The notes below the pieces were generated by a model. It was not told where the DNA came from, did no database searches, and saw only the letters and a program-made list of their open reading frames with translations. From positions 1 through 64,000 of the forward strand of contig JAKPQA010000145.1 in assembly GCA_029547025.1 (NCBI GenBank): DNA of 64,000 nt, read 5' to 3'. Each line of letters starts with the position of its first letter. Position 1 is the first letter of the stretch. This document shows, piece by piece, positions 1 through 64,000 of the stretch. Position numbers and translations under genes: made by a program. The DNA is from Armatimonadota bacterium (GTDB taxonomy: Bacteria; Armatimonadota; Zipacnadia; UBA1398; JAKPQA01).

Positions 1-132
1 GCGACAGAACGGTCGAGGGCCCCGCTGGCGAGAGGACCTCTCACTTCGCGCAGGACGACAGCAGCGAAGCCCCCTCCCCGGCCCTCACCGCGGGCGGGGA
101 GGGGGAACGGCACTACCAGGCCTCGGCTCTGA

Positions 133-1422
133 CTACTTTGCCTTGGTCTTCTTCGCGGCCGGCTTCCTGGTGGGCGCGGCCCACGGGTCCTTGTCGATGA
201 CTACATGTCCGGCGCCGAGGACCTGTCGCGGCTCGCCCTTGAAGCCGAGCTCGATGACGGTGGTCAGCGGGTTTGGCGCCTTCTCGGGCAGGCCGGACAG
301 CACGAGCCGGTCCTTGACCTGGCGGAACTTCACCTTCGGGCCGCCCATGAGGCGCGCTGAGGTGATCTCGCACACCAGGCCGCCGATCGCGAGCTCGCTT
401 CCTGGCCAGCGGTTACAGTGGAAGTAGAGGGTGTCGCCCTTTCGCGTGAACGCGCCGGTGATCAGCCACTCGCCCTGGAAGGGATCCGTGGCCTCATAGA
501 CCGACGGCCCGTACTGCTGAAGCCAGGCGCCGACCTGGCGGAGCACCGATGGGCAGGGCGCGGGCACATTGCCGAGGGGATCGGGGCCGATGTTGAGCAA
601 GAGATTCCCGCCGCCGGCCGCGACCTGGCGCAGCATTTCGACGACGTGCCGGGCCGATTTGTAGTCGGTGTCGATGGGCGTGTAGCCCCATGACGTGTTG
701 AAGGTCATGCAGGCTTCCCACATCCGGCCGGCCGCCTCCGGGGTGATGTGCTGCTCGGGTGTGCCGAAGTCGCCGGGGAGCCCATTGCGGTTGTTGATAA
801 TGATGTCGGGCTGCAGTTCGAGCGCCATCTGGTTCATGCGCTCCGACTCCCAGCCTTCGGGGCTCAGAGGCCAGTTCACGTCGTACCAGAGGATGTCGAT
901 CTTGCCGTAGTTGGTGAGGAGTTCGCGGATCTGCCCATGGATGTAGTCGACGAATCGGCGGCGGGCCTTCTCATTGCGGGCACAGCGGGCGCCATCGGGA
1001 TGGTGCCAGTCCATGAGCGAGTAGTAGAACCCGACTCTCAGCCCCTGCTCGCGACAGGCCTCGACGTACTCGGCGACGAGATCGCGGCCGGGTCCCCGCC
1101 TCTTGGCGTTGTAGTCGGTGAGGGCCGAATCGAACAGGCAGAAGCCCTCGTGGTGCTTCGTGGTCATGACCATGTAGCGTTGCCCGGCCTCCTTGGCGAG
1201 CTGGGCCCACTTGCGGGCGGGCCACTTGCCGGGCTTGAATGAGTCGGCGAGCGGCTCGTACTCGGCCACGGGTATGCGCTCGCGATTCATGACCCACTCG
1301 TGGCGGCCAAGCTGGGAGTAGAGCCCCCAGTGGATGAACATGCCGAAGCGGGCATCGCGGAACCAGGCGAGCCGTCGCTGCTGGTCGTCTTGTGGCTTCA
1401 AAGGCTTCCGGGTGGCAGGCAT
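133..1422 (-). CDS. Alpha-L-fucosidase-like glycoside hydrolase (GH29)
   Basis: WFRDARFGMFIHWGLYSQLGRHEWVMN and YMVMTTKHHEGFCLFDS are typical of GH29; internal ATG at 1422 has a GGAGA ribosome-binding site. Confidence 0.9.
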   Translation of the reverse strand: MPATRKPLKPQDDQQRRLAWFRDARFGMFIHWGLYSQLGRHEWVMNRERIPVAEYEPLADSFKPGKWPARKWAQLAKEAGQRYMVMTTKHHEGFCLFDSALTDYNAKRRGPGRDLVAEYVEACREQGLRVGFYYSLMDWHHPDGARCARNEKARRRFVDYIHGQIRELLTNYGKIDILWYDVNWPLSPEGWESERMNQMALELQPDIIINNRNGLPGDFGTPEQHITPEAAGRMWEACMTFNTSWGYTPIDTDYKSARHVVEMLRQVAAGGGNLLLNIGPDPLGNVPAPCPSVLRQVGAWLQQYGPSVYEATDPFQGEWLITGAFTRKGDTLYFHCNRWPGSELAIGGLVCEITSARLMGGPKVKFRQVKDRLVLSGLPEKAPNPLTTVIELGFKGEPRQVLGAGHVVIDKDPWAAPTRKPAAKKTKAK

Positions 1423-1616
1423 GGGGAGCGTCTCCTTCGGGTCCGGGCTTGACGAGCTGGGGTGCGCCACACGGGCGTCGCGGGTATGTTCGTGTGCGCG
1501 TGCCAGAGGCCTGCCGCGAGCTTCGAGGCGGAGAGAGGCAGGGGCACCGCCTGGGCGGGCTGAATGCCACTGGCGGTGTCACCGAGCCGAAGGTGACTGG
1601 TGCACAGGGGGTCCCA

Positions 1617-4427
1617 TTGAGTCGTTTCGTCCCCTATCGAGAGCGCTGCCCGGTCCGTAGCGAGCTGAATGCGGAGCTCACGAGGCTGCTCGAGCCGGGG
1701 CGTGTGCTGACAAGCCCGGCCGAGCTGGCGGCCTACGAGTACGACGCGTCGCCCGAGTCAGGACGGCCGGATGTGGTGGTGCTGCCGGAGTCGGTGGACG
1801 AGGTCGTGGCCGTGGTCCGCCTGGCCGCTCGGCGGGGCATCCCCGTCGTTCCCCGAGGCGCCGGGACGAACCTGAGTGGCGGGTCGGTCGCCCCCGCGGG
1901 GGGGATCGTGGTGCACCTGTCGCGCATGAATGAAGTGTATGAGATCGACGCCGAGGGACGCCGCGCAGTGGTCGGACCCGGCGTGGTGAACCATCGTGTC
2001 AACGCTCTCGCAGCACCGTTCGGACTGCACTTCGCGCCCGACCCATCGAGCTACCGTGCCTCCACGGTGGGCGGGAACATCGCGGAGAACAGCGGCGGGA
2101 TCCATGCCCTGAAGTACGGTGTGACCAGTCACCATGTGCTCGGGCTCGAGTTCGTGACACCCCGGGGCGACGTGGTCCGCACCGGATCGAAGGCCGACGG
2201 CCTATGGGGCTACGATCTCACCGGACTACTCGTCGGCGCTGAGGGCACGCTGGGGATCGTGACCAAGGCGATTCTGCGCCTGACGCCGATCCCCGAGGGG
2301 ATCGAGACGATCCTCGCGCTCTACCGTGAGGTGGGCCCTGCTGCCGAGGCCGCCTCGGACGTCATCGCCCAAGGCATCATGCCCGCGGCCCTGGAGATGA
2401 TGGACCGGCCGTCCATCGATGTGGTGCGCGAGAGCGTGGGCGTGGATTACCCGCACGATGCCGGCGCGGTGCTCCTGATCGAGGTTGATGGCGAGGAGGC
2501 AACCATCGCGGGTCAGGCCGAAGCGGTGCGCGCGGTGTGTCGGAGACCCGGCTGCCTGGCGGTGGAGTCCACGCGCGACCCAGTTCAGCGCGATCGCCTA
2601 TGGCTGGGGCGCCGAGTGGCCTATGCCGCGCTGGCCCGCTTCGGCAAGGCCATGATCGTCTGCGACGGCACGGTTCCCCGCGACACCCTCGGGACCATCG
2701 TGCCGGAGATGGAGCGAGTGGCCAGCGAGCTTGGGCTTCATTACTCGAACACCTTCCACGCCGGCGACGGCAATCTGCACCCGAAGCTGCTGTACGATGC
2801 CGACGACCCGCGATCGAGGATCGCCATGCTGACGGCGTCGCGCCGTATCCTCGAGATGTGTGTCGAGGCCGGCGGCACCATTACGGGCGAACACGGTGTG
2901 GGCAGCGAGAAGACTGCAGCACTCCGGCTGGTGTTCGGCCCGACGGAGCTCGAGCTCATGCGCCGGATCCGGCGCGTGTTTGACCCCGAGGCGCGATCGA
3001 ACCCCGGAAAGGTGTTCGATGAGCCGCCCATGCCTCGGCCCAAGCCACCGACGCGCGGCCTCGCCGAGTTCGTGGACCAGCTCCGCGACATCGTGGGCGC
3101 GGAGGCCGTCTCGGGTGAATACGACATCCGGGCGGCCCATGCCATGGATGGGCTCGTGCCCAGTTTCGTGGTCTGGCCGTCCACACCCGAACAGGTGGCC
3201 GCCGTCCTGGGTGCGTGCTGGGCGGAGGGCGCTGCGGTGGGCGTGGCTGGTGGCGGGACGCGCCGGAGCTGTTGGGCCCCGCTGTCGGCATACGACGTGT
3301 GCCTCTCCACGGGCAGGCTGGACGGCGTGATCGAGCACCGGTCGGCGAACCTGAGCCTATCCGTGGGTGCCGGCATGACGCTCGCAGCCGCACAGGATCA
3401 CGTCGGCGCGGCCTGTCAGCGGCTCCCGCTGGCCGCGAGCTATCCCGACTTCGTTTCGGTCGGCGGGTTGCTCGCCCGCCGGGCCTCGGGGCCGGAGGAG
3501 CTGCGCTTCGGACCGGTTCAGCACCGGGTCTTGGGCCTCAGGGTCGCGTTGGGCGATGGCTCCCTCGCGCGGCTGGGCGGACGCTGCATGAAGAATGTGG
3601 CGGGGTACGATGTGGCCAAGGCCATCCTGGGCTCATGTGGAACCCTGGGCGTGATCTGCGAGGCGACGCTGGCGCTGCAACCAGCCCCCGAAGCCGCACG
3701 ATGGGTTCAGGCCGAGTACGCGAGCATGGGCGGGGCATTCCAGTCTGCCCGCGCACTGGCGCGGGATGCGGTCGAGCTGTGGGCACTTGAGGTGGCCTAC
3801 CCTCGCCCGGCGGCCTACGCGCTTGTGTGTGGCACGGAGGAGGACGCTACGCGGCGCGCGCGCCGGTGCGTCGAGCTGATGGAAGGCTCCGGGGCGCAGT
3901 CGGCGTCGATCCTGTCGCAACGCGAGGCGGCACGGTTGTGGCCCGAACTTCGCGACTTTCCGGGCCCCCCCGGGCGGCCGGTCTTGCCGCCGTCCCATGC
4001 GGCTGGGCTGGAGGTGCGAGTCCCGCCGGCCGCGTGCCCCGACCTGGCCGCGCGCTTGCCGGAGGTCGAGGCCCGCCACCGACTCGAAGCCGGGCTCCTG
4101 GCTGGGGCGGGAACCGGGCTGGTGCGCGTCCGCCTCCGGTGCCATGGCGATGCGGGCAGTGGGTCGCGCTTGGCCGCCGCCGTGGTGGCGCTCTCGGAGC
4201 TCGCCGCGTCCCTCGGCGGCACGCTCCACGTCGAGTGGGCGCCGCTGGACGTACGGCAAGCCTGGCGTGACGCAGTGCCCGCCCCAGACGGACTGGCCCT
4301 GATGCGATGGTTGAAGGCGGCACTGGACCCCGGAGGCGTCCTCAATCCCGGCCGCATGGCATGGATCGGAGAGCGCGCTGACACCAGCGACGAGAGCGTT
4401 AGGGGACACGCGGTCAGGGCGCGGTGA
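1617..4427 (+). CDS. FAD-linked oxidase with two successive FAD-binding modules (GlcD-like plus GlcE-like fusion)
   Basis: N-terminal half GIPVVPRGAGTNLSGGSV, GEHGVGSEK; second half has another FAD_binding_4-like region (VAGGGTRRSCWAP, GGRCMKNVAGYDVAKAILGSCGTLGVICEATL) and ends GGVLNPGRM; start (TTG) uncertain. Confidence 0.85.
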   Translation: MSRFVPYRERCPVRSELNAELTRLLEPGRVLTSPAELAAYEYDASPESGRPDVVVLPESVDEVVAVVRLAARRGIPVVPRGAGTNLSGGSVAPAGGIVVHLSRMNEVYEIDAEGRRAVVGPGVVNHRVNALAAPFGLHFAPDPSSYRASTVGGNIAENSGGIHALKYGVTSHHVLGLEFVTPRGDVVRTGSKADGLWGYDLTGLLVGAEGTLGIVTKAILRLTPIPEGIETILALYREVGPAAEAASDVIAQGIMPAALEMMDRPSIDVVRESVGVDYPHDAGAVLLIEVDGEEATIAGQAEAVRAVCRRPGCLAVESTRDPVQRDRLWLGRRVAYAALARFGKAMIVCDGTVPRDTLGTIVPEMERVASELGLHYSNTFHAGDGNLHPKLLYDADDPRSRIAMLTASRRILEMCVEAGGTITGEHGVGSEKTAALRLVFGPTELELMRRIRRVFDPEARSNPGKVFDEPPMPRPKPPTRGLAEFVDQLRDIVGAEAVSGEYDIRAAHAMDGLVPSFVVWPSTPEQVAAVLGACWAEGAAVGVAGGGTRRSCWAPLSAYDVCLSTGRLDGVIEHRSANLSLSVGAGMTLAAAQDHVGAACQRLPLAASYPDFVSVGGLLARRASGPEELRFGPVQHRVLGLRVALGDGSLARLGGRCMKNVAGYDVAKAILGSCGTLGVICEATLALQPAPEAARWVQAEYASMGGAFQSARALARDAVELWALEVAYPRPAAYALVCGTEEDATRRARRCVELMEGSGAQSASILSQREAARLWPELRDFPGPPGRPVLPPSHAAGLEVRVPPAACPDLAARLPEVEARHRLEAGLLAGAGTGLVRVRLRCHGDAGSGSRLAAAVVALSELAASLGGTLHVEWAPLDVRQAWRDAVPAPDGLALMRWLKAALDPGGVLNPGRMAWIGERADTSDESVRGHAVRAR

Positions 4428-4733
4428 TGGAGCGATTGGCTGCATGCCCTTACGGTGCGTATGGGGTCTCGCGCTCGCCGATGGATGCGAAGGCCGCGCA
4501 GGGCCGGCGCCGCCGGGAGACGGGCGCGAGCCGTGCGAGCCGAGGTTCTTCGTTTTCCCGCCCCTCAGGGTGACACCCCCGGGCCAGCGTCGGGATGGGT
4601 CCGTACCCGGTGGGCGCGCCGCGGCTGGCGGATCTTCGCGGTTTGACGCTGCATCGCACCCGGCGGTACAATCGGCCGATGCAGTCGCCGGCCGCGCCGG
4701 CGGACCGGTTAGCCCGCCCTGAGAGATGAGACC

Positions 4734-5459
4734 ATGGTCGACGAGTGCCGCGTCTGCGGTCCGCCGCCGCTAACCCGCGTCTGCAAGATCCTCCTCATCA
4801 TCAATGTGGCCGTCTGGGCAGTACTGCTGGCGGCTGGCGTGACGGATGACTCCGTCTACGAGGAACTCATGGAGTTCCTGGCCCTGACGCCCGCTCTGGC
4901 AGCGGGCCAGGGGCATGTTTGGCAGCTGGTCACGTCGATCTTCCTGCACGTCGATCCGTGGCACATTCTGTTCAACATGATTGGGCTCTACTTCTTCGGT
5001 CCGACGCTCGAGCTCCGGCTGGGCCCGCGGACTTTCATCCGGCTGTTCCTCGTCAGCGGCGTTGTCGGCTCGGTGTGCACTGTGGCCCTTGCGTACCTGG
5101 CACCGCGGCTCGGGCTGATTCAGAGCCAGGTTCTGGGGGCCTCGGGCGCCATATTCGGGCTTCTGGCCGTCTATGCGACGGTATCCCCGAACCAGATCTT
5201 CCTGGTGTTCTTCATGGTGCCCATGCGGGCCCGGAACATGGCGATTCTGTTTATCGCCCTCGACGCCTACTTCCTGATCCTGGGCCGGGGCGGTGTGGCT
5301 TATTCGGCTCACTTGGGTGGGGCCTTGGGGGGCTGGCTGTTCTACCGCTGGACCAACGGCAGACCGCCCGGGAGTGGATTGGGGCGAAGGCGGCTCCGGG
5401 TGGTCGATGACAGCCGGGTTATCGACGCCCGCTTCCGACGGATCACACGGGACCTCTAG
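4734..5459 (+). CDS. Rhomboid family intramembrane serine protease
   Basis: GASGAIFG catalytic Ser motif, HILFNMIGLYFFGPTLE, and SAHLGGALGGWLFYR with the catalytic His. Confidence 0.9.
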   Translation: MVDECRVCGPPPLTRVCKILLIINVAVWAVLLAAGVTDDSVYEELMEFLALTPALAAGQGHVWQLVTSIFLHVDPWHILFNMIGLYFFGPTLELRLGPRTFIRLFLVSGVVGSVCTVALAYLAPRLGLIQSQVLGASGAIFGLLAVYATVSPNQIFLVFFMVPMRARNMAILFIALDAYFLILGRGGVAYSAHLGGALGGWLFYRWTNGRPPGSGLGRRRLRVVDDSRVIDARFRRITRDL

Positions 5460-5465
5460 CCCGCC

Positions 5466-6317
5466 ATGCGAGCTGACCTGCACGTACACACGCGCTACTC
5501 CGACGGCACACTGACGCCGGCCGAGACCGTTGCTGTCGCGGTGGAGTCGGGGTTGGCGGCGCTCAGCATCACCGACCATGACACCGTGGCGGGCACTGCC
5601 GAGGCGGCTGCCGCAGCGGAGGGTGTCGGTCTCATCACCATACCTGGTGTCGAAGTCTCGGCGCGCGAGGGACCGTACGACGTGCACATTCTGGGGTACT
5701 TTGTCGACACGGCGGACGCGGACCTGATCGAGTTCCTCCGTCTGCTTGCTGAGGGACGGTTGGCGCGAGCTCGAGTGATCCTGGAACGGCTGGCCGCCAT
5801 GGACATCCATCTGGACTTCGACGAACTGACCGACCGGGCCGCGGCGCATGTTCTCGGACGGCCTCACATCGCGGCGCTGTTGGCCGAGCAGGGCCACGCG
5901 GCGACGCCGCAGGAGGCGTTCCGCCAGCTGCTGCGTAAGGGAGCCCCGGCGTATGTCGAGCCGCACACGGTGACACCCGAGGAGGCGGTCGCCGCGATCC
6001 TTCGGGCAGGGGGGGCGGCCGTCTTCGCGCACCCGGGTCTGATCGGGCTGGACCACTGCCTGCGCGGCCTGGTGGAGTGCGGGCTCTCGGGTGTCGAGGT
6101 GTACCATCCGTATCACACGCCCGACCAGGTGGAGCGGTACGCGGCGATGGCGGCAGAGCTGGGCCTCATCGCCACGGGCGGCAGCGACTCCCATGGTGCC
6201 GTCGGGAGCGCCTCTCGGATCGGCCAGGCCACGTGCCCCATGGAGGTCGTCGAGGCGCTGCGGCTGCGAAGCCGAGCGAGGTCATCGTCCGAAGAGGAGG
6301 GCCCGCGTGCGGTTTGA
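5466..6317 (+). CDS. PHP-domain phosphoesterase (RNase AM/TrpH-like)
   Basis: MRADLHVHTRYSDGTLTP, ITDHDTVAG, GVEVSA, FAHPG, TGGSDSHG motifs. Confidence 0.9.
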   Translation: MRADLHVHTRYSDGTLTPAETVAVAVESGLAALSITDHDTVAGTAEAAAAAEGVGLITIPGVEVSAREGPYDVHILGYFVDTADADLIEFLRLLAEGRLARARVILERLAAMDIHLDFDELTDRAAAHVLGRPHIAALLAEQGHAATPQEAFRQLLRKGAPAYVEPHTVTPEEAVAAILRAGGAAVFAHPGLIGLDHCLRGLVECGLSGVEVYHPYHTPDQVERYAAMAAELGLIATGGSDSHGAVGSASRIGQATCPMEVVEALRLRSRARSSSEEEGPRAV

Positions 6318-7511
6318 CGGCTTCGTTCGCCCGGACGGCCGGGTTGGAACGCGGAACCATGTGGTGGTGGTGCCGACGGTCATCTGTGCTGCGGCTGTGG
6401 CCCGCGATGTGGCGGCGGCCGCGCCGGGAGCTGTCGCGCTCGAGCAGCACTACGGTTGTGACTTCGAGCGCGATCTGACGACGCGTGTTGCCCGGGTGTT
6501 GGCGAACACGGCGGACCATCCCAACGTCTACGCCGCTCTGTTCTTGAGCCTCGGGTGTGAGATCATCCAGCCCGCGATGCGCGCGGAGGTCGCCTCGCTC
6601 CAGAGCGCGGGAGTCCGGTGCGAGTGGCTCACGATCCAGGGGCAGGGTGGGCGCCGGCGTGCCGTAGACGCGGGGAGCGATATCGTCCGCCAGTGGGTGG
6701 CCGAGGCCGCAGCCGCGCCCCGCCAGTCCGTGGACGCCAGTCACCTGGTGCTGGGCGTCGAGTGCGGTGGCTCGGACGCGTTCTCGGGGCTGTCGGCGAA
6801 CCCGGCGCTCGGGGTCGCCGCCGACCTGCTGGTGGCGCTGGGGGGAACGGTGATCCTTTCGGAGACGAGTGAGATGTTCGGTGCCGAGCGCGACCTGCTC
6901 TCTCGCGCCCGTGATGACGCGGTGCGGCAGCGGATTGTCGATTTCATCTCGCGCGAGGAGGAGTTCGTCGCCTCCCTGGGGCTCGGCGATGCGGCCGGGA
7001 GCGTGACCCTCGCTCCGGGGAATGAGGACGGCGGCTTGACGACCATCGAGGAGAAGTCGCTCGGCTGCGTGCGCAAGGGAGGCCGGTCGACGATACAGGA
7101 CTTCGTTGAGTATGGGGCACGCGTACGGGGCCCGGGGCTGTTCCTGATGGATACGCCCGGGCACGACGTCCGGTCCATGACCGGGATGGCGGCCGGCGGG
7201 GCCAACCTGATGGGCTTCACCACGGGGCGTGGAACGCCCACGGGGCATGCCACAGTGCCGGTCCTCAAGATCGGGAGTAACCCGCAGGTGTTCATGGACA
7301 TGCCCGACGTCATTGATGTGAATGCGGGGTCTATTGTTGAGGGCACATGCTCGGTGGAAGCGGTGGGGCGAGAGATCCTCCGGCATCTACTTCGTGTGGC
7401 CTCGGGCGAGCTGACCAACGCGGAACGTAACGGCCACGCTGAGTTCTCGATTGCCCCACCGCACCATCCGAGGAGTGCGAACCCGACCATCGGTTGCCAG
7501 GAGGCCTGCCC

Positions 7512-7515
<4 letters not shown>
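6307..7515 (+). CDS. UxaA-family hydrolase (altronate/galactarate dehydratase C-terminal-type)
   Basis: FVRPDGRVGTRNHVVVVPTVIC, GVECGGSDAFSGLSANPALG, GNEDGGLTTIEEKSLGCVRKGG; GTG start at 6307 overlaps the PHP gene. Confidence 0.85.
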
Positions 7516-8906
<1,391 letters not shown>

Positions 8907-8950
8907 GGAATGCCGCCCATGGGGCGGTCCAGTGCGGATTGGGGTGGCTC

Positions 8951-9853
8951 GTGGCTAGCGCGAACCCGTTCAGCTTTCCGGGCAGGCTCCTTAAGGGGAA
9001 CCTCCACACTCACACCAAGCGCTCCGATGGGACGCTCTCGCCAGAGGAGACGGTGGCGTGGTTCCGCGATCGAGGCCGGTATGATTTCGTGGTGTTGACC
9101 GACCATCGGGTGCTGGCCGAAACCGACGCGCTCTGCTCCGAGGGTTTCACCGTCGTTCCTGGCGTGGAGCTCCACCCCGGCAAGAACGAGTTGGGGCACG
9201 CCCACCATATCGTGTGTGTCGGCGTGACGGGCCCGGCCGAACTGCCCGGACTCGACTCGCCCCAGGAGGTCCTGACCACGGTTGACGAGGCGGGCGGCGT
9301 CTGCTTCGCGGCCCACCCGCGATGGCACGGGTGTACCTTCCGTGACCTCATCGCGCTCGAGGGTTACGCCGGCGTCGAGGTGTTCAACACCACCTGTAGC
9401 GCGCTCAACGGCAAGGGCGACTCGACCGTGATCTGGGATGACCTGCTGGCGCGAGGTCGACGTGTGTTCGGTGTGGCGGTGGATGATGCGCACCTGGCCC
9501 GGATGGACTACTTCGGGGGCTGGGTCATGGTCCGCACCGACGACGCCTCGCCGGATGGGATCGTGGCAGCCCTCAAGGCAGGTGCGTTCTACTCATCTTG
9601 TGGGCCGGAGATCCGCAGCCTGGAGGTGACCCAGTCGCACCTGAAGCTGGAGTGCTCTCCGGTGCGGTCCGTGCATGTGGTCAGCCGTGGCCCTGTTGGG
9701 GTGAGCTTCATGGACCCCGGCGGCGCCCTCATGGACGGCGTGGACTGCACGTTGGGCGGGATGGACACCTACCTGAGAGTCCAGGTCGTCGATGCCAGTG
9801 GGATGTCTGCGTGGACGAACCCCTTCTACCTCGATGAGCTACCCCCCGAGTGA
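8951..9853 (+). CDS. PHP-domain protein
   Basis: LKGNLHTHTKRSDGTLSPEE, VVLTDHRVL, VPGVELHPGKN; GTG start inferred. Confidence 0.8.
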   Translation: MASANPFSFPGRLLKGNLHTHTKRSDGTLSPEETVAWFRDRGRYDFVVLTDHRVLAETDALCSEGFTVVPGVELHPGKNELGHAHHIVCVGVTGPAELPGLDSPQEVLTTVDEAGGVCFAAHPRWHGCTFRDLIALEGYAGVEVFNTTCSALNGKGDSTVIWDDLLARGRRVFGVAVDDAHLARMDYFGGWVMVRTDDASPDGIVAALKAGAFYSSCGPEIRSLEVTQSHLKLECSPVRSVHVVSRGPVGVSFMDPGGALMDGVDCTLGGMDTYLRVQVVDASGMSAWTNPFYLDELPPE

Positions 9854-10850
9854 TCGAGAGTCCGGCCAGCTCCCCGGGTGGCTGGATCGCCCCTTCTACC
9901 AGGCGTTCGCCTCCCACCTGGCTGCTGCGTGCCATCAGTTGCGAGCGCGAGTTGGGGGCCTGGCCGAGCCGCTGGCCTCATTGGCTCGGCCGTTTGTCGA
10001 TGGCTACGGTGAGGCGACGTGGTGTCACCCCTACTCCTTCCCTCTGGCGTTCATGCCGTGGTGGATCCTGGACGCGGCAGGACGGCTCCCCCAGACCGGG
10101 GTCGAGTTTGAGCGCGCGGTCGACTATGCCTATGGCACCATGGCGGGTTATCTCTACATTCGTATCCAGGATGACATCTACGATGAACCGGACCGGCCAT
10201 CGGACCCCCGCCTGCTGCTGGTGGCCAACGAGCTCATCTGCGAGTCGCTTTGCGCCTTCGGGCGGCATCAGACGCCCGAGGGTCGGTTCTGGAGCTGCTT
10301 TCGCCGCTACTGGGAGGACTTCGGGCAGGCCACGCTGTGGCAGATGGATGCGCACCGCGGCCGCCACACGATCCCCGATGAGTCGGATCTCGTGCGTAGC
10401 GGCCGAAGGCTCTCGCTGGCCAAGGCCCCATGCGCTGCGGTGCTTCTCGATCTGGGCGGCACATCGCGGATGGAGCAGATGGATCAGGGCATGGATCTCC
10501 TCCAGGCTGCGAACCAGCTGGCGAACGACGTGGCCAGCGTTACCCGTGACATCGAGTCGCGCAACGTGACCTACCCCATCGCGCTCGCGACGGGGCCGGA
10601 GTTCGACTGGACCGCCGCGGACTACCGCGAGTCGGCGCTGCGCTGCGTTCTGCGGAGCGAGGCCGTGGAGCGGGCACTCGAGAGGGCCGCCGATCTGCAC
10701 CGCAGGGCCCTGGCTGTCATGGACGGACTGGCTTCGCCGTGGTTGGATGCCTTCGTGTCCGCACGGATCGAGCTCCTCTCGTGTGGGGCGAAGGAGTTCA
10801 CGGGTCTGAGGCTCGAAAGCCTATTCGGTCTGATGCGCCCGATGGATTGA
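9834..10850 (+). CDS. Class I isoprenoid synthase-fold enzyme (prenyl/terpene synthase-like)
   Basis: Asp-rich motif IQDDIYDE (10170..10187) and NSE-like motif NDVASVTRD (10524..10550) at the expected order and spacing; overlaps the upstream PHP gene. Confidence 0.7.
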   Translation: MSYPPSDRESGQLPGWLDRPFYQAFASHLAAACHQLRARVGGLAEPLASLARPFVDGYGEATWCHPYSFPLAFMPWWILDAAGRLPQTGVEFERAVDYAYGTMAGYLYIRIQDDIYDEPDRPSDPRLLLVANELICESLCAFGRHQTPEGRFWSCFRRYWEDFGQATLWQMDAHRGRHTIPDESDLVRSGRRLSLAKAPCAAVLLDLGGTSRMEQMDQGMDLLQAANQLANDVASVTRDIESRNVTYPIALATGPEFDWTAADYRESALRCVLRSEAVERALERAADLHRRALAVMDGLASPWLDAFVSARIELLSCGAKEFTGLRLESLFGLMRPMD

Positions 10851-10887
10851 GACGGTGGGCGCGCTGGAGTTCCGCGGAGGTGCTCTC

Positions 10888-11103
10888 GTGAGTCGCGAAG
10901 GCGTTCAGAAGCTCATTGGCCTTGCCGTCACCGATGTGGCGTTTCGCGAGCGGTTGCTTGATGATCCCGCCGCAGCAGCCACTGAGTATGGGGTCGACCT
11001 CACCGATCAGGAGATCGAGAACATACGCAAGGTGCACCCGGCCGATATCAATGCATTCGCCGACGCCTTCGTCGCCCGGTTCGGCGACCGGGCAGCCTAT
11101 TGA
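10888..11103 (+). CDS. Small (71 aa) NHLP/Nif11-clan leader peptide-like protein
   Basis: VSREGVQKLIGLAVTDVAFRERLLDDPAAAATEYGVDLTDQEIENIRKV resembles NHLP-clan (Franean1_4349/Os1348-type) small proteins; GTG start preceded by GGAGG at 10876..10880. Confidence 0.65.
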   Translation: MSREGVQKLIGLAVTDVAFRERLLDDPAAAATEYGVDLTDQEIENIRKVHPADINAFADAFVARFGDRAAY

Positions 11104-11125
11104 GGCGGTCTGTTTGGCCGAACAC

Positions 11126-12169
11126 ATGGACGCAGTTGTGGTGGGGGCCGGCCCAGCCGGGTGCGCCTTCGCCGTGGGCTTCGCGTCCGGTGGAGGCTGC
11201 GTCACGCTCGTCGACGGCTCGGGACAGGGCTCCAAGCCATGCGGCGGCGCCTTCCCGCCGGCGCAGCTTTCCGAGACCGTCTCCGGGGCCCTGGCGGCCA
11301 CAAAGCCCCTCTGGTCCGTCCCGTCTCGAGTCCAGTTCGAGACGGCAGACGGGCAGAGCGAGTCGTGGCCCGTGCCACAAGGTGCCCTGGTTGTGTGTGC
11401 CCGCCAGCGGCTGGATGAGGCGCTGCGCAATTGTGCGGCGGAGGCCGGGGCTCGCCTGGTCCGCGGCCGCGCCACGAACATCCATCGCGCCGATGGCCGT
11501 TGGCGGTTGCAGGTTGGGCGAACTGCGCTCTCCGCCGGCCTGCTTGTCGGGGCCGATGGCGCCGCGGGAAGCCATGGCGTCCGCGAGGCGCTCGGTCTGC
11601 CGCCCACCCGCGGCCTGTGGGCGCGCATCTCCCATGTGGATGCTTCGGGCTCAGGACTCCCGCTTCGCGTCCGCGCCCTCCCGGTGCCAGGCTACTGTTG
11701 GTGCTTCCCGGGTACTGAGGCCACCAGCCTCGGGTATCTCGTCGTGAACCCGATCGACTTCGAACAGCCTGAAGTGCGTTCGTCCTTTGCTCGGTTCGCA
11801 GCCGATGCCGCTCCAGGTGCCCCGATGGAAGCGGAATGGAGCGGGCGTATCCCCTACCTGGACCGCCCCGGGGCGGCGGCCCCTGCCTGCGGCCCGGACT
11901 GGGCGCTTGTGGGCGACGCAGCGGGGCTCTGCGACCCGATCACGGGCGCGGGGATCGCTGCGGCCCTGCGGTCGGGCGCACTGGCGGCGGCAACGGCGCG
12001 AACTGGTCGCCTGGGCGCGACAGACGCCCTGTGGTGGACCGGGGAGGTTGGTGAGAGTCTGGCCCGATCCATCTCCGCATTCGGCGCCGCGATGAGGCTC
12101 GGTGGCGAAGCGGGCCGGGCGGCCTACCATGCACTCCTCCGGCAGGCGTTCGGCGGGCATCCACGCTAG
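11126..12169 (+). CDS. Geranylgeranyl reductase-family FAD-dependent oxidoreductase
   Basis: MDAVVVGAGPAGCAFAVGFA dinucleotide fold; CGGAFPPAQL; WALVGDAAGLCDPITGAGIAAALRSG. Confidence 0.8.
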   Translation: MDAVVVGAGPAGCAFAVGFASGGGCVTLVDGSGQGSKPCGGAFPPAQLSETVSGALAATKPLWSVPSRVQFETADGQSESWPVPQGALVVCARQRLDEALRNCAAEAGARLVRGRATNIHRADGRWRLQVGRTALSAGLLVGADGAAGSHGVREALGLPPTRGLWARISHVDASGSGLPLRVRALPVPGYCWCFPGTEATSLGYLVVNPIDFEQPEVRSSFARFAADAAPGAPMEAEWSGRIPYLDRPGAAAPACGPDWALVGDAAGLCDPITGAGIAAALRSGALAAATARTGRLGATDALWWTGEVGESLARSISAFGAAMRLGGEAGRAAYHALLRQAFGGHPR

Positions 12170-13317
12170 CTGCGCCTTGGCCTTCGCGCAAGGAGCAGAC
12201 ACTGGGCTGTGATGACTCCCACGGCGGCGAATGCGGGTAGGAGCCACAAGGCGGTGCGCATCCCGGCCGCCTCGGCGACCTGGCCGGAGATGAGCGGCCC
12301 GGCGAAGCAGCCGATACCGACGGTGGCCTCGTGGAAGCCGGCACGCCTCTCTTTGTGGGCCGGGTCGGACACGCTGTAGTACATGCTTGCGAAGTAGACG
12401 AGCCCGGCGACCAGGCCGTTCACGATATAGCATGAGGCGATGGCGGGAATGCTCTGCGCGAACGCGAGCACCGCGAACGAGCCGGCCGCGAGGGCGTGCC
12501 CCAGCGCCATCCACCAGTAGCGGCAACGCCAGCCCTGCCAGCGAGCAGCCAGGTAGAAGGCCACCACCTGAGCGGCCTGGCGGGCAAACAGCAATCCCCC
12601 GAGCGCCTCGGGCCCGAGCCCGATGGAGGCCGCCTGCTTTGGGAAGATCTCCCGGTGGATGCTGACCAGCAGATAGCCAAGCCCGTTCCCCAGCCACCCC
12701 ACTGCCAGGAATCGGTCGGTGTCCCTGGTCTGGTGCAACGGGGGCTCGGCGGCCTCTGCCGCTGCCGGGACGTGTCGCGCAGGCCGCAGGAACAGAACGA
12801 GGAGACCTGCCACGACCGCGCCGGCGGCCACCACATAGAACGGCGCCCGGTGCGACCAGGCGAAGAGCCGCCCGGAGGGATATGGCGACAGGGCTAGCGC
12901 GGTCCCCCAAGTCATGTTGAAGGCCATGAGGCGCGCGACCACCGATCGATGGTCGCGCTCGGCCCCGGTCCACGCCTGCAGAGCGGGCCAGTAGACGGCG
13001 AGGCCGATGGACCCGATCACCCCGCACGCGGCGACGGAGAGCACGCTGCCAGCCGATGGGATGGCAAGATGAGCGGCGGCCCAGACGCACGCCCCGATGG
13101 TGGCGATGCGCGGTCCGAGTTGGAACCGGCGCGACAGCTTCCCCGCGGACAGGCAGGTCGCGGTATAGACCCCGTAGCGCAGACCGCCGACCAGGCCCAC
13201 GGTGCCCACCGAAGCGCCCAGGCTGTACAGCAGCAGCGGGAACGAGAAGAACCCCGCAGAGGCCGTCAGGTCCATCAGGAAGGTCGCGGCACAGTGGATC
13301 CGCTGTTCGCGCGTCAC
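12166..13317 (-). CDS. MFS transporter
   Basis: Repeated hydrophobic helices, GLRYGVYTATCLSAGKLSRRFQLG loop motif, 383 aa; stop codon overlaps that of the convergent flavoprotein gene. Confidence 0.8.
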   Translation of the reverse strand: MTREQRIHCAATFLMDLTASAGFFSFPLLLYSLGASVGTVGLVGGLRYGVYTATCLSAGKLSRRFQLGPRIATIGACVWAAAHLAIPSAGSVLSVAACGVIGSIGLAVYWPALQAWTGAERDHRSVVARLMAFNMTWGTALALSPYPSGRLFAWSHRAPFYVVAAGAVVAGLLVLFLRPARHVPAAAEAAEPPLHQTRDTDRFLAVGWLGNGLGYLLVSIHREIFPKQAASIGLGPEALGGLLFARQAAQVVAFYLAARWQGWRCRYWWMALGHALAAGSFAVLAFAQSIPAIASCYIVNGLVAGLVYFASMYYSVSDPAHKERRAGFHEATVGIGCFAGPLISGQVAEAAGMRTALWLLPAFAAVGVITAQCLLLARRPRRS

Positions 13318-13375
13318 GCCCCGATCTCGTGCCCTTCCGTCCCGAACTCGGTCGCGCGCCCCTTGGGCCGGCGAA

Positions 13376-14251
13376 CTACGAGGGATCCATCACGCTGACC
13401 GCGTAGGATCCGACGCCGAGCACGTACCATCGCGGAAGCCCGCTCAACTGGCTGAAGTCGAGGTCCACATACCCCCGCGCATCGGCTACCGCGTTGTACG
13501 TCCCCGAGGCCCGAACGGTCGCCGAATACCCCGCCGGCGTCGTGATCGTCAGCCCGGTGCGCCCGGCCGTGATCGCAAGGGGCTGCCCGCCAGCGAGAAG
13601 CGGATCGCGCGTCGCCCTCAGGCCCAGCTCGAGCGCCGCCCGCGTCCCCTGTGGAAGGCCGGCCAGCACCAACCGAAACCGACTCAGATCCCCACGGTTG
13701 GCCTCCACGGCCGGTACCTGGAGCACCCGGAAGTCCGGCAGCAGACCGATGCGGTCATAGGAGATCCGCACGTCGCCGAAGTCCTGGCTGGCGTTGCGCC
13801 AGTTCACGACCCGCAGCGGGTTTCCGGCTCTCGCCCGCCAACCAATGCTGCCCCCGGACTCACGCAGCCGCCACGCGCTGGCCGCTCCCATGGGCGCGGG
13901 CGCCATGACAACCTGACCGTTGGCGTTCCGAATCGAGCGAAACATCTCACCGAGTGACCGTTCCTCCTGGCAGGCTGTCACGTCCACCGAGTCGATCAGA
14001 ACGGCCTCCGGCCTGCCGCTGATCGCTCCTCCGCCGGACTCCGGGGCCAGAACCAGTGACTGCAGGCCAAGTGAACCACGGCAGTCCAGGGGCGCCAAGA
14101 CGACTCGAAGTTGCACGCGGACGGCATGGTGATCCGCCGTTGTCAGTGGGAGAAGGCTGGTGGGCAGGTCCGTCGGACCGGACAGCGCGGTGCACCCGCA
14201 GAGGCTTGGCACCAGAGCGGCAAACCCCAGCGCCCGCGCAACCCACGACAC
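13376..14251 (-). CDS. Hypothetical lipoprotein, paralogue of the upstream lipoprotein
   Basis: GTG start at 14251 gives VSWVARALGFAALVPSLCGCTALSG, a lipobox-like signal; shares motifs with 14395..15297. Confidence 0.65.
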   Translation of the reverse strand: MSWVARALGFAALVPSLCGCTALSGPTDLPTSLLPLTTADHHAVRVQLRVVLAPLDCRGSLGLQSLVLAPESGGGAISGRPEAVLIDSVDVTACQEERSLGEMFRSIRNANGQVVMAPAPMGAASAWRLRESGGSIGWRARAGNPLRVVNWRNASQDFGDVRISYDRIGLLPDFRVLQVPAVEANRGDLSRFRLVLAGLPQGTRAALELGLRATRDPLLAGGQPLAITAGRTGLTITTPAGYSATVRASGTYNAVADARGYVDLDFSQLSGLPRWYVLGVGSYAVSVMDPS

Positions 14252-14332
14252 CACGACCGGCACCCCCGAGCTCGAGCCTGAGGCGGGGACTTCGCCCGGC
14301 CCGGCGCGAGTCCTGCGGCGTCCACAACGAAC

Positions 14333-14362
14333 GGAGCCCCGCCTCCACCGAGGCAGGGCTCC
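14333..14362 (-). terminator. Hairpin between the two paralogous lipoprotein genes, probable terminator
   Basis: GGAGCCCCGCCTC-CACC-GAGGCAGGGCTCC near-perfect stem, followed on the minus strand by GTTCGTTGT. Confidence 0.6.
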
Positions 14363-14394
14363 CTCCACAACTCGATCTCGTCGCGTCGCTGCAG

Positions 14395-15297
14395 CTAGTT
14401 GATGGTGATGACGATGTTGTCGACCGAACGGGTCTGCGTGGGCAGGCCGGCCACGGCGCCGAAGTCCAGCGCGAAGTAGCCCGCGGCATCCGTGACATCA
14501 TTCACGGTGAACTGCGCAGCGCCGCCGTTCAGGGTCACCGTGACGCTCACCGCGGTGGCGGCCGGAAGGCCCGAGCCCTCAACGTTGATCAGGCTGGCGA
14601 GCTGGTTGTAGACGGGCACGCCGATCTCGAAGACAACCTCGGAGATGTTGGCGTTGGTGCCGGTCAGACGGGCGGGGCTCGCATAGTTCAGGCGAACGTT
14701 GCCCAGGAACTGCTGCTTGCGCTGGCCGAAGGTCGTGCTCTGCTCCAGCGTGATCGCATTGGCGGTGAGCCAGCCCATGGCGCCAGGCAGGACAGGCAGG
14801 CGAGGACGATCGTAGCCCAGGGTGTTCTCCTGGCCCGGATCGATACCGGCCGACTGCGGGGCGACCTGAATGACACCGTTCTGGTTGGTGATCGACTGGA
14901 ACTTGGCGTTCTTGTTCTCGTACCAGATCGCATCCTCGGTCTCAGGGCAGAGCTGGTTCGCCACAGCGAACACGCCCGCCTGGGCCGCGGCCAGGGTACC
15001 GGCCGACAGGACATGGAAGGTGGCGGGCACGCCCCTCAGGACGCCGACTCCACCCTCAGGCTGGAGAACCAAAGACGTGAGGTAGAACTGGTTGACTCCG
15101 GGGTTGGCCACATCGACGGACAGGACCGCGCGAACGGTCGCCGCCGTCGCCTCGTTGCTCTGGCCGGGGACGATCGTGTTGGTGAGGTCGCCCGAGCCGG
15201 TGAAGAACGGGCTGGTGCAGCCCGCAAGCGCTACGAGGATGCCCACACCCAGGAAGAGGGGCGCGCAGCGAACGAAACTACGAGTCAAGAAGACCAC
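14395..15297 (-). CDS. Hypothetical lipoprotein
   Basis: LFLGVGILVALAGCTSPF signal peptide with lipobox; intact 300 aa ORF with its own promoter-like sequence upstream. Confidence 0.75.
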   Translation of the reverse strand: MVFLTRSFVRCAPLFLGVGILVALAGCTSPFFTGSGDLTNTIVPGQSNEATAATVRAVLSVDVANPGVNQFYLTSLVLQPEGGVGVLRGVPATFHVLSAGTLAAAQAGVFAVANQLCPETEDAIWYENKNAKFQSITNQNGVIQVAPQSAGIDPGQENTLGYDRPRLPVLPGAMGWLTANAITLEQSTTFGQRKQQFLGNVRLNYASPARLTGTNANISEVVFEIGVPVYNQLASLINVEGSGLPAATAVSVTVTLNGGAAQFTVNDVTDAAGYFALDFGAVAGLPTQTRSVDNIVITIN

Positions 15298-15373
15298 TTC
15301 CCTTTCTTGTCAGTGTTGCCACTCGTTGCTCCCTGCGAGTCCCTCGGGAGCATCCTGGTGCGCACAGTCGGCG

Positions 15374-15402
15374 AGGTTATCAGAGGCCATCTAGGCTGTC
15401 AA
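15374..15402 (-). promoter_or_regulatory. Sigma70-type promoter for the lipoprotein gene
   Basis: On the minus strand TTGACA-N17-TAACCT, 77 nt upstream of the start codon. Confidence 0.5.
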
Positions 15403-16012
15403 CGTCCGGGCGCCTTCTCCGCGGTGTGTCAAATCCCGTTATACGGCGCCCCGAACACCCCACGACTTGCCGAAATCGGCACCACGCGCACATGCACACA
15501 AGTCGTCGAAGCCCGTTGTCCCCCTCTCGCCGAACCTGAACGCGACAAGAGGCGAACGAGGTGTGAGCTGACTTCCCCCCCTCCCTGGCGGACACCCACA
15601 ACGCCTTGCTTCACCAGCCGGCACTCTTGCTTCCGCAAGGCCTTCAGCCAGCAAGACAAGGCGCACGGCCGACCTGGGCATGGGAGTCCCCCGCAACTGC
15701 CAAACGCGGCGCCCCGGGCCCAAGTTCAGCCTTCGCATCCTTCTGACCCATGCTATTCCGGTCGTCCCTGCCAAGGACCTCCCTCCCTTGCCCAGCGCTT
15801 TTTTTCGCGCCTGCGGCCTCGCGCGCCCAGGCTTGCGGTGGAAGCCCGAGTACCGTGTGCTCATGTGCGAGAAGTCCAACGAAGGGGGTCCGTGGAGCTC
15901 GCCGCTGGCTCCGCCCATCCGATGCGCTCTGGCGAGTTCGTCACGGTCGAGCTGAGCGACACGACCTGGGCCGACGTCGCCGGAACCGTCGAGCCGGAGA
16001 CGATGCCCGCTC

Positions 16013-18262
16013 CTACGGCCCGAGCACCTCGAGCTCCGTCAGTTCGAGTACCCCGGCGTACGGCTCCTTCTGATGCTGCGAGCGGCCCAGGCGGACGCGA
16101 ACGTACCGCGCCCTCTGGCCGATGGCGATCCGAACCGGCTCCGGCGAGTACGGCGCGCCCTCACGAGGGGGTTCACGCGTCCCCGCCACCGGACGGAAGA
16201 CCACGCCGTCATCCGAGATCGACACGTCGATGCTCTCCGGCACGAACCAGAACGCGCCATAGAGGCCACGGAGCTGCAGGTTCACCTCGGCCACCTCCAT
16301 GCGGCGGCCGATGTCCACGGTCAATGTAGCCGTCTCCTCCTGGCGTGGATCGTGGCACCAGAAGTTCTCGCCATCGTCCTCGGCCCGGATGCCGTCCGTC
16401 AGGTGAGCCCCGCGGTCACCATAGCCAGGCTGGCACGACGATGCGGTCACCGGACGGCCCAAGGCCAGGTTTCGCGGATCCGGCAATCGTGGCAGCGCCG
16501 GAGGGCGGATGAAGGTGCCGTCGGCGTGGTAGATGCGCACCAGCTCGTCACACAGCGCCTGGAGCCGGGTATGAGCCTCTGGGCCGATCGACGGCTCCGA
16601 TGCGAGCAGACCGTCGATGGCCGCACGGATGTACAGGATGCGCCAGCGCCACGATACGCGTGCCCATGCGGGCAAGCGGGAGTTGATGGACTCGGCCAAC
16701 CGCCGCTCCTCGTCCGCACCGGTCAGATCGGCCACACGCCAGCCGCTCCGTGCGTGCGTCTGCTCCATGAGGCGGAACAGGCGGACGGCATCGTCGGCCA
16801 CGTCTGCGCCCAGGTAATGAACGGCATACTCGCGCAGGATGTCGTCGGTCGCGGCGCTGGGCCGCCAGAAGAAGCGTGCCCAGTAGAACTTGTTCAGGTC
16901 CTCGTAGATGCCTTCCGAGTAGGGCCATCCGCCGATGACCTGCCCGCTAAGCTTGTCAGCCAAGCGCGAGCAGAAGCCGGGCAGTGGGTTGGCCCCGTGC
17001 TCGCCCCATGGCTCCATGCGGTACATCGAGATCTCGGGGAAGGCCGCCAGCGGGTACCGGTCGGGCTCGGGCCGGTGGAGCAAGGGCTCCGGGATCCAGT
17101 CGGAGTGGGTGCCGACGATGATCCCGTCGATCCACTGCGGCCTCTCCCGCTCTATGTAGCTGAGCAAGCCGTCGTACTCCCCTTTGGCGTTCACCTGGTC
17201 GAGCAGCCACGTCGACAGCCATAGCCTGCCCTGAGGGAAGCGCGCGCGGTATAGACGCGCCAGTTGCTCGGAGGCCTTGAGGAAGCCGTTGGCGCCCCAC
17301 GGCGCGCAGTCCGGGCAGGCGCACCCGCCCTGGTCGTACGGCCACGTCCAGGCCAGATCGACATCGCGGAACGCATCCAGCACCTCAGCCTGCCACCGAC
17401 CGATGAGCGCGAGGCCCTCGGGCTTCGAGGGGCACAGCTCTCGGTGGTAATGGGCCGTGCCGGTGTTGCCGTCGGCGCGCAGGGCCTCTGGGCTGGAGTC
17501 GTAGCCCTCGTTCGCGATGAAGGTGAGACCGAAGCGCATGCCAACGGCGTGAGCGGTGTCGGCGAAGTGCCGGAGCCGCGCCACATGAGCCCGAGCCGCC
17601 GGGTCGGCGAAGTCACGGAAGTGGTGCATGTCGAACCAGACCACCAGCTCGTTGCCACCCCAGAGCGCGAACTCCTCGATGACGCGATCGACCTCCTCCA
17701 GCGGCGCGACGTGGTAGAAGTTCCCAAAGTGCGTCGCGAAGTAGATGCCCCGCACGGGGAGCTCCGGTGCGTCACACAGGTCCATCTCGGGAATCCGGAT
17801 GGCCCCCGGCTCGAACGCCATGGCCCGAAGCAAGGCTCCCACGCCAGCCACCACGCCGCTGGGGCTCTGGCCGGCAACGTAGACGCGCCCACGGTGGGTG
17901 GGCTGGGCGAGGATGCGGTAGCCGTCCGCCCGCAGGTCCCGGTCGACGACGAACCGGGGGAGCTGCGCGTCCGCTCGACCAATAGTGATCGTGCACCGCG
18001 TCGAGGCACTCGAAGATCTCGCCAGGGCCTTCCCCGTCCGGTCCATCACGCACCGGGAGAACAGCTCGGCCGCCCTGTGCTCAACCGGCCCGGCACCGGG
18101 GGCCACCTCGACACGGACCCGCGCCACGTCGGAACGCGCCATGGCGCTCCCCTCTTCCAGGCTCGCGGCAGTGCTCCCGGCGGTACCGGCCACCAGCACG
18201 AACACCATCCATCGCGTGCATCTCGTCGTCACTCGCACGACCAGCTCCTCTGCTCTGGGCAA
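16013..18262 (-). CDS. Secreted glycosidase-like protein (GH67/GH20 N-domain-like, TIM-barrel core) with C-terminal F5/8 type C domain
   Basis: N-terminal signal-like helix; ELPVRGIYFATHFGNFYHVAPLEEVDRVIEEFALWGGNELVVWFDM; C-terminal NLALGRPVTASSCQPGYGDRGAHLTDGIRAEDDGENFWCHDPRQEETATLTVDIG discoidin-like. Confidence 0.7.
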   Translation of the reverse strand: MPRAEELVVRVTTRCTRWMVFVLVAGTAGSTAASLEEGSAMARSDVARVRVEVAPGAGPVEHRAAELFSRCVMDRTGKALARSSSASTRCTITIGRADAQLPRFVVDRDLRADGYRILAQPTHRGRVYVAGQSPSGVVAGVGALLRAMAFEPGAIRIPEMDLCDAPELPVRGIYFATHFGNFYHVAPLEEVDRVIEEFALWGGNELVVWFDMHHFRDFADPAARAHVARLRHFADTAHAVGMRFGLTFIANEGYDSSPEALRADGNTGTAHYHRELCPSKPEGLALIGRWQAEVLDAFRDVDLAWTWPYDQGGCACPDCAPWGANGFLKASEQLARLYRARFPQGRLWLSTWLLDQVNAKGEYDGLLSYIERERPQWIDGIIVGTHSDWIPEPLLHRPEPDRYPLAAFPEISMYRMEPWGEHGANPLPGFCSRLADKLSGQVIGGWPYSEGIYEDLNKFYWARFFWRPSAATDDILREYAVHYLGADVADDAVRLFRLMEQTHARSGWRVADLTGADEERRLAESINSRLPAWARVSWRWRILYIRAAIDGLLASEPSIGPEAHTRLQALCDELVRIYHADGTFIRPPALPRLPDPRNLALGRPVTASSCQPGYGDRGAHLTDGIRAEDDGENFWCHDPRQEETATLTVDIGRRMEVAEVNLQLRGLYGAFWFVPESIDVSISDDGVVFRPVAGTREPPREGAPYSPEPVRIAIGQRARYVRVRLGRSQHQKEPYAGVLELTELEVLGP

Positions 18263-18292
18263 CCCATTCCGTGTGCGGCCGGAGGTACGTTA

Positions 18293-19963
18293 TCACCCGG
18301 ATCCCATCGGCACCGGTGGCGACGCTCGCGCGGCCAGTTGGCGCCCTTCGCTTGTGTCCAGTAGCCGGCGGCAGCGATCGTTGTGGACGAGCTCGTGGCC
18401 CACAACCACGGCCACATACCAGAGGGCCACATGCCCCCAGCCGAACGGCCCGCCGCACTGCCACACACCCCATGGCAGGTTAGCGAACACGGCCGTGGTT
18501 CGGACGATACCTTCTACCAGGATGCTGTTGGCATAGTTCAGCACATAGGAGAGGCCGGGCAGGGGAGCCACGAGCACCGCCGAGGCCATCCCCAGGATGG
18601 TCAGCGCGCCCGCGAGGGGCACCACGACCAGGTTGGACACCACCGACGTCAGCGATGCCTGCCGAAAGTGCAGCAGCAGAAGTGGCGTCACGGCGAGCCA
18701 GACGACGCTCGACACGCGCAGCCCACAAAGGACCCACTGCCACGGCCCGCCGGCGCGCCGCCGTGGGCGCAGCGGCAGGTGGCCAGGACGGAGCACCTCG
18801 TCGCGGCCCATCCCCAACCACACCAGCGCCACCGATGCCGCCACGGAAAGCTGGAACCCAGGACGGAACACCGAGCAGGGGTCGGCGGCCATGATGATGA
18901 GCGCGGCGGTGGCGAGGGCGGTCATGGCGTCGTAGTCGCGGCGCAGCGCCAATGCCGTCGCGGCCAGCACTCCCATGAGCGCGGCGCGCGAGACCGATGC
19001 CTCCGGTCCCACGAGCAGCGTGTAGGCGGCGATCAGCGGCACGCAGGCACACGCGCCCACCCAACGCCACGGTCCCGGGCCGCGCGTCAGCGCCAGCACC
19101 ACGCCGGCCAGCACGGCAACCTGGGTGCCCGACACCACGAGGATATGGATCGTGCCGGCACGGCGAAAGTCGTCCTCGATGGAGCGGGGGAGCTGAACGG
19201 ACTGCAGGCCGGCCACTGCGGAGAGCATCAGGTCCGTCGTGAGGCTCGGGCTGGCGCGTGGCATGGTGCGTACCAGCCGGTGGCGGAGCCAGGCGCGGAC
19301 GCGCGCGGTGACCGCCGGCGTCTCAACACGCTGGCTCCGCAGCCGGAGCAGCTCGTCGCATCCGACGAGCTCGAGGCGTATGTCATACCTCAGGCGGTAG
19401 TAGGCCTCGACGTCGAATTCACCAGGGCCGGCAGCCGGCGCGATCGGCTGCAGGTAGCCCGTCACTCTCACACCGTCCCCAACGACGAGGCCCGACGGCG
19501 TCCCCATGTGGGCGAGAACGGTCCGGTCCGTCGGCCGTGCCCCTGGTGATGTACGGAACTCCGCAACCCGGAGCGGCACTCGGCGGAGGCCCCACCCGGG
19601 CGCTGCCGACTCGAGGGCGGTGCCCGTGAGCGTAACCTTCTGCCCGGGAACATACGCCGGGAGGGTCCAGCGGGTGACTGCGTGCCGCAGCATGGCCGTG
19701 GTGCCGACCAGAAGCCCGGCCGCCAGTGCCAGAACCGCGCGGACGCCAGGCCGCGGCAGCCGGGGCAGCCCGATGGTGGACACACACAGAAGGGCCACCA
19801 GCGACCGGACGATCCACGGCCACGACATGAGACGCTCCACCGCCGCTGATGCCGCGATCGATGGACCTTCAGCGGCCAGGCCCCGCCATGTCGCCAAGCC
19901 GGCGACCGCCCCGGCCCCATAGCCGGCTGCGAGCCACACCAGCGTTCGCCGGACCATGGCCAT
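18293..19963 (-). CDS. ComEC/Rec2 family protein (competence membrane core)
   Basis: DDFRRAGTIHILVVSGTQVAVLAGVVLALTR, GPEASVSRAALMGVLAATALALRRDYDAMTALATAALIIMAADPCSVFRPGFQLSVAA. Confidence 0.9.
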   Translation of the reverse strand: MAMVRRTLVWLAAGYGAGAVAGLATWRGLAAEGPSIAASAAVERLMSWPWIVRSLVALLCVSTIGLPRLPRPGVRAVLALAAGLLVGTTAMLRHAVTRWTLPAYVPGQKVTLTGTALESAAPGWGLRRVPLRVAEFRTSPGARPTDRTVLAHMGTPSGLVVGDGVRVTGYLQPIAPAAGPGEFDVEAYYRLRYDIRLELVGCDELLRLRSQRVETPAVTARVRAWLRHRLVRTMPRASPSLTTDLMLSAVAGLQSVQLPRSIEDDFRRAGTIHILVVSGTQVAVLAGVVLALTRGPGPWRWVGACACVPLIAAYTLLVGPEASVSRAALMGVLAATALALRRDYDAMTALATAALIIMAADPCSVFRPGFQLSVAASVALVWLGMGRDEVLRPGHLPLRPRRRAGGPWQWVLCGLRVSSVVWLAVTPLLLLHFRQASLTSVVSNLVVVPLAGALTILGMASAVLVAPLPGLSYVLNYANSILVEGIVRTTAVFANLPWGVWQCGGPFGWGHVALWYVAVVVGHELVHNDRCRRLLDTSEGRQLAARASPPVPMGSG

Positions 19964-19981
19964 GGCCCCCCGGGCGCCATC

Positions 19982-20566
19982 TCACCGGTTATGGGCGTTC
20001 ATTGCATGATCAATGCCCACCCGCACGCAATCGTACACAGCGTCTGCCGCTTCGTCGAGCCTCGGAGACAGGACTTCGAGCTCTTCATCGGAGAGGGTCG
20101 ACAGCACGTGCTCGACGAGTTGGGCGCGCGTCACGGGCCCCCCCACGCCGATCCGCAAACGCGGGAAGTCCGTGGTGCCGAGATGCTGAACGATGGACTC
20201 GAGCCCCAGATGACCACCGGCGCTTCCCTTCCGTCGCAGCCTCAGCCGGCCGAGCTCGAGGTTCACGTCATCCGCCAACACGAGCAGCTGGCTGGGCAGC
20301 AGGCGGAGTTCCTGCAGCGCGGCCTGCGCCGCCAGGCCGCTGCGGTTCATATAGGTCATGGGTTTGACGAGGGTGACTTTGCATCCGCCGATGTGGCCCT
20401 CGGCACTCAGGGAGCGCCAACGGTGAGACCACGTGCGGATACCCATGCGGGCGGCCACTCGGTCCACCACGTCGGCGCCCACGTTGTGGCGCGTGCCCGC
20501 ATACTCCCGGGGTGGGTTCCCCAGTCCCAGGATCAGCTGGATGCGCGGCTCGAACGCGTCGGTCAT
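19982..20566 (-). CDS. pth: Peptidyl-tRNA hydrolase
   Basis: LILGLGNPPREYAGTRHNVGADVVD, VKPMTYMNRSG, LADDVNLELGRLRLRRKGSAGGHLGLESI. Confidence 0.95.
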   Translation of the reverse strand: MTDAFEPRIQLILGLGNPPREYAGTRHNVGADVVDRVAARMGIRTWSHRWRSLSAEGHIGGCKVTLVKPMTYMNRSGLAAQAALQELRLLPSQLLVLADDVNLELGRLRLRRKGSAGGHLGLESIVQHLGTTDFPRLRIGVGGPVTRAQLVEHVLSTLSDEELEVLSPRLDEAADAVYDCVRVGIDHAMNAHNR

Positions 20567-20575
20567 GGGTCCAGT

Positions 20576-21322
20576 CTAGTCCTCACTCGCGGGTGACACG
20601 ATCGCATAGAACACAACGACCCCCAGCGCGCCCAGCCAGCACAGCAGCAGCATCGCCGAAGGGCTGATCGCCCCGCAGATCCCGAGTGCGGAAGCCGGAA
20701 CCACCAGGGCCGCCAGCGGCACGATGCCGTAGGCCGCCACGGGGCTGCCGGCGGCTCCCGCCAGCGGCAGATGCGCCCCGCACCGGAAACACTCCCGGAT
20801 CCTGGCGGCGTTCTCCGCCCGGCACGTCGCGCAGATCCAGTTCTCACCGGCAGAGGCCCGCTTGAGCTGTGTGGTGACCTCCAGGGCGCGCTGGACGGCC
20901 GGATCGCGGGGACCGAGGGCCATGGCCCGCTCGTACAAGCTGACCGCCTCGGCATAGCGACCCAGGTTGCGGAGCGCTTCGGCGGCGTACACGTAGGCGC
21001 CCCTGTTCCTGGCGTCGAATGCGATCGTTCGGCGCCATTCCGCCAGTTCGCGTTCCGCCACAGCCAACTCATCGCGCCGGCTCAGCATCCGGCGAGCGTA
21101 CGGCAAGCAGCCGATGGCCGCGATGATGACCACCCCGAGCGCATAGCCCGGCGCGGCCCCCCAGATGCTGTGGCATACACCACACAGGCCAAGCACAATG
21201 CCGCTGGCTGCGGCCGCCTCGGATCCGGTCAGGGCGCGATCGAGGTACATCCGCGGAACGTAGTAGAGCGCCAGTGCCACGCTCGGTGCCGTGACCAGAA
21301 GTGCCTCGGGGTGAAGCTCCAT
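20576..21322 (-). CDS. Membrane protein with TPR-like region and zinc ribbon
   Basis: ICATCRAENAARIRECFRCGAHLP four-Cys ribbon; hydrophobic N- and C-terminal segments. Confidence 0.6.
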   Translation of the reverse strand: MELHPEALLVTAPSVALALYYVPRMYLDRALTGSEAAAASGIVLGLCGVCHSIWGAAPGYALGVVIIAAIGCLPYARRMLSRRDELAVAERELAEWRRTIAFDARNRGAYVYAAEALRNLGRYAEAVSLYERAMALGPRDPAVQRALEVTTQLKRASAGENWICATCRAENAARIRECFRCGAHLPLAGAAGSPVAAYGIVPLAALVVPASALGICGAISPSAMLLLCWLGALGVVVFYAIVSPASED

Positions 21323-21344
21323 GGCGGGCCCGAGCGGACCTCCC

Positions 21345-22190
21345 TCACGAGGAGCCGGACTGTCGCACGGTGGCCCGAAGGTCCGGGATGGTGCACGAGC
21401 CCAGCACCGTGGTGGCTCCGTTCGCCCCGACACCGTAGGCCGTCAGCCTGATGGCGGCCCGCCACTGCGACGCGGCCAGCATACCGTAGTCCGTATAGTA
21501 CGTGCTCCGCATGTTGGCGTTCAGGGTCCCCACCAGGCGGATGCCCCCCTGCTCGATGGACAGGGGCACACGCAGCTTGTGGTCCACGGTGGCCGTCGGC
21601 CGGCCGTTGGCGTTGCCCACCTGGCGCAGGATCGACTCGCATGACACCAGTGGGGCGCCGCCTGACGGTGTGCGGACCTGGTACTCCAGACGCCACGACT
21701 GGCCCACAGACACGGGCTTCTCCGGAAACCGCACCACGCGGCTCAGGTCGTTCACCAGCGACAAGGGATCGAAGCCGGCGGCGCCACCCACGGCCGTGCT
21801 CGAGGGAGCCTGCCCCTCGAAGCCATAGACCCGGCCCAGCACATCTTGCTTGAACCGCATGGTGCGACCGGCCAGGTTCAGGGGCACGCTCTGGCCGTTG
21901 TAGGTCGCGTTGGCGGCCAGCACCTGCATCTCAACCAGGCGCGTGCCATCGGTGCCGGCCTGCAGGACCTTCTCGGACGCGCGCATGCCGGCAACCAGGT
22001 TCAGCGGGGTCTCCTGTGCCCCGGCTTGGGTCGCGACCTGCACCTTGCCCTCACCGGACATCTCCATGTCGTATGCGGTGCGCATGCCCGCCGGTGGTTG
22101 GTAGCGAAGAGAGACGGTCTGGGCGTATGCCGGAAGGGTCATGACACACGCCAGACAGAGCCCGAGGATGCCACGCGACTGGAATCGCAT
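21345..22190 (-). CDS. Secreted hypothetical protein
   Basis: Signal peptide MRFQSRGILGLCLACVMTLPAYAQ; intact 281 aa ORF. Confidence 0.6.
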   Translation of the reverse strand: MRFQSRGILGLCLACVMTLPAYAQTVSLRYQPPAGMRTAYDMEMSGEGKVQVATQAGAQETPLNLVAGMRASEKVLQAGTDGTRLVEMQVLAANATYNGQSVPLNLAGRTMRFKQDVLGRVYGFEGQAPSSTAVGGAAGFDPLSLVNDLSRVVRFPEKPVSVGQSWRLEYQVRTPSGGAPLVSCESILRQVGNANGRPTATVDHKLRVPLSIEQGGIRLVGTLNANMRSTYYTDYGMLAASQWRAAIRLTAYGVGANGATTVLGSCTIPDLRATVRQSGSS

Positions 22191-22245
22191 AGTGGATGCC
22201 TCCTCACACGGGGATCAGCACGCGCAACCCCTCGTACTCCCCAGC

Positions 22246-23208
22246 TTACCCCTCGATCCGGCAATCCACACCCAAAGAAGCAGCCGCGTCTCGCAGAGCC
22301 TGCATCGTCTCCGGCGTCGGTGCTTCGGTTCCTTTCAGCGGGTACTCCGACCCGAGGCTCGCGTGTTTGCTCTCACCGAGTCGGTGGTACGGCAGAAGCT
22401 CCATGGGCGCATAGGGAGCTCGCTCCCGCACGGCCTGGGCGATGGCGCGGATGGCCTCGGGCGAGCCATTGAACCCGGGAATCACTGGGACACGAGCCAC
22501 GAGCGGGACGCCTCGAGTCCCCAGCTTCGCCAGGTTGGCCAGAAGCCGATGGTTGCTGCTCCCGGTCCACTCGCGGTGGGCCTCGGCGTCGGCGTGTTTC
22601 ACATCGAACAGAAGCAGGTCGATGCGGTCCAGCATCGGCTCGATCACGGAGAACGGTGCCTCACCTGAAGTGTCGACGGCCACGTGGCGGCCACGGCGGC
22701 GGAACAGGGAGAGCAGAGCATCGAGGAACACGGGCTGGGCAAAGGGCTCGCCACCCGATATGGTTACGCCGCCGCCCGAGTTCTCATAGAAGGGCGCGTC
22801 GCGCTCGGCTTCCGCAACAACCTCACCCGCGGTGGCCTCTCGGCCACTCATCACCAGGGCCCGCGCATAGCACTCTCGGGTGCACGTTCCACAGTCCTGG
22901 CACCGGTCGCGCAGGATCTGACGGATTCCGTCACGGACGACGACGGCGCCCCGAGGGCAGTTCTCGATGCACCGATCGCACCCGATGCAGTTGCGGGGGA
23001 AGAACATCAGCTGCGGCTGCCCATGTACCGCCTCGGGGTTGTGGCACCACCGGCAGCGAAGGGGGCACCCCTTGAAAAAGACCGTGGTGCGGATACCCGG
23101 GCCGTCGTGGATCGCGAACCGCTTGATGTCGAAGATGATCCCCGTTACGGCTTCGAGGGCGTCCGGGGCGGTAAGGGTGCCGGGTGATCCGGCCGGATCC
23201 AGTCCCAA
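22246..23208 (-). CDS. Glycyl-radical enzyme activating protein (radical SAM, PflA-like, with ferredoxin-like inserts)
   Basis: FAIHDGPGIRTTVFFKGCPLRCRWCHNPE (CxxxCxxC), CIGCDRCIENCP, CQDCGTCTRECY, GGGVTISGGEP; TTG start overlapping the sigma-GGDEF stop is inferred. Confidence 0.88.
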   Translation of the reverse strand: MGLDPAGSPGTLTAPDALEAVTGIIFDIKRFAIHDGPGIRTTVFFKGCPLRCRWCHNPEAVHGQPQLMFFPRNCIGCDRCIENCPRGAVVVRDGIRQILRDRCQDCGTCTRECYARALVMSGREATAGEVVAEAERDAPFYENSGGGVTISGGEPFAQPVFLDALLSLFRRRGRHVAVDTSGEAPFSVIEPMLDRIDLLLFDVKHADAEAHREWTGSSNHRLLANLAKLGTRGVPLVARVPVIPGFNGSPEAIRAIAQAVRERAPYAPMELLPYHRLGESKHASLGSEYPLKGTEAPTPETMQALRDAAASLGVDCRIEG

Positions 23209-23209
23209 C

Positions 23210-24640
23210 TCATTCCAACTCCGCAGCACGAGTTGCGGCGAGTGCGCTCCGCAGGAGCGATGGCGTTCCCGTGGCGCGCAGTCCGCTGAAGAGCGCGTGA
23301 GCACGGACGTAGCCGTTGCCGCCTGCTTCTCGTGCCGCGTTCAGGGCGCGGCGCGAGGCCTCGATCAGGCCCGCGTCATCCAGGGCGTCCACCGGGTACA
23401 CTGCCACACCCGCTTTGATCGTCAGATACTTGCCCCGCGGTGATGTCGCACCGATTCGCTCCTGGGCCACACGCTTCACCAGACGATCGGCCAGCCGGGC
23501 CGCCGTGTCGCCGGTCTGGGGTAAGATGAGTCCGAAGGTGCCACCTTCCAGCCGAGCTACCACGTCGACGCGACGGATGTTCGTCCCGAGCAGCATGGCC
23601 ACCCGGCGCAGGGCCTCGTCGCCCGCCGCCGCCGTCGCCCGGCGGTTGTACTGGGCCAGACCGTCGATATCGATCAGCAGAGCGGCCAGCTCGTGTGAGT
23701 ATCGCTCGGCCCTCAGGAACTCCTCCCGAAGTCGCTCCTCGAAGTAGTGCAGCCCGCGGAGGCCGGTCAGGTCGTCGCGTGCGCCACGCTCCTCGATCAG
23801 CCGGAGCTGGGCCCGCCGGCGCTCGATCTCCGCGCGAAGGCGCAGCGAGGCCTCGCGCTGCTCCTCCCGTGCCAGCGAGCTCCGCAGCTTCCGCAGCGCC
23901 GCGCGGACCAGGTGGGACACGTAGTTGCACGATACTCCCAGTCTGCGGGCGATCTCCGTCTGACTGAAGTCGCGAAAGAAGAAGTACTCGATGACCTCGC
24001 GCTCGATGGACTTGAGCTTCGCCAGCGAGCTATCCAGAACGATGCGGTCCTCCACCGGCAGTTCCAGCGTCGAGTGCTGCAGGCTCCGGATCTTCTTGGT
24101 ATCCAGCCGGTGGGCACGCCCCGACTCCTCGTCCTCATCGGAGACATCCAGCGAACCCACCTGGAAGGTGTTGCGGGTCCGCAGCACTTCGAGCACCGCG
24201 TCCTCGCCGATGTTGACCTCCTTGCAGATCTCGGCCACCGACGGGTACCGCCCGTGCTCTTGGGTGAGCTGATCAATGGCGCGGCTGACCTTCTGGTTGA
24301 GCTCGTACAGCCAGCCGGGTTCACGGATGATGGACTTCCGGTCGCGCAGATAGTGCTTGATCTCACCGAGGATCAGATGCGTGGCATAGGTGATGAACTT
24401 GACCCCACGCTCGACATCATACATGTCCACGGCCTTGATGAGGCCAATGTAGCCCTCCTGCACCAGATCCTCGGTGGGCTCTGAGGTGTTGGGGATGCTC
24501 CGGGCCACACTCTCGACCAGGCCCGAGAACTGCGCGACGATGCGGTCGCGGATCTCCGGTGCGCGGGTCTTGGCGTACTCCCGAAACAGCCGGTCCAGTT
24601 CCTCAGGCGGTATCTGCCCGCCCGATCGGGTACGACCCAT
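23210..24640 (-). CDS. Sigma-70 family RNA polymerase sigma factor fused to a C-terminal degenerate GGDEF domain
   Basis: Region 2 LVQEGYIGLIKAVDMYDVERGVKFITYATHLILGEIKHYLRD; region 4 REVIEYFFFRDFSQTEIARRLGVSCNYVSHLVRAALRKLR; then DDLTGLRGLHYFEERL...LLIDIDG...RRVDVVARLEGGTFGLILP in the same frame. Confidence 0.92.
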   Translation of the reverse strand: MGRTRSGGQIPPEELDRLFREYAKTRAPEIRDRIVAQFSGLVESVARSIPNTSEPTEDLVQEGYIGLIKAVDMYDVERGVKFITYATHLILGEIKHYLRDRKSIIREPGWLYELNQKVSRAIDQLTQEHGRYPSVAEICKEVNIGEDAVLEVLRTRNTFQVGSLDVSDEDEESGRAHRLDTKKIRSLQHSTLELPVEDRIVLDSSLAKLKSIEREVIEYFFFRDFSQTEIARRLGVSCNYVSHLVRAALRKLRSSLAREEQREASLRLRAEIERRRAQLRLIEERGARDDLTGLRGLHYFEERLREEFLRAERYSHELAALLIDIDGLAQYNRRATAAAGDEALRRVAMLLGTNIRRVDVVARLEGGTFGLILPQTGDTAARLADRLVKRVAQERIGATSPRGKYLTIKAGVAVYPVDALDDAGLIEASRRALNAAREAGGNGYVRAHALFSGLRATGTPSLLRSALAATRAAELE

Positions 24641-24833
24641 CCTCTAGTCTCCCTCGTGCTCTTCGTCCCTCAGGCAGACCGGCACAGCGGCCGGACACAC
24701 GCGCGCACCCAGCCCCGGGCACGGCTCCCACAGCGTCCCGCCCCCGGTCTGGCGTGCTCGCACTGCCTCTTCCTCGCACGACCCACTTTCCGAGTCCGGT
24801 GCCCGTTCTCCTCCGGTCCCGGCCGCCCCGGTG

Positions 24834-26066
24834 CTACTTCTGCTGCTGCATCGTCTCGAGCACATCGTAGATGGGCTTGAGCACCGCCACAGCCACGAAA
24901 CCGACAAAGCCGCCGAGTCCCACGATCATGATCGGCTCAATCAGCGACGTGAGCCCCTTGATCATGGCGTCGACTTCCTCTTCGTAGAACACGGCGACCT
25001 TATTGAGCATCTCGTCCAGCCGACCGGTCTCCTCGCCCACCTGCACCATCTGGGTGGTCATCAGGGGGAAGATGCCGGACTGCGCAAGGGGCTCGCAGAT
25101 CCGCTCGCCCCCGTGGACCGCAGTGCGGGCTTGGCGGATTGCGTTGGCAATAACGGCATTCCCGGCCGTGGCCTCCACGATCTCGAGGCAGCGGAGAATC
25201 GACACCCCGCTCGCCAGCAGTGTCGCCAACGTGCGGCAGACACGGGCCACCGAGATCTTGAGAACAAGATCCCCCACGATCGGGATCTTGAGCTTGAACG
25301 AGTCCAGCTTCAGCCTCCCCGACTCGGTGCGTCCGACCATCTTCCAGGCCGTCACGACGCCAATGATGACCAGGATGGGGAACCACCAGTACTGGCGCGC
25401 GGTGGCCCCGCTGTTGAGCAGGACTGTGGTGAGTACAGGTAGTTTGTAGTCTTCGCCCACAAGACCGGCAAAGATCGTCTTGAACTGGGGGAGAACGAAG
25501 AACACGATGCCAATGGTCATGAGCAGCGCGAAGGCGAACACCACGCAGGGATACATCATGGCCGACTTGATCTTGGTGCGGATCTCCTGCTCGTTCTCCA
25601 GGTAGCCCGCGATGCGCTGCAGGATCACGTCCAGGATGCCGCCGATCTCAGCGGCCCGGATCATGTTCACATACAGGTCGTTGAACACCCGAGGGTGCTT
25701 CGCCAGTGCGTCGGCCAGACTCAAGCCCGACGCGATGTCCAGTTTGACCCCCTGAATGGTCTCTCGGAAGAAGGAGTTCTTGGTCTGCGCCGCCAGGATA
25801 TCCAGGCTCTTGAGGATCGTCATGCCGGCGTCGATCATGGTTGAGAACTGCCGCGTGAACACGACCAGTTCTTTGAGCTTGACTCCCTGAAAGCGGGCGT
25901 TGATGCTCGCCATCTTGCCGCCTTCGGAGGTGACGACGGCGATGTCGACTGGGTGGTAGCGCAGCTCGCGCATCCGCTGGATCACGGCATCGCGGCTGTC
26001 TGCCGTGATGGTTGACCTTACCGTATTGCCCGCCGCGTCGACGGCCTCATATCGGAATACCGGCAT
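24834..26066 (-). CDS. pilC: Type IV pilus inner-membrane protein PilC / GspF family
   Basis: FTRQFSTMIDAGMTILKSLDILAAQTKN, SGVSILRCLEIVEATAGN, MVQVGEETGRLDEMLNKVAVFYEEEVDAMIKGLTSLIEPIMIVGLG. Confidence 0.95.
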   Translation of the reverse strand: MPVFRYEAVDAAGNTVRSTITADSRDAVIQRMRELRYHPVDIAVVTSEGGKMASINARFQGVKLKELVVFTRQFSTMIDAGMTILKSLDILAAQTKNSFFRETIQGVKLDIASGLSLADALAKHPRVFNDLYVNMIRAAEIGGILDVILQRIAGYLENEQEIRTKIKSAMMYPCVVFAFALLMTIGIVFFVLPQFKTIFAGLVGEDYKLPVLTTVLLNSGATARQYWWFPILVIIGVVTAWKMVGRTESGRLKLDSFKLKIPIVGDLVLKISVARVCRTLATLLASGVSILRCLEIVEATAGNAVIANAIRQARTAVHGGERICEPLAQSGIFPLMTTQMVQVGEETGRLDEMLNKVAVFYEEEVDAMIKGLTSLIEPIMIVGLGGFVGFVAVAVLKPIYDVLETMQQQK

Positions 26067-26140
26067 CCCGATCTCCCCTTCCCGGAGTGAAGGGCACTGG
26101 CAGGAGCCTCGACAGCCCCGTACGGCAGGGCCGGTCCTCG

Positions 26141-27238
26141 CTAGTGCCGGCCACCGAACGAACCCGAGCAGAGACGATTAAAGTTATCCTTATCCAGGCA
26201 CTTCAGTTCGGCTTCTTCCCGTGTCACGCGGCCCGAGAGCACTAGCTCGGCCAGGGCCGCATCCATCGTTATCATGCCAAGCTCCTTGCCCGTTTCGATG
26301 GCCGACTGAATGTGAAACGACTTCCCCTCGCGGATGAGGTTGCGGATGCCGGAGGTGGCGACCATGAACTCGATGGCGCAGGTTCGCCCCGTCCCGCCCG
26401 CCAGAGGCACCAACTGCTGACTCACCACACCCTGGATCGCCCCCGCGAGCTGGACCCGAACCTGCTCCTGCTGATCGGGCGGGAACACGTCGATGATGCG
26501 GTCGACCGTCGCCGGAGCGCTGTTCGTGTGCAGGGTTGAGAACACGAGATGGCCGGTTTCGGCCACGGTCAGGGTGGCTTCGATGGTCTCCATGTCGCGC
26601 ATCTCGCCGATGAGGACCACATCCGGGTCCTCTCGCAACACGGCGCGGAGTGCCGCGGGATAGCTCAGCGTGTCCTTGCCCAGTTCCCTCTGGTTGATCA
26701 TGCTTTTGTTGTGCTTGTGAATAAACTCGATCGGGTTCTCGACCGTCATCACATGCACGTTCCGGACCTGGTTCACGTGGTTGATCATGGTGGCCAGCGT
26801 GGTCGACTTGCCACTGCCCGTGGGTCCCGTGACCAACACCAGACCACGCGGGAGCTCCGTGAAGGCCTTCAGGACGTCGATGCCGGGAAGGTTCATCTCC
26901 TCCATGGTCGGGATGCGATCCGAAATGGCCCGGATGGCGGCGCCGACCGAGCCCCGTTGGCGGTACACGTTGAAGCGGAAGCGGCTCAGGCCCTTGACGC
27001 CGTAGCTGAAATCCAGCTCGCGGGTCTCCTCGAACTCCTCAATCTCGCGATCGGTGAGCACATCGTAGACCAGCCGTTGTGTGTCGTAGTCAGTGCATCG
27101 TTCATACTGAGTGGGTTCCAGCTCGCCGTCGATGCGGAGCATGGGGGGCAAACCCACCGTGAGGTGAAGGTCGGAGGCTTTGCGCTCGACGGTCAGTGTG
27201 AGAAGCTCGTCAATGTGAACGTCTCGAATGCTTTGCAC
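26141..27238 (-). CDS. pilT: Type IV pilus retraction ATPase PilT
   Basis: ASDLHLTVGLPPMLRIDGEL, VTGPTGSGKSTTLATMINHVN, AALRAVLREDPDVVLIGEMRD, LAELVLSGRVTREEAE. Confidence 0.95.
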   Translation of the reverse strand: MQSIRDVHIDELLTLTVERKASDLHLTVGLPPMLRIDGELEPTQYERCTDYDTQRLVYDVLTDREIEEFEETRELDFSYGVKGLSRFRFNVYRQRGSVGAAIRAISDRIPTMEEMNLPGIDVLKAFTELPRGLVLVTGPTGSGKSTTLATMINHVNQVRNVHVMTVENPIEFIHKHNKSMINQRELGKDTLSYPAALRAVLREDPDVVLIGEMRDMETIEATLTVAETGHLVFSTLHTNSAPATVDRIIDVFPPDQQEQVRVQLAGAIQGVVSQQLVPLAGGTGRTCAIEFMVATSGIRNLIREGKSFHIQSAIETGKELGMITMDAALAELVLSGRVTREEAELKCLDKDNFNRLCSGSFGGRH

Positions 27239-27259
27239 CGCTGACCCTCCACGGCGGCC

Positions 27260-28177
27260 CTAAGGCGCGCTGGCGTTGCGGAACAGGGATTCCTGCTCGA
27301 GGGCAGCCCGCCCCGCCTCTTCCATCAGTAGCAGGAGCCGGGGCATGTCCAGGCCCAAGGCCAGCACCGCGCGCTGGTCCGTGTATGGTAGCTGCGTCAG
27401 GCCCTCGGCCGGCACGTAGCGCGGCCCCTCCTCGGTCACTTCGAGACACAGGCCGTAGGCCATGCCGTTGGCCACGTGGCAGAGCAGAGCCGCCGCCCGA
27501 GCCTCCTCCGGCGCGTCCATCGGGCTGTGGTGGAAGCGGATGGGGATAGTGAGCGCGTCGGGTATACCCCAGTTCTCGCACAGGGCCCCCGCCAGCTCCG
27601 CGTGGTTGAACCCGAGCACCTTCGCCTCGGCGTCCATGATGGGGCAGCCGGTCTCCTCATAGAGGCGGATGACCTCGGCGAACTGATCCCGGGCGTATCG
27701 TTCGAGAATCGTCTCCCCGATGTCGTGCAACAGGCCGATCATGAAGGCCTGCTCCGGAGGGCCGTCGTGCCTGGACTCGGCGAGACGGCGGGAGCAGGTG
27801 GCGCACAGCATCGAGTGGCGCCAGAGACGTGCCCGGAACAGGTCAGTCTCCTCGGCCCGCCTGGCGCCAAACAGGTCGAACGTCGCCAGTCCCACCACGA
27901 TGGAGCTCACCTTGCGAAAGCCCAGGAATACGATGGCATCGCGGAGCGAAGCGACGGACCGGGGCAGGCCGAAGAACGCGGAGTTGGCCATGCGAAGGAT
28001 CTTCATTGCCAGCGTCTGCTCGCTGAGGATCACGCGCTCCAGGTCGGTAGCGCTGGCCGACGGCGACTCGAGCATCTCCAGGACTCTCATGGCGATCTGC
28101 GGCAGTGGCGGCACGTCGTCGACGTGCTGCACAAACAGCTCGAGCCGCCGCTTCACAAGCGCATCGGTCGTCTCCAT
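27260..28177 (-). CDS. HDOD domain-containing signalling protein
   Basis: DDVPPLPQIAMRVLEML, ILRMANSAFFGLPRSVASLRDAIVFLGFRKVSSIVV, FMIGLLHDIGETIL; ATG start at 28177. Confidence 0.88.
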   Translation of the reverse strand: METTDALVKRRLELFVQHVDDVPPLPQIAMRVLEMLESPSASATDLERVILSEQTLAMKILRMANSAFFGLPRSVASLRDAIVFLGFRKVSSIVVGLATFDLFGARRAEETDLFRARLWRHSMLCATCSRRLAESRHDGPPEQAFMIGLLHDIGETILERYARDQFAEVIRLYEETGCPIMDAEAKVLGFNHAELAGALCENWGIPDALTIPIRFHHSPMDAPEEARAAALLCHVANGMAYGLCLEVTEEGPRYVPAEGLTQLPYTDQRAVLALGLDMPRLLLLMEEAGRAALEQESLFRNASAP

Positions 28178-28209
28178 TCCACTCCTGTCTAGCCAGCGAG
28201 AACGGTGGG

Positions 28210-29925
28210 CTACGTCGAGCAGACCCGGAGCATCTCTTCGGGTGTGGTGATGCCCTGGGCTACCTTGAGCATCGCGTCCTCGGCCAGGGTCCTCATCCCC
28301 TGCTCGCGCGCGATCTCGGCGATCACATGCGACGGCTCCTCCTTGAGGATTGCCTCCCGGATTTCGTCGGTGATCACCATGAACTCGTAGCACCCGGTTC
28401 GCCCGCGGTAGCCCCGCTGGCGGCACGCTTCACAGCCTCGGCCCCTCATGAAACGAGCGTTTCGCATCTGGTCTTTGGGGAACCGGATGCGGCGCAGGCT
28501 CTTCTCCGGAGGCTGGTAGGGTTCGGCACACTTGCTGCACACGGTCCGCAGCAGGCGTTGAGCCAGGACGCCCTGCACCGCCGAGGCGATGAGGAAGGGT
28601 TCAATTTGCATTTCACCCAGGCGAGCCACGGCTCCTGGAGCGTCGTTGGTATGGAGTGTGGAGAATACCAAGTGGCCCGTGAGGGCGGCTTCGGTGGCGA
28701 TGACGGCGGTCTCCCTGTCACGGATCTCGCCAACCATGATGATGTCGGGGTCCTGGCGCAACATGGACCGCAGAACGCTGGCAAAGGTCAGTCCGGCTTT
28801 CACATTGACGTGGGCCTGCGTGAGTCCGGGGAGCTGGTACTCGACCGGGTCCTCGACGGTGATGATGCACTCCTGGCCCGTGTTCTTCCGGCTCAGCACG
28901 GAGTACAGGGTCGTGGACTTGCCGCTGCCGGTCGGTCCCGTAACCAGGATGATGCCCCAGGAGCGACTGATCACCTCGGAGAAGCGTTCCATCGTATCGG
29001 GGGCAAACCCGAGTTTCTCGAGCCCCAGGCTGATGCCGCTCTTGTCGAGAACACGCAGGACCATCTTCTCGCCATTGACGCCCGGCAGTGAGCTGACGCG
29101 GAAGTCGTACTCGCGCCCCTCGAAAGCCAGCGCGATCCGGCCATCCTGGGGGATGCGCCTCTCGGCAATGTCCATCTCGGCCATGATCTTGATACGCGAG
29201 ATGAGCGGCGACTGCACTTGTTTGGGAATCGGTATGGGAGCGTCAGCGAGGATGCCATCCACGCGGTATCGGACGCGGACGCGGTCTTCCTCCGGCTGGA
29301 CGTGGATGTCGCTGGCGCCTTCGCGAAGCCCTTCGGCGATGATCGTGTTCACGAGCTTGATGATCGGTGCATCCTCGGCCAGGTGCAGGGCCACCGTCGG
29401 ATCGGGTTCATCCTCGGTTGTCTTGGCCTCGATGGCCCCCTCGCCGGGCCCGAAGGAGCTCAGGACGTCGGAGATCTTGGCCCGGAGGGCATCTTCGGCG
29501 GAGCCGACTCGCTTGAGTGTGCGATCGATGTCCTCCTCGCAGGCGATGGCCGACACGACGTTGTAGCCCGTGATCAGCTTGAGCTCGTCGATCCACAGCA
29601 CATTGGTGGGGTTGGCCATGGCGACGGTGAGCCGCCGTCCTTCGAGCCGAATGGGCACTGCCTTGTACTGGCGCATCATGTGGGGCGGGATGATATGAAG
29701 CAGTTCGTCGAGGACGTCGATCTCCTCGAGGTCGACGAAGGGGATCCCCCACTGCTGGCCCTGGCACTTGACGCGGTCCTTCTCGGTGATGACGCCCATG
29801 TTGACGAGAACCTGGCCGACCGGCTCCCCGGTCTCCTTGCAGGTGGCGAGCGCCTGTTCCACGGCCTCGCGCGTGGCGGCCGTGTTCTCCAGGAAGATGT
29901 CAACTATGGAGTGAGAATGTAGCAA
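28210..29925 (-). CDS. pilB: Type IV pilus assembly ATPase PilB (GspE family) with N-terminal MshEN-like domain
   Basis: VTGPTGSGKSTTLYSVLSRKN, SMLRQDPDIIMVGEIRDRETA, CSKCAEPYQPP...CEACRQRGYRGRTGCYE zinc motif. Confidence 0.95.
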   Translation of the reverse strand: MLHSHSIVDIFLENTAATREAVEQALATCKETGEPVGQVLVNMGVITEKDRVKCQGQQWGIPFVDLEEIDVLDELLHIIPPHMMRQYKAVPIRLEGRRLTVAMANPTNVLWIDELKLITGYNVVSAIACEEDIDRTLKRVGSAEDALRAKISDVLSSFGPGEGAIEAKTTEDEPDPTVALHLAEDAPIIKLVNTIIAEGLREGASDIHVQPEEDRVRVRYRVDGILADAPIPIPKQVQSPLISRIKIMAEMDIAERRIPQDGRIALAFEGREYDFRVSSLPGVNGEKMVLRVLDKSGISLGLEKLGFAPDTMERFSEVISRSWGIILVTGPTGSGKSTTLYSVLSRKNTGQECIITVEDPVEYQLPGLTQAHVNVKAGLTFASVLRSMLRQDPDIIMVGEIRDRETAVIATEAALTGHLVFSTLHTNDAPGAVARLGEMQIEPFLIASAVQGVLAQRLLRTVCSKCAEPYQPPEKSLRRIRFPKDQMRNARFMRGRGCEACRQRGYRGRTGCYEFMVITDEIREAILKEEPSHVIAEIAREQGMRTLAEDAMLKVAQGITTPEEMLRVCST

Positions 29926-30012
29926 ATGCCTGGTCCCCGCCCACGCGTCATGCGCCGCCCACCGGGCGGGCGCGCTCCATCTGGTAGTCTACCACGGCCG
30001 CACGGGCACGAA

Positions 30013-30045
30013 CCGCCCGGACGCCGATTCCTGGGCGCCGGGCGG
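30013..30045 (-). terminator. GC-rich hairpin in the pilQ-pilB intergenic gap
   Basis: CCGCCCGG-A-CGCC-loop-GGCG-CCGGGCGG nearly perfect stem; no clear U-tract, so could be an attenuator or mRNA-processing element. Confidence 0.35.
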
Positions 30046-30128
30046 TGATGCTGGCAACGCGCTGGCTGGCTTCGCCGACCGGTGCATCCGCAGCGCGTTG
30101 CCTGTTTCGCGGTCGGTTAGCCGCGGGT

Positions 30129-33100
30129 TCAGAACCCTGTGGCGAGCTGGGGTGGAGCTTTGTCGCCATCGGCGTATTCGATCTCGGGCGTTAGGAAGAT
30201 CACCAGTTCCTGGGGTCGCCGCTGAACCTGCCGGTTCTTGAACAGGCGGCCAAAGAACGGGATCTCGCTGAGAATGGGCACCTTGCGGATCGTCTCGATC
30301 TCCTCGTCGCGGATCAGGCCGCCGATCACCATCGTCTGGCCGTTTTCGAGGCGGACCTTGGTGGTCGCGCGGCGCGTGGCGATCTGCGGGACGCCCGCGG
30401 TGAACCCGGACACGGTCGACGATTCCGCCGACAGCTCGGCCGTCAGCGACCCGTCGTTGGCGATCCTTGGGGTGAACTCCAGGATGATGCCGACGTCGAC
30501 TTTCTCGATGTCGGTGACGGCGGTTCCGTTCACGATCTGCACGACCTGGAACCGCAGTTCGTCACCGATCTGTATCCGTGCCTTCTGGCCGTCGAGCGCC
30601 TTGACGTTCGGGCGGGCCAGCAGCTTGGACCTCTGGTCGGTCTTGACGAAGTTGAGTACGGCCTGGAAGTCGAAGATCGAACGATCCAGCGGGCTGAACC
30701 CGATGCCGTCGTTGTAGCCGATGGGGACATCGGGATCGTCGGACCCGCGTTCGGTGAGATTGACGCTGCCGAAATCCCACTCGATGCCGACATCCTTGGC
30801 GGCGGTTCGGTCGAGGTCGACGATCATGGCATGCAACGTCACCTGATGCTGAGGCACGTCGAGTTCGTCGATCAGTGCGAGGGCCCGTTCGACGAGCGCT
30901 TTGGGCCCGACCAGCGTGATTCGATGGGTCTCTTCGTCCCCGACCACGACCATCTGGCGGCCCACGGCGAGCTCCGCGGCAGTGCCGCCCGGCGCCGCGC
31001 CCGCTCCCTCGGCCGCCGGAGGCATGGGGCCGGCCGCGCCGCCGACCGCGGCCGGCGCATAGCCCAGCGCTCCTACGGCCGCTGGTATTACGGGCATGGC
31101 CTGGCCAATGCCACCGGTCGGTGCGGCGGATCGGACTCCGACGTTGCTGCCGATGACGTTGGCGCCCTCTTTCGCGGCGGAGAAGTAGTTCTTGATGGAC
31201 TCGTAGGCGTATTCGGTCGATACGTGGTCGAGCTGCACCACGCGGATGACGTCCGGCGACTTGGGCCGCTGCGACTCGGGCTTGTCCTGCTCCTGCAGAA
31301 CCGTGAGCACCTGGGCCACGCGCGCCGGAGCGCCATTGAGGACGACAACGGCGTCGGTTGGGGTTGCCGTGACCTCGGCACCCATGCCTTTGATGAGCTC
31401 ATCGGCCAGACTCGCCATGTCGTCCGGCGTCCGGTTCACGGGGGTGTAGGTGTAGGAAATGGGCTCGCCGGTCCCCGGTGCATCCCACTTCCGCAGTGCG
31501 TCCAGGGCGGTGGAGACGTCGGCCTTCGAGCCCATCGCGACGATTCGGTTTGTGGCCAGATCGGTCTCGAACTTGCAGGTGGGGAAGCTGATACTCGCCA
31601 ATCGCGCCAGGCTGGCCGCGTCGACACTGGCGGCGGCGTAGTCGCCGACGGACTCATACGCGATGCGTCCGCCCTGATCCAGCGCCCGCGCGAACGACAC
31701 GGCCGCATCGATGTCGCGCGACGTGCCGGTCAGCAGGAGCGTTCGCGTCTGTGCCACGGGTGTGGCGTCGACCAAGGGAAAAGCCTTCTTGAGGGCCTCG
31801 ATCACAGCGGCCGGTTCGGCACGGTCGGGTTCGTATGTGACGGTTACGCGTTCACCCGTCTTGGCCTCGAGCTCCTTGAGCAGGGCCACGGCGCGGCTCA
31901 CGCGACTGGGTGTGCCTTGAAGAACGAGCGCACCCGTGCCTGGCTGCTGCGTGACCTTCAGCTCCTCGCCGACCACGGTCTTGAGGAACTCCTGCATCTT
32001 CTGAGGATCGCCCGACGACAGGGCGTAGACCTGCATGCCCGGGCTGGCGCCGTGCGAGGCTGTTCCCTGGGCGGCGCCCGGCTGCTCGAGCTCGCCGCCG
32101 TCGATGCGCACGAGCGTGGCCAGCGCAGCGGCCACTTCTTCGGCCTGGCCGATGAGGACGATGATGCCCGCATCGTCATAGGCCTCCGCGAACACGGCGG
32201 GGTGGAGCCAGCCGAGGGTCTTGGTCAGTTCGCTTGGCTTCAGCGTCTGCGCCGTGTACCGATCGACCACGCGCGATGAGGGAGGCACGACCTCTTGGAT
32301 GCGTTCTTTCGAGGCGACCACATAGGCGTTGCCGACCTTCTTCCACGCCAGCCCGCTCATCATGGTCAGCAGGTTCATGGCCTGTTCGAAGTCGACGCCA
32401 TCCACGTTCATGGTCACTTTGCGTGGCTCACCCGTGGCCGGGTCCTTCACGCTCGCGTCATCGACGATCACGCTTCGGCCGTGGGAGTATGCCAGCATCG
32501 ACAGGGCCACCGGGAGGGGCGTGCCGGTGAACGCCAGTTGCAGGTTCGCCGGCGCGTTCGGATCGACGCGGGGCACGTCCTGGGGCCCGGGTGCCGTTTC
32601 GTCAGCCCCGCCGGCAACGATAACGGGCGGGTTCGGGGTCTCGAAGGTCCCGGGTGCCACGCCGGGCGCGGGGGCGGGCACCGGAGCGGGCGCATCGGAT
32701 CCGGATGGCGGTTCGGCGAGCGTGGTTGACTTGGCGGTATCCATGGTCGCCGTGGCCACCGGGGCGCTGACGGGTGCCGGGGCGGTTGGGCTGCCACCAA
32801 ACCCGGCCTGGTTCATACCGTAGGGGCCCAGGGGCGCTGGCGGCGCCGTGCCACCCGCGTGTGGTGCCGGCGCGAGATCCAGGGACGCCGGTGCGGCGGG
32901 GGGCATGAGGCTCACCAGGACGCCGCAGCCGTTCTCGATCGGTGCGACATGGTAGGTTCCCGCCCCGTCGAGGTCGAGGGTGGCGCGCACGGTGTCGCGC
33001 GAGGGCTGGGCCAAGGCGACGGATCCGATGCCGCCAGCATTGACGGGAAGCGAGGTGGGAAGCCCAGGGGCCAGCACGGCCCCCTGGATGTCGAGGATCA

Positions 33101-33719
33101 CGTCGTCGCCGCTGGACTTCGCCTCGTAACGCACCGCGCGATCTGCCAGAAGGCGGATGGCGATGGGCTCGCCGGTGGCACGGCGGATCAGCTCGGCGAC
33201 GCCGATCTCGGCCGGGGTGTTCGGGCTGGCGGGCGCCGTCTCATCCGGGAGGGCTCGTGGCGAGTCGAAGGTCACAACGAGTGTGCACCCATCGTCCGAG
33301 CGCGCAATGTCGACCCGAGGCCGTGCACGGAGGTACAGGACCGCGTTGGCCACGGAAGGGTTCTTGCTGTCCTGGCCGAGCAGAACCTTGGCCAGTGCTC
33401 CCATGCCGACGATGGTCGGCCGCGATGCCTGATCGCGGTCGAAGACAGCGCCTGGGAACTGCATCAGCAGGCGCGTCGGGTTGGTGAGCCGCTTCGCCTC
33501 ATACCTGATGGGCGTCGCGGCGAAGAAGGTAATGCGAGCCCCTCCGGTATCGGCGTGCACGCGGACGCCAATCACGCCGCGCTCCAAGGGTGATGCCGGT
33601 GAGTTGCTCTGCGAACCAAGGCTCGGAGTGGACCCCCACACCGAGCTCGCTGCAGCCAGGGCCCCGACGAGAGCAACCGCAGCAATCATCGAGGTGTTTC
33701 TGCAGGGTCGCAAGCTCAC
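30129..33719 (-). CDS. pilQ: Type IV pilus secretin PilQ (AMIN domains, secretin N domains, secretin)
   Basis: N-terminal AMIN-like repeats; C-terminal VTLHAMIVDLDRTAAKDVGIEW, KLLARPNVKALDGQKARIQIGDEL, TTKVRLENGQTMVIGGLIRDEE, VPILSEIPFFGRLFKN, ELVIFLTPEI. Confidence 0.95.
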   Translation of the reverse strand: MSLRPCRNTSMIAAVALVGALAAASSVWGSTPSLGSQSNSPASPLERGVIGVRVHADTGGARITFFAATPIRYEAKRLTNPTRLLMQFPGAVFDRDQASRPTIVGMGALAKVLLGQDSKNPSVANAVLYLRARPRVDIARSDDGCTLVVTFDSPRALPDETAPASPNTPAEIGVAELIRRATGEPIAIRLLADRAVRYEAKSSGDDVILDIQGAVLAPGLPTSLPVNAGGIGSVALAQPSRDTVRATLDLDGAGTYHVAPIENGCGVLVSLMPPAAPASLDLAPAPHAGGTAPPAPLGPYGMNQAGFGGSPTAPAPVSAPVATATMDTAKSTTLAEPPSGSDAPAPVPAPAPGVAPGTFETPNPPVIVAGGADETAPGPQDVPRVDPNAPANLQLAFTGTPLPVALSMLAYSHGRSVIVDDASVKDPATGEPRKVTMNVDGVDFEQAMNLLTMMSGLAWKKVGNAYVVASKERIQEVVPPSSRVVDRYTAQTLKPSELTKTLGWLHPAVFAEAYDDAGIIVLIGQAEEVAAALATLVRIDGGELEQPGAAQGTASHGASPGMQVYALSSGDPQKMQEFLKTVVGEELKVTQQPGTGALVLQGTPSRVSRAVALLKELEAKTGERVTVTYEPDRAEPAAVIEALKKAFPLVDATPVAQTRTLLLTGTSRDIDAAVSFARALDQGGRIAYESVGDYAAASVDAASLARLASISFPTCKFETDLATNRIVAMGSKADVSTALDALRKWDAPGTGEPISYTYTPVNRTPDDMASLADELIKGMGAEVTATPTDAVVVLNGAPARVAQVLTVLQEQDKPESQRPKSPDVIRVVQLDHVSTEYAYESIKNYFSAAKEGANVIGSNVGVRSAAPTGGIGQAMPVIPAAVGALGYAPAAVGGAAGPMPPAAEGAGAAPGGTAAELAVGRQMVVVGDEETHRITLVGPKALVERALALIDELDVPQHQVTLHAMIVDLDRTAAKDVGIEWDFGSVNLTERGSDDPDVPIGYNDGIGFSPLDRSIFDFQAVLNFVKTDQRSKLLARPNVKALDGQKARIQIGDELRFQVVQIVNGTAVTDIEKVDVGIILEFTPRIANDGSLTAELSAESSTVSGFTAGVPQIATRRATTKVRLENGQTMVIGGLIRDEEIETIRKVPILSEIPFFGRLFKNRQVQRRPQELVIFLTPEIEYADGDKAPPQLATGF

Positions 33720-34816
33720 GGGGCGGCTCCTCCAATCCCAAGGGTTAGCCGTCGCTGCTGGTTCTCGACCTCGACGGCTCCCTGTGTGACGGACACGACG
33801 CGAAACTCGCGCCCGCCTGCTCGGAACGTCTGACCCGCACGTACGTAGAACGTGTTGGTGCCATCGGTGATCACTGCCGAGGAGCGGCCGTCGCTAGCGA
33901 CAACGGTGCCGGTGACCCTCAGGTTCAGCGCCGGCTTGGCGCCGGACCGGGGCCCGGTTGTGGCCTGCGGGAACCCCTGCCCGCCCAGGAAGGCGGTTCG
34001 CTGGGGCTGGGGCTGCACGGTGGCGGGCGCCCCGACTTCGGGCAGCGGGACGCCGGGTGCCGTCGCCCCGATGGCCGGTGGCAGGCCACTGGCGATGGCG
34101 GCTGGCGGGGCCGATGGTGGCGCCGACGGGGCCGCCGCCGTGGCCGGCTTCTCTGCACCCGCCGAGGCAGTGGCGGGCGGTGTCTGGGCCGTGGCCGTCT
34201 CGGCGCGTTCACTGGCTGGTGGCGCCTCACCCGATGGCGCCTGTCCGCGGAGGGCGGCGAGCTGCGTCACAGAGGGACGCTTGAACGGGCTCGGGCCCTG
34301 TCGCAGCCGGAAGGCGCGACCGTCGGGCAGCGGGCCGGCTTTCTCGGCCTGCCGGGCCTTGTCGATCTCGTCGGGATCCATCCCCGTGTAGGAGGTGCCC
34401 TCCGCTATGGCGGCGAGCTCCGTGCCGGGTGCGGACGCCGCGGCGGCCTGCGAGGGGCGCTGCTTGCTGTAGGTGCCCCAGGCGGCCCAGAGCCCTGGCT
34501 GCACGCCGGGTGGGCATTTCTCGTCTGTCTTGGTCACGGGTGCGGAGGGTGTGCCCTGGGCAGATGCCGTGGGGGCAGGTTTCTCCGCCGTTGCCGGTGC
34601 CGTCGCTTTCCGTGCTTCTCCCGGCGGCCGGGCTGCCTTGGCTGGTTCCCGCTGGGTGCCTTTGGCGTCAGCGCTGGCCGGAGTTACTGCCGTCTTCGCC
34701 GGCGCCGCGGCAGGTTTGCGGAACAGGAGCATGTAGAGACTCCCCGCCAGGACAACCATGAGCACGGCCACGATAGCGAGCTGGGCCTTACTTGCCCTCA
34801 CCGCCGCCACCTCCAT
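33716..34816 (-). CDS. PilP-like pilus assembly protein (Ala/Pro-rich linker)
   Basis: One TM helix, long Pro/Ala linker, C-terminal LNLRVTGTVVASDGRSSAVITDGTNTFYVRAGQTFRAGGREFRVVSV; position between pilO and pilQ. Confidence 0.7.
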   Translation of the reverse strand: MEVAAVRASKAQLAIVAVLMVVLAGSLYMLLFRKPAAAPAKTAVTPASADAKGTQREPAKAARPPGEARKATAPATAEKPAPTASAQGTPSAPVTKTDEKCPPGVQPGLWAAWGTYSKQRPSQAAAASAPGTELAAIAEGTSYTGMDPDEIDKARQAEKAGPLPDGRAFRLRQGPSPFKRPSVTQLAALRGQAPSGEAPPASERAETATAQTPPATASAGAEKPATAAAPSAPPSAPPAAIASGLPPAIGATAPGVPLPEVGAPATVQPQPQRTAFLGGQGFPQATTGPRSGAKPALNLRVTGTVVASDGRSSAVITDGTNTFYVRAGQTFRAGGREFRVVSVTQGAVEVENQQRRLTLGIGGAAP

Positions 34817-35651
34817 CGCTCGAGGTCCCCGAGTCCTTCTTCTCCGCGTCCGCCTTGGGTGTGGGCGGGCGGACAGCGAAGGCCACGGCACTCAGATAGG
34901 CGCGGACGTTGGGTTCCACGTCTTTGGCATGGGGGTCTCGTTCCGCCTCCAGCCGGATATTCCGGACAGCCACCAACTCGCGGAGCCGCCAGCCATCGGC
35001 CGCAGGATAGGCCAGTCCTTTGATGAACTCGAAGAGGGCGCTGTACTGACCCGCCACCTCGATGTCCATCGACAGCAGGCTGGCACTTCTCGTGAGAACC
35101 TTGTAGACTTTATCGTATTCATGATCTTTCTCGATCGGCCGCTTCTCCTCGGCCGACATCTTGTTCCAGGCCTCCTCGGCCTTCTTGCGGGCCTCTTCAT
35201 CGGTGGCCGGGACCTCGTCTTGGGGTTTCTTTCGGATCTCGAGCTTCTTGTAGATGCCGGGCTTGACCGACCTCACCTCGACGCCGGTACGCCGCCCGAG
35301 GACTTCGAGGTCGCGCAGCACGGCGGGCACGAAGTCGGCCTGAAGGATGACGTTGGGCACGCCTTGTTGTGCCAGCTCCTGGGCCTGCTTGGCGTCGCGA
35401 GCCAGGCGGGAGACGAAGGCGGTCTCGGAGCGCAGGCGTTCGAGGGTCGCGGCCTCACTGGACTCGCTGGCCACCAGGCTGGCGACCTCTTCGGCCCGTT
35501 GCTTGGTTTCCTCGAGCGTCTTGTTGGAGCGAGCCACCGCGGCGATGGACTGGGCGCGCAGGAACAGGGCGACGGCGAGGACCACGACACACGCCAGCAC
35601 GGTGATGATGATGGCGAGTTTGCTTTTCGGGTTCATCCCACGCTTGTTCAC
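34788..35651 (-). CDS. pilO: PilO-like pilus assembly protein
   Basis: Single N-terminal TM, coiled-coil, C-terminal ferredoxin-like region; position between pilN and pilP. Confidence 0.75.
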   Translation of the reverse strand: MNKRGMNPKSKLAIIITVLACVVVLAVALFLRAQSIAAVARSNKTLEETKQRAEEVASLVASESSEAATLERLRSETAFVSRLARDAKQAQELAQQGVPNVILQADFVPAVLRDLEVLGRRTGVEVRSVKPGIYKKLEIRKKPQDEVPATDEEARKKAEEAWNKMSAEEKRPIEKDHEYDKVYKVLTRSASLLSMDIEVAGQYSALFEFIKGLAYPAADGWRLRELVAVRNIRLEAERDPHAKDVEPNVRAYLSAVAFAVRPPTPKADAEKKDSGTSSDGGGGGEGK

Positions 35652-36229
35652 TGTAGGTACTCCCCGATCACATAGTTCAGCCCTGCGTCAAAGCTGAACT
35701 CGATGTACTCCTCGTCCGACGTCTTCGACACGTTGGTCTGCAGTAGGGTCATGCGTTTCTCGTCGAAGGGCGTCCGGCGGCCGATCCGGACCATGGCTTC
35801 GGCCACGTCGGCCTGTCGTGCCGCCTTGCCGTGGACTTTGACTTTGTGCGACCAGTCCTCTTGCTTGAACTCCGAGGCGACCTGCTCGGCCCAGACGCCG
35901 CGCGGCATCTCTTCCTGGATGTGCATGAGCACTCGGAGCCAGTCGACCACGCAGTACTGGCTCTCCCGGACCATGGTGAACACGGGGGCTAGCTGCTCCG
36001 ATTCGTCCTTCATGCGCTGGACCCGGTCGGCCCGGGCTTCGTTGTCCGCGATCTGCTTCTCGTATCGGGCGATGCTTCTGAGGACTTCGTACCGCCTGGC
36101 GACTTTGGGACCCGCCAGCCACAAGGCGAGGCAGAGAACCACGAAGCCCGCGAGCACGCACTCGGCGGTGACCCTCGATTGCGCTTGGCGTTCACGCTGA
36201 CGGGCCCCGATCAGGTTCACATGAAGCAT
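35648..36229 (-). CDS. pilN: PilN-like pilus assembly protein
   Basis: MLHVNLIGARQRERQ (variant of the PilN NLLP-type N-terminus) followed by a TM helix; position after pilM. Confidence 0.75.
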   Translation of the reverse strand: MLHVNLIGARQRERQAQSRVTAECVLAGFVVLCLALWLAGPKVARRYEVLRSIARYEKQIADNEARADRVQRMKDESEQLAPVFTMVRESQYCVVDWLRVLMHIQEEMPRGVWAEQVASEFKQEDWSHKVKVHGKAARQADVAEAMVRIGRRTPFDEKRMTLLQTNVSKTSDEEYIEFSFDAGLNYVIGEYLQ

Positions 36230-36276
36230 GAGGCGACCACCTCCGCGCCCACGGCGCTCCCGGATCCGCGCGGGTC

Positions 36277-37452
36277 CTACTGCTGGCGCCGCTGCAGCGC
36301 GACCCCGAACTGGCTGGGATCGGCGGCGAATGCGTAGGATCCAGTCTTCATATGGTTCGTGAGCGTCAGTCCCACAGCCACTCCGGCCAAGGGGGAAGCC
36401 GCTGCCAGGTATGCCGGATCGAACCGGCCGCGGTCCAAGGCCAGCGAGTCGATGAACTGCCGCCGCGACACCGGCACGCCTACGGCGGCGGCCAGATAGC
36501 GGTCCAGGTTGCGCATCACGGACGTACCGCCGGTGAGCAGCAGGTGGCGGACCGTGCCGCCTTCTGACACATCCTGGAACTGGGCCTGGAAGAAGCCCAG
36601 CGATAGGCGTAGCTCATAGGTGAGGTCGTCCAAAACCGGCTGGATCGCTTCGGAGACGCGGGCCGACCGCTCGTTCAGCGCCCCGGCGACATCGGGGGTA
36701 ACGGCGACGGCCTCCGTCTCTTTGATGGCTTCTGCCTCGTGATAGGTCACTCCGAGTTGCGCGGCGATGGCCTCGGTGAGAGCCCGTCCGGCGCCCGGGA
36801 GAGTGCGATAGAGCACGTAGCTTCCGGAGGCGACGATGGTGATATCGCCGTAGCTCTCGCCCAGGCGCACGATACCCACGTTCGACTGCAAGACGTCGGG
36901 GTCGTGGGTGCCGTAGATCATGGACCGCAGGAGCGCGAACGCCTCGATGTCGACGAAGGCGGGTGACAGCCCCGCGCGCTGGAGCACCTGAACGCGGGAG
37001 TCGACGAGCTGGGTCTGGGCCGCCACGACCATGACATCGAGCATGCGGCCGTCTTCGGTCTGGCGCTCGGAGACAATCTGGGGCTCGACGATGCTCTCTT
37101 CGAGGGAGAATGCGATGAACTTCTCGGCCTCATAGAGCGCGGTCTGCCTTAGGCGCGCCTCGCTCATGTGCGGGAAGGTCTGGGGGCGCGCGATGACCCG
37201 GGGTCCGCCCACCGCCGTGGCGGCGTCGCGGACGGTCAGTCCGGCGGCATCGAGCAGCTCGCGAAGGGCCGCGGCGGTCGCTGCCACATCGGTGACGATG
37301 CCATCCTCGATGGCCCCCGGCGGCGTTCGGATCGAGGCGAGGGCGACGAGCTCGGGCCCGGAGCGGCCCGGAGCGACGTATGCCGCCTTGATCGCGTAGC
37401 TGCCGATGTCGACCCCGATCAGTTCGCGCTTGGCGCCGCCGAACAGACCCAT
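36277..37452 (-). CDS. pilM: PilM-like actin-fold pilus assembly ATPase
   Basis: LIGVDIGSYAIKAAYV, EAEKFIAFSLEESIVE, LLLTGGTSVMRNLDRYLA, DPAYLAAASPLAGVAVGL. Confidence 0.92.
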   Translation of the reverse strand: MGLFGGAKRELIGVDIGSYAIKAAYVAPGRSGPELVALASIRTPPGAIEDGIVTDVAATAAALRELLDAAGLTVRDAATAVGGPRVIARPQTFPHMSEARLRQTALYEAEKFIAFSLEESIVEPQIVSERQTEDGRMLDVMVVAAQTQLVDSRVQVLQRAGLSPAFVDIEAFALLRSMIYGTHDPDVLQSNVGIVRLGESYGDITIVASGSYVLYRTLPGAGRALTEAIAAQLGVTYHEAEAIKETEAVAVTPDVAGALNERSARVSEAIQPVLDDLTYELRLSLGFFQAQFQDVSEGGTVRHLLLTGGTSVMRNLDRYLAAAVGVPVSRRQFIDSLALDRGRFDPAYLAAASPLAGVAVGLTLTNHMKTGSYAFAADPSQFGVALQRRQQ

Positions 37453-37515
37453 GGGGGCTCCCCCTCGCATTCCCGACCCGCGACCGCCACTCCGCCGGTG
37501 CGGCCACGGCCCGCG

Positions 37516-37896
37516 CTATGCCGTGTCACGCTCCAGCTCGGCGAGGTAAGCGGCAAGGCGGTCGCGGTCCTCGTCGCTCAACGCGTCCATGCGCACACCG
37601 AGCTCGAAGCGTGCGTCCGAGCCGGGCTGTGGCTCACAGCGGACGACTTCGCCAGCGAACACCACGTGATGGCAGACCGGCGATCCACTGTGAGCCCGGA
37701 GCAGTAGTTCGAGCTCCAGCCGCGTACCGGGGCCATGCTCATGCCGCGTCAGCAATAGGAGGCCTCCGGCACTCAGGTTGCCACTGACCGCGCCGCGGAG
37801 ACGGGAGGGACCTGGCCCGGTGGCATCCACCAGGCGGTAGTAGATGGCGGAGCGGTCCTCACGCCTTGGGTTGCGTCTGCGGTCTGACCCGGACAT
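37516..37896 (-). CDS. PilZ domain protein (predicted c-di-GMP receptor)
   Basis: RRNPR (RxxxR) near the N-terminus and NLSAGG ((D/N)xSxxG) are both canonical PilZ ligand motifs. Confidence 0.85.
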   Translation of the reverse strand: MSGSDRRRNPRREDRSAIYYRLVDATGPGPSRLRGAVSGNLSAGGLLLLTRHEHGPGTRLELELLLRAHSGSPVCHHVVFAGEVVRCEPQPGSDARFELGVRMDALSDEDRDRLAAYLAELERDTA

Positions 37897-37955
37897 CGGC
37901 TCGCCTCCCTAACGGGGCGGCGTCGAACGGAGTTCACCGGCGGCGCGTGCGACGG

Positions 37956-38720
37956 TCAGGCCGAGGGGGCCAACAGCTCGGCGGCCACGGCGGCCACAAT
38001 CGGAGCGTCCACCTCACGCGACCCCTGGGCACATGCCTGCGCCAGCGCGTTGGCGGCCAGCTCACACGCCAGCCGGGGCACACCCGCCGAGTGGTGGTGC
38101 AGCTCGGACAGGGCCTCATCGGTGAACGGCTCAGGCCCGGAGTACCAGGCCGTACGCAGGCGGTGGCGGATCATGGCGTCGGTGTCCGGGCGGCTCAGAG
38201 GGCCGACGGCGCACACGATGGCGTCGAAGTGCCCGGGCGGAGGCTCCCACAGTCCTGGCTGGCCGACCAATATGACGGTCAGCCGGGGGTGTGTCGACGC
38301 CTCGGCCAGCCAGGCAGCCAGGGCACTCCGGGGCGCGGCCTGGGCCTCGTCCACCACGGCCACGATGGGCCGGCTAGTCCCGGCGGGCTCGGATGCCGTC
38401 TCGTCCGGGCCGCGGTCCCAGCCGGAAGCGGCAAACAGGTGCGGGCAAACGAGCGGTCCGTGTGCCGTGCAGGTCACTGCCCGGTAGTCCTCGGGAGGGA
38501 GCTCGCGTAGGATCTTTCGGGCGAGGGAGGTCTTGCCACAGCCATTGGGGCCGACCAGAACGGCCAGTGGCCGCAGGCTGGTCACGGCAAGGGTGAGGGC
38601 GTTCAGCGCGTCCTGGTGTTGGCCGGACAGGTGTAGAAAGCGCGGGTCGGGCGCCAGAGAGAAGGCGGGCTCGCGCATCCCCCAGTACCGCTCGCAGTGT
38701 CCCAGGTCTCTATCCGGCAC
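37956..38720 (-). CDS. ExeA/GspA-like AAA ATPase
   Basis: YWGMREPAFSLAPDPRFLHLSGQHQDALNAL, Walker A VGPNGCGKTS, Walker B IVAVVDEAQ. Confidence 0.85.
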   Translation of the reverse strand: MPDRDLGHCERYWGMREPAFSLAPDPRFLHLSGQHQDALNALTLAVTSLRPLAVLVGPNGCGKTSLARKILRELPPEDYRAVTCTAHGPLVCPHLFAASGWDRGPDETASEPAGTSRPIVAVVDEAQAAPRSALAAWLAEASTHPRLTVILVGQPGLWEPPPGHFDAIVCAVGPLSRPDTDAMIRHRLRTAWYSGPEPFTDEALSELHHHSAGVPRLACELAANALAQACAQGSREVDAPIVAAVAAELLAPSA

Positions 38721-38827
38721 CGCCGATCACCCGTCTCGCGCGCATGGGGCAGCAGACGTGTGAACATTGTAATGCAAACCGGCCGGGAGCCGAAGCCGCG
38801 GACTGCTGGTGACCGCCCCCGCAGCCT

Positions 38828-39649
38828 TCAGACCTCGTACGTGGTGTCCCTCCCGGCGGCGAACACGCCGTCGGGAGCCGGGAGAGGCCGGACGAGTGGG
38901 GGTGCCGGTGTCGCCGGTGCCGTCTGGGCCAGCGCCGGGGTCACATAGGACGGCGAGTGGCGATCGGCGGCGAACTGGATCGGGGCGTGAACCGACGGTG
39001 CCGGGACCGCCTCGAGTACCGAGTCCAGGCCGTCCCCCGAGTCGGAGGAGGTGGTCGGTCCCTCAGGGGAGGCGGCTGCTGGCGTGGGTTTGGGGATGTG
39101 GGGCGCGACGCCTCTTCGCGAACGGGGCGTGTTCACTGAGGGAACGACGAGCCGTGGCACCGGAGCCGGGTCGGCGCCCCGGACCATGGCCGCGCCGGTG
39201 TCGGCCGTCTGGGGTGGCGCCATCCACGGGGTTCCGGGGCCCGTTGTGGGGCCGTGCGCCGCAGAGGCCGTGACCCGCGACGCCTCGGGAAGCCGGTCGC
39301 GGCCGGCTGGCATGTGCTGAACGAGCACCAGGGCGGCCACCGTTGCCGGCGCGAGGAACGCGGCGGCCGATCGGATGACCCGCTCCCGGCGTCTCCGGCG
39401 GAGCTGCTCGACCTCGAGGCGTCCGCGGAGGGCCAGGCGGAATCCGCGCCCCGGCTCGACCCTTGGGCCAGAGGCCAGGAGTTCTTGGGCTCGGCGTGCC
39501 CGCGCCAGCCACTGCCCGCACTCGGGGCATGATGCGACGTGGGCCTCGCACGCCGCTCGCAGGCGCGGGTCCAGCTCGCCGTCCATGTACTCGTCTACCA
39601 AGGCGGCAAAGCCCTGGCACTCTGTGCGGCTCATTGTCTCAGTCATCAC
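38828..39649 (-). CDS. Anti-sigma factor with zinc-finger (zf-HC2)
   Basis: LVDEYMDGELDPRLRAACEAHVASCPECGQWLARAR; overlaps the ECF sigma gene. Confidence 0.85.
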   Translation of the reverse strand: MMTETMSRTECQGFAALVDEYMDGELDPRLRAACEAHVASCPECGQWLARARRAQELLASGPRVEPGRGFRLALRGRLEVEQLRRRRRERVIRSAAAFLAPATVAALVLVQHMPAGRDRLPEASRVTASAAHGPTTGPGTPWMAPPQTADTGAAMVRGADPAPVPRLVVPSVNTPRSRRGVAPHIPKPTPAAASPEGPTTSSDSGDGLDSVLEAVPAPSVHAPIQFAADRHSPSYVTPALAQTAPATPAPPLVRPLPAPDGVFAAGRDTTYEV

Positions 39650-40257
39650 TCCCAGGGAAGCACTTCATCGACGTAGGGCATGGCGCGGATCCTGAAGGCT
39701 TCGCGGGCTCGGTGCAGGCGGTTTTTCACGCTCGAGACCGTGCATCCGAGCGTGGTGGCGATCTCGTCGTATGAGAGCCCTTCGATGTCACGTAGGTAGA
39801 GCACGATCTGGTGTTTCTGGGGGAGCGTGTTCATCAGGTGGCGAATGCGCGCCTGCGTTTCCTGCTGCTCGACCACATGGGCGGTGGCGTCGCCGCCCGC
39901 GTGGTTGATGGCCTCGTCGAGCCCGACCTCGTCGCGGCGGCCGCGCCGCCGGAGGTAGTCGCGGCAGGCGTTGGTTGTGATCTTCAGCATCCAGGCGGTG
40001 AACTGGGACCGGTCCCTGAGGCGCGGCAGGGACCGATAGGCTTTGACGAAGGCCTCCTGGGCCACGTCGTCGGCGTCCGTGGCGTCGCCGAGCAGCCGAA
40101 AGGCGAGATTCACCACTTTGCCGGCGTGCAGTGAGACGAGCTCGTCGAAGGCGTCGACGTCGCCGCGAGCCGCACGGTGAGCCAGCGCCTCCACGCGCGT
40201 GGGGGCAACCGAGGCTATCGAGTCAGGGCGCGCCACCCCTATGGCCTCCAGCGCCAT
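39646..40257 (-). CDS. ECF-type RNA polymerase sigma factor
   Basis: LAFRLLGDATDADDVAQEAFVKAYRSLPRLRDRSQFTAWMLKITTNACRDYLRRRGR and YLRDIEGLSYDEIATTLGCTVSSVKNRLHRAREAF. Confidence 0.95.
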   Translation of the reverse strand: MALEAIGVARPDSIASVAPTRVEALAHRAARGDVDAFDELVSLHAGKVVNLAFRLLGDATDADDVAQEAFVKAYRSLPRLRDRSQFTAWMLKITTNACRDYLRRRGRRDEVGLDEAINHAGGDATAHVVEQQETQARIRHLMNTLPQKHQIVLYLRDIEGLSYDEIATTLGCTVSSVKNRLHRAREAFRIRAMPYVDEVLPWE

Positions 40258-40338
40258 GCACGGGCCACTCCCTTCCGGGACGCGCTTCCCGCCTTTTGCA
40301 GGGTAGACGCTTCCGGCCGTGGAGGAGTCTCACGTATC

Positions 40339-43300
40339 TCACCAGTCGAGCTCGGCAATCGCCGTGCGGTAGAGCCGGCGCGCCGCCTGCGACGCGTGTC
40401 CGAGTTCGGCGGCCAAGTCGGTCCCGGTCATCGGCTTGTGCCGCCCCTCCAGAGGAAGCTTAGCCGCCAGGACGTGCAGATCCTCCTCGGCCAGCGAGAC
40501 CCGACTCGTCGATCGCTCCCGCAGAATCCGCAACCGGCTCTCCACGATCCGCAGCAGCCGGTAGGCCGCGATGGCGGCCGACGCGCTCTCAGGGTCGAGG
40601 GCCCCGCTACGCCCCAGGGCCGCGAGGGCCGCCAGAGTGCTCGGCACTCGTACCGAGGGGTCCGTGGAACCGGTCTCCGCCTGGATGGCTTGGACGGCCA
40701 CCTCCAGGTCCAGGGTTCCCCCGGGCCCGAGCTTCACATCGAACTCGCCTGGCGCCGGCCGTCCCTTCTCCCGGGCGATCAGGCCGCGGATGCGATGGAT
40801 CTCGGCCTTCTCTTCCGGGGTCCATTCGCCCGAATATGCGAACTCGCGAATGGCTTCGAGGGCCGCCTGACCGACGATGGGATCACCACACACGAATCGG
40901 GCGCGCACCGAAGCCAGGCGTTCCCACTCGTGTCCGCGCGTGCCATAGTAGGTCCGCAGGCCGGCCAGGGTTGCCACGAGAGGGCCCTCTCTTCCCCCGG
41001 GCCGGAGCCTTGGATCGATGGCATAGATCATGCCCTCGGGGGCACGCGCGGGCAGGTCCTGCATCAGCCGGCGCGCGACGGCGTAGGCCCTGTCGTACCC
41101 AGCGGCGTCGTCCGTGGCTGCCACGAACACCACGTCCAGATCGGACTGGTAGTGGAGCTCACGCCCGCCGAGCTTGCCCAGTCCCAGGATCGCCAAGCCC
41201 CCGTGGGGTTCGGGTGCATGCAGCTCCCGCGCCTCGACCTCGAGGGATGCATCGAGGCACACCTCGGCGAGGTCGCTCAGTGCGGCGAGGGTATCCTCGA
41301 GTCGCACGTCCATGGTCAGGTCGCGGAGCCCGATCCGCAGGCTTTCCCTGGCCCGGAAGAGGCGGATCGCGCGCAGACGCCCCTCGTGGCGCCGCTCGAA
41401 GGACAGCCGCTGGGCGAGTTCCTGACGCAGGGCAGCGCGCGACTTGGGGCTATCGAGGGCGCCGGGTTCGAGCATGGCGTCCATCAGCTCCGGGCGCCGG
41501 GCCATTAGCTCGGAGAGCACATCGCTCCGTCCGCACACATAGCAGAGACGGTGGATCGCCGCAGGGTAGTCATATAGGAACCAGTACAGCGAGGCGGGGG
41601 CGCGAGTCGACCGTACAATGCGCGCGAGGTTGGCGATGCACGCGTCCGGGTCACCGGATCCCGAGGCCTCGACCAGCAGCTCCTCGACGATGGCGCTCAG
41701 TCGCTCCCGCGAGTCGGGTGTCGTGCCGGACAGTTCCACCAGTCGCGCCTGGGCCGCATCGACGTCTCTGAGTCCAGCAGCCTCGAGGGCGGCCCGAGCC
41801 TCGGCCGCCAGTTCCTCATCGCCGCGGATCCATCGCTGGATGGCCGTGTGCTCCGCGAATGTGGCGCCAAGGTCACCGAGGAATAGGGCCTCGAAGGCTC
41901 CTCGAACTGCTCGCGTCGCCTCGCGGTATGCATGGTCGAAACTGGCGAGCGACGCGAACCCGAGTCGAGCACCGAGAATGGCCCGGGCCTGCGCGTCCGC
42001 AGGGAGGACCGTCTCGCGGCTCTCCTGCACGATCTGCAGCGCGTGCTCGATCCGGCGGAGGAGCACGTAACCGCGGGAAAGGTGGGTCGATTGCTCGGGT
42101 GTGAGAATACCGGCGCGGTGGAGCGCCTCGATGGCCGCCAGGGTGTTCCCCGTCTGCACCTCGCGCCGGGCGTGCCCGAGACGGAGCTGTGTGAGTTGGA
42201 CGGCGAACTCGATGTCACGGATGCCGCCGAAGCCCTCCTTGACGTGGGAGTAGAAACGGTCTGCGGCGCGGACGCGGTGTTCGATCTGCTGCTTGTTGTG
42301 CCGGATGGATCGCAAGGCCTGCGGGTCGGGAGGGCCCCCGTAGACGAAGGGGGCCAGCACTCGCACGAACTCGGCGCCCAGGGCGGCGTCGCCCGCCGAG
42401 TACCGGGCCTTGATTAGCGCCTGCCGTTCCCACGGACGTCCCCGCTCAGCATAGTAGCGTCGGTAACCCTCGAGCGTGCGAACCAGTGGCCCCTGGCTCC
42501 CTTCGGGTCGCAGCCGGCAATCGACCCGGAAGACGAAACCCTCTTCGGTAACCTGTCCCATGGCCTGGATGACGGCGCTGGCCAGGCGGTCGAAGAACGC
42601 CGCGGCGTGCGGCCTCCCGGGGCCGTCGGTGCCGTAGTCGCCGGCCACGAATGTGATGTCGATGTCGCTGGCATAGTTGAGCTCGCCGCCGCCCAGCTTC
42701 CCCAGCGAGATGATGCAGAACGGTATGGGTCGTCCCGCGGCCGTGACGGGCGGTCCGACCTCGGTTTCCAGAACGGACCAGCAGAGCCGCAGGGACTCCT
42801 CGAGGCAGGCGTCGGCGAGCCGCGAGAGCTGCGCGGTTACCTCCTCGAGGCTCGCCAGGCCCAGCACATCGGCCGCGCAGATGCGGAGCATCTCCCGGCG
42901 CTTGAACCGGCGAAGCGCGTCGAGCTGCCCGGGCTGAGTTCGGAACGCCCGGGTGCTTGCCCGTGCGCTGGCCATCATCTCGTCCCGCGTGCGCGGCCGG
43001 AGCTCGTGGGGGTCGAGCAGCTCCAGAAACTCGGGGTTGCGCACCAGTGTGTCGGCAACCATACGGCTGTGGCCGAGCACCGTGATGAGCCGTTCGAGTG
43101 TCGCGGGCTGCCGAGCGAGCAAGGCCAGGAGGGGCATGACATCACTTCGGGCCGAGCAGTAGCGCTCGAACCCGATCAGCGCCATGTCAGGGTCAGGCGA
43201 GTCGGCCAGTGCCCGGAACAGAGGCTCCTCGATCTCGCGCAGGAGAGCGGGTGAAGATGCCCGAGCCAAGCGGCCCAGCAACTGGTCGGCCCGCCGGGGA

Positions 43301-43341
43301 TCCTCGAAGTGGGCGCTCGGGATAGCCGGTGGTTCGTTCAT
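40339..43341 (-). CDS. glnE: Glutamine synthetase adenylyltransferase/deadenylyltransferase
   Basis: LGKLGGGELNYASDIDITFV and LGKLGGRELHYQSDLDVVFV duplicated nucleotidyltransferase cores; 1000 aa. Confidence 0.95.
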   Translation of the reverse strand: MNEPPAIPSAHFEDPRRADQLLGRLARASSPALLREIEEPLFRALADSPDPDMALIGFERYCSARSDVMPLLALLARQPATLERLITVLGHSRMVADTLVRNPEFLELLDPHELRPRTRDEMMASARASTRAFRTQPGQLDALRRFKRREMLRICAADVLGLASLEEVTAQLSRLADACLEESLRLCWSVLETEVGPPVTAAGRPIPFCIISLGKLGGGELNYASDIDITFVAGDYGTDGPGRPHAAAFFDRLASAVIQAMGQVTEEGFVFRVDCRLRPEGSQGPLVRTLEGYRRYYAERGRPWERQALIKARYSAGDAALGAEFVRVLAPFVYGGPPDPQALRSIRHNKQQIEHRVRAADRFYSHVKEGFGGIRDIEFAVQLTQLRLGHARREVQTGNTLAAIEALHRAGILTPEQSTHLSRGYVLLRRIEHALQIVQESRETVLPADAQARAILGARLGFASLASFDHAYREATRAVRGAFEALFLGDLGATFAEHTAIQRWIRGDEELAAEARAALEAAGLRDVDAAQARLVELSGTTPDSRERLSAIVEELLVEASGSGDPDACIANLARIVRSTRAPASLYWFLYDYPAAIHRLCYVCGRSDVLSELMARRPELMDAMLEPGALDSPKSRAALRQELAQRLSFERRHEGRLRAIRLFRARESLRIGLRDLTMDVRLEDTLAALSDLAEVCLDASLEVEARELHAPEPHGGLAILGLGKLGGRELHYQSDLDVVFVAATDDAAGYDRAYAVARRLMQDLPARAPEGMIYAIDPRLRPGGREGPLVATLAGLRTYYGTRGHEWERLASVRARFVCGDPIVGQAALEAIREFAYSGEWTPEEKAEIHRIRGLIAREKGRPAPGEFDVKLGPGGTLDLEVAVQAIQAETGSTDPSVRVPSTLAALAALGRSGALDPESASAAIAAYRLLRIVESRLRILRERSTSRVSLAEEDLHVLAAKLPLEGRHKPMTGTDLAAELGHASQAARRLYRTAIAELDW

Positions 43342-43389
43342 GGGCCCCCGTCCGAGGTGAAGCCAGGTGGACCGCTTGCCCTCGGGCTG

Positions 43390-45078
<1,689 letters not shown>

Positions 45079-45122
45079 CTGCGACCTTCAGGTCGCCACG
45101 GAAGGGTCACGCGAGACGCGGG

Positions 45123-45148
45123 GGCCCGGGCCCTCCAGTGCCCGGGCC
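45123..45148. terminator. Hairpin between convergent moeA and DUF2961 genes
   Basis: GGCCCGGG-ccctccagtg-CCCGGGCC perfect 8-bp stem between two convergent stop codons. Confidence 0.5.
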
Positions 45149-45203
45149 ACGCAGGCCGGCATGACCCCACCCACAGGGAGTCCCGTCGTCGTTCCCCTCT
45201 CGG

Positions 45204-47300
45204 TCAGCGCCGGTGGGGCAGCAGCCAGAAGAAGTCCAGTCCGATCCGGGTCGAGCCGCTATCGGCCGACTTCCCGCGTGACGTCAGCGTGATGGTGTGT
45301 TCGCCGGCCTCCAACTCCATCGTGGGACCGTCGGGCGTGCTGAGGAAATCGTTCCAGAGTTTCGTGTGGAACGGCTCGTGCAGGTCGAGCACCGGCCCCC
45401 AAGTGGTCCCGTCAAGGCTGACCTCGACCCGACCGCTGTTCGGCTGCCTGGCCGTGGTCAGCACCAGTTGGTACCGACCCGGCTCGTCGACGCGCGCCGT
45501 CAGTCTCAGCGTCTCGCCCTCGGTCGCCGGCGTCCACACCAGCGCCTTGCCTCTCGACCACAGGCTGCCCTCGATGACCTCGACATTCGCCGCGCCCGCC
45601 GCCACGGCGTCCTCTGCCTGGAAGAATATGGCGCCCCGCGCCTGGCCCGCGGCGACAGGCTCCCAGGCCTCGGGCAGTTCGAGGCCGCCACTCACATCGG
45701 CCTGGGTGATCGGCCGGTGGGCGTCGCGCACGCCGGGCTCGGCGTAGAAGTAGACGAGCCGTCCGTACGTGAACCCCGGTGTCACACTGTGATGGAGGAG
45801 CTCCATGTAGAAGTCGATCCGTGACGCGAACGGCAGGGCATCGAGCACATGCCAGCGATAGTTTGACACGAAGCCCCTATTGCCGGGACCCGAGTTCAGC
45901 GGCTGCCCACAATACGCGCAGTCGAACAGCGCCGGGTCGCTCCAGGCGTAGTTGAAGTAGTCTTCGGACCCCGTCCCGAACAGCGAGGGGAATGCGTCGT
46001 CGTCAACCCAGACCTTCTCGTCGCCTTCCCCCCACCAGTTGCCGCCCGGTGTGGGTACGCCGCACGGGTTGAGGAGCATCACGGCCGTACCCACGTACAC
46101 GCCGCGTCCGCGCGCCGTCAGGAAGGGAACGTCAAACGCGTGATGGCCACCGCCGGCCGTGAGGCCGTGGTCGACTCGCCACTTGGCATGGAGATGCAGT
46201 GACCGCCCATTGGCCCACTCGTGGTCACGCACCCAGGCCTCCCCGGTCACGCGGACCGGCTCCGGCCCAAGGTTCTCGATGTCAACCGTGCACTCGCGCC
46301 GGAAGGGCATCGGCAGGCGACACGTCATCGTGCCGTCGGCGGTGACCGTCGTGAGCGCGGAGTCGAACGGACTGACGCCGGGGCCGCTGCCGAAGAAGTC
46401 GCCCAGCGGCGCCTCGACCTGCGGCTGGGGGGCGCCGTCGAAGAACGCCCGCAGAATCGTCTGCCTCAGGGCGCGGTCGGGCCGCGCCGCTTCGAGTTTG
46501 AGGGTGAGCTTCACAATGGACTGGCTCCCCTCGAGCTTGAGCGCCTCGGCGCGCGACCCGGGATCGACTTCCACCGCGATGTGGGCCTGCCGCCCCTGGA
46601 TCGGCCATTGGGTCTCGGGCGAGCGCAACATGGTTCGCACGCGCTCGATGGCGGTCTGGTGCGTTCGCAGGTCGGAGGGTGAGAACGTGCGAACCTCTGT
46701 GCCCGCAGCGTACTGGCGCACCTCGATGTGGTAGAAGTGAATGTCACGCACTCGGCCGGTCCACTCGATCCGCATGGCCTGCGCGAACGGCACGGGGAAG
46801 TAGCACGACCAGGCCTGCTGGAACCCGCCAGGCGGCCCCTCCTCGGGCAGTCCGACCTGCCGGGCCCACTCGTCATACATCCGCATCAGGAACGCCTCGG
46901 CCGGGCCTTGGTAGAGCGGCTCGTCACTGTGGTCGAGGTAGACCGCGACCTCCCCGGCAATGGCCGCCGACCAAGTCCGGACGATGGCACCAGGGCCTTC
47001 GACCTCGGCCATGAGGTACCGGCCGATCCCGTCGTCGTTCGGCGGTTCGATCACCTCGAGGAAGTTGGGTGTTTCTTCGCCACCAAAGCCGTCGCTGTTC
47101 GCGTACCATCCGGGGGCGTACGGCGCGACGCTGGCCCGGTCATGGGATGAGAACTGCACCGTCCGGTATGCCGGGTCTGGGAACCGCGACAGGCGGTCGA
47201 GGTCGACCATCTCGGCGACCAGGTCGCCCGTCGTGAGGGGCGCGGTCACGGCCATCGAACAAGCCATGAGCGGGGTGGCCAACAGCAAGGAAGTCGGCAT
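45204..47300 (-). CDS. DUF2961 (GH172-type) protein with C-terminal carbohydrate-binding-like region
   Basis: GWYANSDGFGGEETPNFLEV, GEGDEKVWVDDDAFPSLFGTGSEDYFNYAW are hallmark DUF2961 motifs; signal peptide. Confidence 0.85.
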   Translation of the reverse strand: MPTSLLLATPLMACSMAVTAPLTTGDLVAEMVDLDRLSRFPDPAYRTVQFSSHDRASVAPYAPGWYANSDGFGGEETPNFLEVIEPPNDDGIGRYLMAEVEGPGAIVRTWSAAIAGEVAVYLDHSDEPLYQGPAEAFLMRMYDEWARQVGLPEEGPPGGFQQAWSCYFPVPFAQAMRIEWTGRVRDIHFYHIEVRQYAAGTEVRTFSPSDLRTHQTAIERVRTMLRSPETQWPIQGRQAHIAVEVDPGSRAEALKLEGSQSIVKLTLKLEAARPDRALRQTILRAFFDGAPQPQVEAPLGDFFGSGPGVSPFDSALTTVTADGTMTCRLPMPFRRECTVDIENLGPEPVRVTGEAWVRDHEWANGRSLHLHAKWRVDHGLTAGGGHHAFDVPFLTARGRGVYVGTAVMLLNPCGVPTPGGNWWGEGDEKVWVDDDAFPSLFGTGSEDYFNYAWSDPALFDCAYCGQPLNSGPGNRGFVSNYRWHVLDALPFASRIDFYMELLHHSVTPGFTYGRLVYFYAEPGVRDAHRPITQADVSGGLELPEAWEPVAAGQARGAIFFQAEDAVAAGAANVEVIEGSLWSRGKALVWTPATEGETLRLTARVDEPGRYQLVLTTARQPNSGRVEVSLDGTTWGPVLDLHEPFHTKLWNDFLSTPDGPTMELEAGEHTITLTSRGKSADSGSTRIGLDFFWLLPHRR

Positions 47301-47380
47301 TAGGTCCTCCTGCATCGAATGGCGCCGGGGCGTGTACGCGCTCCGGCGCCGATGACAGAGCCACCATCAGCTCAAGGGTC

Positions 47381-48196
47381 TCACACCACGAGCTTCCCCT
47401 CGCGGTCCGCCGTGATGTAGCCCATGCACATCTCGTCACGGTTGAGGATGCATTCGGCAGCGCGCACCAGGGACATCAGGTACTCGTCCAGCGGATCGAT
47501 GATGGCGGCGTCCATGCCGGCTGCCATGTAGACGAGGCATGCCGCGCGGTTGATGAGCTTCCTCTTGGGGAGGCCGTACGATACGTTGGACAATCCGCCC
47601 GAGAGGTGGACTTCGGGATACCGGGCCCTGATCTCCCTCATGACGTTCACCACGATCTCGCCCGGGTGCTCCGCCTTGCCTTCGAGGTCGGCCGAGCTCA
47701 CCGGGAGCACGCAGGGATCGACAAAGACATCGCTGTGCGGCACGCCCACGCCAGCCAGGGCGTCAATCAGCTTGCAGGCGATGGCGACCCGGGCCTTCGC
47801 GTTTCCCGGAATACCCGTGTCGTCCATGCACAGGGCCACAACCTTGGGCTTGGCCTTGGCGATGACGGGCAGCAGGGCCTCCATCCGCTCGCTCTCGCCG
47901 GTGATCGAGTTCACCATGGCCTGGCCGCGGTGCACCGCGAGGCCGGCTTCGATGGCCGATGCGCGAGGGGAATCGAGCGCGCACGGCAGATCGACAGCTG
48001 CCTGCACCGTCTGCACAAGCCACTGGAGCAGCTCGGGTTCACCCTCGATGAAGTGCCCCGAGTTCACGTCGATGAAGTGCGCCCCTGCCTCGGCCTGATC
48101 CCTGGCCATCTTCTGGATGGCTTCGGTGTCGCGCTGCTCAATGGCCGGCCGCACGTTCTTGCGGGTGCTGTTGATCAGTTCGCCGATGACGATCAA
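47381..48196 (-). CDS. Pterin-binding methyltetrahydrofolate:corrinoid methyltransferase-like protein
   Basis: IGELINSTRKNVRPAIEQRD, GAHFIDVNSG, INSITGE-like VNSITGESERMEALLP, GGLSNVSYGLPKRKLINRA; TTG start with GGGAGG RBS. Confidence 0.85.
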   Translation of the reverse strand: MIVIGELINSTRKNVRPAIEQRDTEAIQKMARDQAEAGAHFIDVNSGHFIEGEPELLQWLVQTVQAAVDLPCALDSPRASAIEAGLAVHRGQAMVNSITGESERMEALLPVIAKAKPKVVALCMDDTGIPGNAKARVAIACKLIDALAGVGVPHSDVFVDPCVLPVSSADLEGKAEHPGEIVVNVMREIRARYPEVHLSGGLSNVSYGLPKRKLINRAACLVYMAAGMDAAIIDPLDEYLMSLVRAAECILNRDEMCMGYITADREGKLVV

Positions 48197-48351
48197 GAAA
48201 CGGCGCCTCCCGTGGCCCGGATGGTTGGCGGGCCCAGTGTTGGCCCGTGAGAGTGAGCCGGCCATGACTATTCGGCCGTGGGTGTGCCGGCCCCTATGCC
48301 CGGCGCACAAAGGTGTCCGGAATCCGCCGACTCGCGCCGCCCCAGTGCCGG

Positions 48352-49455
48352 TCAGGGCATCACCACGGCCTTGACTGCCTCGCGGCGCTCGACGACCTCG
48401 AGGGCCCCGGTGGCCTCGTCGAGCGGGAACCGGTGCGTGACCATCTCGTCGAACGGGTAGCGCCTACTCAGCACCAGGTCCAGGGCGGCACACAGGTGCG
48501 ACGTGTCGCTCACCCATACGCCCTGGAGGCGAACGTTCTTCCGCGCGATGTGCTCGAAAACCGAGACGGGCACGCGGCCGACGGGCACGGCGATGCCGGG
48601 AATGAGGCACGTGCCGTACGGCGCGGTGTGCTCCACGGCCTCGGCCACGGCCTCGGGGCTCCCCGAAGCCTCGAAGACGACGCAGGCCCCGAAGCCATGT
48701 GTCTGGTCGCGAACTGCCTCCAGGCGGTCTGCGAGCGACGTCTCATCGCGGAAGAGCACCGAGTCGGCCCCCATGCGCTGGGCCATCGCGAGTCTTGCGG
48801 CGCTGCGGCGGCTGCCGATCACGGTGATGTGGCCCGCGCCGCGTTCGCGGGCGAATGCAACGAGGAACATGGCCATGGGGCCCGGGCCAAGAACCAGTAC
48901 CGCATCGCCGGGACGGATATGGGCCTGCTCGATGGCGTGAGCTGCGCAGGCGCCCGAACAGGTGGCCGACACCAGGACCGCGGGATCCACGTCGCCGTCG
49001 ACCCGGATCAGGTGCGCGTCGGCCCGCAGGTGGATGTACTCGGCGTAGGCGCCGCGGAGATGCGGAGCGTCAGCGCAACCCACCGAGATGCCATACGTCC
49101 GCCGGTGAGGGCACAGGGCCGGCTGTTTGCGGATGACGCAGTAGGCGCAGCGGCCACACGTGATGCCGCGCTCCCATAGGACCAGGTCTCCCGGCCGCAA
49201 CTCCTGATCGTAGACGTCCTGTTTCGCCCCGCGGATCTCATCGACGCACCCGACACCCTCATGGCCAAGGATCAGCGGGAGGGGCGTTCGCGGATCCTCG
49301 CCACGCCATATGTGCACATCAGACCCACACACGCCCGCGGCCATGACGCGGACGCGCACCTCACCGTCGGCGAGGGGTACCAGGGGGAACTCACGCAGCT
49401 CCAGCGGCCGGCCGTAACTGGCCAGGACAGCGGCGCGAGCGGTGGCTGGGGGCAC
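48352..49455 (-). CDS. Zinc-dependent MDR alcohol/polyol dehydrogenase
   Basis: GVCGSDVHIWRGEDPRTPLPLILGHEGVG, CGRCAYCVIRKQPALC, AVLVLGPGPMAMFLVAFA. Confidence 0.92.
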   Translation of the reverse strand: MPPATARAAVLASYGRPLELREFPLVPLADGEVRVRVMAAGVCGSDVHIWRGEDPRTPLPLILGHEGVGCVDEIRGAKQDVYDQELRPGDLVLWERGITCGRCAYCVIRKQPALCPHRRTYGISVGCADAPHLRGAYAEYIHLRADAHLIRVDGDVDPAVLVSATCSGACAAHAIEQAHIRPGDAVLVLGPGPMAMFLVAFARERGAGHITVIGSRRSAARLAMAQRMGADSVLFRDETSLADRLEAVRDQTHGFGACVVFEASGSPEAVAEAVEHTAPYGTCLIPGIAVPVGRVPVSVFEHIARKNVRLQGVWVSDTSHLCAALDLVLSRRYPFDEMVTHRFPLDEATGALEVVERREAVKAVVMP

Positions 49456-49473
49456 GGTCGGTCCTCCTCCTGC

Positions 49474-50322
49474 CTATTCCCGGCGGGCGTGGACCAATGC
49501 CCGCGACTGTAGCACCAGGTCGCCGGTCTGGGCCCCGGCATCCGCCGCAAGAACCGGGCACTTGATAATGAGCAGAAAGAAGATGGGGCCGTCCACGTCA
49601 CGGAATGCCTCGAAGTTGGCTTGACCCTTGGCGATGATGAGGTCGGCGGCCTCCCACGCCCCGGCGAAGGGGGCGGGCGAGATGTCGGCTGGTGGCACGG
49701 CGACGATCTCGGCCACCTGATCGAGGCCGACGGCCCGGGCATCCTCCAGCATGGCGTCATTGATGAACCGGTCGGACTTCACTGCGGCGGTCACGTGCTT
49801 GCCGGCGAGCTCCTCGATCAGGATCCGGTCGAAGACGATCTCGCCAGCGTTGTCGAGAAGATAGAGCACGCGGTGCGCCGAGGCGATAGCCTGGAGGAAC
49901 TCGTGCGAGTGGTCGATGCCGAACGGTACAGTGAGGGCCCGGTTGAGGGTCGTCTCGACGTCGAAGGAGACCAAGGCCCCAAAGTCCATGATATTGCCAG
50001 CCGCCGCGATCCGGACGGCTGTCAGAAGAGGGTGATCGCTGGACCGGACCAACTCTTTGAGGCGCCCGTATAGCTGCAGGGCCTCGGAGTTCGACTTGGC
50101 CTTGAGTGCCGCGTAGGGGTCGGGGCAGCCCGTCACCTCCCGGACCAGGCGATGGGGCTCCAGGCTAATGTCGATGGGGCTACCGGAGAGGTCGGCCTGC
50201 TGCAGATAGCCCATCACGGCGCGGAGGGCCCGCGCCTGAAGCTCGGGATCGCTGGTGGCCAGCCGCGCGGCGCGGAGGCATTGGCCTACCAGACATGGCA
50301 CACAGTCCAAGAACGCTTGCAT
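49474..50322 (-). CDS. DUF89/ARMT1-like damage-control phosphatase family protein
   Basis: [68 protein letters not shown]. Confidence 0.88.
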
Positions 50323-50458
50323 GGTCCCCCAGCCCTACCAAACGCACGGCATCAGACGATGCATTCTAGTCGCCGGGGGATACGGGCGAAAGGCCGGGAG
50401 TTCGCCGGCGGGATCGGACGGACGGCCAGCGAGCCGGCGAGAGGAGGCAGACAAGCTC

Positions 50459-51358
50459 TTGAGTGGCGTTCTGTACGCACTGGGACTGACCCTGTTCGCC
50501 GGTATGGCGACGGGGATCGGGAGCATGATCGCGTTCGCCGCCAAACCGACGAACTTCCGGTTCCTGTCGGTCGCGACGGGCTTCTCGGCGGGGGTCATGC
50601 TCTACGTCTCGTTTGTCGAGATCTTCCACAAGGGCACGGTCGCGCTCGTCGAGGCATACGGCGAGCCCGGCGGCCATTGGGTCAACGCCGGGGCATTCTT
50701 CGGCGGTATGGTCCTTATCGGACTCATCGACCACCTGATTCCCTCGGCTGAGAACCCCCACGAGGTGCATGGGGCCGAGGAGTCGGCGCCGCTGCGCGAT
50801 CCGATGGCGCCCCTTCCGGACTTCAGCCTGCCGCTCGGGGGTACAGAGCGGGCCCTTGGGCGGCACGACCACGGGGCATCACACCACCGGCTGATTCGCA
50901 TGGGGCTCTTCACGGCGCTGGCCATCGGGATCCACAACCTGCCCGAGGGGCTGGCGACCTTCCTGGCTGCGCTGCAGGATCCCAAGCTGGGTATGGCCAT
51001 CGCCGTCGCTATCGCCATGCACAACATCCCCGAGGGGGTCAGCGTGTCGGTGCCCATCTTCTACGCCACTGGTGATCGCCGGCGCGCCTTCCTCTTATCT
51101 CTTCTGAGCGGCTTGGCGGAGCCGGTCGGGGCCGTCATTGCGTTCGTGGCGCTGCGCTTCTTCATCGGCGCAGGCACGGGCGTGATCCCGCCTCATGCGA
51201 TGGGCGTGCTGTTCGCGGGGGTCGCTGGAATCATGGTCTATATCAGCGTCGACGAGCTGCTGCCCACCAGCCGAGCCTACGGCAAGGGACACGACAGCCT
51301 GCTCGGCGTGATGGGCGGTATGGTGATGATGGCACTCAGTCTGCTGCTGATGAAGTAG
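50459..51358 (+). CDS. zupT: ZIP-family divalent metal transporter (ZupT-like)
   Basis: [62 protein letters not shown] start with GAGGAGG RBS. Confidence 0.9.
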
Positions 51359-51419
51359 GGCGCCGGCGGGACACGGGGCGCACTGGCCACCGTCCGGCTC
51401 GGGCCGCTACAATGGGGCC

Positions 51420-51872
51420 ATGCAGTCCCGTCGCCAGGCGCGCAGGCAGGCGCTGCGCCTCCTCTATCAGCTGGATGTCGTCTTCGGGTTCAGCCGTGAG
51501 GCCGTCGAGTCGGCGCTCGTGCGCTGGCAACGCTATAGCGACGAGCGCCCCGCGGACGAGGCGGTCCTCTACGTGGCCGATGTGGTTCATGGTGTCGCAG
51601 AGCGCGTCCAAGAGCTGGACGCGCTGATCGCGTACTATGCCACGGATTGGTCGGTGGATCGCATGGCGTCCATCGACCGGTGTGTCCTCCGGTTGGCCCT
51701 GTACGAGATGCGTTACCGCGATGACATACCGCTGAACGTGTCGATCAACGAGGCCGTCGAGCTGGCCAAACGATATGGGGATTCGGCTTCCGGCACGTTC
51801 GTCAACGGGGTTCTGGCCCAGTTCAAGCGCGAACGCGATGCCCATGCGCTGAGGCACCAGACGGCCGAGTAG
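51420..51872 (+). CDS. nusB: Transcription antitermination factor NusB
   Basis: RRQARRQALRLLYQLDV, SIDRCVLRLALYEMRYRDDIPLNVSINEAVELAKRYGDSASGTFVNGVL. Confidence 0.93.
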   Translation: MQSRRQARRQALRLLYQLDVVFGFSREAVESALVRWQRYSDERPADEAVLYVADVVHGVAERVQELDALIAYYATDWSVDRMASIDRCVLRLALYEMRYRDDIPLNVSINEAVELAKRYGDSASGTFVNGVLAQFKRERDAHALRHQTAE

Positions 51873-52058
51873 TGCTGCGGGCCAGGATCCGCTGGGGCGG
51901 CAGTGTGCCCCCGAATCCGCCGCGTGTTGGACGGGCTTCCTGTCTGCCAGGTCTTCGGCCGCACTCGGTCGAAACCCGACCCGTTCGCCGACTGACCCGG
52001 CGCAAGGAGCGCCGGGGGATCTTGCCCGACAGCGGGCATTCCACTTGGAGGCATCACC

Positions 52059-52838
52059 GTGGCCAATCCCAGGATCGCAGCGCAGCTGATCGTCTACGGA
52101 GGCCGACCCGAGTTTGACCTGGCCGGAGTGTTGACGGAGCTGGCCCAGGCCGGCTACGCGGGAGCGGAGATCGGCACCAACTTCATGGACGCGGACCGGG
52201 TCCAGGTCAAGGCGGCCTTCGCCAACGCGGGGATTGCGCTGTCGGGCATTCATGGCGGCTACGGCTCGATCCCCGATGCCAGTTGGCAAGCGAAGGCCAT
52301 CGAGTTCTGCAAGGACATGGGCGCCAAGCACATCATCTGCTCGGGTGTGGCCGACAACGACAGCCTGGAGGGCTACATCGAGACGGGGGCGGTGTTCAAT
52401 GCCTTCGGTGCGCGATGCAAGGAAGCGGGCTTGAACTTCCTTTATCATAACCATGCGTGGGAGTTCCGTGTTTTCGACGGCGTCAAGGGCATCCACAAGC
52501 TTTGCGAGGTCACGGACCCGGATCTCGTCAAGCTGAACGTCGACGTGTACTGGGTGACGGTGGGCGGGGAGAAGCCCGAGGAGTTCATCGAACGTTACGG
52601 CAATCGAGTCGGCTACTACCACTTCAAGGACGGTCCGTACACCCCGACGGGTTCGATCGCTCCGGGGCCCTATGAGTTCACCGAGTTGGGCCGGGGCTCG
52701 GTGGATCTGGCAGCAGCGCTGGCGGCGGCTCGACGGCACGACCCTCAGTGGATCGTCTACGAGCAGGACCAGAGCAAGCTGGATCCGACCGAGGCAGCGC
52801 GGATCAGCCTAGCTCACCTCAGGTCGTTGGGACTCTAG
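52059..52838 (+). CDS. Sugar phosphate isomerase/epimerase (xylose isomerase-like TIM barrel)
   Basis: LAQAGYAGAEIG, LNFLYHNHAWEF, VKLNVDVYWVTVGGEKPEEFIERYGNRVGYYHFKDGP. Confidence 0.9.
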   Translation: MANPRIAAQLIVYGGRPEFDLAGVLTELAQAGYAGAEIGTNFMDADRVQVKAAFANAGIALSGIHGGYGSIPDASWQAKAIEFCKDMGAKHIICSGVADNDSLEGYIETGAVFNAFGARCKEAGLNFLYHNHAWEFRVFDGVKGIHKLCEVTDPDLVKLNVDVYWVTVGGEKPEEFIERYGNRVGYYHFKDGPYTPTGSIAPGPYEFTELGRGSVDLAAALAAARRHDPQWIVYEQDQSKLDPTEAARISLAHLRSLGL

Positions 52839-52953
52839 GCTCGAGGTCGGGGCCGTTGCTGGCCGCGTTCGCGCCATCGGGCGGAACCATGGCACACCCA
52901 CTTCCGCGGTCTGGCCTGCAAGACTGAACGGGGTGCTATCAGGAGGCACGGGT

Positions 52954-53811
52954 ATGGCGGCAGAAATCATCGACGGGCGTGCGATTGCGGCGGCGATCCG
53001 CTCGGAGGTCAAGGCACAGGTTGACGAGCTGGTACGGGATCACGGGGTCCGGCCCGGTCTCGGCGTCATATTGGTCGGCGACAACCCGGCCTCACGGTCC
53101 TACGTGACCATGAAAGAGAAGGCGTGTGCCGAAGCGGGTATCTATTCGGAGGAGGTGCACCTCCCGGCCGATGCCTCACAGGAGGCCGTCATCAGCGCCA
53201 TCGGGGCCTATGCGGCGAACGCGTCCATCCACGCGATCCTGGTGCAGCTCCCGCTGCCCGACCACATCGACGAGCACGCGGTGCTTCTCAGTGTGCCCCC
53301 AGCCAAGGACGCGGACGGGTTTCATCCGTTCCTGGTTGGCGAGCTGTGGTCGCAGGGCACGGCGGATTTCATCCCGTGCACGCCCTATGGCGTACTCGAG
53401 TTGCTGAAGCGGAGCGACGTGCCGCTCGTGGGCGCGCGCGCGGTGGTGATTGGTCGTAGCAACATTGTCGGCAAGCCGGTGGCGTCCCTACTCCTTCGTG
53501 AGCATTGCACGGTGACTCTGTGCCACTCGAGGACGCGCGACCTGCCGGGGGTGGCCCGGGAGGCGGACATCCTCGTCGTGGCCATCGGGCGCCCGAAGAT
53601 GGTGGACGCCTCGTATATCAAGCCGGGGGCCACAGTCATTGATGTTGGCATCAGCCGAGCTGAGGACGGGAGCCTGGTGGGCGATGTCGATTTCGAATCC
53701 GCCAGCCAGGTGGCGGGCAAGATCACGCCGGTCCCCAAGGGCGTCGGCCCAATGACCATCGCCATGCTGCTCCAGAACACGGTGAACGCTGCAGCCCGGG
53801 CCGCGAGCTGA
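52954..53811 (+). CDS. folD: Methylenetetrahydrofolate dehydrogenase/cyclohydrolase
   Basis: GVILVGDNPASRSYVTMKEKACAEAGI, VQLPLPDHI, ARAVVIGRSNIVGKPVASLLL, PVPKGVGPMTIAMLLQNT. Confidence 0.96.
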   Translation: MAAEIIDGRAIAAAIRSEVKAQVDELVRDHGVRPGLGVILVGDNPASRSYVTMKEKACAEAGIYSEEVHLPADASQEAVISAIGAYAANASIHAILVQLPLPDHIDEHAVLLSVPPAKDADGFHPFLVGELWSQGTADFIPCTPYGVLELLKRSDVPLVGARAVVIGRSNIVGKPVASLLLREHCTVTLCHSRTRDLPGVAREADILVVAIGRPKMVDASYIKPGATVIDVGISRAEDGSLVGDVDFESASQVAGKITPVPKGVGPMTIAMLLQNTVNAAARAAS

Positions 53812-55037
53812 TGGATCGGGCGACTCCGGTACTCACGGTCTCGGAGTTGACGCTGCACGTGAAGTCGGTGGTGGAGGCCGACCCCGTGCTGGCGGAGGTG
53901 GGCGTTCGGGGCGAGGTATCAAACTACAAGCACCACACGTCGGGGCACCTGTACTTCACACTGAAGGACGCGGACTCGCAGCTTTCCTGCGTGATGTTCC
54001 GCGGCGACGCCATGCGCCTGGCCTTCGAGCCGGCCGATGGGCTACTCGTTGTTGCGGTGGGCCGCGTGGGTGTCTATGAGAAGGCCGGACGCTACCAGCT
54101 GTACGTCCGGTCCATGCAGCCGGCGGGTCGTGGAGGCCTGCTCGAGGCGCTGGAGCGGCTCAAGGCCAAACTCGCGGCCGAGGGCCTGTTCGATGTCGCC
54201 CGGAAGCGGCCGCTGCCGGCCTATCCGGAGCGCGTGGGGATCATCACCTCCGCCACAGGGGCCGCCGTCCGCGATATGGTATCGATCATCCGGCGGCGCT
54301 TCCCGCCAGCGCGCCTGACCGTCATCCCGGCTCCCGTGCAGGGGTCCGATGCCCCTGCTGGCCTCCGTGCGGCCCTTCGCATCGCGGACGGGCGATTTGA
54401 TGTACTGATTATCGGGCGAGGTGGCGGATCTATCGAGGATTTGTGGTGCTTCAATGACGAGGGGCTGGTGCGGGCCGTGGCTGCGTGCGCCACTCCAATC
54501 GTCAGCGCCGTGGGGCATGAGACGGACTACACGCTGTGCGACCTGGCGGCGGACGTGCGGGCACCCACGCCATCGGCCGCCGCAGAGATAGTCGTCCCCG
54601 ACGCGGAGGAGCTGAGGGCCAGGCTGCGAGCTCTGGGTCTGCGTCTGGCTCGCCACCTGGTGCATGGTGCCGAGCTGGCGCGGTTGCGGCTCACGAGCCT
54701 GACGAGCCGGCGGGGGCTGGCGCAGCCGCTCGATCGCGTGTTAGAGTTCCAGCAGCAGCTGGATGACCTGCAGGATCGAATGGCCCGGGCGGCATCGACG
54801 GGCTCGGAGCAGCGCCGGGCGCACGTAGACCGTTTAGCCGCGCGCCTCACCGCCTTGAGTCCGGTACGCGTTCTGGAGCGCGGTTACGCTATCGTGCGCC
54901 GGAGCGACGACGGTAGCCTGATCCGGCGCGTGGCCGACGCCCACGCGGGCGAGTCGGCTGATGTCCAGTTCATCGATGGCGTTGCGGCGGTTCGGATCAC
55001 GGGTACGGAGGAGCGAGCTCTTGGCCAAGCGACGTGA
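53811..55037 (+). CDS. xseA: Exodeoxyribonuclease VII large subunit
   Basis: VRGEVSNYKHHTSGHLYFTLKD, GIITSATGAAVRDMVSIIRRR, IIGRGGGSIEDLWCFNDE, SAVGHETDYTLCDLAADVRAPTPSAAAE. Confidence 0.96.
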   Translation: MDRATPVLTVSELTLHVKSVVEADPVLAEVGVRGEVSNYKHHTSGHLYFTLKDADSQLSCVMFRGDAMRLAFEPADGLLVVAVGRVGVYEKAGRYQLYVRSMQPAGRGGLLEALERLKAKLAAEGLFDVARKRPLPAYPERVGIITSATGAAVRDMVSIIRRRFPPARLTVIPAPVQGSDAPAGLRAALRIADGRFDVLIIGRGGGSIEDLWCFNDEGLVRAVAACATPIVSAVGHETDYTLCDLAADVRAPTPSAAAEIVVPDAEELRARLRALGLRLARHLVHGAELARLRLTSLTSRRGLAQPLDRVLEFQQQLDDLQDRMARAASTGSEQRRAHVDRLAARLTALSPVRVLERGYAIVRRSDDGSLIRRVADAHAGESADVQFIDGVAAVRITGTEERALGQAT

Positions 55038-55050
55038 AGCCGAGCCAAGC

Positions 55051-55272
55051 ATGTCGTTCGAGGACGCGATCGCCAAACTCGAGAGCGTTGTCGATGCCCT
55101 CGAAGGCGGCCAGCTCACCCTGGAGGAGTCTCTGAAGCTCTTCCAGGAGGGTATGGCGCTGCGTGCCGTCTGCGAGGCGAAGCTCGACCAGGCCGAGACG
55201 ACCATCCGGAAGCTTCTGGAGACGTCCCCGGGTGTGGTGTCCGAGGTGGAGTTCGAGGCGGAGGATGCATAG
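55051..55272 (+). CDS. xseB: Exodeoxyribonuclease VII small subunit
   Basis: MSFEDAIAKLESVVDALEGGQLTLEESLKLFQEGMALRAVCEAKL. Confidence 0.93.
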   Translation: MSFEDAIAKLESVVDALEGGQLTLEESLKLFQEGMALRAVCEAKLDQAETTIRKLLETSPGVVSEVEFEAEDA

Positions 55273-55329
55273 CGGCAGCGACCGGCGTATGGTAACGAAC
55301 ACATGTGGTACGGCGATGGAGGCGTGCGG

Positions 55330-57219
55330 ATGAGCCGCCTTCTGGATACCATCGACAGCCCTCGTGACCTGAAGCGCCTGTCGGCCGCCGATCTGCCGCG
55401 TCTGGCCCAGGAGATCCGTTCAGCGCTCATCGAGACGGTGTCGATGGTCGGCGGGCACCTGGCGCCCAACCTGGGCGTGGTGGAGCTGACCATCGCCCTT
55501 CACCGGGCGTTCGACGCGCCCAGGGACCGCATCGTGTTTGATGTGGGCCACCAGGCCTACGTACACAAGCTCCTGACCGGCCGGCGCGAGCAGTTTGGCA
55601 CCTTGCGGCGGCGCGGGGGAATCTCGGGGTTCCCGCGCCGCTGCGAGAGTCCCTATGACGTGTTCGGCACGGGGCATGGCAGCACATCGATCTCGGCGGC
55701 CCTGGGCATCGCCACAGCGCGGGATCTGGCGGGTGAGCACTACCAGGTCGTCGCTGTCATCGGCGACGGCGCCATGACCGGCGGCATGGCCTTCGAGGGT
55801 CTGAACCAGGTGGCGGAACGTGATACCGATCTGGTGATCATCCTCAACGACAACGGCATGTCCATCTCCCCCAATGTGGGCGCCATGGCGCGGTATCTCC
55901 AGAGGTTCCGGCTCGATCCGGGCTATTCGAGTGCCAAGCGCAGCGTCGAGGGGCTGGTGCGCCGATATGACCGTTTCGGACTCGGTAACCATGTACTCGA
56001 CGCGGTTGAGAAGCTCAAAGACGGGGCCAAGAGCCTCTTCCTGCCCGGAATGTTGTTCGAGGAGCTCGGGTTGCGGTATTTCGGACCGGTGGACGGCCAC
56101 GACCTCGACGAGCTCACGCGCACTTTCGAACAGGTACGGCGTCTGAAGGGGCCCCGGATTGTCCACGTGGTGACCCAGAAGGGGCGCGGCTACCGGCTCG
56201 CGGAGGAGGATGCCGAGTCCTATCATGGCTGCAAGCCTTTCGACGTGGACCAGGGCCAACTGGACCCACCCGTGCCCCAGAAGACGTACTCGGAAGTATT
56301 CAGCGAAGCCTTGGCGGGGCTGGCGGAGGCGGACAGCCGGATCGTGGCGGTCACGGCGGCCATGTGCGTGGGCACAGGGCTGAAGCCCTTCGCGCGGCGC
56401 TTCCCCCACCGGTTCTTCGATGTCGGAATGGCCGAGGAGCACGCCGTGACCTTCGCGGCCGGCCTGGCTGCCGAGGGCTGGCGTCCCGTCGTCGCCATCT
56501 ACTCGACATTCCTGCAACGGGCCTACGACCAGGTGCTACACGACGTGTGCCTCCAGGGCCTGCCCGTGGTGTTCTGCCTGGATCGGGCCGGGCTCGTGGG
56601 AAGCGATGGCCCGACCCATCACGGTGTGTTTGACTTCTCTTACCTGCGACACATCCCGGGCTTGGTGGTAGGGGCGCCGCGCAGCGGGGCCGAGCTGAAG
56701 CGAATGCTTGCAGCCGCGTTTGCCCATGATGGGCCGTTCGCGATCCGTTACCCGGCGGGAGCCGCTGAGGAGACCGAGTCCAACGGGCGACCGTCGACGC
56801 TTGAGATCGGCCGGGGCGAGGTGTTGCGCGAAGGCAGCCAGGCGACGCTGGTGGCGGTGGGTTCGTGCGTGGGAGCGGCTCAGGCGGCCGCCGATGAGCT
56901 GGCCGGAGATGGCATGCAGGTCGGCGTGATCGATGCCCGTTTCGTCAAGCCGCTGGACACGGGGTTGCTCGAGGATGCGGGGCGCCTTACGGGGTTGCTG
57001 GTGACGGTCGAGGAGAACGTTCTGCAAGGCGGGTTCGGTGCCGCCGTGCTCGAGTGGGCCGCTCCGTTGGGCATTCGGGTGCATCGGTTGGGCATTGCGG
57101 ACGAGTTCGTGCCGCACGGCAGCCAGACGGAGCTGCGCCAGCTCGTGGGTATCGACGCGGACAGCATCGCCCAAGCCGTCCGGCACGCGGTGGCAGGCCG
57201 CGTCAGTGCAGGGCCATGA
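55330..57219 (+). CDS. dxs: 1-deoxy-D-xylulose-5-phosphate synthase
   Basis: GHQAYVHKLLTGRR, VIGDGAMTGGMAFEGLN, LNDNGMSISPNVGA, DVGMAEEHAVTFAAGLA. Confidence 0.96.
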   Translation: MSRLLDTIDSPRDLKRLSAADLPRLAQEIRSALIETVSMVGGHLAPNLGVVELTIALHRAFDAPRDRIVFDVGHQAYVHKLLTGRREQFGTLRRRGGISGFPRRCESPYDVFGTGHGSTSISAALGIATARDLAGEHYQVVAVIGDGAMTGGMAFEGLNQVAERDTDLVIILNDNGMSISPNVGAMARYLQRFRLDPGYSSAKRSVEGLVRRYDRFGLGNHVLDAVEKLKDGAKSLFLPGMLFEELGLRYFGPVDGHDLDELTRTFEQVRRLKGPRIVHVVTQKGRGYRLAEEDAESYHGCKPFDVDQGQLDPPVPQKTYSEVFSEALAGLAEADSRIVAVTAAMCVGTGLKPFARRFPHRFFDVGMAEEHAVTFAAGLAAEGWRPVVAIYSTFLQRAYDQVLHDVCLQGLPVVFCLDRAGLVGSDGPTHHGVFDFSYLRHIPGLVVGAPRSGAELKRMLAAAFAHDGPFAIRYPAGAAEETESNGRPSTLEIGRGEVLREGSQATLVAVGSCVGAAQAAADELAGDGMQVGVIDARFVKPLDTGLLEDAGRLTGLLVTVEENVLQGGFGAAVLEWAAPLGIRVHRLGIADEFVPHGSQTELRQLVGIDADSIAQAVRHAVAGRVSAGP

Positions 57220-59729
57220 AGGTCGACGCCTTCCTGCGTGAGATCCGCAACTCCCGGGACTACGAGGGCCAGATGGTCCACGTTCAGGACATCCCGGCCC
57301 GCGACGCGGCCTTCGCCGATCCGGAACGCCCCCTGACACCGCGCATCACGGAGGCCCTCGGGGCACTGGGCATCCAGCAGCTCTACACGCACCAGGCCTC
57401 TGCCGTCGACGCCATTCGCCGCGACGAGAATGTGGTGATCGTCACATCGACCGCCAGCGGCAAGACGCTGTGCTACACCATTCCGGTGCTGGAGTCGCTG
57501 GCCGATGACCCCGAGACCCGGGCCCTGTGGATGTTCCCCACCAAAGCACTGGCGCAGGATCAGCTCAAGACGCTGCGGCGCTTTGTGGAGGGCGTGCCCG
57601 ACCTGCCGGTCGTTACCGGTACGTACGACGGCGACACACCGCAGACGGAGCGGCGAACGCTGCGCGATCGCGGACGGATCATCCTGACGAACCCCGACAT
57701 GCTGCACTCAGGCATCCTCGCGAACCACTCGCGCTGGGCGGGATTCTTCGAGAACCTCAAGTACGTCGTGATCGACGAGGTGCACACGTATCGGGGCGTG
57801 TTTGGTTCGCACGTCGCCAACGTGATGCGGCGCCTGCGCCGCGTCTGCACTCATTATGGCGCGCACCCGGTCTTCGTGCTCTGCAGCGCGACCATAGCGA
57901 ACCCGAAGGAGTTGGCCGAGGCCATCGTTGGCGAGGCCGTGACGCTGGTCGACAACGATGGCTCGCCGCGCGGCCGCAAGCGCTTCGTTCTGTGGAACCC
58001 TCCGCATCTGGACGAGACGAGACTGGAGCGCCGAAGCCCGCACACGGAGGCCGAGCGTCTGCTCGTATCGCTCATTCGAGGCGGTAACCAGACGATCTGT
58101 TTCGTGCGAGCCCGCGTGCTGGCAGAGACCATCTACCGCTATGCCCAGGACAGCCTGCGGCGCCACGCGCCGCGGCTGGCCAATGCGATCCGGGCGTACC
58201 GCGGCGGCTACATCGCCGAGCAGCGGCGCGAGATTGAGCGGCAGCTCTTCTCGGGGGAGCTGATGGGCGTCGTCAGCACGGTGGCGCTCGAACTCGGGAT
58301 CGACATCGGCAGTCTCGACGCCTGCCTGACCGTGGGATACCCGGGGTCCATCGCCAGCCTGTGGCAGCAAGCCGGCCGGGCGGGGCGTGGTACCGAGGAC
58401 TCATTGGCGGTCCTCATTGGCTACAACTCACCCATCGATCAGTTCCTGATGCAGAACCCGGGCTATCTGTTCTCGCAGAGCCCCGAGATGGCCGTGGTCG
58501 ACCCGGCGAATCCGCACATCGTGGCCTGGCACCTGCGTTGCGCCTGCCACGAACTCCCCGTGTCGGCGGCTGATGAGGCCATCTTTGGCGAGTACCTGTA
58601 CAGCGTGCTGGACATCCTCACCGACAGCGGCGACATCCGCCGGCGGGGGAACCGCTGGTACTGGGCGGGACAGGGCTACCCCGCGACGCAGTTCTCGCTG
58701 CGGAACATCCCCGAAGACGTATACCAGATCATCGACCAGACTGACGGCCGGTCCGAGACCATCGGTGAGACCGATGAGACGTCGGCATTCTTCTCGCTGT
58801 ACACGCAGGCCATCTACATGCACAACGCCGAGACGTACTTCGTCAAGGAGCTCAACATCGACCGGAAACATGCGTACATCGAGAAGGTGGACTGTGACTA
58901 CTACACCCAGTCGGTCGACAAGCGCGAGATCCGGGTGGTCAACGCCGACGAGGAGCGGAAGTGGCGCGTCAGCCAGGTGTTTTTCGGTGACGTGACCGTC
59001 ACCGAGATGGTTGTCATGTTCCGGAAGATCCAGTTCGGGGCCCGTGACAGCATCGGGTTTGGGAGCGTCGACCTCCCGCCCATCGAGACCGACACCGAGG
59101 CGCTGTGGGTCGTGCCGCCGCGCGACGCACTGGACCGTATCCGGCAGTTCGGCCGGGTGCCGCAGGACGGCCTGCTGGGGGTGGGGAACGTCATCGTGGG
59201 CGTCATGCCCCTCTTCGTTATGTCCGATCCCATGGACGTGGGCGCGGCCGTGGACTCGAGTAACGTGGGATCCCCGAGCCTGTTCATCTATGACAAGCAT
59301 GCGGGTGGCGTGGGCTTCGCGCAGCGGGCGTATGGCCGCATTGAGGAGATCATGGAAGCGGCGCTGTCGCTCATCCACGGGTGTGACTGTTCCGACGGCT
59401 GTCCATCGTGTGTGGGGGCTCCACTGCCGCCCTATGCCTACGGTGACGTGGACAGTTCGAGCCGCGGAGCGATCCCCGACAAGGAGGCGGCCCTGTGTCT
59501 GCTGCATTCGCTGCTGGAGCGCGAGCCTTATACCCCGAGGCCCGTGTCGTCGCCACTGGGCGAGGCGGCTGCGCCACTGCCGAGGGGCCCTGAGCCAACG
59601 TCTCTCACGGCGCCGGCACCACCGCCGCCCCCGGACTACGCGCGCCTGCCCGAGGAGGTCGAGCGCAAGCTCGTCCGGCGTCTCGCGACCATGAAGCGCC
59701 AGCGCCCGCGCCGCGTGGACCGCCCATAG
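57216..59729 (+). CDS. DEAD/DEAH-box helicase with DUF1998-type C-terminus (MrfA/YprA-like)
   Basis: LYTHQASAVDAIRRDENVVIVTSTASGKTLCYTIPVLE, VIDEVHTYRGVFGSHVANVMRRLRR, C-terminal CDCSDGCPSCVGAP four-Cys cluster. Confidence 0.92.
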   Translation: MKVDAFLREIRNSRDYEGQMVHVQDIPARDAAFADPERPLTPRITEALGALGIQQLYTHQASAVDAIRRDENVVIVTSTASGKTLCYTIPVLESLADDPETRALWMFPTKALAQDQLKTLRRFVEGVPDLPVVTGTYDGDTPQTERRTLRDRGRIILTNPDMLHSGILANHSRWAGFFENLKYVVIDEVHTYRGVFGSHVANVMRRLRRVCTHYGAHPVFVLCSATIANPKELAEAIVGEAVTLVDNDGSPRGRKRFVLWNPPHLDETRLERRSPHTEAERLLVSLIRGGNQTICFVRARVLAETIYRYAQDSLRRHAPRLANAIRAYRGGYIAEQRREIERQLFSGELMGVVSTVALELGIDIGSLDACLTVGYPGSIASLWQQAGRAGRGTEDSLAVLIGYNSPIDQFLMQNPGYLFSQSPEMAVVDPANPHIVAWHLRCACHELPVSAADEAIFGEYLYSVLDILTDSGDIRRRGNRWYWAGQGYPATQFSLRNIPEDVYQIIDQTDGRSETIGETDETSAFFSLYTQAIYMHNAETYFVKELNIDRKHAYIEKVDCDYYTQSVDKREIRVVNADEERKWRVSQVFFGDVTVTEMVVMFRKIQFGARDSIGFGSVDLPPIETDTEALWVVPPRDALDRIRQFGRVPQDGLLGVGNVIVGVMPLFVMSDPMDVGAAVDSSNVGSPSLFIYDKHAGGVGFAQRAYGRIEEIMEAALSLIHGCDCSDGCPSCVGAPLPPYAYGDVDSSSRGAIPDKEAALCLLHSLLEREPYTPRPVSSPLGEAAAPLPRGPEPTSLTAPAPPPPPDYARLPEEVERKLVRRLATMKRQRPRRVDRP

Positions 59730-59788
59730 GGCGCCCTGTGGGCCCGGGCCCCCCGTCCGTGCAACGACTCCGGCCCATACCCCGGGGA

Positions 59789-60568
59789 CTAGACTCGTTG
59801 CTGCGCGATCAGGGCCGCGCCCAGGGCCGTCGCAATCTGGGGGTGCTCGGGGACCGTCAGCGGCACTCCCAGGTTCTCCTCGAGGGCCCGGCAAAGCCCC
59901 GCGTTCTGAGCCGGCCCGCCATCGAACCATACGGGTTCGATGAGCCCCGCGCTCCGGGCGAGCTGGGCGACACGCTTGGCGATGGCTGCGTGGACGCCTG
60001 CCACGATGTCGGGCACCCGCTTCCCCTGGGCCACCAGCGAGACGACCTCGGTCTCGGCGAAGACGGTGCACACACTGTTGATCGCGAGTGTTTCCTGTGC
60101 GTCCGCCGAGATGCGTCCCAGATCCTCCAGCTCGACCTCGAGTGCCCGGCTGATCTGCTCCAGGAACCGCCCCGTGCCCGCGGCGCACTTGTCGTTCATG
60201 GCGAAGTTGGTCATCTGGCCCTGCTCATCCAGCACGATGACCTTGCTGTCTTGGCCGCCGATGTCGATGATCGTCCGGACGGTGGAGCCGTTGGCCAGGA
60301 AGCGGGCCCCCACCGCGTTGGCCGTCAGCTCGCTGACCGTCTGGTCCGTGGCCGCCACAAGCCGCCGCCCATACCCGGTGCTCACCATGTAGTGCACATC
60401 CGAAGGCGCATAGCCGCTGCGTGCCAGGGCCGAGGCCAGTAGCCGCTCCGCCGCCCTCCGGCAACTGGCGCCCGTCGGCGCCAGGTCATACGCCACCATA
60501 CGGTCGCCCTCGACCAGAACCACCTTGGTGGTCGTCGATCCCACATCAAGTCCCGCAGTCAGCGCCAT
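59789..60568 (-). CDS. Acyl-CoA dehydratase activase (BadF/BadG/BcrA/BcrD ATPase family)
   Basis: GLDVGSTTTKVVLVEG, IIDIGGQDSKVI, MNDKCAAGTGRFLE, SVCTVFAETEVVSL. Confidence 0.92.
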   Translation of the reverse strand: MALTAGLDVGSTTTKVVLVEGDRMVAYDLAPTGASCRRAAERLLASALARSGYAPSDVHYMVSTGYGRRLVAATDQTVSELTANAVGARFLANGSTVRTIIDIGGQDSKVIVLDEQGQMTNFAMNDKCAAGTGRFLEQISRALEVELEDLGRISADAQETLAINSVCTVFAETEVVSLVAQGKRVPDIVAGVHAAIAKRVAQLARSAGLIEPVWFDGGPAQNAGLCRALEENLGVPLTVPEHPQIATALGAALIAQQRV

Positions 60569-60730
60569 GCCTCTACACACTCGCTCCAGACGTGTGGGCT
60601 AGTGTACCCCATCCCACCGCAGTCAGCGAGCGGCGATGCGCGGCAGTTCCAGTGGATAGGCGCAACCGCCGCCTGTGCCGAACGTCCTGATGCCTGACAC
60701 TGCGCACCCAGACCACCTGAGATGTGAGGA

Positions 60731-61414
60731 GTGGACTCCGTGCTGTCGCTGCCTGAGGAGTTCCTGCTGCTGGCGCTGGATGACCAGAAGGGGTCGTTCG
60801 CTGCCTTTACCGACTATGGCCTGGCCGGGGCAGTGCTGGTCGAGCTGCTGCTGCGTGACGCCATCACCGTGGGCCCCAAGGGCGAGGTCCTGGCTGGTAG
60901 TTCCCCCCAGGGCGACGCGGCGCTCGACGCCGCGCTGGCAGCCATCGGCCAACTGAAGAAGCCCAAGAAGCTCCAGGAGTGGGTCGGCTCTCTACCCGGA
61001 CGCTGCAAGACGCTCAAGCCCGCGGTGCTCGATGGCCTCGTGGCGCAGGGGGTTCTGCGTCGGGAGGACCGCCGCTTTCTCCGCGTGTTTGCCTATACGC
61101 GCTACCCTGAGGCGGACGGGGCGCCCGAGGACGCGATCGTCGGCCGCTTGCGCCGTGTGCTGCTCGATGGGCAGGAGCCCGACGGTCGGACCGCCGCCCT
61201 CATTGGCCTGCTCCACGGATGTCAGATGGACGCGTCCGTGCTCCGCAACCGTGCCGAACGCAAGACCGCCAAGCCGATACTGGACCGCATCACCAAGGGC
61301 GACATCGTGAGCTCGGCGGTGAGCAGCGCGGTGGCCGCGGCCATCGCCGCCGCCTGCTCGGCTGCGATGACATGCTGCATCGCGGCCTCGGTCGCCGCGT
61401 CATCCAGCAGCTGA
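60731..61414 (+). CDS. GPP34 (GOLPH3-like) family phosphoprotein
   Basis: LPEEFLLLALDDQKGS N-terminus; central RVFAYTRYPEADG; Ala/Ser-rich C-terminal tail as is common in bacterial GPP34 proteins. Confidence 0.75.
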   Translation: MDSVLSLPEEFLLLALDDQKGSFAAFTDYGLAGAVLVELLLRDAITVGPKGEVLAGSSPQGDAALDAALAAIGQLKKPKKLQEWVGSLPGRCKTLKPAVLDGLVAQGVLRREDRRFLRVFAYTRYPEADGAPEDAIVGRLRRVLLDGQEPDGRTAALIGLLHGCQMDASVLRNRAERKTAKPILDRITKGDIVSSAVSSAVAAAIAAACSAAMTCCIAASVAASSSS

Positions 61415-61496
61415 CTGCCTGGCCTCGCACACGCGCCGGACGGCCTCCTCAGGCTCCTGACGCGGGGTTGCCGCCATCTGCCTTCTGCCACCTGTC

Positions 61497-62654
61497 TCAC
61501 AGCGACGCCGCGAAGATCGACTCCAGCAGCTCGCGCGTCGCCGGGCGTGGGTTCGTCTTGATGTGCCCCATCGATCTCAGCACGCCCTCATAGACTCGGC
61601 CGAAGTCAGCTGCCGTCACCCCGCGCCCCCCCAGCCGCTCGCAGAGCCCGATTCGCTCCAGGAGACCCCGGAGCGCACTGCCCGCGCGCGTCGCCGCCTC
61701 GGCGTCCGGCAGCCCGCTGCACTCCGGATCCAACGCCCGAGCGATCCGCGCGTACTGGCTCTCAGCGTCAATGCGGTTGGCCTCAAAGACGGCAGGAAGC
61801 ACGGCGGCGATGGCCACGCCGTGGGGAATGCCGAACGTCGCGCCCAACGGGTGGGCCAACATGTGTGCACACCCCACGCCCGCGTTGAGGGCGGCGCCCC
61901 CCAGCGCGCTAGCGATCTGCATGGCCGCCCGCGCCTCCAGGTCCGTCCCGTCCGCCACGGCCCTCTGCAGGTTCGCCCCAATGAGCTCCAGCGCCGTGAT
62001 GGCCCAGCCGGACGTGACCGGGTTCGCGTTCAGCGACACAAACGATTCGGCCGCGTGCGACAGGGCGTCGATCCCCGTGTACGCTGTCTCGAAGGGCGGA
62101 AGCAAGACCGTCAGCTCCGGGTCGAGGATCGCCAGCATCGGAACCATGCTCGAGTCCATTACGGACTTCTTGATGCCCTCGGTCCGGTTCGTCAGCACCG
62201 CCACCCGGTTGGATTCGGAGCCCGTGCCCGATGTGGTCGGGATCGCCACATAGGGCAGACCGGGCCGCTCGAGCTGGCGCCGCCCCATCTGGTAGTCCGC
62301 CGCACCGCCCTCGTGGGTTGCGAGCACAGCCGCCGCCTTGGCGCAGTCCAGGACACTACCGCCCCCCAGGCCGATGACCATGTCCGCACCACTCTCCCGG
62401 CATGCCGCTGCGGCCGCGTCCGCCGTCTCGGTGCTCGGGTCGGGCTCGATGCCCCCGAAGACGGTCGCCCTCACGCCAACCGAGGAGAGGGACTCCAACG
62501 CACGGTCGAGTACGCCGCTGCGCCGGACCGAGCCGCCGCCGATGGCCACCAGAGCTCGGCGCCCCAGCGGCAAGATCAGTCGTCCCAAGTCCGACAGAGC
62601 GCCGGGAGCGCACGTGGTGCGGCGAGTCAGAGTGATGTCAAACGTGAAAGTCAT
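61497..62654 (-). CDS. Iron-containing alcohol dehydrogenase
   Basis: VIGLGGGSVLDCAKAAAVLATH, VAIPTTSGTGSESNRVAVLTN, GVGCAHMLAHPLGATFGIPHGVAIAAVLP. Confidence 0.95.
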   Translation of the reverse strand: MTFTFDITLTRRTTCAPGALSDLGRLILPLGRRALVAIGGGSVRRSGVLDRALESLSSVGVRATVFGGIEPDPSTETADAAAAACRESGADMVIGLGGGSVLDCAKAAAVLATHEGGAADYQMGRRQLERPGLPYVAIPTTSGTGSESNRVAVLTNRTEGIKKSVMDSSMVPMLAILDPELTVLLPPFETAYTGIDALSHAAESFVSLNANPVTSGWAITALELIGANLQRAVADGTDLEARAAMQIASALGGAALNAGVGCAHMLAHPLGATFGIPHGVAIAAVLPAVFEANRIDAESQYARIARALDPECSGLPDAEAATRAGSALRGLLERIGLCERLGGRGVTAADFGRVYEGVLRSMGHIKTNPRPATRELLESIFAASL

Positions 62655-63736
62655 GGCGTGCGCCCTTCCTGGTGTGTGGTGTCCGGACCGGCTTGCTTGT
62701 GGAGGTCGCCGGACGAGTCCCACACGACTGGCTTCGAGACCGTCGCCACCTGTGTTGCTGCGTCATAGGCCAGTGGGTCGAGGCCCTTGATCGGCGCGCC
62801 CTCGGCGATGGGCCGGCCGCGTGCCAGCTCGTTCGCGAGAATCACCGCGGCATAGCCCACGTCCGCAGGACGCCAGAACACGGTGTGCCGAATGGTTCCG
62901 CGCTCCAGGTGCTCCGAGACGGTGTTGGGCCCTCCAACGCCCGTGAGGCGGATCTTGCCCGACGCATCCCGCGCCTCGATCGCCTCGGCCGCCCCCTTCA
63001 GACACCGCGGGTCCAGGGCCAAAACGCCGCCGATGGCCGCGTACTGCGCGAGCAGCGCGTCCACCGCGACCTTCGGATCGGGCGTCGATTGCCGCGGGAA
63101 CTCGACGCGCCCCATCGACATGTCGGGATAGGCCTCCGCGAGTCGGGCCTCGATGGCGTCGAACAGCGCCGTGGTCGAGGGGGACGACGATGCCAGGGTC
63201 ACGGCGGCGAAGCGCCCCGTGTCGCCCATCTCGGCGGCCAGCGTGTCCATGAGCGCGCGCCCCAGCTCCGCCTCGTCCCAGGGCTTGACGAACAGCGCCC
63301 GGCCGGAGTCGGGCAGGTCCTCCACCAGTGTCACCAGTCGCGTGCCGGCCGAGCGCGCCGCCTCGGCCACTGACGTCCAGCCCCGAGGCTCTTCAGGCGC
63401 GACGCAAATGACATCGATCCGGCCGGCGATCCATCCGGACACCACCTCGGGTGCCGCGCCTTCTGCCCCGCGGGCCGCGCCGTCCCACTTCAGCTCGGCG
63501 GGCTCCCCACGGCTGGACAGATCCGCCTTTGCCCGCTCTGCCCCGTCCTGGAGCAGCGCGGCATGGGTCGCATCCAGGCCGCGCAGCGACAGACCGATGG
63601 TGACCATCGGTCCCGCGTTCGGGCTCGCCCCCCCATGGCCGGTGTCGCCGGGCGATGGCCGCCGGGCACACCCGACGCTACAGGCGCCGACGGCGGCCAT
63701 GAGGCCGATGACCCCCAGTTGCTGAAGACCTCGCAT
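62651..63736 (-). CDS. Sugar ABC transporter-type substrate-binding lipoprotein
   Basis: Lipoprotein signal LMAAVGACSVGC; periplasmic-binding-protein pattern (GVLALDPRCLKGAAEAIEA, RLTGVGG, VFWRPADVGYAAVILANEL). Confidence 0.75.
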   Translation of the reverse strand: MRGLQQLGVIGLMAAVGACSVGCARRPSPGDTGHGGASPNAGPMVTIGLSLRGLDATHAALLQDGAERAKADLSSRGEPAELKWDGAARGAEGAAPEVVSGWIAGRIDVICVAPEEPRGWTSVAEAARSAGTRLVTLVEDLPDSGRALFVKPWDEAELGRALMDTLAAEMGDTGRFAAVTLASSSPSTTALFDAIEARLAEAYPDMSMGRVEFPRQSTPDPKVAVDALLAQYAAIGGVLALDPRCLKGAAEAIEARDASGKIRLTGVGGPNTVSEHLERGTIRHTVFWRPADVGYAAVILANELARGRPIAEGAPIKGLDPLAYDAATQVATVSKPVVWDSSGDLHKQAGPDTTHQEGRTP

Positions 63737-63879
63737 CGGTCCCCTCCGATCTGCAGTCCCTGCTCTCATCGACCCCGAGGGCACGCTTTGGGTTCAGCCG
63801 GCCGGATATGATGTCCTCCGGCTCCGCATGACAGGCAGTACTATTCCGGGTTATTGCCGGTATATGCTGCGCATTTCCG

Positions 63880-63908
63880 TTGACATGGTGTGACTATGTC
63901 CCTAGACT
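63880..63908 (+). promoter_or_regulatory. Sigma70-type promoter reading out of the window
   Basis: TTGACA (63880..63885), 17-nt spacer, TAGACT (63903..63908); flanked by an inverted repeat CTGCGCAT/ATGCGCAG. Confidence 0.6.
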
Positions 63909-64000
63909 ATGCGCAGTTGGTTGCCGGTAATCGTTTTCCGATACCCGGCTCCCTGCAGTAGTCGTACACTGGCCCAAGCCATATGGATCGCACGGCGCCC

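Follow-up and report, generated by a model that had tools for sequence, protein, structure and literature searches.

A candidate c-di-GMP-responsive sigma factor with a degenerate GGDEF domain, encoded beside type IV pilus genes in Armatimonadota

Introduction

The second messenger c-di-GMP acts on transcription via DNA-binding regulators and riboswitches; in Streptomyces it also does so via an anti-sigma factor. The Streptomyces system involves sigma-WhiG, which is sequestered by RsiG in a c-di-GMP-dependent manner and is also bound by the GGDEF domain of RmdB (PMC13232838). GGDEF domains can themselves serve as receptors: PopA has a dead active site (A-site) and an intact RxxD (PMC12564702; PMC3359988), the latter being named as the inhibitory-site (I-site) motif in PMC12564702, and the degenerate GGDEF receptor CdgG has likewise lost the A-site and kept RxxD (PMC3359988). 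Among sigma factors, those of the ECF41 group are controlled by a fused C-terminal domain and have no obvious anti-sigma factor (PMC3426412).

Here we analyse a gene that joins these themes, located on a 64,000-nucleotide stretch of DNA from an Armatimonadota bacterium (the window). It had been predicted to encode a sigma factor fused to a GGDEF domain with a dead A-site and an intact I-site, and thus a candidate c-di-GMP-sensing sigma factor. If this is true, the sigma factor would carry its own receptor for c-di-GMP, the most direct way for the messenger to reach promoter choice. Our full-text literature searches, which mostly miss subscription journals, returned no description of such a sigma-GGDEF protein.

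Results

The sigma-GGDEF gene and its domains

The predicted gene is indeed one uninterrupted open reading frame of 476 codons plus stop (Table 1). Pfam places regions 2, 3 and 4 of sigma-70 together in this chain, at residues 35-253, as had been claimed, and a GGDEF domain at residues 288-442; each of the four matches exceeds its curated cut-off. The C-terminal domain was thereby recovered as GGDEF-like, with its start corrected from that originally given to DDLTGL at residue 289. The subfamily nearest to the sigma part in HMM comparisons is SigB/SigF/SigG (184 bits to the SigBFG model, which is below the model's own cut-off of 234), and its nearest PDB match is S. aureus sigma-B. The sigma regions are complete in the window protein and are conserved, with a mean identity of 48% across 37 representatives of less than 60% identity. 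Judged by its sequence, the protein is a group 3 sigma-70 factor of the SigB/F type.

Table 1. Features of the sigma-GGDEF gene and of neighbouring genes in the window
Feature	Position	Strand	Remarks
Radical-SAM activase-like ORF	22249-23304	-	Overlap between listed GTG start and 3' end of the sigma-GGDEF gene; true start probably downstream
Sigma-GGDEF fusion gene	23210..24640	-	476 aa plus stop; coding part 24640..23213
Sigma-70 region 2	24335..24538	-	Residues 35-102; Pfam PF04542, 4.3e-16
Sigma-70 region 3	24119..24304	-	Residues 113-174; Pfam PF04539, 3.9e-14
Sigma-70 region 4	23882..24025	-	Residues 206-253; Pfam PF04545, 2.2e-11
Helical linker	23780..23881	-	Residues 254-287; AlphaFold model; length varies among homologues
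Degenerate GGDEF domain	23315..23779	-	Residues 288-442; Pfam PF00990, 2.3e-28
R310	23711..23713	-	Equivalent of PleD I-site R313
RRVD, primary I-site RxxD	23564..23575	-	R356 and D359, equivalents of PleD R359 and D362
EGGTF, replacing GG(D/E)EF	23534..23548	-	Residues 365-369
R386	23483..23485	-	Equivalent of PleD I-site R390
PilC	24837..26066	-	Inner-membrane platform of type IV pilus; direct upstream neighbour of sigma-GGDEF gene
PilT	26144..27238	-	In pilus operon
HDOD protein	27266..28426	-	True start probably downstream of listed GTG
PilB	28216..29925	-	N-terminal MshEN domain; in pilus operon
PilQ secretin	30135..33719	-	In pilus operon
PilP/T2SSC-like	33722..34891	-	Weak match, E 0.007
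PilO-like	34794..35651	-	Weak, by position, E 0.027
PilN-like	35654..36229	-	Weak, by position, E 0.013
PilM	36283..37470	-	In pilus operon
PilZ domain protein	37522..37896	-	Intact RxxxR...NxSxxG c-di-GMP motif
ECF sigma and zf-HC2 anti-sigma gene pair	38834-40257	-	At upstream end of pilus gene run

In the AlphaFold2 model of the window protein the sigma and GGDEF domains are confident (mean pLDDT 87) and the GGDEF fold is intact; the arrangement of the domains is unreliable (pTM 0.51, and 0.41 for a second model). Foldseek matched sigma-B and sigma-WhiG structures as well as c-di-GMP-bound GGDEF domains, including those of GcbC, DgcB and PleD. A single helix (238-285) in the model extends from the recognition helix of sigma-4 as far as the GGDEF domain. 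When a homologue whose linker is shorter was modelled, this helix was broken and ended early, so that rigid coupling of sigma-4 to GGDEF is not a property of the family, and the notion of one rigid helix as a family trait was abandoned. Heptad-spaced linker lengths, as for a coiled-coil register, were not seen either, the lengths peaking at 26-27, 31 and 36-37.

Loss of the catalytic site and retention of the I-site

The motifs EGGTF and RRVD were found exactly where the original prediction had placed them, and LAQYNR was confirmed at the FKxxND segment, as residues 328-333. The protein lacks the GG(D/E)EF signature and the metal and GTP ligands that mark an active diguanylate cyclase; at sequence level it instead resembles a degenerate GGDEF receptor, with a degenerate A-site and an intact I-site made up of RxxD and its partner arginines. 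Both halves of the claim, A-site lost and I-site kept, therefore stand, and the I-site is more complete than the RxxD then reported. When the window protein was aligned with PleD, whose sequence had been checked against its PDB chain, it proved to have equivalents for all four of R313, R359, D362 and R390, the residues of the PleD I-site that contact c-di-GMP. The full four-residue site, like the pilus operon described below, had not been noticed in the original prediction.

In the alignment of 91 fused homologues, R310 and D359 are invariant (91/91), R356 is kept in 90/91 and R386 in 89-90/91. In keeping with what had been predicted, RxxD is conserved (90/91) and an intact GG(D/E)EF occurs in no homologue (0/91). 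By contrast, the metal- and GTP-ligand positions (D324, N332, D341 and position 367) and the FKxxND positions vary freely. The difference is also evident when the 153 columns of the GGDEF domain are ranked by relative entropy over the 37 representatives of less than 60% identity, among which the mean pairwise identity of this domain is 28%: R310, R356, D359 and R386 rank 2, 6, 1 and 3, respectively, whereas the catalytic columns fall at ranks 64-147, except for F369, a structural core residue.

GG(D/E)EF is present in 35 of 40 other GGDEF domains from Armatimonadota, as against 0/91 fused homologues. RxxD alone proves little, because 38/40 of the ordinary domains, a comparison set biased by being drawn from hits to the query, also carry it; we dropped it as evidence of a receptor role and used the conservation ranking in its place. 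The argument for a receptor therefore rests on the selective retention of the I-site after catalysis was lost. The I-site has been kept under selection, and its constraint, combined with free catalytic columns, is the pattern that selection for c-di-GMP binding without catalysis would be predicted to leave in these sequences.

The exceptions are few. Lineage L016 (genome G049), a divergent fused protein, lacks R356 and R386 and is a natural I-site exception, perhaps together with G061 and G062, which belong to the same family; two reduced genomes lack R386. The equivalent of WspR R198 (R313 of the window protein) is kept in 64/91 fused homologues. R303 and E306 are near-invariant in the fused family and less so in other GGDEF domains, and may form a family-specific interface.

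Distribution and origin of the family

The original prediction concerned a single protein. Full-length homologues (E<=1e-100) occur in 184/291 Armatimonadota genomes, nearly always one per genome; among them are 137 of the 194 good-quality genomes of the phylum, and 107/156 genera are represented. Since the fusion is phylum-wide, an assembly frameshift, a concern raised at the outset, and likewise a chance fusion, are ruled out. The homologues, together with neighbouring genes that run in the same sense, exclude an artefact. A fusion split over two frames, which may be an assembly frameshift or a genuine break, was seen in the fragmented assembly of genome G031 (L046, contig C212:2546-3827).

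A search of 60 relatives gave more than 12 full-length homologues at 37-49% identity. When genome contigs were searched, a single-sequence query gave no match and an alignment query was needed to recover the family, yielding 80 further loci (the best 80 of 497 relatives). Among these best 80, every locus named to phylum level or finer belongs to Armatimonadota, the groups with the fusion comprise Fimbriimonadia, Chthonomonadia, Ca. Zipacnadia, Ca. Hebobacteria and others, and the nearest relative is a Ca. Zipacnadia MAG. A viral scan returned sigma-only relatives. The fusion appears to be the rule across this little-studied phylum.

In a maximum-likelihood tree of the sigma domain, a 100/100 branch splits 91 fused proteins from 14 unfused SigB/F-like paralogues. 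The fused proteins thus have a single-clade origin, and the tree, as built from these sequences, is compatible with one fusion event. Within the window's own class the fusion is found only in the window's genome (G000) and in G004, G005, G027 and G031. The same five are the only class members with PilC homologues of at least 50% identity, adjoining the fusion; in members without the fusion, no PilC homologue exceeds about 44% identity.

Genomic context

The sigma-GGDEF gene is the last of a pilus operon in the window, transcribed from one strand in the order PilZ-PilM-N-O-P-Q-PilB-HDOD-PilT-PilC-sigma, with a gap of 196 nt between PilC and the sigma gene. Ahead of the PilZ gene, the same-strand run includes genes for an ECF sigma factor, a zf-HC2 anti-sigma factor and an AAA ATPase. 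Because the ECF sigma/anti-sigma pair sits at the upstream end of the operon, the pilus genes may be under the control of a second sigma factor. PilC is the immediate upstream neighbour, in the same orientation, in 52/74 relatives with enough flanking sequence (15/27 after removal of close copies), and the order pilQ-pilB-pilT-pilC-sigma is visible in many relatives. About 30% of relatives, mainly Chthonomonadaceae, are without pilus context. The place of the gene in the operon suggests that the sigma-GGDEF protein either controls type IV pilus assembly or receives feedback from it.

No RsbV/RsbW-like partner-switch genes lie beside the sigma-GGDEF gene in the window operon. An unfused SigB/F paralogue in a classmate is situated behind STAS (RsbV-like) and HATPase_c_2 (RsbW-like) genes, and in the window's own genome an HATPase_c_2 gene immediately precedes the unfused copy on contig C219.

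The window's genome also contains 61 N_methyl prepilin-like genes spread over many contigs, many of which start near-identically (GFTLIELLVVIAIIAILAAILF). Upstream of 40 prepilin genes of this genome no convincing promoter motif was found, and dyad counts were no better than in shuffles. GGGTATT-like words, which resemble the SigB -10 element, are over-represented there, but were rejected as a promoter since their positions are scattered and no consistent -35 element accompanies them. The annotation of Fimbriimonas ginsengisoli, a fimbriate and non-motile bacterium, lists a single fliA sigma gene and 79 pseudopilin genes (PMC4072686).

With regard to other c-di-GMP components, the window's genome has eight GGDEF matches, the sigma-GGDEF protein included. 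Two relatives with 1.5-Mb genomes encode just two GGDEF proteins each, namely one intact GGEEF cyclase (REC-GGDEF-like) and the sigma-GGDEF protein with RxxD, a set suggestive of a minimal cyclase-effector pair. The MshEN domain of PilB was considered as a further c-di-GMP receptor and discarded, as its first motif, EPVGQVLV, is without the usual arginine.

Discussion

Proposed mechanism

We consider it probable that the sigma-GGDEF protein is a one-component sigma factor, gated by c-di-GMP and linked to the expression of pili. From the observations above we infer c-di-GMP binding, its effect on sigma and the regulon as follows. The SigB/F-type N-terminal domain would recruit RNA polymerase to a dedicated set of promoters, while the C-terminal GGDEF domain, having lost its cyclase active site, would serve as the c-di-GMP receptor. 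The ligand would bind the I-site through R356, D359 and R386, with R310 contributed by the same or a second GGDEF domain, and would switch sigma activity by altering either how the GGDEF domain dimerises or how it docks beside sigma region 4. The GGDEF domain might then stand in for the separate RsbW-like anti-sigma factor that presumably serves the unfused paralogue. Type IV pilus and attachment genes, the protein's own operon among them, would be the likely targets. This reading yields precise, testable predictions for R356, D359, R386 and R310, and makes the protein a candidate regulator of type IV pilus attachment in Armatimonadota.

Alternative explanations

The same I-site could act between proteins instead of within one. 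c-di-GMP would then cross-link GGDEF domains and bring the sigma factor to a partner such as a cyclase, the pilus machine or the cell pole, so that it is localised or sequestered and not switched in cis. PopA does reach the cell pole through its I-site (PMC3359988), and in the two reduced genomes an intact REC-GGDEF cyclase with RxxD is the only other GGDEF protein. However, pilus genes are the only conserved neighbours of the sigma-GGDEF gene, and the covalent attachment of the GGDEF domain to sigma-4 points to direct control; we regard such recruitment as rather unlikely. It is improbable, too, that the domain is a docking or dimerisation module whose conserved arginines and aspartate are structural or protein-binding and do not contact c-di-GMP. 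The family-specific conservation of R303 and E306 suggests an extra interface, and RmdB offers a precedent in that its GGDEF domain binds sigma-WhiG while the enzymatic activity of its EAL domain is not needed (PMC13232838), yet the conserved residues fall on all four I-site positions of the GGDEF domain of PleD, and elsewhere the domain tolerates change.

Two further readings concern what the A-site has become. A residual or unorthodox diguanylate cyclase, or a domain binding some other nucleotide at the A-site, would agree with the intact GGDEF fold in the models and with the activity of some degenerate-motif enzymes, for example VCA0965 with AGDEF (PMC3974145); the metal and GTP ligands are nevertheless lost here and their positions variable across the family, which makes this reading very improbable. 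Finally, the degenerate A-site is what one would see in a functionless, decaying domain or an accidental fusion, but one and the same architecture recurs, its I-site residues invariant, in 184 genomes from 107 genera, which renders that explanation scarcely credible.

Comparison with known systems

The proposed one-component, c-di-GMP-gated sigma factor can be set beside four described systems. It resembles the ECF41 factors in being a sigma factor with a fused C-terminal regulatory domain, regulation by the GGDEF domain being predicted; it differs in that ECF41 factors belong to the ECF family and carry a domain unrelated to GGDEF. We know of no link between ECF41 and c-di-GMP. The partner-switch factors SigB, SigF and SigG, which work with RsbV/RsbW, are the closest sigma family by HMM, and in Armatimonadota STAS and HATPase genes adjoin the unfused paralogue; the sigma-GGDEF protein, unlike these factors, has a C-terminal GGDEF domain, lacks neighbours of this kind in the window operon, and belongs to a separate clade. 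As with sigma-WhiG and RsiG in Streptomyces, c-di-GMP would control a group 3 sigma factor. There the ligand glues a separate anti-sigma factor to the sigma factor, whereas here sigma factor and presumed receptor share one chain, and among the genes of the window operon none resembling RsiG was noticed. With PopA and CdgG, finally, the protein shares a lost A-site, a kept RxxD and a role, predicted in the present case, as effector and not enzyme. The output distinguishes them: in PopA and CdgG it consists of receiver domains or a localisation factor, in the sigma-GGDEF protein of a complete sigma factor.
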